DNA of 32,751 bases from Caldilineaceae bacterium (GTDB lineage Bacteria > Chloroflexota > Anaerolineae > Caldilineales > Caldilineaceae), in the NCBI GenBank assembly GCA_026705565.1, contig JAPPAJ010000009.1, positions 1-32,751 on the forward strand, read 5' to 3'. Both the position numbers and the translations under genes were made by a program. The notes beneath the pieces were generated by a model. The model was given only the letters and a program-made list of their open reading frames with translations. It did no database searches and was not told the DNA's origin. This document shows positions 1 through 32,751 of this stretch, one piece after another (the first letter of the stretch is position 1; each line of letters begins with the position of its first letter).

Positions 1-65
1 CGATCCCGTGGGGGACCCCGACGACCCGTGAACGAGATGGGCCGGCTGTCCAGTCTGGCCTATAA
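1..65 (+). CDS. tnpB: TnpB (IS605 OrfB family), C-terminal tail, partial
   Basis: Only the last 20 codons are inside the window, entering from the left edge and ending at TAA 63-65. The tail reads IPWGTPTTRERDGPAVQSGL. It is identical except for one Thr/Ser change to the tail of the better preserved copy at the right end of the window, where the upstream residues carry the TnpB zinc-ribbon and RuvC-III signature. TnpB proteins are RNA-guided endonucleases of IS200/IS605 elements. Taken alone this stretch would not be recognisable; the identification rests on the match to the right-hand copy. Confidence 0.7.
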   Translation, partial: IPWGTPTTRERDGPAVQSGL

Positions 66-74
66 GTCCCAAAC
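1..74 (+). mobile_element. Right end of a TnpB-type (IS200/IS605 group) element, left copy
   Basis: Bases 1-74 match the reverse complement of 32558-32631 with three substitutions (positions 15, 56 and 72); similarity stops abruptly after base 74. That stop defines the likely right end of the element, nine bases past the tnpB stop codon. Bases 40-60 form an imperfect hairpin: GGCCGG pairs with CTGGCC, CT pairs with AG, and one T is bulged. A subterminal imperfect hairpin about 10-14 nt inside the end is what Y1-transposase (TnpA) elements carry. No tnpA is visible. Confidence 0.6.
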
Positions 75-150
75 ATGACTACCGGTTCGCAGGAGCGATA
101 GCCTGAGGCCTCCGCACCCCCGCGCCGCAACCGGCCCGACCATGACAAGG

Positions 151-762
151 TCAGACGGCCCGCACCGGCCGCTCGAGCACAGGGCAGGTCCAGTCGGAGC
201 AGGCATGCAGTGGGATGGTGCCATCGACTGGCACGGCGAGCACGTGGCCCACGGAGTAGGGCACGGTGCGCCACGGCTTCCCCTGGGGAGGGGTCACGGT
301 TGGGACGGCCATGCGGTCGCCCACGATCCAGTCGTCGGGCAGTTGCCCCCAGAGCACGACGCGGCCCCACGGTGCCACATCGCCAGTCAGACGATACCAG
401 CCTCGCTGCAGAAGCCACCCTTGACGGCCGGACAGGTCGGCCGCCGCGGCGGTCCAGCGGCCGGTCACCTCCCACTCCGTGCCGCCGGACGGACGAAGCA
501 CCGGCACGCCGAACACCTCCGGAGGCTGGCTGTAGAAGGTCCATTCCTTCGGCAGGCGTGCAACAGTGCCGGTCGCCGGCCCCACGGGCGCGGGATCCAA
601 GCGGGGCCAAGGGCCGTCCACCTCGGGGATCGCTCCGCCAGAACAGGCCGCGAGCACCACGGCAAGCAGGATCAAGGCGCACGTCCGAGAGCCAATCGGG
701 ACTACCCGAGGAGAGAAGCGAAGGAAGTGCAATATCAATCCAACAATGGAATATATATTCAT
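151..762 (-). CDS. Predicted lipoprotein of unknown function
   Basis: This 203-residue protein has a basic N-terminal stretch, a hydrophobic segment and a lipobox (VVLAAC, lipidated Cys at about residue 40), so it should be exported and membrane-anchored. The remaining roughly 160 residues are Trp- and Pro-rich with no family I recognise. The last 15-20 residues (LHACSDWTCPVLERPV) resemble the opening strand of a bacterial SH3 domain, but the protein stops there, 77 bp from the TnpB element boundary, so a C-terminal truncation is possible. The start is the first ATG; a later start inside the signal peptide cannot be excluded. It is divergent from the PhyH gene across an AT-rich gap of about 110 bp. 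Confidence 0.6.
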   Translation of the reverse strand: MNIYSIVGLILHFLRFSPRVVPIGSRTCALILLAVVLAACSGGAIPEVDGPWPRLDPAPVGPATGTVARLPKEWTFYSQPPEVFGVPVLRPSGGTEWEVTGRWTAAAADLSGRQGWLLQRGWYRLTGDVAPWGRVVLWGQLPDDWIVGDRMAVPTVTPPQGKPWRTVPYSVGHVLAVPVDGTIPLHACSDWTCPVLERPVRAV

Positions 763-805
763 AACAAAATAGAGAGCATCCGGAGGCCACTCCCGTCCCT
801 GTCAA

Positions 806-814
806 TGGTATGAT
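806..814 (+). promoter_or_regulatory. Extended -10 promoter candidate for the PhyH/ABC operon
   Basis: TGGTATGAT is a TGn plus TATGAT extended -10 element, 58 bp before the PhyH start codon and within the only AT-rich stretch nearby. No good -35 hexamer lies 16-18 bp upstream, which is acceptable for extended -10 promoters. Prediction only. Confidence 0.4.
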
Positions 815-871
815 CGGGTTCTCCCAATCAGGCACAAAGTCGAATGGCTCCTCCGGGCCGGACAACAATAT

Positions 872-1600
872 ATGACGGTAGTCACCGAAACCATCGCGGC
901 GAACTTTGAGCGGGACGGCTTCCTGATCGTCCCCGACCTGTTCACCGCGGACGAGGCAGCCCGCCTCAAGACGGAAATGCAGGCCATCCTGGACGAGGTC
1001 GCGCGCGAACGGCAAGCCGAGAGCGGGGATGACAGGGCCGTCATCTTCAACGCCGGCGTGCATGTCGGTCTGGCTTCCCGCAGCCCCATGTACCAGGAAT
1101 GGGTGGCGGACCATCGCATCCTGGATGTACTGGAACCGATCCTCGGACCGGATATCGAGTTCCTGAGCGACAAGGCCGTCTTCAAGGACCACGACACGGA
1201 CTTCGGCAGCCCATGGCATCAGGATCATCCCTACTGGGTGGGCAGCCACAAGATCTCGCTGTGGGTTGCGCTGGACGAGGCAACGGTGGCCAATGGCTGC
1301 CTGAAACTGATCCCCGGCTCCCACCGGGCTGAGACTGGGCACGCCACGGTGGACGACGGGCACGGATTCAATTATCGGGTGGGCGACCAGGACGCGCTGG
1401 AGGTGGAGGCCGTGACCGCGCCCCTGCCCGTGGGCGGTGCCATTGTCTTCCACGATCTGACCCTCCACGCCAGCCACGAGAACGCGTCCGGCGCGGACCG
1501 CTGGGTCTGGATCCCCACCTACCGCTCACTGCATCATGACGACCCGCCCTACCCCTGGGCCGTCGCCGCCCGCCCGGTGCGCACCGCCAATCAAACCTGA
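872..1600 (+). CDS. Phytanoyl-CoA dioxygenase (PhyH) family protein
   Basis: This 242-residue protein is a predicted Fe(II)/2-oxoglutarate-dependent oxygenase. The iron-binding triad is visible: H116-x-D118 in SPWHQDHPYW, and a distal His in LHASHENAS (H199 or H202), followed by an Arg (R210) in the place used to bind the 2-oxoglutarate carboxylate. The core motif NGCLKLIPGSHR is typical of PhyH proteins. The substrate is unknown. The gene opens a same-strand series with a sugar ABC importer and two dehydrogenases, so hydroxylation or oxidative demethylation of the imported compound or a derivative is a reasonable inference. The ATG at 872 has no strong ribosome binding site. Confidence 0.85.
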   Translation: MTVVTETIAANFERDGFLIVPDLFTADEAARLKTEMQAILDEVARERQAESGDDRAVIFNAGVHVGLASRSPMYQEWVADHRILDVLEPILGPDIEFLSDKAVFKDHDTDFGSPWHQDHPYWVGSHKISLWVALDEATVANGCLKLIPGSHRAETGHATVDDGHGFNYRVGDQDALEVEAVTAPLPVGGAIVFHDLTLHASHENASGADRWVWIPTYRSLHHDDPPYPWAVAARPVRTANQT

Positions 1601-1609
1601 AACCGCTTC

Positions 1610-1640
1610 GGCAGGCCGCCCCTTGGCGCGGCAGCCTGCC
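1610..1640 (+). promoter_or_regulatory. Intercistronic hairpin between PhyH and the binding-protein gene
   Basis: GGCAG pairs with CTGCC and GCCGC pairs with GCGGC around a CCCTTGGC loop, giving about 10 bp with a 3-nt bulge. It sits in the 77-bp gap between the two genes and has no immediate T-run. It could be an RNA-stabilising or attenuating element. Confidence 0.3.
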
Positions 1641-1677
1641 CCGTACGGTCTTAATACTTTTCCAAGGAGTTTGCGAA

Positions 1678-2994
1678 ATGAACGGATACATGCCAAGCCG
1701 ACGCCGCTTCCTGGCGCTATCGGGTACGTTGAGCGCCGCCACGGTCCTGGCGGCCTGCGCCTTGCCGGAGCCCGGTGGTGAAGGCGCGATGATGGCGGAA
1801 GGCGTCACCCTGAGCCACTGGCAGCACCATTCCACCGGCCGCGCCGCGGCGGTGGAGGAATTCAAGGCCCAGTTCGAGGAGGCCAACCCCGACATCACCA
1901 TCGACTTCCAGTCCATTCCCTGGGCGGAGTACTGGGGCAAACTGGCTGCCGGCATCGCCGGCGGAGAGGGTTCCGCCCCCGACGTCTTCCAGATTCCGAT
2001 GGGACTGGTCGAGCAGTACATTGCCGGCGACAACCTGCTGCCTGTCTCGGATTCCGTGATCACCTCGGGTGAGATTGAAGAGAGCTACCTGCCCTGGACC
2101 GTGCAGCGCGGCCAGCGGGGAGGCGAGTACTATGGCCTGCCCTTGGACGTGCAGACCCTGGTCATGTACCGCAACGACGCCATCTACGAAGAGGCCGGAC
2201 TCGATCCCAAGGCGCCGTACGCCGACCTGGCCGACATGTACAACCAGGCCGCCCTGCTCACCCAGCTCGAGGGCGGGGACGATGACCGCATTGGCATCCA
2301 CACAGGCTACTACAGTGCCTTCCAGACCATCCTGTATCAGCAGTTCCTGCAGCGGGAACGGGACGGACAGGCCTGGGTGGACGAGTCCACCAACCAGCTG
2401 GTGTGGCCCGACTATCCGGAGATCCTGGAAACCTTCACGTGGTTCTGCGACCTGTCCGGTTCCTCGGACGACGATTCCTTCCTCAGCGGCCAGAACCGGT
2501 TCGCCCTGGGACGCGCGGCCATGCAGATCGGCCATCCGGTAACGCGCGGCTCCCTGCTGGCGCAGGCGCCGGACATGGCCTATTCCATCGTGCCCTTCCC
2601 GACCCGGTCGGTCGGCCAGGACCTCTACACCGCCGGCTCGCACTGGATGTGGGTCGTCGGCAAGTGGGTGCCCGACTCCGAGGCGGGATGGAACTGGGTG
2701 CACTACTGCACCAACCGCGATGCCCAGATTGTCTGGAACGATGTGGCGGGCGACCTGCCCAGCTTCCAGGGCCTGGGTGCGGATCCGATGTTCCGTCCCG
2801 ACAGCAACGCCGAGGTCTGCCTCGACTCCCTCGAGTACGCCACGCCCTGGGAATGGGTCGGCTGGGCCGAATGGGTCAAGGAACTGGGCGACGGCCGCGA
2901 CCGCGTCGTGATTGGCGGCGAGGCTCCGGCCGCCTCCTTCGACACCATGGTGGCCAACCTGAACGACGTTATCGCCGACAACACGGTCAGTTGA
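1678..2994 (+). CDS. Sugar ABC transporter substrate-binding lipoprotein (family 1)
   Basis: A 438-residue extracytoplasmic solute-binding protein. The N terminus combines a twin-arginine-like motif (RRRFLAL, residues 8-14) with a lipobox (LAAC, Cys27), implying export and lipid anchoring. The mature protein begins with an acidic, Met-containing linker (GGEGAMMAEG) and then the family 1 sugar-binding pattern of alternating strands and helices (EEFKAQFEEANPDITID; GSAPDVFQIPMG). A clear AAGGAG ribosome binding site lies nine bases before the ATG at 1678. It is followed by two family-matched permeases, so the set is a carbohydrate importer of the UgpB/MalE-like class. The ligand cannot be read from sequence; the downstream dehydrogenases and isomerase suggest a polyol, inositol-like or modified sugar. 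Confidence 0.88.
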   Translation: MNGYMPSRRRFLALSGTLSAATVLAACALPEPGGEGAMMAEGVTLSHWQHHSTGRAAAVEEFKAQFEEANPDITIDFQSIPWAEYWGKLAAGIAGGEGSAPDVFQIPMGLVEQYIAGDNLLPVSDSVITSGEIEESYLPWTVQRGQRGGEYYGLPLDVQTLVMYRNDAIYEEAGLDPKAPYADLADMYNQAALLTQLEGGDDDRIGIHTGYYSAFQTILYQQFLQRERDGQAWVDESTNQLVWPDYPEILETFTWFCDLSGSSDDDSFLSGQNRFALGRAAMQIGHPVTRGSLLAQAPDMAYSIVPFPTRSVGQDLYTAGSHWMWVVGKWVPDSEAGWNWVHYCTNRDAQIVWNDVAGDLPSFQGLGADPMFRPDSNAEVCLDSLEYATPWEWVGWAEWVKELGDGRDRVVIGGEAPAASFDTMVANLNDVIADNTVS

Positions 2995-3010
2995 CGGACG
3001 CCTTGACAGG

Positions 3011-3038
3011 CACCGGGGCGGGCTCACCCGCCCCGGTG
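3011..3038 (+). promoter_or_regulatory. Perfect 12-bp hairpin after the binding-protein gene
   Basis: CACCGGGGCGGG and CCCGCCCCGGTG form a perfect 12-bp stem around a CTCA loop, 17 bases after the stop codon. No T-run follows. Stable hairpins here commonly protect the upstream mRNA or reduce read-through so that binding protein exceeds permease; that role is inferred. Confidence 0.6.
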
Positions 3039-3094
3039 TCGTACCCGTCCGTCGCGACAGCCGCATTCTTCCGACCCACACCACCAAACCAGCC

Positions 3095-4006
3095 ATGAAA
3101 AGAGGGGTTTCGCGCCTGCAGCTGCGGGAATACCTCTGGGCCTACACCTTTTTGGGCCCGGCCTTCTTCTTTCTGCTGGTGTTGGTTGTGTTTCCCATCC
3201 TGTTTGCGCTTTGGATCAGCCTGCACGACTGGAGCCTGATCCCGCGCGATTTCCCCTGGATTGGTTTCGCGAACTATGCAGAGGCCATTGAGGATGCCCT
3301 GACGCGCAAAAGCCTGCGCAATACATTGGTCTACACCATCGGAGTCGTGCCGGTCGGCATGAGCCTCGCGCTGGTCCTGGCATTGATCATGAACCAGGAC
3401 CGGCTCCCCTTGCGCACCGCCCTGCGCACCGTCTACTTCATTCCGGTCATTACCTCTTGGGTGGCGGTCTCCTTTGTCTGGATTTGGATGTTCGAGCCCC
3501 ACTACGGGATGGTGAACAACGTCCTGGGATTTTTCGGCATCGAAGGGCCCAAGTGGCTGGCCTCACCGACCTGGGCGCTCCCCGCCATCATGCTCGTGGC
3601 CATCTGGAAGGGCCTCGGGTTCAGCATGGTGATCTTCCTGGCCGGTCTGCAAAGCATTCCCCGCGAGTTCTATGAAGCCGCCCAAATCGACGGCGCCAGC
3701 CGCTGGGCCCGCTTCCAGAACATCACCTTCCCGCTGCTGAACCCGACCATCGTCTTCATCACGGTGACGGGGGTCATCGGCTCGCTGCAGGTGTTCACGC
3801 CGGCCGTCATCATGACCACACGGCAGGGCGAGGCCGGCGGCCCGATCGACTCGACACGGGTGATGGTTTACCACATCTATGCCACGGCCTTCCGCTACAA
3901 CGATCTGGGGTTCGGCGCCGCCCTGGCCTTCGTGCTGTTTGCCCTAATCCTGGTGATCACCCTGATTCAGCTCAGGGTCACCCAGCGCGAGTTCGAATAC
4001 GGCTAG
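3095..4006 (+). CDS. Sugar ABC transporter permease (UgpA/MalF-like)
   Basis: This 303-residue inner-membrane protein begins with a cytoplasmic N terminus and a long hydrophobic segment (LWAYTFLGPAFFFLLVLV), followed by several more predicted membrane spans. The EAA loop that contacts the transporter ATPase is clear around residues 190-216 (EFYEAAQIDGASRWARF...FPLLNP). It pairs with the second permease 7 bp downstream to form the heterodimeric channel of a carbohydrate importer. The ATG at 3095 follows a 100-bp gap containing the hairpin described separately; no strong ribosome binding site is visible. Confidence 0.9.
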   Translation: MKRGVSRLQLREYLWAYTFLGPAFFFLLVLVVFPILFALWISLHDWSLIPRDFPWIGFANYAEAIEDALTRKSLRNTLVYTIGVVPVGMSLALVLALIMNQDRLPLRTALRTVYFIPVITSWVAVSFVWIWMFEPHYGMVNNVLGFFGIEGPKWLASPTWALPAIMLVAIWKGLGFSMVIFLAGLQSIPREFYEAAQIDGASRWARFQNITFPLLNPTIVFITVTGVIGSLQVFTPAVIMTTRQGEAGGPIDSTRVMVYHIYATAFRYNDLGFGAALAFVLFALILVITLIQLRVTQREFEYG

Positions 4007-4013
4007 CCTCGCC

Positions 4014-4880
4014 ATGACCGCAACAGCCCCGACGCAAGCCCCTCCGGCCAACGGCCGCCTGCCATGGCTGGGCAAGGGCATCGGCCTGTTTGTGCTGCTG
4101 ATCGGCGGCGTCTGGATGCTGCTGCCCCTGGGCTGGATGCTGTCCGCGTCCCTGATGCCCCTGTCCGAGGTCATCAAAGTTCCACCGGTCTGGTTCGCCC
4201 CCACCAAGTACACCGTCGGCAATTTCAGCGAGGTCTGGTTCAACATCGGCTTCTGGCGTTTCTCCCTGAACAGCGCCTTCGTGGCCCTCACGATTACCAC
4301 CTGCCAACTGCTCACCAGCACAATGGCCGGGTTTGCCTTTGCCCGTTATGAATTCCCCGGCCGCACCGTCATCTTCATCGTGATCCTGTCCACCCTCATG
4401 ATCCCGTTCCAGGTGATCATGATCCCCCTGTTCATCATGATGGCGAAGATGGGCTTGGTGAACACCTACTGGGGCATGATCGTGCCGGCCATCGTGACCC
4501 CGTTCGGCATCTTCCTCATGCGCCAGTTCATGCTGAGCGTGCCCAAGTCCCTGCTGGAGGCTGCGCGCATCGACGGCGCCTCCGAGCCCTACATCTACGC
4601 GCGCATCATGCTGCCCCTCAGCAAGCCGGCCATTGCCGCGCTCACGATCTTCACCTTCCTGTCCGCCTGGGACGACTTCCTCTGGCCGCTGATCATCATC
4701 AACAGCAAGCAGAAGTGGACACTGCCCATCGCCATGTCCCGCTTCACCGAGCAGTACATCTCCCAGACCCACCTGCAAATGGCCGGGGCCGCGGTCATGT
4801 TCCTGCCGGTGCTGATCGTCTTCCTGCTGATGCAGCGCAACTTCATCGAAGGCGTGGCCATGACCGGCCTCAAGGGCTGA
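4014..4880 (+). CDS. Sugar ABC transporter permease (UgpE/MalG-like)
   Basis: A 288-residue multi-span membrane protein, the second half of the importer channel. The EAA motif is at about residues 179-206 (LLEAARIDGASEPYIY...MLPLSKPA), and the C-terminal region (TIFTFLSAWDDFLWPLIII) is typical of MalG-type permeases. It starts 7 bp after the stop of the first permease, which implies co-translation. No nucleotide-binding subunit follows; the next genes are dehydrogenases, so the importer must borrow an ATPase encoded elsewhere, as known for MsmX/UgpC-type shared ATPases. Confidence 0.9.
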   Translation: MTATAPTQAPPANGRLPWLGKGIGLFVLLIGGVWMLLPLGWMLSASLMPLSEVIKVPPVWFAPTKYTVGNFSEVWFNIGFWRFSLNSAFVALTITTCQLLTSTMAGFAFARYEFPGRTVIFIVILSTLMIPFQVIMIPLFIMMAKMGLVNTYWGMIVPAIVTPFGIFLMRQFMLSVPKSLLEAARIDGASEPYIYARIMLPLSKPAIAALTIFTFLSAWDDFLWPLIIINSKQKWTLPIAMSRFTEQYISQTHLQMAGAAVMFLPVLIVFLLMQRNFIEGVAMTGLKG

Positions 4881-5011
4881 TTCGGACCACCGCTGGACCC
4901 GACGCGTCCGCGGCACCTCCGCCGCACATTCGATCCTGGCCCGCGCGCTTCGGTCCCGGCCGCCCATATCCGGCACGACACCGGAACCCCGACCTCCATC
5001 AGGCACACCCC

Positions 5012-6010
5012 ATGCACAGAGTAGGCATCGTCGGAGCAGGGAGCATCTCCCGAGTCCATGCCGCCGCGTGGGCGCGGCTGCCGGTGGAACTGGCGGGATG
5101 GCACGACGTCGTGCCGGAAGCCGCTGTGGCGGCGGCGGAACGCTGGGGCGGCCGCGCCTTCGATGTCCTGGAGGACCTGCTGGCCGCGTCCGACATTGTG
5201 GATGTCTGCACCAACGTCGCGGCCCACCCGGAGCCGGTTCTGGCGGCCGCACACGCCGGCAAGACCATCGTGTGCGAAAAACCGCTGGCCCGGACCGTGG
5301 CCCAGTGCGAAGAGATTCTGGCCGTCTGTACAGAGAGGCAAGTCCCTCTGTTTGTGGCCCACGTGGTTCGGTTCTTTCCCGAGTTCGAAGCCGCCTGGCG
5401 AACCGTGCAGGCGGGAACCATCGGCAAACCGGGAATGATGCGCACGGTGCGGGCAGGAGGCTTTCCCCGCATGGGCGGCGGAGCCGCGGCTCGGCGCTAT
5501 GCGGACTTCGAACAGAGCGGCGGCGTCATCATGGACGTGGGCATCCACGACATCGACTTCCACCGCTGGTGCATGGGCGAAGTCGAACGGGTGTTTGCCC
5601 GAGGCCTGTTGGAGGCGGGTGTGCCGGAGTGCGACCATGCCCTCCTGGTCCTGCGGTTCGAGTCGGGCGCCATCGGCCACATCGAAGCCAGCTGGGCACA
5701 CACACCCGGCCGCACCCGCACCCACTTGGAAATCGCCGGCGACCAAGGCCTCGTGGCCTGGGACTCGCGGGATCCCGCCTCGTTGTCCTGGCGCACGCGG
5801 ACGGACAACATGCCCATGACACGGAACACACTGCAGGAAGCGGACCACCCCTACTTCGCCGAACTGGCACACTTCCTGGATTGCCTGGACAAGGGCTGCG
5901 AGTTTCGAGTGACCCCGCACGACGCCCTGATGGCCGTCAAGGTTTCGCAAGCCGCCCTCCACTCCATCCGCACCGGCCAACCGGTCGCGATTGCCGACTT
6001 CAGGGATTGA
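5012..6010 (+). CDS. Gfo/Idh/MocA family NAD(P)-dependent oxidoreductase
   Basis: A 332-residue dehydrogenase. The Rossmann dinucleotide site is VGIVGAGSISRVHAA at residues 4-18, the family EKP motif (VCEKPLAR) is near residue 88, and the substrate-side motif MDVGIHDIDFHRW is near residues 173-185. Members oxidise cyclic polyols and sugars such as inositols. I chose the ATG at 5012 because the fold begins immediately after it (MHRVGIVGAG); the open frame extends upstream only as antisense-like sequence overlapping the permease. It lies 131 bp after the permease and 2 bp before a second Gfo/Idh gene. Confidence 0.9.
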   Translation: MHRVGIVGAGSISRVHAAAWARLPVELAGWHDVVPEAAVAAAERWGGRAFDVLEDLLAASDIVDVCTNVAAHPEPVLAAAHAGKTIVCEKPLARTVAQCEEILAVCTERQVPLFVAHVVRFFPEFEAAWRTVQAGTIGKPGMMRTVRAGGFPRMGGGAAARRYADFEQSGGVIMDVGIHDIDFHRWCMGEVERVFARGLLEAGVPECDHALLVLRFESGAIGHIEASWAHTPGRTRTHLEIAGDQGLVAWDSRDPASLSWRTRTDNMPMTRNTLQEADHPYFAELAHFLDCLDKGCEFRVTPHDALMAVKVSQAALHSIRTGQPVAIADFRD

Positions 6011-6012
6011 CC

Positions 6013-7008
6013 ATGGCCGTCCGCATTGGCCTGTGCAGCCTCGACCATCTGCATGCGATGTCCTATCTGGCCTGCCTGGCCGAGGTTCCGGACATCGATC
6101 TGGTTGGCATCTGGGACGACGACAAGAAGCTCCGGGAGGCAACCGCCCAACGCTTCAACACGCAGGCCTGCGCCTCACTGCAGGACCTCCTCGACCGGAA
6201 CCCGGACGGAGTCATCGTCTGCTCGGCCAATGCCCTCCACCGGGAACATGTCGAAGCAGCTGCCCAGCTCACTCCGTACATCCTGTGCGAAAAGCCAATC
6301 GCCACCTCCGCGGCCGATGGCCAGGCCATGATCGACGTTTGCCAAGCAGCCGGTGCCAAGCTTCAGATCGCGTTCCCGGTCCGGTTCGCACCGGCCGTGG
6401 CCGAAGCCAAGCGCATGCTGGACGCAAACCGGTTGGGCCGGGTCTACAGTGCCGCCTGCACCAACCAGGGCTTCAACCCGGGCAGATGGTTCGTGAACCG
6501 GGAGCAGTCCGGCGGAGGCGCCGTCATCGATCACACCGTGCATGTAGTCGATCTGCTGCGCTGGTTCTGGGATACCGAGGTGGTCGAGGTCTATGCCGAA
6601 ATTGGCCTCGGCTTCTTTCGGCCGGACCTTGACATCGACGATGCCGGCCTCCTCAGCTTCCGCTTGGCCAACGGTGTCTACGGCACGCTGGACACCAGCT
6701 GGTCCAGGCCGGAGGGCCACCACAGCTGGGGCAATGTCATCCTCGAACTGGTCGGTTCCGAGGGCGTTCTGTCCGTGGACGCCTTCCGTCCCCACTTGGA
6801 TGTCACCGCCGGTACCCCGCGCCGTTCGTATTGGCACCCTTGGGGCCGCAGCCCGGACCACGGCCTAATCGACGACTTCGCGGACATGATCCGCACCGGG
6901 CGCGAACCGTCCATCAGCGGACACGACGGCCTGCAGGCCCTGAGGGTGGCCCTGGCCGCCTACGAGTCCGCCCAAACCGGCCAGCCCGTTGCCCTCGACC
7001 ACGACTGA
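6013..7008 (+). CDS. Gfo/Idh/MocA family oxidoreductase with atypical nucleotide motif
   Basis: A 331-residue paralogue of the preceding gene, starting 2 bp after its stop. The EKP motif (LCEKPIAT) near residue 93 and the motif GGGAVIDHTVHVVDLLRW near residues 167-184 place it in the family. The glycine loop expected at the N terminus is replaced by RIGLCSLDHLHAMSY, so the usual G-x-G-x-x-G pattern is missing. Related subfamilies carry a Ser/His-rich loop here, so cofactor binding may be retained in altered form. It may act with its neighbour on successive intermediates of one substrate; that is inferred from context only. Confidence 0.86.
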   Translation: MAVRIGLCSLDHLHAMSYLACLAEVPDIDLVGIWDDDKKLREATAQRFNTQACASLQDLLDRNPDGVIVCSANALHREHVEAAAQLTPYILCEKPIATSAADGQAMIDVCQAAGAKLQIAFPVRFAPAVAEAKRMLDANRLGRVYSAACTNQGFNPGRWFVNREQSGGGAVIDHTVHVVDLLRWFWDTEVVEVYAEIGLGFFRPDLDIDDAGLLSFRLANGVYGTLDTSWSRPEGHHSWGNVILELVGSEGVLSVDAFRPHLDVTAGTPRRSYWHPWGRSPDHGLIDDFADMIRTGREPSISGHDGLQALRVALAAYESAQTGQPVALDHD

Positions 7009-7076
7009 TTCCCGCGTCGTACCGCCGGACGCGCCTTTCCTGAACTCCATCCAGCCTCCACCAGCGAGCTCGTGCC

Positions 7077-7928
7077 ATGCATCTGCGACTTGGAACCTCC
7101 ACCTACTCCTACTGGCACTTCACGCCGGACAAGACACCCATCGAGACCGTGCTCGAATCGGCCCACGAACTGGGCTTGTCCGGCGTGGAAATCCTCCACC
7201 GCCAACTGGAGAGCGAGGAGCGGGACTATCTGCAGCGTCTGAAGCGGCGGGCCTTCGAACTGGGCCTGTCACTATACAACCTGTCGATCCACCAGGATTT
7301 CGTGTGGGCCGAACCGGAGGCACGGCAACGCCAGGTGGAACACACGCTGCACTGCATCAACCTGGCCCATGAGATGGGCATTCCCTCCATCCGCGTCAAT
7401 TCGGGCGGCTGGCGTAAGGAAGGCTCCTTCGACGACCTGATCCAGGCGCGCGGGTGGGTGGAACCCTGGCCGGGCCACACACAGGACGAAGGCTTCGATT
7501 GGGTTTGCGACTGCATTCACCAGTGCCTGGACCGCGCCGCGGAACAGGGGGTCATGCTGCTTCTGGAGAACCATTGGGGCCTGACCACCTTCGCCGACGG
7601 GGTGCTGCGCATCCTGGACACCGTCAACTCCCCATGGCTGGGCGGAATCCTGGACATGGGCAACTACCTTTTCGAGGACGACATGTACGCGGCCATGGAG
7701 AAGGTGGCTCCGTACATCAACCTGGCCCACATGAAAACCTATCCCGGAGGCGGGTCCTGGTATTCCCTGGATCTGGACTATGCCCGGGTGTTCAGGGCCC
7801 TACTCAGTGCCGGGTTCTCAGGTTATGTCTCCATTGAAATGGAAGGGGCGGATCCGCCGGAGACGGCCATGCCCTACAGCATCGAACTGGCCCGCCAAGC
7901 TTGGCACGAGGCTGTTCACCGCGAATAG
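7077..7928 (+). CDS. Sugar phosphate isomerase/epimerase (xylose isomerase-like TIM barrel)
   Basis: A 283-residue AP-endonuclease-2/IolE-type TIM barrel. Probable metal ligands are visible in order: Glu in LLLENHWG (about 163), Asp in GGILDMGNY (about 191), His in INLAHMKTY (about 219) and Glu in GYVSIEMEG (about 252). Such enzymes isomerise, epimerise or dehydrate keto-sugars and inosose derivatives and are often partnered with Gfo/Idh dehydrogenases, as here. It is the last gene of the plus-strand catabolic run, 68 bp after the second dehydrogenase. A related paralogue sharing the ENHWG motif lies at 9536-10318. Confidence 0.87.
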   Translation: MHLRLGTSTYSYWHFTPDKTPIETVLESAHELGLSGVEILHRQLESEERDYLQRLKRRAFELGLSLYNLSIHQDFVWAEPEARQRQVEHTLHCINLAHEMGIPSIRVNSGGWRKEGSFDDLIQARGWVEPWPGHTQDEGFDWVCDCIHQCLDRAAEQGVMLLLENHWGLTTFADGVLRILDTVNSPWLGGILDMGNYLFEDDMYAAMEKVAPYINLAHMKTYPGGGSWYSLDLDYARVFRALLSAGFSGYVSIEMEGADPPETAMPYSIELARQAWHEAVHRE

Positions 7929-8068
7929 GCCCGGCGCGATTGTTCCCGTTTTGCCGAGAACCTTGGACTTCGACAACAACTGGATGCACCAATGCGAAAC
8001 CAACTTAATTGTTCCGCAAGGGCATTGGATTCCAGATCAAGCAAGCTGGTCTCAAGCAACCGCGTAGC

Positions 8069-8087
8069 CCACTCGGCTGTCGAGTGG
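8069..8087 (+). terminator. Weak terminator candidate between convergent genes
   Basis: CCACTCG pairs with CGAGTGG around a GCTGT loop, followed by a pyrimidine-rich but T-poor stretch. It lies in the 247-bp gap between the convergent isomerase and kinase genes, where a terminator is expected. Nothing else recognisable is in that gap. Confidence 0.3.
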
Positions 8088-8175
8088 TTCAGTCTTTCAA
8101 CAGTCGCAGGCGGGCATACCGACGCGGCGGGACTGAAATCCGTTTCCCCAGACTCATTTTTCTGATCCACCACTC

Positions 8176-8790
8176 TCAAGAAGCCACGATCAGATCAAAC
8201 GAGCTTCTGGACCTAACGTTCGAGAAGTAGAAATCTTCCACGGCCGTCCAGCGTGCGTGCCACTGGGCGAGAAACTCCGCTTCCTCCCGGCGGGCGAGTC
8301 GGGCCCATCGCTCCTCCTCCGACAACTCCACCAGCACTGTCAGGTTCACTAGATCGGTCAGCTGCGGTCCCGCGGAGTAAGCCCCATCGAGGACGATGAC
8401 GGAGGCTGGTTCGACCTCCTTCGCCTTGGTCTTCATCCCGTACGTTCCATCGGGGCGTTGCCCGGATTCGAAGTCGAAGGGATGCCAGCGGGCCGTCCTC
8501 CCCGCAAGCAGCGGCATGATGGCCTCGGAGCGAATTCTTGCCCAGTCGAAGACATTGGCTCCACGCTCCTCGGCCGTCATGCGATCCCAGTCGGCATCGG
8601 GAATGGAGGCTGCGAAAAAGTCGTCCAGAAGCACAACAGCCGCACCGGTCTCCTTGGCTACCCGGGAAGTCAACGTGGACTTTCCGGCGCCGCTGCGGCC
8701 GTCAATGGCCACGACAAGGGGTACTTGGCCGGATGCAGTGGACTGAATGACCGCTTCCACGATCGCGGCACAGGCTTTGGTCAGGGACAT
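8176..8790 (-). CDS. P-loop nucleoside kinase-like protein (uridine kinase-like)
   Basis: A 204-residue cytoplasmic protein with a Walker A motif GRSGAGKST at residues 31-39 directly after the first beta strand (LVVAIDG), and LLDDFF as the following strand with acidic residues in the position that contacts substrate in uridine-kinase-like enzymes. The remaining arrangement, including VIVLDGAYSAG and an Arg-rich lid (RWARLARREEAEF), fits the small nucleoside/pantothenate/phosphoribulokinase-like group. The substrate is not determinable from sequence. It converges with the catabolic operon and lies 190 bp downstream of the HdeD-like gene. Confidence 0.75.
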   Translation of the reverse strand: MSLTKACAAIVEAVIQSTASGQVPLVVAIDGRSGAGKSTLTSRVAKETGAAVVLLDDFFAASIPDADWDRMTAEERGANVFDWARIRSEAIMPLLAGRTARWHPFDFESGQRPDGTYGMKTKAKEVEPASVIVLDGAYSAGPQLTDLVNLTVLVELSEEERWARLARREEAEFLAQWHARWTAVEDFYFSNVRSRSSFDLIVAS

Positions 8791-8980
8791 GAACCACTCG
8801 GATTACAGCAGCGATGGACCCGGCATTGCATCGAAGCGACATCGTCGATTCTCCCCCACAACTCAGGTGGCAATTCCCACTGGAACCAGAGCGCAGTGCA
8901 CCCGTATTCCAAGGACGGCTCAAAGAGCCAACTGCACAATGCAGACACATCTGAACCGTGGGAATTGCAACCAAATGAGG

Positions 8981-9526
8981 CTAAACCGTCCGACTTCTCT
9001 GCAGGTACCCAAACAACACCAACAGCAGCACACCAACCGCCATCAGCGCAACCCCAACGGCCCGCACCACCACCAGGCTGCTTGCCACGGGATGGGCAAT
9101 CACCAGCACCCCAAGGCCGATGGCTACAGCCCCCACCGCGGCCCGGCCCCACTGGATATGTGCTTGGCCATCCCAATCCCTGACTCTGAATTGGGACACC
9201 TGCACCACTCCGAACAGGATGGCCAACACACCGGCCACGATGAGCAGGACTCCGGGAAAGACGGCCAGCGCGATCATGGGGTTGGCAATGGCAGCGATGC
9301 CGGCCAGCAAACTCAGGGCCCCGCCCAGCAGCAGCCTGTTGCGGGATGGATGGCGCCGACGGTGCAGACCATCCCAAAGGTTGGTCACTCCCATCAACGC
9401 CAAGTAGACGCCCAGAACCGTGTAGAAAACGGTGGCACCCCAATCGGGGCGTACCAGGAGCAGAATCCCAAGCAGCACCGTGGCGGCGCCGCTTCCGCCC
9501 AAAATCCAGCGACCGGTCATTCCCAA
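8981..9526 (-). CDS. HdeD/DUF308-like small membrane protein
   Basis: This 181-residue protein consists almost entirely of hydrophobic segments, about six predicted spans arranged as three similar hairpins. Recurrent motifs such as LLGILLLVRPDWG, LLAGIAAIANPMIA and GLGVLVIAHPVAS match the repeated pattern with a Pro after each second helix seen in DUF308/HdeD proteins. HdeD is linked to acid resistance in enterics, but most members have no assigned role. It starts 9 bp after the stop of the upstream isomerase on the same strand, so the two are likely co-transcribed. Confidence 0.75.
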   Translation of the reverse strand: MGMTGRWILGGSGAATVLLGILLLVRPDWGATVFYTVLGVYLALMGVTNLWDGLHRRRHPSRNRLLLGGALSLLAGIAAIANPMIALAVFPGVLLIVAGVLAILFGVVQVSQFRVRDWDGQAHIQWGRAAVGAVAIGLGVLVIAHPVASSLVVVRAVGVALMAVGVLLLVLFGYLQRSRTV

Positions 9527-9535
9527 GACGCCTCT

Positions 9536-10318
9536 TTAGGAGGCCACACCCAGTTCACGCCGGATCAGCGCGAGCGTGCCCAGAACCCCGGCCGCCTCGT
9601 CACCGTCCTCGGGCGTGCTTTCGATGCCCCACACCCCGGCGTAGCCTGCATCCTTGAGCAGACTGAAACAAAGCCCCAGATCCATTGAGGGGTCGTTGCC
9701 GGCTTCGTCGAAGCTGAAGGCCTTGATGTGCAACGCCTTGGCATGCCCGGCGCATCTGCGCCAGGCTTCCTCGCGGCGTTCCGGAATCCAGTTGTAGGAG
9801 TCGAACAGCAGGCCCAGTTCGGGCAGGGCCTTCAGAAGCCTGATGGTGTTGTCCGGGTCCTTGGTGGGGCCCCAGTGGTTCTCGGTCAGGATCTCGACAT
9901 TGCGTTCCCGGCCTCGGGCAATCAAATCATTGAAGCCCTCAACAATCACGGCAAAGGCATGGTCCGGCATGTCCTCCGGACCGCCCGCATCAATGCGGAC
10001 CTGGGGCGCGCCGAGCGCGGCGGCAATGTCGAGCCATTGTAGGGCACAGGCCCGGGTCTTTTCCCGATCCGCCGGGGCATCTTCATAGATGTGACCGCCA
10101 TCCACGGCCACACAGCCCATGGACAAACCAGCATCCGTGGCGGCTTGACCAACCTTGGCCGCAAAGCCAATGTCCGTCTCGGCTTCCGTCAGATGCCGGT
10201 TCCACGGCTCGATGCAGTCGATGCCGTGCTCCCGGCAGAATTCGATGCAGCTGAAGATGTCCATATCGCCGGCCTCGAAGGTTCGGCGAAAGCTGTAGGT
10301 CATGAGGCTGGTTTGCAT
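9536..10318 (-). CDS. Sugar phosphate isomerase/epimerase (TIM barrel)
   Basis: A 260-residue xylose-isomerase-like barrel. Candidate metal ligands: Glu in EILTENHWGPT, Asp in LLFDSYNW, His in KALHIKAF and Glu in VWGIESTPED. The ENHWG motif is shared with the isomerase at 7077-7928, suggesting related chemistry. A GGGAG ribosome binding site precedes the ATG at 10318. It heads a short minus-strand unit with the HdeD-like gene and is divergent from the nitrilase-like gene. Confidence 0.85.
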   Translation of the reverse strand: MQTSLMTYSFRRTFEAGDMDIFSCIEFCREHGIDCIEPWNRHLTEAETDIGFAAKVGQAATDAGLSMGCVAVDGGHIYEDAPADREKTRACALQWLDIAAALGAPQVRIDAGGPEDMPDHAFAVIVEGFNDLIARGRERNVEILTENHWGPTKDPDNTIRLLKALPELGLLFDSYNWIPERREEAWRRCAGHAKALHIKAFSFDEAGNDPSMDLGLCFSLLKDAGYAGVWGIESTPEDGDEAAGVLGTLALIRRELGVAS

Positions 10319-10659
10319 GGGGCTGGCTCCCGAGGGGGATTTGACAGGGATCGGATGCGGATTTTAGCCCAGCAGAGTGCGGTCCAACCCCGAGTGGGAG
10401 TTCGGAGTCACGCGAACACACACCAGCGGTTGGATTGGGTGTTGGTCATCGAGGACAGGAGTCCGGGCTCGAGGCTGCCTGCCAAGTACCGGGTGAAGCA
10501 GGATTCACTCACAGGTCTTCTGCATTGGATCTCCGCGTCCGATTTTCGAATTCGCCCTCGGGCCAGCCCATATCCGACCCATTGTCAACGAACGGGATCC
10601 ATCCCAAATCCCTGTGATACGATCGGCATGAGGGCCAGATTCGGACGACGCGGCAAACC
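10319..10659. other. 341-bp divergent intergenic region
   Basis: No gene is supported here. On the minus strand a TAAAAT -10 candidate (10361-10366) with a poor TTGGAC at 10382-10387, spaced 15 bp, could serve the isomerase. On the plus strand TGATACGAT (10615-10623) is an extended -10 candidate that would start transcription about 30 bases before the TTG start of the nitrilase-like gene. A tiny Arg-rich frame (10628-10663) overlaps that start but has no supporting signal. Confidence 0.45.
10615..10623 (+). promoter_or_regulatory. Extended -10 promoter candidate for the 10660-16591 unit
   Basis: TGA-TACGAT matches TGn plus a -10 hexamer, 37 bp before the TTG start. No -35 at normal spacing. 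Prediction only. Confidence 0.35.
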
Positions 10660-12069
10660 TTGAAGACCATTTCCGTGGCATCCCTGCAACAGGGGATGAA
10701 CATGCCGCTCACGCAGAAGGAATTCCGCACGGACTTCGAGCGGTACCTGAAGGTCGCATCCGTGCGGCGCTGCGACGTGGTGGTGGGCAGCGAACTGGGC
10801 GCTGCCATGATCGGGCTGCCCTTTGTGGAGCGCGGCCACCGCGAGGCCCTGGCCCGTATCCGGGAAGGACAAAATCCCAAGGCCGGCATCCTCACGCGGC
10901 TGAGGGGTTCGGCCACGAAGCTGAACCCGGGCTGGTCCACCGGCCAGACCCAGACACTTGTGCTCAAGGCCCTCGTGGCCCACCGCAAGCAGATTTGGGA
11001 GTACTACGACAACACGTTTGGCCGCCTGGCCAAGAAGTACGAGGTGGTCCTCGTGGCGCCCAGTGCCTGGCTGTGGGATCCGGTGGACGGACGGATGCGC
11101 AACATTGCCTGCGTCTACGATCGCGACGGCACCCGGGTCGGCTATCAGGCGAAGGTTCTCGTCAACCGCAACGAACGGAAACTGGCCCGGCCCGGAACCG
11201 GCTGGCAGCCCATTGAAACCAGTGTCGGCAACATCGGGCTGGCCCTGGGCCACGACGCGCTGATACCGGAGGTGGGCCGCCTGTTCGCCTCCCGCGGGGC
11301 GTCGGTACTGGTGTCCCAACTGGCCTGCCGCACCGACCTGGAATGGGGCCGCGCACACCGCGCCACCCTGATGCGCTGCATGGAAAACCAGTTGTTCGGC
11401 GCGGTCAGCTGCCTGGTGGGGAGGGATCGGCTCGACCCGGATCCCGAAGCGGACGCGCCCTACCGCGGCCACTCCATGATGCTGGCCCCGATCGAGCTGT
11501 CGCCCAAGGGCAACGGCATTCTGGTGCAGACGGACCATCCCCAGCGGCAGAGCATGGTGGTGTGCACGCTGGACTACGAGGCCCTGCAGCTGATCTGGGA
11601 GAGTTCCGAACCCGCCTTCCGGCAGGAATTCTCCCGGGTGTGGAACCTGTACTCCCGATCCCTGGTGCCGGAAGGAGACAGTTCCCGCCTGCTTCCGGAA
11701 CAGGTCCTGATGGATCCCGACGGCGACGCCATCGTGGACTCCGTGGCCGAACCGGTGGAGGCGGACGCCGACCCCGTTGTGGTGGTGCCGCCCTCCCCGA
11801 TCAACCACAAGGAAGCGACCGGGAATTCCAAGCCGACTCCCGGGAATGCGGCGCGCGCGGCCGACGATCCGGACACCGGCGTCGCCCTGGTGCACGGAGA
11901 GGAACTGGTGGTCGAAAGCACCACGCTCGATGATCTGCATGTCATGCAGTCCAGGGTCGTGCCCTGGGAACCCCATCCCACCACCGACCAGCCGCCGCGG
12001 CAGGCCTATGATCCGGGCGACGACCTGGAAGACACCCGCGAGATGGAGACCCTTGACCAAAAGGGGTGA
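10660..12069 (+). CDS. Nitrilase-superfamily protein lacking the catalytic cysteine
   Basis: A 469-residue protein. Residues 1-310 follow the carbon-nitrogen hydrolase fold: first strand ISVASLQQ, Glu45 in VVVGSELGA, Lys165 in GYQAKVLVNRNE with the accessory Glu just after, and GNIGLALGHDALIPEVGRLF aligned to the nucleophile elbow. In active members this last motif reads like ICYDxxFPE; here the Cys position is Gly197 (GGC, one base from TGC). It is therefore probably not an amidase or nitrilase and may be a binding or scaffold protein. Residues from about 340 onward form a Pro/Asp/Glu-rich, probably disordered tail. The TTG start is chosen because the first strand would be lost from later ATGs (10696, 10702). 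It opens a six-gene unit ending in an ABC exporter. Confidence 0.78.
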   Translation: MKTISVASLQQGMNMPLTQKEFRTDFERYLKVASVRRCDVVVGSELGAAMIGLPFVERGHREALARIREGQNPKAGILTRLRGSATKLNPGWSTGQTQTLVLKALVAHRKQIWEYYDNTFGRLAKKYEVVLVAPSAWLWDPVDGRMRNIACVYDRDGTRVGYQAKVLVNRNERKLARPGTGWQPIETSVGNIGLALGHDALIPEVGRLFASRGASVLVSQLACRTDLEWGRAHRATLMRCMENQLFGAVSCLVGRDRLDPDPEADAPYRGHSMMLAPIELSPKGNGILVQTDHPQRQSMVVCTLDYEALQLIWESSEPAFRQEFSRVWNLYSRSLVPEGDSSRLLPEQVLMDPDGDAIVDSVAEPVEADADPVVVVPPSPINHKEATGNSKPTPGNAARAADDPDTGVALVHGEELVVESTTLDDLHVMQSRVVPWEPHPTTDQPPRQAYDPGDDLEDTREMETLDQKG

Positions 12070-12122
12070 GACGCTCCGGAATCCGGTTGTCCGTCTCAAC
12101 CCGGGCTGCGTGACCGGTGACC

Positions 12123-13799
12123 ATGTCCGCTGAGGCACAACGACCCCGCCTGGTGGTTGTGCGACGTCTGTACCTCTACACCATCGCGTTTGTCGGCCTG
12201 GTCGCCATCCACGGCAACCTGCGGTCCCTGGCACGGGAACTGACCAACTTCTGGATCAGCCTTGGCGACGACTGGCTCAATCCGCTTGCCTGGCCGGTTG
12301 AGAACATCCTCGAACGCGGCAGCGTTCTGTTGGTGGCGCTGCTGTTCTTCGCCATCCATTGGACCCTGATTCAGGGCTATCTGCGCGGAGACCGGGCGGA
12401 GGCACGGAGCTCCCTCCGACACCTGTTTGTCTGGCTTTGCCTAGTGGTCAGTTTCTACTGGTTCGGAGCCGGCCTTGCGGACTTCATTTCCGTGCCGCTC
12501 CAGATGCTGCCGGGCCTCCAGGCCGTACCGGCCCGCACAGTGCTGATCTCCCTGCCGATGGCAATCGTGCCGTTGGCGGTTGCGGCCCTGTGCGTGGACC
12601 GGTTCGCGGGCATCTGCATCTCCGAACGCAACGCCAACCGGACGCGCCTGGTGCGATTCATAGCCGCCGGCTGTCAACTGCTGATGCCGCTGACATGCCT
12701 CCTGCTGATCATCGGCTACCTTCACGACGCGGCCTTCATGGTGCTGCTGCCCGCCCTGCTGGGCCGCGCCGTGCAGATGGGCGGCGAGCCCACCACCTGG
12801 ATTCTGCCCGGCAATATCGCCGTGGTGCTGGCCTCCCTGCTGGTGTTGACCCGGCTGGAGCATCTGCGTTGCAACCGGACGGAGGCCGGCGCAACCACAC
12901 TGGTCGCGGCGTTCCGAACCGGTTACCTGCAGGCCGGCATGTCCACGGGTGTAATCCTGCTCTTCATTGCCCTTGGCCTCGCGCTCGAACCCCTGTTGCA
13001 GCCCCTCTTCACGGATCAGCCGCTGTACCTGGGCCGGGTTGGGATCCTGCTCACGGTTGCCGTGACATTCCCGATCGGCCTGGTCTGCTGGCAGCTGTAC
13101 GCCTGGCTCGGCCGTCGTTCCCCGGATCGCAAACCCGCCGCCGAGTGGGCCGTCGCCCTGCCCCGCTTCCGGGACTACACCCTGGCCGCGGTCGGGTTGG
13201 CGGTGCTGGCCGCCGGCATAAGCTCCATCCTGCAGGACCTTCTGCAGGGTCCGCTCGATTCGGACCTTCGCGACAGCCTTGACGCGAACACCGGGCTGTT
13301 CCCTGTCTGGTTTCCCGGCAACGCGGAGGATTGGAATTGGACCTTGGCATCCATTCCCCTGCTGGCCGCGGCCTGGCAGACCATCGGCCGACACGCCCGC
13401 GGGAGTTCGCATTCCATTCTGGTCATCGTTCCCCGGCGCATCTACCTCTATCTGGTTTCGCTGGTCAGCGTCCTGTTCCTGCTGGTGCAAGGCGGTCTCA
13501 TTCTCTACGCTCTTCTACTGGTCTGGACCGGTGGCGAGAACATCTACTGGGAATCGCGGCTGACCGGCATCCCGGTGGCCGTGGTCGTGCTGATCTGGCA
13601 CTTGGTGCTGCTCCGACAGGAAGAGGACTGGCCCGCGCCGGAACCGAACGGGGATCGCGCCCGGACGCGGCTGGACAGGGAACTGGCATCCCTGGATCGC
13701 GAAATCAACGAATTGACCCACCGCCGGGACAGCCTGGTCCGCCAACGGGCAGAGCTGGATGCCGCCGGGCACGGAACACCCGAGGAAGCCCATGAGTGA
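12123..13799 (+). CDS. Multi-span membrane protein, DUF5671-like, with C-terminal coiled coil
   Basis: A roughly 558-residue integral membrane protein with about a dozen hydrophobic segments. The motif RRLYLYTIAFVGLVAI near the N terminus recurs as RRIYLYLVSLVSVLFLLVQG near residues 438-457, and a weaker third copy begins RFRDYTLAAVGLAVLA near residue 348. This repeated pattern resembles DUF5671 membrane domains, which have no known function. The last 45 residues (RLDRELASLDREINELTHRR) form a charged cytoplasmic coiled coil. The ATG at 12123 is preferred; a GTG lies 6 bases upstream. Its end overlaps the next gene by 8 bases, so the two are translationally coupled. Confidence 0.75.
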   Translation: MSAEAQRPRLVVVRRLYLYTIAFVGLVAIHGNLRSLARELTNFWISLGDDWLNPLAWPVENILERGSVLLVALLFFAIHWTLIQGYLRGDRAEARSSLRHLFVWLCLVVSFYWFGAGLADFISVPLQMLPGLQAVPARTVLISLPMAIVPLAVAALCVDRFAGICISERNANRTRLVRFIAAGCQLLMPLTCLLLIIGYLHDAAFMVLLPALLGRAVQMGGEPTTWILPGNIAVVLASLLVLTRLEHLRCNRTEAGATTLVAAFRTGYLQAGMSTGVILLFIALGLALEPLLQPLFTDQPLYLGRVGILLTVAVTFPIGLVCWQLYAWLGRRSPDRKPAAEWAVALPRFRDYTLAAVGLAVLAAGISSILQDLLQGPLDSDLRDSLDANTGLFPVWFPGNAEDWNWTLASIPLLAAAWQTIGRHARGSSHSILVIVPRRIYLYLVSLVSVLFLLVQGGLILYALLLVWTGGENIYWESRLTGIPVAVVVLIWHLVLLRQEEDWPAPEPNGDRARTRLDRELASLDREINELTHRRDSLVRQRAELDAAGHGTPEEAHE

Positions 13800-14283
13800 C
13801 ACCACCGCCCCCGGCCGCTTCTGGCAACTGGACCGCTTTACCATCAGCCTGCTGGTCCTGATCGGCACCCTGTTCCTGGTCGCCCTGGTTTCGGTGGTGG
13901 CCAACCGCGACCGGACCAATGCTGAGGCGTTGCCGCTGTACCGGACGGACAACAGTCCCGAAGCCGTGGTCTACAACGGCTACCTCGCCCTGCAACGGGG
14001 CGAAATGGATCAGTATGAAAAACTGTTTGCGCCGGAACACTGGGTGGAATTGACCGAAAAGGACGGCGAGATCCTGTACGGATACTATGGCGGTGGCACA
14101 TTCGGACTCAAGGTGGTTGATGCCGCCGGCGACGACAGCGCCGCGGTCGTGACCGTGGCCGTCTACCGCACGGACAACCGCGGCTTTTTCGGACTGCGTT
14201 CGCTCCAGGCCGATCAGTGGACGGTTGCTGTCGAACAGGTTGACGGACAGTGGAAGCTTGCCGAACGCCTGCCACAGACTTGA
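13792..14283 (+). CDS. Small membrane-anchored protein, possibly NTF2-like
   Basis: A 163-residue protein with a single N-terminal membrane span (FTISLLVLIGTLFLVALVSVV, residues about 17-37) and an extracytoplasmic domain. The domain begins with a helix resembling the start of NTF2/DUF4878-like folds (SPEAVVYNGYLALQRGEMDQY) and ends in strands (WTVAVEQVDGQWKLAER). A GAGGAAG ribosome binding site lies three bases before the ATG, which is inside the end of the preceding gene. I do not recognise a specific family. Position between the DUF5671-like protein and the ABC ATPase suggests an accessory role in the same system. Confidence 0.7.
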   Translation: MSDTTAPGRFWQLDRFTISLLVLIGTLFLVALVSVVANRDRTNAEALPLYRTDNSPEAVVYNGYLALQRGEMDQYEKLFAPEHWVELTEKDGEILYGYYGGGTFGLKVVDAAGDDSAAVVTVAVYRTDNRGFFGLRSLQADQWTVAVEQVDGQWKLAERLPQT

Positions 14284-14295
14284 GGCTTGTTTGTC

Positions 14296-15156
14296 ATGAC
14301 CATGATCGAGGTATCCAACCTGTCCCTGACCTACCCCGGCGCACATGCCCCGGCGGTGGACGGCATCTCCTTCGAGGTGGGGCAGGGGGAGATCTTTGGC
14401 TTTCTCGGACCCAGCGGTGCCGGCAAGAGCACGACCCAGCGCGTCCTCTGCCGCCTCCTGCAGCACTGGTCCGGTTCCGTGAGCGTCATGGGCCGTTCCC
14501 TGGCCGACTGGGGACAGGGATATTTCGCCCATGTGGGAGTTTCCTTCGAGCTGCCCAACCACTACCTGCAACTGACTGCCCGCGAAAACCTGAAGCTGTT
14601 CGCCAACCTGTACCCTCAGGAGGTGACCCGGTCGGAGGAACTGCTGCGGGTGGTTGACCTGACGGCGGACGCCGACACCAGAGTCGGACAGTTCTCCAAG
14701 GGGATGATGCAACGCCTCAGCTATGTGCGCGCCTTTCAACACGAGCCCCGGCTTGTATTCCTGGACGAACCCACGGCGGGCCTGGATCCGGTCAACGCCC
14801 GCCGCATCACCGACCACTTGCAAACCCTGCGCGCGGATGGCTGCACGATATTCCTGACCACCCACGACATGCATGTCGCCGATCTGCTCTGCGATCGCGT
14901 GGCCTTCATGGTGCAGGGACGGTTGGCGTTGATCGACACGCCGCGCAACCTGCGGCTGGCCCACGGCCGCAAGCAGGTGCAGGTCGAGTACCGCACCGGG
15001 GAGGGTCGGCGGCAGGAACTCTTCGACCTGGACGGCATCGGCGGCAACGAACGGTTTGCCGAACTCCTGCGGTCCGAGGAGATTGAGACCATTCACACGC
15101 AGGAAGCCACCCTCGAGGACATCTTCATCCGGACCACCGGCGAGCAGCTGCTGTGA
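14296..15156 (+). CDS. ABC transporter ATP-binding protein (exporter type)
   Basis: A 286-residue ATPase. Walker A is GPSGAGKS (residues 38-45), the signature is the variant FSKGMMQR (about 133-140), Walker B is LVFLDEPTAGLD (about 152-163) and the switch His lies in TTHD. The FSKGM signature and the C-terminal domain of about 70 residues after the core are typical of CcmA/NatA/drug-exporter ATPases. With the two single-protein permeases that follow, the arrangement resembles the three-gene fluoroquinolone exporter cassette described in mycobacteria (Rv2686c-Rv2688c). The substrate is unknown. Another ATG (14302) and a TTG (14287) are possible starts. Confidence 0.88.
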   Translation: MTMIEVSNLSLTYPGAHAPAVDGISFEVGQGEIFGFLGPSGAGKSTTQRVLCRLLQHWSGSVSVMGRSLADWGQGYFAHVGVSFELPNHYLQLTARENLKLFANLYPQEVTRSEELLRVVDLTADADTRVGQFSKGMMQRLSYVRAFQHEPRLVFLDEPTAGLDPVNARRITDHLQTLRADGCTIFLTTHDMHVADLLCDRVAFMVQGRLALIDTPRNLRLAHGRKQVQVEYRTGEGRRQELFDLDGIGGNERFAELLRSEEIETIHTQEATLEDIFIRTTGEQLL

Positions 15157-15860
15157 GGATGCTGGCTTCGCTCCTGCGCTGGGAGCTGCTGATCAATGCG
15201 CGCCAGGGTATCTGGATGGCCGCCGTCTTCGTGCTGGTCTTCTGGTCCATTGCACTCTCGCTGGTGCCGGCCGCCGCGAAGGTGGTTGTCACCGCCGCCC
15301 TGCTGTTTGTCGAAGTCGGAGTCTTTGCCCTCTACCTGCTGCCGGCCAGCTACTACCTGGAGAAGGGCCAGCGGATTCTCGACGGGTTGATCACAACCCC
15401 CCTGCAGCCAAGCCTCTGGCTGGCCGCCAAGACAACTGTCTTCATGCTGCAGGCGATCGTCGTCAGCATTATCATCACCCTGTTCGCGCTGGGCTGGGAG
15501 ACGGTGCATTGGGGCTGGTTCCTGGTTGCGGTCCTGCTGCTGGCCCTGCCCCAACTGCTGTTCGCCTTTGTCGTGGCCACCCGCTACCACGGCATCTCCG
15601 AGTTCCTGTTCCCGTCCATTCCCGTCATGTTCCTGCTGCAAATTCCGCTGTTGGAATATCTGGATGTGCTGACGGGACCCTTCTGGTGGATCTTTCCCAC
15701 CTTCCCCGGCCTGGCCCTGCTGGACCTCTCGCTGTCGGGAGGCGGACCGGAACAGCCGTGGCTGGCCACCCTGTGGGGCCTGGCCTACGGCACGGTGCCC
15801 GTCTGGCTGTGGGCCGCCCATCGCCTGAAGGTCACGGCCACCCGGCAGGCGGGAACCTGA
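15153..15860 (+). CDS. ABC exporter permease, fluoroquinolone-exporter-like
   Basis: A 235-residue membrane protein with about six spans and no soluble domain. It starts at GTG 15153, overlapping the ATPase stop (GTGA); ATG 15159 is an alternative. The short cytoplasmic loop YYLEKGQRILDGLITTPLQPSLWLAAK after the second span resembles the ATPase-coupling region of ABC-2-type permeases. Its stop overlaps the next permease's start by one base (TGATG). The pair probably forms a heterodimeric channel. Confidence 0.83.
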   Translation: MRMLASLLRWELLINARQGIWMAAVFVLVFWSIALSLVPAAAKVVVTAALLFVEVGVFALYLLPASYYLEKGQRILDGLITTPLQPSLWLAAKTTVFMLQAIVVSIIITLFALGWETVHWGWFLVAVLLLALPQLLFAFVVATRYHGISEFLFPSIPVMFLLQIPLLEYLDVLTGPFWWIFPTFPGLALLDLSLSGGGPEQPWLATLWGLAYGTVPVWLWAAHRLKVTATRQAGT

Positions 15861-16591
15861 TGAAGCTGCTGCGAGGCCTGGCAGCCGGGGATCTCGCGCT
15901 GATTGCCGGCGACCGCACGGCTCAGTTCCTGGTCTTCTACCCCCTCATCCTGGGGCTGGTGGTCCGCTTTGGCCTGGAACCGCTGAACCTACGCCTTCCG
16001 ATCGACCTTGAGCCGTACTACCTGCTCATTGTCAGCCTCTTGATTGCGGTCATGGCGCCCGTCGTGATCGGCACCGTGGCCGGCCTGATGGTCCTGGACG
16101 AAAAGGACACCCGCACCCTGCTGGCATTGAGGGTCACGCCCCTGTCGCTGAAGGCATACCTGGCCTGGCGCGCGGGGATGCCGGTAACGCTCTACTGCGG
16201 TTCGGCCCTGCTGCTGGCCTACATGCTCGGACCCCATGTCGCGCCGCGCGGGGCCGGTTGGATCGTATTGGCGGCACTGGCCGCGGCACCGTTCATGGTT
16301 GCGAGTGCCCTGTTGATTAGCGGGTTGGCAGAGAACAAGGTACAGGGCCTGGCCCTTTCCAAGGGCCTGGGTCCGTTCATCGTGGCCGCCATGGTGGCCT
16401 GGTGGGTTCCGGAACCGTGGCAGTGGCTGCTGGGAGTGTTTCCGTCCTACTGGCCGGTCAAGCTGTACTGGCACATGGCCGAGGGAGTATCGGTGCTGGT
16501 GCCGCTGGTTGGAACGGTGGTGTGCGGCACCGTTTGGATTTGGGCCCTGGCCCATCTGTTCCTGCGGCGCCTGGCACGGCATCTCGCCTAA
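15860..16591 (+). CDS. ABC exporter permease, second subunit
   Basis: A 243-residue membrane protein with about six spans. The N terminus (MKLLRGLAAGDLALIAGDRT) resembles ABC-2 permeases, and the loop LDEKDTRTLLALRVTPLSLKAYLAWR is the expected coupling segment, with the same placement as TTPLQPSLWLAAK in the first permease. The start codon overlaps the upstream stop by one base, so translation is coupled. It is the last gene of the plus-strand unit and converges with meaB 17 bp away. Confidence 0.83.
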   Translation: MKLLRGLAAGDLALIAGDRTAQFLVFYPLILGLVVRFGLEPLNLRLPIDLEPYYLLIVSLLIAVMAPVVIGTVAGLMVLDEKDTRTLLALRVTPLSLKAYLAWRAGMPVTLYCGSALLLAYMLGPHVAPRGAGWIVLAALAAAPFMVASALLISGLAENKVQGLALSKGLGPFIVAAMVAWWVPEPWQWLLGVFPSYWPVKLYWHMAEGVSVLVPLVGTVVCGTVWIWALAHLFLRRLARHLA

Positions 16592-16608
16592 CGGGTTCAG
16601 GGCAGCAG

Positions 16609-17619
16609 TCAGTCCCCAAACACCCGTTGCAGCAGTCGGCGGGCCGCTGCGTGCGGCTCCCGCTCCCGGACAGCCACAGCCTCCACCGCGTCTTCCCATC
16701 CGGCCGCCTCGAGCATGGCCCGACGCCGGGCCTGCCAGCCCTGATCCACAAGCAGGTTTAGCAAACGCGCCGCGCGTCGGCGCTCCGCGTCCCCCCGGAC
16801 TCCGGACGCACACAGCCAGTCGCGATGTTCGGCGATTCGGTCCTGCAACTCATCGATACCGGTGCCGGCCAGGGCATCCGTCAGCAGGATCGGCTGTACC
16901 CATCCCCGCTCGGTGTCGTTGGCCTGTCCATGGAAGGCATGCGGAGCCAGGCCGGTCTCCATGCCCAGGGCCAGCGTCTGCCGAATCCGGGCTGCCGTCT
17001 GCGCACTGTCCGGGCGATCGGCCTTGTTCACCACCACAATGTCGCTGACTTCCAGCATGCCGGCCTTGAGGGCCTGCACATGGTCCCCCAGGCCCGGGGC
17101 TTCCACCTGTACCGTCGTGTCGGCCAAGTAGCGCACCTCGGTCTCCCCTTGGCCCGCGCCCACTGTCTCAATCAGAATCGGATCGTAGCCCGCCGCATCG
17201 AGGACCAGAGCCAGGTCCCAACAGGCCAGGCTGAGTCCGCCAGCCGTGCCGCGGGTCGCCACGCTGCGCACAAACACGTTGTCCGCCAGCGAAACATCCG
17301 TCATCCGAATCCGATCCCCCAGCAGGGCTCCGCCCGAGACAACGCTGGTTGGATCCACCGACAGGACTGCCACGGGTTGGACAGCGCCATATTGTTCGAC
17401 CAGCCTGCCAATCAGCGTGGACTTGCCCGCGCCGGGCGGTCCAGAGATCCCCACCAGCTGGGCCCGTCCCGCATGGGGCAACAGGACTCCCAGCAGCGTC
17501 TCGAAACCGTTCCCCCGTCGCTCCACCCAAGTCAGGGCACGCGCCAGCGAACGCATGTCGCCGTCCCGCAGGCGCTCCGCCAAGTGTTCCGGGCTCATCG
17601 GCCCGGCCGGGGCCGTCAT
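16609..17619 (-). CDS. meaB: MeaB/ArgK-type GTPase, chaperone for B12-dependent mutase
   Basis: A 336-residue G3E-type GTPase. The P-loop is [17 protein letters not shown] (GKS near residue 66), followed by the family motif [29 protein letters not shown] and VVNKADRP as the guanine-specificity motif. MeaB proteins guard and reload adenosylcobalamin in methylmalonyl-CoA mutase and relatives. The ATG at 17619 overlaps the stop of the upstream B12-binding gene (ATGA), and their pairing strongly supports the assignment. The mutase catalytic subunit is not in the window. The C-terminal 60 residues are helical and Arg-rich, as in the family dimerisation region. Confidence 0.92.
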
Positions 17620-18023
17620 TCGTCGCAGCCCAGCGCCGCCAGAATCCAATCCGCCGTTTCCCCGATGGTGGTACCGGGCCCGAAAATCTCGGCCACCCCC
17701 GCGGCCCGCATGGCGGGCCGGTCCGCCTCCGGAATGATGCCCCCCAGCAACACCGGCACATCCGCCTGGCCCTGTTCCCGCAACAGATTGATCACCCTGG
17801 GCACAAGCGTGTTGTGGGCACCGCTCAGGATCGAGATGGCCAGCAGGTCCACATCCTCCTGCAGGGCGGCCCGCGCCACCATCGCGGGTGTCTGCCGAAT
17901 GCCCGTGTAGATAACCTCGAAGCCCCGGTCCCGCAAACCCCTGGCAATGACCTTGGCCCCCCGATCATGGCCGTCCAAACCCAGCTTGGCCACCAGGATG
18001 CGGAAGGGGGTCGACCCACTCAT
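17616..18023 (-). CDS. Stand-alone B12-binding subunit of a methylmalonyl-CoA mutase-type enzyme
   Basis: A 135-residue cobalamin-binding domain. The signature D-x-H-x-x-G is at residues 17-22 (LDGHDRG), followed by [11 protein letters not shown] and [11 protein letters not shown], which line the nucleotide tail in mutase C-terminal domains. It corresponds to the small separate subunit found in split mutases. The start at 18023 is set by the fold and by an ATGA overlap with the preceding pncC stop; it also overlaps meaB by four bases. Its catalytic partner must be encoded elsewhere. Confidence 0.92.
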
Positions 18024-18541
18024 TTGGCGCTCCTCCGGCTGGCCGCCCAAGCATCCAGCATCATCAGTGCCTCCCGGGCACTGAGTTCCTTGTTGCCCCT
18101 GCGATCGGAGGGCCACACCTTGCGCCGTCCCTCCTCGCATCCATCCGCTCCGGACAGGTGCAGGTGCACCAGGCCCACCGGCTTGTCCGGTGTTCCCCCG
18201 CCGGGACCCGCCACGCCCGTGATGGCCACCGCGACATCCACTTCGTACAGTTCCCTGGCACCGGCAGCCATGGCCGCCGCCACTTCGGCACTAACGGCAC
18301 CCTTGGCCTCCAGCAATCCGGCATCGACACCCAGGACCTTTTCCTTGGCCTCGTAGCTGTAGGTGACAGCAGCTCCCATAAAACTGGCGGAGCTGCCCGC
18401 GATCTCCGTCAGGAGATGACCGACCAGACCGCCCGTGCAGCTTTCCGCCGTGGCACAGGTCAGGCCCTGCGCGCCGTAGGCTGCGACAATCCGGGCCGCC
18501 AGTGCAACCAGTTCCTCGGTCATGGCTTCGCTGTGTTCCAT
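18020..18541 (-). CDS. pncC: Nicotinamide-nucleotide amidohydrolase PncC (CinA C-terminal domain)
   Basis: A 173-residue protein consisting of the CinA C-terminal domain alone. The active-site motif TAESCTGGL is at about residues 31-39, and the second conserved motif [18 protein letters not shown] is in the latter half. It deamidates NMN to nicotinic acid mononucleotide in the pyridine nucleotide cycle. ATG 18541 overlaps the rsmD stop (TGATG); ATG 18523 is an alternative. It is embedded in an overlapping operon with rsmD and the B12-binding gene. Confidence 0.9.
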
Positions 18542-19119
18542 CAGGTGTCCCCCGTAGCCGGGCGCGGCCGGTAATAGCACAACATCACGCGTCCATAGCG
18601 GCGCTGATCAAATCGTTCCAGACGTTCCAGGGCCAACTCTCGGTCCTCCCCCGGATCGATTTGGACCACCGCCAAGCCGTCCGCGGTCAGGACACCCGCG
18701 GTTCGATCCACCAAGGCCAGGGCGGCGCTCCACATGTCCTTGAACTGCGGCGGGGCGATGAACACGAAGTCCCAGGCCTCGCCGATCCCCCCGGCGGCCG
18801 CGGCCTCGAGATAGGCAAAGCTGTCCTGGCGGATGATCTCCATGCGCTCCAGGAAGCCGCAGGCGGCGCCGTTGGCCCGAATCGTGGCCACGGCAAGGGC
18901 GCCGCGGTCCACGAAAGTCGCATGCCGGGCTCCGCGGCTGAGCGCCTCGAGGCCGACCGAGCCGGTGCCGCCGAACAAGTCCAGGACCCGACGACCCGGT
19001 ATCCAGTCGTGCAACTTTCCGAAGAGGGCCTCCCGCGCCCGATCCGTGATCGGGCGCGTGCCTTCGCCCGGCACGTCCTTGAGTCTGCGGCCGCGGGCTT
19101 CGCCGGCGATGATGCGCAT
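18541..19119 (-). CDS. rsmD: 16S rRNA (guanine966-N2)-methyltransferase RsmD-like, motif IV variant
   Basis: A 192-residue SAM-dependent methyltransferase. The N-terminal [13 protein letters not shown] and [16 protein letters not shown] are diagnostic of RsmD, and the SAM site is [15 protein letters not shown] (residues 46-60). Motif IV, normally (D/N)PPY/F in base N-methyltransferases, reads IAPPQF at residues 121-126, so the usual acidic/amide residue and aromatic are replaced. The start at 19119 matches the family N terminus; the frame runs on upstream only over recN. It starts 5 bp after the recN stop. Confidence 0.88.
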
Positions 19120-19124
19120 CCCCA

Positions 19125-20900
19125 CTACGACTCGTTGACGGAGAACAGATCGCGCTGCCCGTTGTCGGACTGGACGGGCACCTCGGGTGCGATTCCCATC
19201 ATCGCATGGGCCTGCCCCAGAATCTCCGCCACCGATTGGCGTCCGGATGCCGTGAACGTGCCCTGCATCGCGGCCAGTTCCACCAGCCGATCGGCCGGTC
19301 CCAGCATCTCGACCTCGGTGAGGGTGCGTTCGACGCCCCCTTCCCTGTGAATGGCCTTGCGCACTCCGAAGTGGGCATCGCCGAAGGCGGCCAGTTGCGG
19401 CAAGTGCGTGACGCACAGGACCTGATGACCGGATCCGTCGCCGTCGTCGACGCCATGGGGATGGGCCAGTTGCCAGAGCTTGCTGCCCACCACCAGCCCC
19501 ATGCGGCCGCCAATGCCCTGATCGATTTCATCGAAGACCAGCGTGGGCGCTCCGTCCACCGCGGCCAGCGCGCACTTGAGGGCCAGCATCAGCCGGGAGG
19601 TTTCGCCGCCCGATGCCACTTCCACCAACGGCTTGACCGGTTCCCCGGGATTGGTGCCGACCAGAAACGACACCGCGTCGATGCCGGTGCGATGCAGGCG
19701 CACCCGACTGCCGTCCGGCAGGGGCAGACCATCCGCCGCCTCTTCCTGTTCCAGCAGCACGTCAAACCGCGGCTCCTTGGCGAACAGATGCGCCAGTTCC
19801 TCCTCGGTGTGCCGGGCCAGGGCCCTCCCGGCCGCCTGCCGCGCCTCGCTCAACGCCTGGCAGGCAACGGCTAGGTCCTGCAGGAGTTCCGCCTCCTCGG
19901 CTTCCAGCCGCTCCGTCAGTCCATCCTGATCCTCCAGGCCGGCCAGTTCCGCGGCCGCCTTGGCACCCCATTCGATGACTTCCTCCACCGTCGGTCCGTA
20001 CTTGCGCTGCAACTGGTCCAGGTGCGCCAAGCGCTCTTCGACCTCGGCCAGCCTCTGGGGATTGACCTCCACCAAATCGAGATAGCGCCCCAGACTCCGC
20101 CCCGCGTCGCTGCACAGTTCCATGGCCTCCCGCAGGTTCGCCGCCAGTTCGGCCTGGGAGGAATCCGCCGCCACCAGGCGGTCGAGGGCCGCCTGCACCA
20201 GACCCAGCTGGGACAGGAGGTCGGGGATTTCCTGGTCGCCTTCCTCAAGGCGCATGCGGGCCTCCGCGGCCAGGGTGCGCAGGCTTTCGGCGTCGGCCAG
20301 GCGGCGCTGTTCGGTCTCCAGCGCCTCAACCTCGCCTGGAACCAGCCCGGCCGCCTCAATCTCTCCGATCTGGAACTGCAGCATGTCGATCCGCTGCATC
20401 ACGGTCCGGGCATCCATGCGCGAACTCGCCAGCCGGCGCCGAACCTCCTGCAGGCGATCATGCATCCCGGCCACCGCCTCCCGTTCCGGTGCCAGATCGC
20501 CGTAGCGATCCAGCATGTCCACATGCGCATCAGGATTCAGAAGGCGCAAGTGGTCCGTCTGTCCGTGGATTTCGATCTGCTCCTGCATCACGGTCCGCAG
20601 CCGCTCACGGGTTACCACCTCACCGTCAAGCCGACAGACACTGCGGCCGGAGTTGCGCACCATGCGTTCCAGAACATGGGTGGCACCGGCCGTGTCCACG
20701 GTGGCGGTGACGCTGGCCTCGGTCTCGCCGGCCCGGATCAACGAAGCGGATGCCTTCCCGCCCAGCAACAGATCGAGGGAGTCCAGAATGATGGACTTTC
20801 CGGCCCCGGTTTCGCCGGTCAGGATGTTGAGGCCCGGGGTAAACTCCAGCACCAGGTCATTGATGATGGCCAGGTTGCGGATGTGCAGGGAGCGAAGCAC
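19125..20900 (-). CDS. recN: DNA repair protein RecN
   Basis: A 591-residue SMC-like ATPase that acts in double-strand break repair. Walker A is TGETGAGKS (residues 28-36) in the expected N-terminal context (LHIRNLAIINDLVLEF). A long Glu/Leu/Arg-rich coiled coil occupies the middle, with the ABC signature VASGGETSRLMLALK and Walker B TLVFDEIDQGIGGR near the C terminus. The start is GTG at 20900, directly before the first strand. It heads a minus-strand operon with rsmD, pncC, the B12-binding gene and meaB, and is divergent from tatA. No canonical LexA-like site is evident by eye. Confidence 0.95.
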   Translation of the reverse strand: MLRSLHIRNLAIINDLVLEFTPGLNILTGETGAGKSIILDSLDLLLGGKASASLIRAGETEASVTATVDTAGATHVLERMVRNSGRSVCRLDGEVVTRERLRTVMQEQIEIHGQTDHLRLLNPDAHVDMLDRYGDLAPEREAVAGMHDRLQEVRRRLASSRMDARTVMQRIDMLQFQIGEIEAAGLVPGEVEALETEQRRLADAESLRTLAAEARMRLEEGDQEIPDLLSQLGLVQAALDRLVAADSSQAELAANLREAMELCSDAGRSLGRYLDLVEVNPQRLAEVEERLAHLDQLQRKYGPTVEEVIEWGAKAAAELAGLEDQDGLTERLEAEEAELLQDLAVACQALSEARQAAGRALARHTEEELAHLFAKEPRFDVLLEQEEAADGLPLPDGSRVRLHRTGIDAVSFLVGTNPGEPVKPLVEVASGGETSRLMLALKCALAAVDGAPTLVFDEIDQGIGGRMGLVVGSKLWQLAHPHGVDDGDGSGHQVLCVTHLPQLAAFGDAHFGVRKAIHREGGVERTLTEVEMLGPADRLVELAAMQGTFTASGRQSVAEILGQAHAMMGIAPEVPVQSDNGQRDLFSVNES

Positions 20901-21037
20901 TGCGCCGTCGCGGAAAGGTGGACACGGTTCGGAGTCGAGGCGGTGGCCGGACCGTCAAGGACCCGAGTCAAAGGGGAGTCTACAGGAATTCGCGGCATCT
21001 GCGGCGCACGGTCCGGGCACCTGCCGGGCGGACTCCT

Positions 21038-21066
21038 TTGCAGTGCCCGGTCCAAACCCCTATAAT
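21038..21066 (+). promoter_or_regulatory. Sigma70-type promoter for tatA-secG
   Basis: A perfect TATAAT (21061-21066) lies 17 bp after TTGCAG (21038-21043). Transcription would begin near 21073, 40 bases before the tatA ATG. Confidence 0.65.
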
Positions 21067-21113
21067 GGCCCGCTGACTCAGAGTGCATCCGTTCGACCGG
21101 CGGCGAGGCCAAC

Positions 21114-21359
21114 ATGCCCAATCTAGGCCCCTTGGAACTGGGAATCATCCTGGTGATTGTGATCATGATCTTTGGTGTTGGTCGGCTGCCCGAAGTGGGC
21201 GGCGCGGTCGGCAAGACCATCAAGGAGTTCCGGCGCAACATGGGGGGCTCCGACGACAAGAAGGAAGCGAACCTGTTGGAGGACGACGAGGACAACTTCG
21301 AAGACGACGCGGACGGCGAAGTCGCCCGCGAAGAGAAAGCCAGTTCCTCCTCCGCCTGA
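21114..21359 (+). CDS. tatA: Twin-arginine translocase subunit TatA/TatE
   Basis: An 81-residue protein with the TatA layout: one N-terminal membrane helix ([16 protein letters not shown]), the hinge [10 protein letters not shown], an amphipathic helix ([13 protein letters not shown]) and a very acidic C-terminal tail ending in Ser-rich sequence. TatA forms the pore through which folded proteins with RR signal peptides pass; the sugar-binding lipoprotein at 1678 is a plausible client. GAGG eight bases upstream is the ribosome binding site. tatC is not in the window. Confidence 0.93.
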
Positions 21360-21403
21360 CGCACGGCCCGGTCCGCATCCGAGTATTGTCCTGAGGTTCC
21401 ATC

Positions 21404-21637
21404 GTGGTACTGCTTGACTTCATGCTGGTGGCGATTGTCGTGCTGGCCGTCGCCCTGGTCGCCATCATCCTGGTTCAGGCCCAGGATGCCGGGCTGGGCA
21501 GCATGTTCGGCGGGGATTCCTCCATCTACCGCACACGCCGGGGCCTGGAAAAGGTGGTCTTCAACGTGACCATTGCCCTGGCCACCAGCTTCATGCTGTT
21601 GAGCCTTCTTACGGTCATTCTGCAGAACCGCCTTTAG
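21404..21637 (+). CDS. secG: Preprotein translocase subunit SecG
   Basis: A 77-residue protein with two membrane helices separated by the conserved SecG loop (VQAQDAGLGSMFGGDSS...RGLEK). It is the accessory subunit of the SecYEG channel. The start is GTG at 21404, directly before the first helix. It follows tatA by 44 bp, so both protein-export genes likely share the TATAAT promoter. Confidence 0.92.
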   Translation: MVLLDFMLVAIVVLAVALVAIILVQAQDAGLGSMFGGDSSIYRTRRGLEKVVFNVTIALATSFMLLSLLTVILQNRL

Positions 21638-21673
21638 ATTTCCGGACCGGTGCGGCCGGTCCCGACCCGATCC

Positions 21674-23362
21674 ATGCAAGAACCGCTCGCCGAGCCTGCG
21701 GTGCGGGGGTGGATCACCGCCGTGATCCTGGGCGGCTTCCTTGTGTTGACCGCCACGTTTGGCCGGCAGGCGGCGGAGGCGTCCACGACCATCCTGCCCA
21801 ACTACGGCGGTGTGTACCGGGAAGGCGTCGTAGGGACGCCCCTGCACCTGAATCCCGTCCTGTGCAGCCTCAACGCAATTGACCGGACGGTGTGCCGACA
21901 GCTGTTCCGGGGCCTGATGAAGTTCGACTCCCGGGGTGCCGTGGTGCCGGATCTGGCCGTGGCGCACGAGGTGTCGGAGGACGGCCTGGTCCATACCCTG
22001 CGCATGCGTCCGGACGTGTTCTGGCACGACGGCCTCAGGGTCACCGCCCAGGATGCGGTCTACACCTTCGAGGTGCTGCGCGACCCGGACTTCCCCGGGG
22101 ATCCCTCCCTCGCCAACGCCGCCCGTCTGGCCTCCGTCAGGGCCACCGATTCGTTTACGGTCCAGTTCCGCCTGGAGCAGCCGTTCACCCCCTTCCTGAA
22201 CCTGTTGACAGTGGGGCTGCTGCCCTTCCACATCCACTCCAATGTTGCGGTGGCCGACATGATGGAGTACATGGATCAACTGCCGGTGGTGGGCAACGGC
22301 CCCATGCAACTGGAGCGCGCGGAGGACGAATTCCTGCGCCTGGTGCCCAGCCGGTTTCAGGACAAGTCCGTGCCGTACATTCCGGTTCTGGAATTCAGGT
22401 ACCACGCAAGCACGGCGAATCTGTTTCAGGCCTTCCTCGACGGGCAGCTGGAAGGGCTGTCAGCCGGAGTGACCGAAAACCTTGAACTGTTGCCCAACAG
22501 ACAGGAGATGCAGGTGTTTGCCTCCGCCCAGCCCAGTCTGGTCATGGTGCTGTTCAACCTGCGCTCCGAGACCGTGCCTGCGCTGGCCGAACTGCAGGTC
22601 AGAAAGGCGCTCCTGCATGCCGTCAACCGCGAAGCCGTGGTCAATTCGACCGACTTGGCCTGGGGAACGCCGGCCGACTCGCCAATCCCGGCCGGCCACT
22701 GGGCCTACAAGGAAGGCCTAACGCAATATCCGTACGATCCGGTGCGGGCCCTGGAGTTGTTTGGCGATTCGGGCTGGCGCGACCGCGATTTGGACGGGAT
22801 GCTCGACCGGGATGGGATTCCATTGACCCTGTCGCTTGCGGTAAGCGACGACAGGGCCTTGCGTGCCTACGCCGAAACCATCGCCGCGTACTGGCGCGAC
22901 CTGGGGATTGGCGTGGACCTCGTCGTGCTGCCCTTTGTCCGTTTGCTGGCGGAGCAGTTGGACAACCACAGCTTTGATGCAGCCCTGGTGCAGGTTTCCG
23001 GCCTGGAAGGCGACCCCGACCCCTTCCGGTTCTGGCACAGTTCGCAGACGGCTCCCAGCCAACTGAACTATGGTGGCTGGTCAAACCCCTACGCGGACGG
23101 CCTGATGGAACGCTCCCGCATTGAACTGGACGCCGAGGCGCGGCGCTACCTCCTCCATCGCTTTCAGGATGTCTTCCTGGCCGACCTGCCGGCCCTGCCC
23201 ATCAGTTCGCCGATCTATGCCTACGGCGTGCACGGACGCGTCCGCAACGTCCAGGTCGGCCAGCTCAACAGCCCGGCGGAACGACTGGACACCTTTGCGA
23301 ACTGGTTCATCGCGACCACGCGCGTGACGATCTGGGAGGATGCGGCCGGCTTCCCGCCCTGA
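21674..23362 (+). CDS. ABC transporter substrate-binding protein, family 5 (peptide/nickel type)
   Basis: A 562-residue exported protein. A signal-type hydrophobic segment (GWITAVILGGFLVLTATFG) ends near an A-x-A-like region with no lipobox Cys, so it may be secreted or stay anchored by that segment. The mature part shows the family 5 pattern: GGVYREGVVGTPLHLNPV, RQLFRGLMKFD, LVHTLRMRPDVFWHDG, and ALLHAVNREAVV. OppA/DppA-like proteins bind oligopeptides, nickel or other small ligands. No permease or ATPase adjoins it. ATG 21674 is used; GTG 21650 would add 8 residues. It lies 36 bp after secG. Confidence 0.88.
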   Translation: MQEPLAEPAVRGWITAVILGGFLVLTATFGRQAAEASTTILPNYGGVYREGVVGTPLHLNPVLCSLNAIDRTVCRQLFRGLMKFDSRGAVVPDLAVAHEVSEDGLVHTLRMRPDVFWHDGLRVTAQDAVYTFEVLRDPDFPGDPSLANAARLASVRATDSFTVQFRLEQPFTPFLNLLTVGLLPFHIHSNVAVADMMEYMDQLPVVGNGPMQLERAEDEFLRLVPSRFQDKSVPYIPVLEFRYHASTANLFQAFLDGQLEGLSAGVTENLELLPNRQEMQVFASAQPSLVMVLFNLRSETVPALAELQVRKALLHAVNREAVVNSTDLAWGTPADSPIPAGHWAYKEGLTQYPYDPVRALELFGDSGWRDRDLDGMLDRDGIPLTLSLAVSDDRALRAYAETIAAYWRDLGIGVDLVVLPFVRLLAEQLDNHSFDAALVQVSGLEGDPDPFRFWHSSQTAPSQLNYGGWSNPYADGLMERSRIELDAEARRYLLHRFQDVFLADLPALPISSPIYAYGVHGRVRNVQVGQLNSPAERLDTFANWFIATTRVTIWEDAAGFPP

Positions 23363-23514
23363 CCGGTGCCGGGAACGCAGGACCATCGGCGGAAGGTGCG
23401 AGACTCAACCCCGGCACCCGTGTCTGCGCTACAATGACATCCGTGCAGCACTCGGCAAGCATGTGCTTTGCAGCCGTTTCCCAATCCGCCCCGACAAGGC
23501 CCAGGAGAACTCCG

Positions 23515-23910
23515 ATGTCCATCCATTCGCGTCTGGCTCTGGCAGCCATTCTGACTGTGCTGATCGGTGTGTTGGCAGCCTGTGGCCCAACCGGGATCAT
23601 CATTCCGGAGCGTCCACCGGAAGAGGGAATGATGGCCGACATGGACAAGGAAATGGACGCAGACATGGACGTGTCTGAAGAAGGGATGGACGACGGCATG
23701 ATGGGTTGCACCGTCACCGTGATCGACGACGGTACGCGCTACCGGCGCGGTCCAAGCAGGGATGAAGGCGCGCTGGGCATGCTGGCCGCCGGCACGACCC
23801 TCAAACGGGTCGGGGTGTCCGCATCGGCGGATGGCGTGTGGTTCGAAGTGGAGTACGCGGAAGGCCAGACTGCCTTTGTCCACAACTCCGTCGTGAACTC
23901 GAACTGCTAG
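23515..23910 (+). CDS. SH3b-domain lipoprotein with Met/acid-rich linker
   Basis: A 131-residue lipoprotein: signal peptide with lipobox LAAC (Cys23), then a linker of about 30 residues extremely rich in Met, Asp and Glu (GMMADMDKEMDADMDVSEEG), then a bacterial SH3 domain (CTVTVIDDGTRYRRGPSRDEGALGMLAAG...VWFEVEYAEGQTAFVHNSVV). SH3b domains often bind peptidoglycan. The linker has closely spaced Met residues like those of copper-binding Met-motif proteins; metal binding is speculation. AGGAG lies nine bases before ATG 23515; earlier in-frame ATGs have no such site. A TACAAT at 23430-23435 could be a private -10. A strong terminator follows at 23984. Confidence 0.8.
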   Translation: MSIHSRLALAAILTVLIGVLAACGPTGIIIPERPPEEGMMADMDKEMDADMDVSEEGMDDGMMGCTVTVIDDGTRYRRGPSRDEGALGMLAAGTTLKRVGVSASADGVWFEVEYAEGQTAFVHNSVVNSNC

Positions 23911-24217
23911 GACCAGGACGTTCGCGTCGCACACGCACAAGGGCGGTTCCGTCCCGAAAGCATCCCGGATCGCAAAACAATCGCAGGGAAGGCGCACTTC
24001 GGTGCGCCTTCCTTGTCCTGCAGGGGTTCAACGAAAACGCCGGGCGGCAGATGAACACGCCACCCACAGGGGAGTGCTTTCGCGGAACATGCCTTCCTGC
24101 TTGTCCCCAACATCCTGTACCCGGCGGCGGGCGGTACCAGGTCAATGGACCTTGGTCGGCAGCATCCGGCGGGACGGGAACCCGGGCACGCGCCATGCGG
24201 CGAGTCCGGCTGCCTGC
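23911..24217. other. 307-bp convergent intergenic stretch
   Basis: Apart from the terminator at 23984-24015, I see no gene, RNA or repeat here. Confidence 0.5.
23984..24015 (+). terminator. Strong hairpin with TTCG tetraloop
   Basis: GGAAGGCGCAC pairs with GTGCGCCTTCC around a TTCG loop; with outer pairs the stem reaches 14 bp. The plus side is followed by TTGTCC, and the minus side by a TTTT-containing stretch, so it could stop both convergent genes (SH3b lipoprotein and DM13 protein). Confidence 0.7.
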
Positions 24218-24901
24218 CTACATGAGATTGGCCACGCTGAACACCACCTTGAACGGCCGGCACCAGATCACCACCGACTTGATCGCCGACAGATCCACAT
24301 CGTCCGGAATCTCGTAGTTCTGGTTGCCAACGTTGCCCTTGAGAATGCCCAGGTCAACGTAGTCCCCCACGTCGCCGAAGGTGGTTGCTTCCGTCCCGGT
24401 TGTCAACAGCACGTGCAGTTCGGGTCCGTTGGTGGACTTGAAGTCCTCCAGGCGCAGGACGCGGGACCCGTCCGACAGCTGGTAGATGGCCGCCGTGCCC
24501 TCGGCGGCGTGAATTGGATCGATGCGGCCGAACTCGCCCATGCCCAGAAGCATGTTCTCCGGCACCATCTCCGGCATCGGCTCCTCCGCAACTTCGGCGT
24601 CCGGCATCAGGACGGCCTCCGTCGTTTCCTTGACCATGGCCGGTTCGATGGCCTCGTCCTCCGCCATCGCCATGAGACCGTCCTTCATCTCGTCCGGCAG
24701 GGAGTTGTAGGCGGCCTTCTGCTCCTCGGTCATGTCGTCGAACGGAAACGCCTCGTCCACCACGTCGGTTTGGAAGAACGTCCACGGTTCGAATATGGCT
24801 GCGCCTCCCGCCAGAATCACTACCCCAAGAACGATGACGACATAGACAAGAGTACGGGACATGACGGTGCGCCTGAGTTTGTTGACAACGTTCGTCGACA
24901 T
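24218..24901 (-). CDS. DM13-domain membrane-anchored protein
   Basis: A 227-residue protein with one N-terminal signal anchor (LVYVVIVLGVVILAGGAAIF), an acidic Met-rich linker (about residues 50-110, with AMAEDEAIEPAM and EEPMPEMVPENMLLGMG), and a C-terminal DM13 domain: GSRVLRLEDFKSTNGPELHV, YVDLGILKGNVGNQNYEIP and VVIWCRPFKVVFSVANL with the single conserved Cys. DM13 domains are proposed to take part in extracytoplasmic redox or electron transfer, based on that Cys; this is not proven for bacteria. ATG 24901 has an AGGT ribosome binding site; ATG 24862 is a credible alternative, since a CATAAT -10-like element overlaps the first start. A stand-alone gene, divergent from tRNA-Leu. Confidence 0.8.
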   Translation of the reverse strand: MSTNVVNKLRRTVMSRTLVYVVIVLGVVILAGGAAIFEPWTFFQTDVVDEAFPFDDMTEEQKAAYNSLPDEMKDGLMAMAEDEAIEPAMVKETTEAVLMPDAEVAEEPMPEMVPENMLLGMGEFGRIDPIHAAEGTAAIYQLSDGSRVLRLEDFKSTNGPELHVLLTTGTEATTFGDVGDYVDLGILKGNVGNQNYEIPDDVDLSAIKSVVIWCRPFKVVFSVANLM

Positions 24902-24935
24902 TATGGTACCTGCCGCGACCGCGGAAACCCGGATG

Positions 24936-24965
24936 TTGACAGTTTTGCGGCATCGCCATTAACAT
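24936..24965 (+). promoter_or_regulatory. Promoter of tRNA-Leu
   Basis: A perfect TTGACA (24936-24941), an 18-bp spacer and TAACAT (24960-24965). The start of transcription would be near 24972, 11 bases before the tRNA. Confidence 0.6.
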
Positions 24966-24982
24966 TCCCCTTCGCAGGTTGC

Positions 24983-25067
24983 GCCGCAGTGGCGGAATTT
25001 GGCAGACGCGCTACATTCAGGATGTAGTGAGCTTACGCTCATGGGGGTTCAAGTCCCTCCTGCGGCA
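24983..25067 (+). tRNA. tRNA-Leu (anticodon CAG)
   Basis: Acceptor GCCGCAG pairs with CTGCGGC. The anticodon stem CTACA/TGTAG holds the loop TTCAGGA with CAG at 25018-25020. A long variable arm (TGAGC-TTA-GCTCA region) marks a class II tRNA, and the T loop is TTCAAGT. The 3' CCA is not encoded (A followed by CCT). Confidence 0.95.
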
Positions 25068-25171
25068 CCTGCATCCCCTGGCTTTCCCTCTCCGACGGCA
25101 TGGTACGATTCGTGCCGTCGCCCGCCGCCGCTGTTTTCTCCTGCTTTGTTTCCGTCGGCCGGGCGGTTCGC

Positions 25172-25600
25172 ATGTCTGCCACTCTTCCGGAGCCGGTCCC
25201 GCGCAAGCGCCACTCCGTCCGCAACCAGATTTTCCTGGCGATCCTGTTCGGGTTGCTGATTGCCTTCAGCGCCACCTATATCCAGTTGATGCTGGAACGG
25301 GCCGAGGTGAGGGCCGAACTGGACCGGTCCTCCAGCAAGTACGCCGAGGCCACACAGCGGGGCCTGCGGCTGGCCCAGCAGTTGGAATACGTAAAGACCG
25401 ATGCCTACCGTGAAACCGTGGCGCGGGACAAGCTGGGGCTTTCGCGGTCCGGCGATCAGGTGGTGGCGGTCATCCTGCCGCGCGGCTACAGCCACACCGG
25501 AAGCGGCCTGCTCCCCCAGACCCAGGAAACATCGGTTCTGGACCTGCCCATCTGGGAACAGTGGTTCGTCCTCTTCAACATCGAAATCGATCTGTCCTGA
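25172..25600 (+). CDS. FtsB/DivIC-like septum formation initiator protein
   Basis: A 142-residue single-span protein: basic cytoplasmic N terminus (PRKRHSVRN), one membrane helix (QIFLAILFGLLIAFSATYI), a coiled coil (LMLERAEVRAELDRSSSKYAEA...RLAQQLEYVKTD), then the family motif YRETVARDKLGLSRSGDQVV. FtsB/DivIC proteins bridge FtsL and FtsQ/DivIB in the divisome. The C-terminal tail of about 40 residues (LDLPIWEQWFVLF) is longer than in FtsB. ATG 25172 is chosen because the upstream frame, which begins just after tRNA-Leu, has no fold-like sequence. Confidence 0.85.
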   Translation: MSATLPEPVPRKRHSVRNQIFLAILFGLLIAFSATYIQLMLERAEVRAELDRSSSKYAEATQRGLRLAQQLEYVKTDAYRETVARDKLGLSRSGDQVVAVILPRGYSHTGSGLLPQTQETSVLDLPIWEQWFVLFNIEIDLS

Positions 25601-25708
25601 ACCGGGTGACAGGTTGTCCTGGCAGCCCACCGGCTCGGAGGAGCCATCGTCGATTGCAGCCCCGAACCCAAATCATGGAACGTGATTCGGCCCCGCGGCA
25701 GACCGCTG

Positions 25709-25738
25709 TTGACATCGGGCCAAGGCCGTTGATACAAT
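25709..25738 (+). promoter_or_regulatory. Promoter of tRNA-fMet
   Basis: TTGACA (25709-25714), an 18-bp spacer and TACAAT (25733-25738): near-consensus sigma70-type, 17 bases before the tRNA. Confidence 0.75.
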
Positions 25739-25752
25739 CCCCGTCCAGTTTT

Positions 25753-25826
<74 letters not shown>

Positions 25827-25835
25827 CTGTCTTTC

Positions 25836-25864
25836 CGCCGACACTGCCCTGTCGGCGTCGTTTT
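25836..25864 (+). terminator. Hairpin terminator between the two CAU tRNAs
   Basis: CGCCGACA pairs with TGTCGGCG around a CTGCCC loop, followed by TCGTTTT. It ends 4 bases before the next tRNA, so either that tRNA is made by read-through or this hairpin serves processing. Confidence 0.65.
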
Positions 25865-25868
25865 GCCC

Positions 25869-25942
<74 letters not shown>

Positions 25943-25976
25943 CTCATGCCGACCGCAGCCTCGCGGCAAGACAGGC

Positions 25977-26012
25977 AAGGACAACACCGGAACGGTGTTG
26001 TCCTTCGTTTTT
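25977..26012 (+). terminator. Rho-independent terminator after the tRNAs
   Basis: AAGGACAACACCG pairs perfectly over 13 bp with CGGTGTTGTCCTT around a GAA loop, followed by CG and TTTTT. A textbook terminator for the tRNA transcript. Confidence 0.9.
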
Positions 26013-26103
26013 GGGGAGGCAGCCCGGCCCGACTCCACCCGTTTCCGCAGCAGTCCTGCACCATCGGCAATCCTGTCAACCATCCCCGGTCCAAGCTCCA
26101 AGA

Positions 26104-27267
26104 CTACACGGCGTGAACCGTGCCGTGCTCATGGATGAAGTCCCAGTTCAGGTCGTAGCCCAGACCGGGTCGGGTCGGCACGGTGACGTATCCCTCGTCG
26201 TCCATGGGATCCCCGATCGAATTCAGGTAGGGCGGCACCACCTCGTAGTCGAGGCCCGGGGCCAGCAAGCCCCGTTCGTACCAGCCGCAGGTGTCCTCGC
26301 TGCTGGCCCCCAGCAGGGCCAGGTTTCCGTGGCCGCTCATGTGCACCTCGCAACGGACGCCGAAGCCCTCGCAGATGGCGATCATCTTGTGGCCGCCGGT
26401 GATGCCGCCCCGCAGCACGTCGATCCGGCTCATGTCCGAGGCGCCGCGTTTGATCCAGTCGGCCCGCGTATAGATGGAACCGTGGGCGATTTCCGGACTT
26501 AGGATGGGAATGGACAGTTCCCGGCTCAGCTTCTCGTAGTTGGAGACCCGGAACTCGTTCATGGGGTGCTCGTACCAGTAGAAGTCCAGCTCCTCCAGCA
26601 CCCGGCCCACCTTGACCGCCTCCTCGTAGCTGCGATAGGTTCCCCAGGGATCAAAGCTGAGCACCATGTCCGGCCCAACCGTCTCGCGCACCAGACGACA
26701 AGCCGCGATGTCCCAATCGATGTGGGAAGGCCGTCCCGGGTCCGGTTCGCCCGTCGCGGGATTCCAGAAGTAGTAGGGGTGGATCTTGTAGTGACGGTAG
26801 CCGCGGGCCTGGCACTCCGCGGCATGTGACGCATAGGTCTCGGGCGATCCGATGTTGGGGAACGTACTGCCGTAGGCCGGCACCTTGTCGCGACAGCCCC
26901 CCAGCAGCTTGTGCACCGGCACCCCGAACAGCCGTCCCTGCAGGTCCCAGAGCGCACAGTCCAAAGCGCTGAGGATTTCCTCGGGGATGTTGGCCACCCA
27001 CATCCAGTGCCAGATGCGTTCCCGGTCGAACGGGTCCTGGCCGACGATCAGCGAGCGGATGCGCCCCAGCATCATGTCGATGTCGGCCGGACCCAAACCG
27101 TTGCGGTCGCCGTGTCCCTGGCCGCCGAGGTAGTAGCCTTCGGCGCCTTCATCCGTGTGGATGCGCATCAGGGTCTGGGTCGTGGGTGCATCCGGCGCCA
27201 TCTGTCCGAACTGGAAGGCCGGCTCCCTCACTTCAAAGGAGATGATCTGCAGGTCGGTGATCTTCAT
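26104..27267 (-). CDS. Mandelate racemase/muconate lactonizing enzyme family protein (enolase superfamily)
   Basis: A 387-residue enolase-superfamily enzyme, probably a sugar-acid dehydratase or racemase. The N-terminal capping domain begins MKITDLQIISFEVREPAF. In the barrel, HYKIHPYYFW carries the Lys/His pair on the second strand. Metal-ligand motifs follow: LSFDPWG (Asp), FYWYEHPM (Glu) and ILSPEIAHGS (Glu). RIDVLRGGITGG and EVHMSGHGN supply the later active-site strand residues, with a His as candidate base. The start at 27267 is set by the first strand; the open frame upstream is not protein-like. It is divergent from a PhyH gene 203 bp away, suggesting shared regulation and related substrates. 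Confidence 0.87.
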   Translation of the reverse strand: MKITDLQIISFEVREPAFQFGQMAPDAPTTQTLMRIHTDEGAEGYYLGGQGHGDRNGLGPADIDMMLGRIRSLIVGQDPFDRERIWHWMWVANIPEEILSALDCALWDLQGRLFGVPVHKLLGGCRDKVPAYGSTFPNIGSPETYASHAAECQARGYRHYKIHPYYFWNPATGEPDPGRPSHIDWDIAACRLVRETVGPDMVLSFDPWGTYRSYEEAVKVGRVLEELDFYWYEHPMNEFRVSNYEKLSRELSIPILSPEIAHGSIYTRADWIKRGASDMSRIDVLRGGITGGHKMIAICEGFGVRCEVHMSGHGNLALLGASSEDTCGWYERGLLAPGLDYEVVPPYLNSIGDPMDDEGYVTVPTRPGLGYDLNWDFIHEHGTVHAV

Positions 27268-27369
27268 TGGTCGTCTTGCTCCATGCTGTGGATTGGGAAC
27301 CTGAATCCTACCCGTGCCTCCCGCACCGTGAACAACCCCGGAGCGGCCGTTCAGGCCAATGTTGACCGG

Positions 27370-27378
27370 TGCTATATT
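27370..27378 (+). promoter_or_regulatory. Extended -10 promoter candidate for the second PhyH gene
   Basis: TGC-TATATT is an extended -10 element about 92 bp before the ATG, in the divergent gap. No -35 at normal spacing. Confidence 0.4.
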
Positions 27379-27470
27379 CGGGCTTGCGGGCGGAGGCGAG
27401 TTGGTGGTCATCCCGGCATTCGCTTCCCCCAGCCTCCCATTCAGTCCCAACTTCGTACAGGGCAACCGGC

Positions 27471-28310
27471 ATGCAGGATTTCAACCAGACAGAACTGGAC
27501 CACTTTAGGGAACACGGCTACGTCGTCATCGAGAACGCGGTGGAGGCCATCGGCCTGGACCAAATCCGCGCGGCCTATGAGGAAATCCAGGCGGAGACCG
27601 CGCCCGCCTGGCAGGCCATGGTGGAGTCCGGCGTCATCAAGGGCGGATACGGTCACGGGCCCAACGCCCACACCATGAACAACATCCACAACCACCACGA
27701 CCTATGGCTGGATCTGGCCATGAACCCGCGCATCACGCCGCTGCTCAGGAAGATCACGGGTCCGGATGTCCAGACCATGGAAATGGTCTGCCATTGCCAC
27801 CATGCCGGTACCCAGGCCCACACCGGCTGGCACCGGGACTGGCCGGCCTGGACCCATCCCCAATACACCCTCAAGACCAAGGCCTTCTACTTCCTGGACG
27901 ACCAGACCGAGGACATGGGCTGCTTCTCGCTGGTTCCGGGCTCCCACCACCTGCCGGACGGCCCCCCGCGCGACCGGTACACCGACAACACCCTGGAGGA
28001 CATGCCGGGACTGAAGAAAATCACGGGTCCCGCCGGAAGCGTGATCGTCTGGAACGTACTCTGCTGGCACACGGGTCTGGCCAACACGAGCCCGCGCGAC
28101 CGACGCATCGTCATTTACGGCTACCAGCCGTTCTGGGTCAAGAAATGGAGCCATGAGCCGCCGCCGGAACGAATTGTCAACTGGGCGAACACGCCGGCGC
28201 GCCGCCAATTCATGGGCATTCACGCGATGGAGGGCCGGGCCTCCTGGGATCGCAAGGACGTGCCCTATCTACCGGAACAGCTGGAGCGGCTAAAGACCAT
28301 CCGCTTTTAG
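27471..28310 (+). CDS. Phytanoyl-CoA dioxygenase (PhyH) family protein
   Basis: A 279-residue predicted Fe(II)/2-oxoglutarate oxygenase. The iron ligands are H121-x-D123 (GWHRDWPAW) and H200 (LCWHTGLANTS), with R211/R212 in SPRDRRIVIYGYQ in the co-substrate position. The motif MGCFSLVPGSHHLPDG is standard for the family. It shares the layout of the PhyH protein at 872-1600 but differs in detail, so it is a distant paralogue. ATG 27471 directly precedes the folded sequence (MQDFNQTELDHFREHGYVVI); the upstream frame contains the promoter region. The substrate is unknown; the divergent enolase-superfamily gene suggests organic-acid or sugar-acid metabolism. Confidence 0.88.
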   Translation: MQDFNQTELDHFREHGYVVIENAVEAIGLDQIRAAYEEIQAETAPAWQAMVESGVIKGGYGHGPNAHTMNNIHNHHDLWLDLAMNPRITPLLRKITGPDVQTMEMVCHCHHAGTQAHTGWHRDWPAWTHPQYTLKTKAFYFLDDQTEDMGCFSLVPGSHHLPDGPPRDRYTDNTLEDMPGLKKITGPAGSVIVWNVLCWHTGLANTSPRDRRIVIYGYQPFWVKKWSHEPPPERIVNWANTPARRQFMGIHAMEGRASWDRKDVPYLPEQLERLKTIRF

Positions 28311-28494
28311 ACACCGGCTTCCGGTGGCCAACATGGGAGAGTGCCGGACTATGATGGATGGCACCCGAAACTCCGGACCGGACTCCGGCCATCAGGTGTA
28401 CGCGGCTGTGGCATCCCTCCCACGCTCCAGCTACAAAAACGTCGGATGTGCCGCTTATTTACCTTGACACTACTTTGGCAGGATAGGCCTGTCC

Positions 28495-28514
28495 ATGTGT
28501 ATTCATGTGTATTC
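28495..28514 (+). repeat. Two tandem copies of a 10-bp repeat upstream of amt
   Basis: ATGTGTATTC occurs twice back to back, 32 bp before the ammonium transporter start. The 10-bp period places both on the same helix face, as for a dimeric regulator site. A TTGACA (28464-28469) lies upstream without a convincing -10. Confidence 0.45.
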
Positions 28515-28545
28515 GAGTTTCGCCGCAATTGGCAGGAGGCCAGCC

Positions 28546-29925
28546 ATGAAAGCCATTGTCGAAATATTGGGACGTGAACGCCGGCGCTCCTTGTGGGTGA
28601 TTCTGTTGCTGGCCCTGGGCCTGTTGTTGTTCCGAACCACATCGGTTTATGCGGCTCCGGACGATGAAACAGTCTTTGTGCTCAACACATTTGCCTTCCT
28701 TATTTGGGGGGCCTTGGTCATGTGGATGTCGGCCGGCTTCACCATGCTGGAGGCAGGTTCGGTACGCACCAAGAATGCCTCGATGATCTGTCTGAAGAAC
28801 ATCGGTCTTTACTCGATTGCGGGGCTGGCCTACTACCTGATTGGCTACAACCTCATGTATGTGGACGTACAGGCGGTCATCGGCAAAATCGGCTTCCTGT
28901 ATGGACCCACGGCCGATGACCTGGGCTTGATGGCCGGCCAGGCGGAATCCACCGCGGCCGTGGTCGCGGGTGGCTACTCCACCCTGTCGGACTGGTTCTT
29001 CCAGATGGTCTTTGTGGCCACGGCCGCGTCGATCGTGTCCGGCGCGCTGGCCGAGAGGGTCAAAATGTGGGCCTTCTTCCTCTTCGTCCTGGTGCTGACC
29101 GCCATCATTTACCCCATCGTGGGCGCGTGGACCTGGGGCGGCGGCTGGCTGAGCGCCCTGGGCTTCCAGGACTTCGCCGGCTCAACTGTGGTGCACAGTA
29201 CCGGTGGCTGGGCGGCACTGGCGGGCATTCTCGTGGTAGGGCCCCGGTTGGGCAGGTTTCGCCGGGATGGTTCCGTCAAACCGCTACCCCCATCCAACAT
29301 CCTTGTCGTGACCCTGGGGGTCTTCATTCTTTGGTTTGGATGGCTCGGCTTCAATGGCGGATCCCAGTTGGCACTGGGCAGCGCCCTGGATGCGGTGGCC
29401 ATGAGTCAGGTGATTGTCAATACCAATCTGGCGGCGGCAGCCGGCGTGATCGCGGCCATTCTGGTGTCGCGGCCCATCCTCGGACGAATGGATCTCTTTG
29501 CCGGATTGAACGGAGCCATTGCCGGACTGGTAGCCATTACCGCGGGACCCGACGTCGCGGAACCCTATTGGGCCATCATCATCGGTATCATCGGCGCCGT
29601 CCTGTGTACGGCCAGCATCAAGTTGCTGGAAATCCTCAAGGTGGACGATGTCGTGGGCGCCGTGCCGGCGCATCTGGGTGCCGGTATCTGGGGCACGCTG
29701 GCCACAAGCATCGCGGCGGGCGCCAATCTGGGCGTGCAATTGATTGGTGTATTGGCTGTTGGCGCATTCGTGTTTGTGCTGTCCTGGCTGCTGTGGACGC
29801 TGCTGGACAAGCTCATGGGCGCCAGGGTGTCCCGGACAGTAGAGCAACTGGGTCAGGATGTCGGCGAATTGGGTATCGAGGCCTATCCCGAATTTGTCCT
29901 CATGCCGGAAGATTTCGACGAATAG
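28546..29925 (+). CDS. amt: Ammonium transporter Amt
   Basis: A 459-residue polytopic membrane protein. It has a cleavable-type signal (LWVILLLALGLLLF...VYA) followed by the 11-span Amt fold. Family motifs include WMSAGFTMLEAGSVRTKNA, FQMVFVATAASIVSGALAER, and the twin pore histidines H217 (STVVHSTGGWAAL) and H376 (GAVPAHLGAGIWGTLA). AGGAGG lies six bases before the ATG. No GlnB/GlnK gene adjoins it, although amt and glnK are usually paired in bacteria. It probably scavenges ammonium or relieves ammonia leakage; the downstream peptidase and amine oxidase are on the opposite strand. Confidence 0.93.
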   Translation: MKAIVEILGRERRRSLWVILLLALGLLLFRTTSVYAAPDDETVFVLNTFAFLIWGALVMWMSAGFTMLEAGSVRTKNASMICLKNIGLYSIAGLAYYLIGYNLMYVDVQAVIGKIGFLYGPTADDLGLMAGQAESTAAVVAGGYSTLSDWFFQMVFVATAASIVSGALAERVKMWAFFLFVLVLTAIIYPIVGAWTWGGGWLSALGFQDFAGSTVVHSTGGWAALAGILVVGPRLGRFRRDGSVKPLPPSNILVVTLGVFILWFGWLGFNGGSQLALGSALDAVAMSQVIVNTNLAAAAGVIAAILVSRPILGRMDLFAGLNGAIAGLVAITAGPDVAEPYWAIIIGIIGAVLCTASIKLLEILKVDDVVGAVPAHLGAGIWGTLATSIAAGANLGVQLIGVLAVGAFVFVLSWLLWTLLDKLMGARVSRTVEQLGQDVGELGIEAYPEFVLMPEDFDE

Positions 29926-30160
29926 GAGGGCACGACATCCCGCGCACACGCCTGGAAGCAAACCTGGAAACCAGCTGCCAGCACCCATGACTTCGGAACG
30001 TAAACTCCTTCCCACGACAGCGCGAGCAGTCCCCATGTGACAGATGCGAATCCGGAACCGGCGTTAACCACAGTTCAGTCGACACCCGATCCGCGGCACA
30101 ACGGCCCCTGTGGCCGGCCCCTTCGGCGGCACCGTTGCCATTGCCGAGTCCCCCGGCGTG

Positions 30161-31294
30161 TTATTCGGCATCCAGGCTGAACAGTTCCTCCGTGTTCATC
30201 AGTGTGGTAAGGATCACGGGTTCATCCTCGGTGACCAGCGCCAAGTCCTCCAGGTGATACAGGAAGCCCTGCGAATCCTTGACCGCAGGCTCGATGTCGA
30301 TCACCATCCCGGGGAGGAGCTCGGCTTCGTTGCGGGCGTGCAGGATGGGATGCTCGTGCAGTCCGATGCCCAGGCTGTGCCCAATGGCCTGGCTGGTTAG
30401 GGTCAGATCCCGGTCTGCCAGAGCCTGTTGCGCGCGGAGGTATATTTCGCCGGCCTTGGTTCCGGGGCGCAAGGCTGCGATGGTTTCGCGCTCGCATTCC
30501 CGCAGGCGCCGATACACCGAACGCTGTTCGGCCGAGGCGGAGCCCACCACGGCGGTACGGGCCACATCCGACTGATAGCCATCGAATACCCCGCCCACGT
30601 CCACGCGCAGGATTTCGCCGGCAAGCAGTTGCTTGGCGCTCGGTGATGGATGATTGAAGGCCGTATTGGCTCCCGCCGCCAACGTGAGCCAGAGCGATTC
30701 GGCTCCCTGGCGCAGGACGTGCGCGGACAGGCGGTCCGCCATTTCCTTTTCCGTATGCCCCACCCGGGTCTGACAAAACGTGTCAAGGATCGCCTGCTCC
30801 GTGTCCAGCCCGGCCTGGGTCAGAAGAGCCACTTCCGCATCCGTCTTGACAGCCCGTGCCGTATCGAAAACCGGATCTCCGTCCAGCAGGACCGCCGCAG
30901 GCAGGAGGCCGGCCAGTTCCTCGACATAGGTGCTGGCTAGGAAACGCTTCTCGATGCCGATGCGAGCTGTGGCACCGTAGCGCCCGCGAATGAATTGGGC
31001 CAACGCCTGCATGGGCGATTCCCGATGCTCCAGGTAGATCTCCAGATCCGTGATCCAGGATGCCTCCCGCAGCTGGGCTTCCTCGCTGTAACACGCCATG
31101 ATTCCGGGTTCCCGATCGCGCGCCAGCAGCGCGAAGCAGAGTCGTTCGGGAATGATCCGCTGCGAGAGGAGCCAGGCATCGGTGACATAGAAAAAGTTCT
31201 CCAGGGAAGTGGCCACCAACACATCCAAGTTGGCCGCCTCCATGCCTGCCTGGAGACCCTGCAGGTTGATGCGGGAAGGAATGGGATGGGCCAT
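30161..31294 (-). CDS. M24 family metallopeptidase (Xaa-Pro dipeptidase/aminopeptidase P-like)
   Basis: A 377-residue pita-bread-fold enzyme with a creatinase-type N-terminal domain. All five metal ligands are present: D232 and D243 (VDVGGVFDGYQSDVART), H306 (GHSLGIGLHEHP), E335 (IDIEPA) and E349 (HLEDLALVT). This argues for an active Xaa-Pro peptidase and against the metal-free creatinase branch. CAGGAG lies eight bases before the ATG at 31294. It follows the flavin oxidase gene by 104 bp on the same strand, so it may release N-substituted amino acids for that oxidase; this is inference. Confidence 0.88.
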   Translation of the reverse strand: MAHPIPSRINLQGLQAGMEAANLDVLVATSLENFFYVTDAWLLSQRIIPERLCFALLARDREPGIMACYSEEAQLREASWITDLEIYLEHRESPMQALAQFIRGRYGATARIGIEKRFLASTYVEELAGLLPAAVLLDGDPVFDTARAVKTDAEVALLTQAGLDTEQAILDTFCQTRVGHTEKEMADRLSAHVLRQGAESLWLTLAAGANTAFNHPSPSAKQLLAGEILRVDVGGVFDGYQSDVARTAVVGSASAEQRSVYRRLRECERETIAALRPGTKAGEIYLRAQQALADRDLTLTSQAIGHSLGIGLHEHPILHARNEAELLPGMVIDIEPAVKDSQGFLYHLEDLALVTEDEPVILTTLMNTEELFSLDAE

Positions 31295-31398
31295 GGGTTT
31301 ACTCCTGGATGATGCGGACTGTCGTGCGCGGCTGCGGGTGACGGAATGCGCCGGCCCTTCCGGTGTTCATCGGGCGCGGGAGGACGGGCTGCTGTCCC

Positions 31399-32535
31399 TT
31401 AGCTCTTCAGGCTGAGGTTCCGCTCCGGCCGCAGGCCCAGGGCTCGAATGTCGAGGCTTGGCGTTTCCCCAAGCGCCAACTGGACCAGCAACTCACCGAG
31501 CAGAGGCGTGAACTTGAAGCCATGGCCGGAGAGCCCGCCGCCGATGATGACATTGGAAACTTCGGGATGCCTGTCGATGATGAAGTCGTCATCGGGCGTA
31601 TTGGTATAGAGACAGGTCTCGGTGTGGACGTGTTGCCATCCGCGATTCGGAAAAAGAGCCTCCACCCAATCCTGCAGTCTTGCTCTCGTTTCCGCATCCG
31701 GACTGCGATCCACCTCGTTGGGGGCGGTGAAGTCCCCCCAGTTGTCATCGGCCACATTCAATATGCCGCGCCACACCGGAAAGCCGTAGTAGTTCAGGTC
31801 GTAGTCGGTGTACACCGGCACCTGGTCCGGGTGCAGATCCGCGACATCGGAACTGCGGAAGTGGAACTTCTGTTGCCGCGTAACCTTGAGATCCAGCTGC
31901 AGGTCCGGAAGCAGCGAGGCGGTCCAGGAGCCCCCGGTGCAGATCAGGCGCCGGCACAGAATCCGGTGGTTAGGAGTGGTGATTTCCAAGCGGCCGTCCC
32001 GCGGATTCAACCCGGTCACCGTTTGTTCCTCCCAGGCATCCGCGCCAGCCTTGCGAGCCTCGGCAACAAGGATGGACAAGGCATAAGTGGGTTCCAGGAA
32101 GCCTGCCCTAGGGACCCAGCATGCAACTGAGCCCGCCGGCAACTGCATCATGGGGAACTGCTGGGCCACTTGGTCCCGGGTCAGCACGCCATGATCTTCC
32201 CGTGATTCCTGAAGGGCCTTCAGGCTTTCCTGAAACTTTGCATTGTCAGGCTGTGCAATGACCAGTTGCCCGCAAAGACGCAGCAGCGGCGTTTGGGTTC
32301 TCCGTTCCAATTCCTGCCATTGGGCCTGAGCCGCCCGGGCCATTTGGACATAGAGCGGGTTGGTATAGAAGGGTCGGAACACGCGACTGGGGCCATGCGT
32401 GCTACCCCGGTCATGGCCCAACCGAAACTGTTCGATTCCCAGTGCCGGAACCCCTCGCAGGGCCAAGTGATACAGCGCCGCGCTGCCCATGGCCCCCAGG
32501 CCCAGAACCACGGTGTCGGTTTCATGAAAGGCCAT
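31399..32535 (-). CDS. solA: Monomeric sarcosine oxidase / N-methyltryptophan oxidase-like flavoenzyme
   Basis: A 378-residue FAD-dependent amine oxidase. The dinucleotide site VVLGLGAMGSAALYHLALRG starts near residue 9. C308 in TETCLYTNTPDDDFIIDRHP is at the position used for covalent FAD attachment in SolA/MSOX. The C-terminal FAD motif is VIIGGGLSGHGFKFTP. The family oxidatively demethylates N-methyl amino acids, giving H2O2 and formaldehyde. ATG 32535 is chosen because GAGAG lies eight bases before it; ATGs at 32541, 32553 and 32556 are further upstream. The frame stays open into the adjoining TnpB element, but that extension reads the transposon out of frame. The element ends only 22 bp upstream of the start codon. 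Confidence 0.87.
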   Translation of the reverse strand: MAFHETDTVVLGLGAMGSAALYHLALRGVPALGIEQFRLGHDRGSTHGPSRVFRPFYTNPLYVQMARAAQAQWQELERRTQTPLLRLCGQLVIAQPDNAKFQESLKALQESREDHGVLTRDQVAQQFPMMQLPAGSVACWVPRAGFLEPTYALSILVAEARKAGADAWEEQTVTGLNPRDGRLEITTPNHRILCRRLICTGGSWTASLLPDLQLDLKVTRQQKFHFRSSDVADLHPDQVPVYTDYDLNYYGFPVWRGILNVADDNWGDFTAPNEVDRSPDAETRARLQDWVEALFPNRGWQHVHTETCLYTNTPDDDFIIDRHPEVSNVIIGGGLSGHGFKFTPLLGELLVQLALGETPSLDIRALGLRPERNLSLKS

Positions 32536-32541
32536 GGGCAT

Positions 32542-32631
32542 TGCTCTCGGCATCATCGTCTGGGACTTATAGGCCGGACTGGACAGCCGGCCCATCTCGT
32601 TCACGGGTCGTCGGGGACCCCCACGGGATCG
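32542..32631 (-). ncRNA. Predicted omega-RNA 3' part with guide (32557-32542), right copy
   Basis: By the same logic as the left copy, the guide would begin at 32557 and read GATGATGCCGAGAGCA toward solA. It covers the GAGAG ribosome binding site of solA. Family-based prediction; no expression evidence. Confidence 0.35.
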
Positions 32632-32751
32632 CCCCTCGCCGTGCAGCCGCCCCTGTCCCGCGGGCCGAAACGGGTACGCACGGAAGTCCCGCACGCACCA
32701 AAATGTTGACCGCCGCATTGTGGTCGGCGTTGGCACGGAACCCGCAGGCCC
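32558..32751 (-). mobile_element. Right end of a TnpB-type (IS200/IS605 group) element, right copy
   Basis: Similarity to the left copy ends at 32558, nine bases past the tnpB stop. The subterminal hairpin at 32572-32592 has a perfect GGCCGG/CCGGCC stem; in the left copy one C becomes T, keeping the pairing as G-T (G-U in RNA). The element lies immediately upstream of solA and in the same orientation. Confidence 0.65.
32567..32751 (-). CDS. tnpB: TnpB (IS605 OrfB family) C-terminal end, partial
   Basis: Sixty codons enter from the right edge of the window and end at TAA (32569-32567). They begin ACGFRANADHNAAVNILVRAG, which is the end of the TnpB zinc ribbon (one CG of a Cys pair), then the third RuvC catalytic Asp in ADHNAAVNIL. 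The remaining 39 residues are a Gly/Arg/Pro-rich tail whose last 20 match the left copy. TnpB is an RNA-guided DNA endonuclease. Most of the protein lies outside the window, so intactness cannot be judged. Confidence 0.85.
   Translation of the reverse strand, partial: ACGFRANADHNAAVNILVRAGLPCVPVSARGTGAAARRGAIPWGSPTTRERDGPAVQSGL

Follow-up and report, generated by a model that had tools for sequence, protein, structure and literature searches.

The six same-strand genes A to F that occupy positions 10660 to 16591 on the forward strand of the window (the whole 32,751-nucleotide stretch of Caldilineaceae contig JAPPAJ010000009.1 that was analysed) are best read as a genus-level assembly of three older, independent modules: a nitrilase-fold pseudoenzyme (A), a pair of membrane proteins (C and B) and an ABC exporter (D-E-F). 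This reading, to which a probability of roughly 0.85 is assigned, follows from the modules lying apart in other genera, and the fuller account, a genus-specific unit in which each module plays the role proposed below, is held with nearly as much confidence. The window belongs to genome G000, a 4.55-Mb MAG that is 96.4% complete in 413 contigs, and its genus is represented here by G000 and three congeners, G001 to G003.

The three modules are separable. G031, for example, consists of one contig of 5.4 Mb on which B is found at 478 kb; E follows at 822 kb, and A not until 4,249 kb. Outside the window genus, D-E-F loci are devoid of A, B and C in 10/10 cases from the family and 3/3 from beyond it, none of the C-B loci examined in other genera contains A, and neither B, C nor D-E-F ever stands next to A in 20 fetched A loci of other genera. 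Indeed, A, B/C and D-E-F were not found together in any locus examined outside the window genus. The initial annotation had put forward the six genes as a candidate membrane or export system, provided that they were conserved; with A, C-B and D-E-F apart in the other Caldilineaceae genera examined, and with homologues of the ABC genes found without the first three genes at all 13 loci inspected outside the window genus, the one-system reading was rejected on gene neighbourhoods in other genera. Dissolving the proposed system spares effort on a false unit.

Within the window itself, most of the original gene layout stands. The six open reading frames lie where they had been placed, with an 8-bp overlap between B and C, a 12-bp gap between C and D, and overlaps of 4 bp and 1 bp within D-E-F. 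The spacing between A and B is revised from 53 to 47 bp: all three congeners have ATT where the window has the ATG at 12123, while they keep the GTG at 12117, which is therefore the most likely start of B and gives a product of 560 residues. A third-position GC content of 0.76-0.86 across the six genes, together with dN/dS values of 0.10-0.42 for each of them against the three congeners, identifies all as real genes, and all are under purifying selection. That the six are one transcript in the window organism was also part of the initial annotation, and it remains very likely that A to F form a genus-specific transcription unit. Since a consensus scan of the cluster found no sigma-70-like promoter and terminator-like sites were not above chance, it is the tight spacing that carries the case for co-transcription.

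The assignment of D-E-F as an ABC-2 exporter, with one ATPase and two permeases, is supported. Gene D (14296..15156, +) encodes a DrrA-type ATPase (Pfam ABC_tran 6e-25, with a DrrA-like NCBIfam match) that carries a Walker A motif (GPSGAGKST), the signature (within FSKGMMQRLS) and a Walker B motif (LVFLDEP). Gene E (15153..15860, +; GTG start, with an alternative ATG at 15159) is a permease of the FLQE3 family (FLQE3_permease, PF24686, 7.5e-24, 85.1 bits against a cut-off of 60). Adjoining it, gene F (15860..16591, +) encodes the second ABC-2 permease, matching ABC2_membrane_3 (PF12698) at 2.8e-7 and 30.4 bits, just below the cut-off of 31.6. The closest described parallel is Rv2686c-Rv2687c-Rv2688c of Mycobacterium tuberculosis, an ABC exporter encoded in one operon by one ATPase and two ABC-2 permeases (PMC8829022); D-E-F shares this composition, and E exceeds the curated FLQE3_permease cut-off. 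D-E-F is read as an ordinary exporter of this kind, which normally stands alone and would export a small, probably hydrophobic molecule.

Relatives of E occur in 26/46 Caldilineaceae, and it is their surroundings that set the window genus apart. Whereas D-E-F follows C in the window, the gene ahead of it in most relatives is MarR-like or TetR-like; a MarR-like gene lies directly upstream of D in 8/10 family loci of other genera and matched Pfam MarR_2 in the two that were tested. A single-sequence query for the MarR-like gene, a weak negative, had no match in the four genomes of the window genus, where the exporter has apparently lost its usual regulator. With this regulator not found and D-E-F placed either 12 bp behind C or behind a second exporter, D-E-F in the window genus has probably been brought under the promoter of A-B-C. 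The genus thereby offers an example of an exporter that sits behind unrelated genes and has apparently lost the regulator of its own. In another genus (g9; L174, L177, L178 and L180), an array D'-F1-F2-MarR-D-E-F containing two exporters is conserved and stands alone, which makes the exporters a separate set in that genus.

One alternative to the three-module reading is that A to F constitute, in the window genus only, one dedicated export or membrane system in which A-B-C handles or senses the substrate of D-E-F. The 12-bp spacing between C and D, the short overlaps and the failure to find the exporter's usual MarR-like regulator in the genus are all in keeping with such a system, as is gene order: in 4/4 genomes of the genus, A comes first, followed by B, C (the pair being in inverted order) and exporter genes, allowing for a contig break in G001. 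Against it, all the modules live apart in other genera, and in the congeners a different exporter, D'-F1-F2, stands directly after C. The order in G002 and G003 is C-D'-F1-F2-D-E-F, and in G003 gaps of roughly 140-230 bp surround the additional genes. A dedicated system is therefore considered unlikely. The tight spacing in the window and the arrangement shared by all four genomes, with exporter genes after A-B-C, make a genus-level functional link possible, and a link specifically between the exporter and A-B-C is likewise possible but unlikely, its odds being slightly better than those of the dedicated system. The assembly of three independent modules is thus the reading kept here.

From that perspective, the gene neighbourhoods point to the two-gene pair of C and B as the conserved, previously undescribed element. 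The C profile has a match in 101/400 Chloroflexota genomes and DUF5671, the domain of B, in 133/301. Among the strongest matches listed, a comparison short of a full census, 59/59 Chloroflexota genomes that have both C and the DUF5671 gene carry them adjacently, within 2.5 kb. Only C and B are common to more than three of 20 fetched loci from other families, the neighbours otherwise changing; they alone are shared in 19 of these 20, and one locus (L139) was misread by the gene caller, both genes being present there by match coordinates. Among the fetched loci C normally precedes B, and the order is inverted in the window genus only. In other Caldilineaceae the pair lies, at most loci, downstream of an M20 amidohydrolase and a DUF3108 lipoprotein; the latter had no match in the four genomes of the window genus (a single-sequence query and a weak negative). 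Detected in at least about a quarter of the sampled Chloroflexota genomes, the pair is a novel lead.

The pair is not obligate everywhere, because some lineages have B without C. Among 12 loci with B and no C match, a divergent C adjoins B in four; in the remainder C is lacking, mainly in one family (f50), or a contig end intervenes. At the f50 loci (L191, L194, L196 and L197) B without C lies downstream of a membrane protein that, judged from sequence, is CvpA-like or protease-like.

Such B-only lineages lend some weight to the view that the proximity of B and C merely reflects ancestry and that the two have no joint action. Their adjacency in all 59 genomes among the matches listed, across many families in which every other neighbour changes, argues to the contrary, as does its survival through the order inversion in the window genus; such persistence would be unusual without a functional tie, and mere common descent is accordingly an unlikely explanation. 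Functional pairing is thus preferred, and it is probable, on the strength of this conservation, that C and B form one complex.

Gene B (12117..13799, +) encodes a polytopic membrane protein with about 13-16 transmembrane helices by hydropathy followed by a C-terminal coiled coil. Its DUF5671 assignment holds (PF18920, 57.7 bits against a gathering score of 28.4; E = 1.4e-15), although the window copy is diverged, with two units detected compared with three to four in its relatives. The closest named relatives come from Caldilineaceae/Caldilineales MAGs (bin34, SB0661_bin_34 and Plut_88876) at 81-88% identity. The tail varies between lineages: the coiled coil of the window gives way in some families to a DUF3842-like domain and a last transmembrane helix, and in others to short domains. 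For instance, in two homologues (L129 6228-8210 and L131 6308-8269) a C-terminal DUF3842 domain replaces the coiled coil. A sequence-profile search of B against the PDB returned coiled-coil and chance matches only, an AF2 model of mean pLDDT 56 was too poor for a structure search, and a literature search found no paper naming DUF5671.

Gene C (13792..14283, +) was correctly described as a small anchored protein, with a single N-terminal transmembrane helix. A profile search against the PDB gave nothing significant for C, and no Pfam model matched above its cut-off. With its AF2 model (pLDDT 75.6), the top Foldseek matches to the domain that follows the helix are mostly NTF2-like and include SnoaL-type, CaMKII association-domain and RsgI9 NTF2 structures, with E-values down to 5e-5, probability 1.0 and TM-scores of 0.37-0.50 normalized by query. 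The domain therefore likely has an NTF2-like fold, although with such modest TM-scores the details of the model are not to be trusted, and it is probably extracytoplasmic. C would thus share its fold with the NTF2-like/SnoaL-like superfamily and differ from it in being anchored by one transmembrane helix and paired with B.

Together, these features suggest how the pair might work. B and C would form one envelope complex in which the outer domain of C binds a ligand or partner and the membrane-spanning B passes on a signal or forms a channel; the effect would reach the tail of B, probably cytoplasmic, as the output. Somewhat short of even odds, and offered tentatively, is the more specific proposal that the pair is an undescribed Chloroflexota membrane complex, a sensor or channel, in which the target of an anchored, outward NTF2-like protein is a DUF5671 protein of several units whose inner tail (a coiled coil, a DUF3842-like domain or a short domain) is swapped between lineages, and to which the window genus has wired an exporter and a pseudo-nitrilase.

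The third module, gene A (10660..12069, +; TTG start, 469 residues), had been called a pseudo-nitrilase, and the call is well founded. Its CN-hydrolase fold is assigned by sequence profile (Pfam CN_hydrolase 1.4e-14) and by alignment to PDB nitrilases, in which a glycine of A falls opposite their nucleophilic cysteine. The Glu-Lys-Cys catalytic triad of nitrilases is thus incomplete: glutamate and lysine are kept, and cysteine is replaced by glycine (LALGHD in A) in 22/22 aligned orthologues. As aligned, A lacks a residue that the nitrilase mechanism requires. It shares the profile-defined fold and the glutamate and lysine positions with the nitrilase superfamily, and departs from it in this substitution and in an extra, conserved C-terminal tail motif. 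The tail is long and of low complexity, with the motifs LDDL...W and TxEM standing out in the orthologue alignment; L423, L426, W436, T459, E461 and M462 are invariant in 18/18 sequences. The end of the tail follows the consensus (D/E)ETxEMDAL, preceded by LDDLxVxxS...W. The motif is a candidate docking peptide.

With its nucleophile missing, A probably serves in binding or as a scaffold, acting through its fold and the conserved short motif near its C-terminus. It is present in 46/46 Caldilineaceae and presumably kept for binding, not catalysis; as a pseudoenzyme found family-wide with a conserved tail motif, it provides a second handle. At the 20 A loci fetched from other genera the neighbours, with gene names read from sequence, are LysW-type lysine genes together with RecO, a ferredoxin-NADP reductase-like gene, or others. 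No literature match for nitrilase pseudoenzymes was found by the terms used. In family f35 (L166-L171), relatives of A that are shorter, at about 304 residues, also lack the nitrilase cysteine, and one contig has a pair of A-like matches separated by about 1 kb.

The junction at which the exporter joins the pair differs between the window and its congeners. In G002 and G003, a 97-bp direct repeat, which combines the end of C with the start of D, stands on either side of D'-F1-F2 (by blastn, in congener locus L021 at 11967-12063 and 15322-15417, and likewise in L023). The window lacks D'-F1-F2 and has one copy of the repeat at its C-D junction (14230..14326, +), and a query with F2 found no match anywhere in G000. 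A single recombination between the 97-bp repeats links the states with and without D'-F1-F2; it may have been an insertion or a deletion, the four-point distance sums being nearly equal. That the window organism really has the two-exporter array and that the absence is an artefact of assembly or completeness is quite improbable: the window is a contig of a MAG with 413 contigs and 96.4% completeness, all three congeners carry D'-F1-F2, and an assembler could in principle collapse flanking direct repeats, but F2 is without a match in G000 and the repeat copies of the congeners share only about 77% identity with that of the window, so that window copies, if as different, would not be easily merged.

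In G001, D'-F1-F2 lies directly after C and D-E-F on a separate contig (C102 and C99). A D-E-F truly unlinked from A-B-C in this genome was considered and dropped: TnpB-like fragments end both contigs, which could well be contiguous in the actual genome, and it is plausible that G001 has the same order as G002 and G003. The contig ends between F2 and D-E-F hold transposase-like open reading frames (L022 1-1853 and L172 3250-4197; TnpB halves and an ISAs1-like element by their sequences), which likely broke the assembly at this point.
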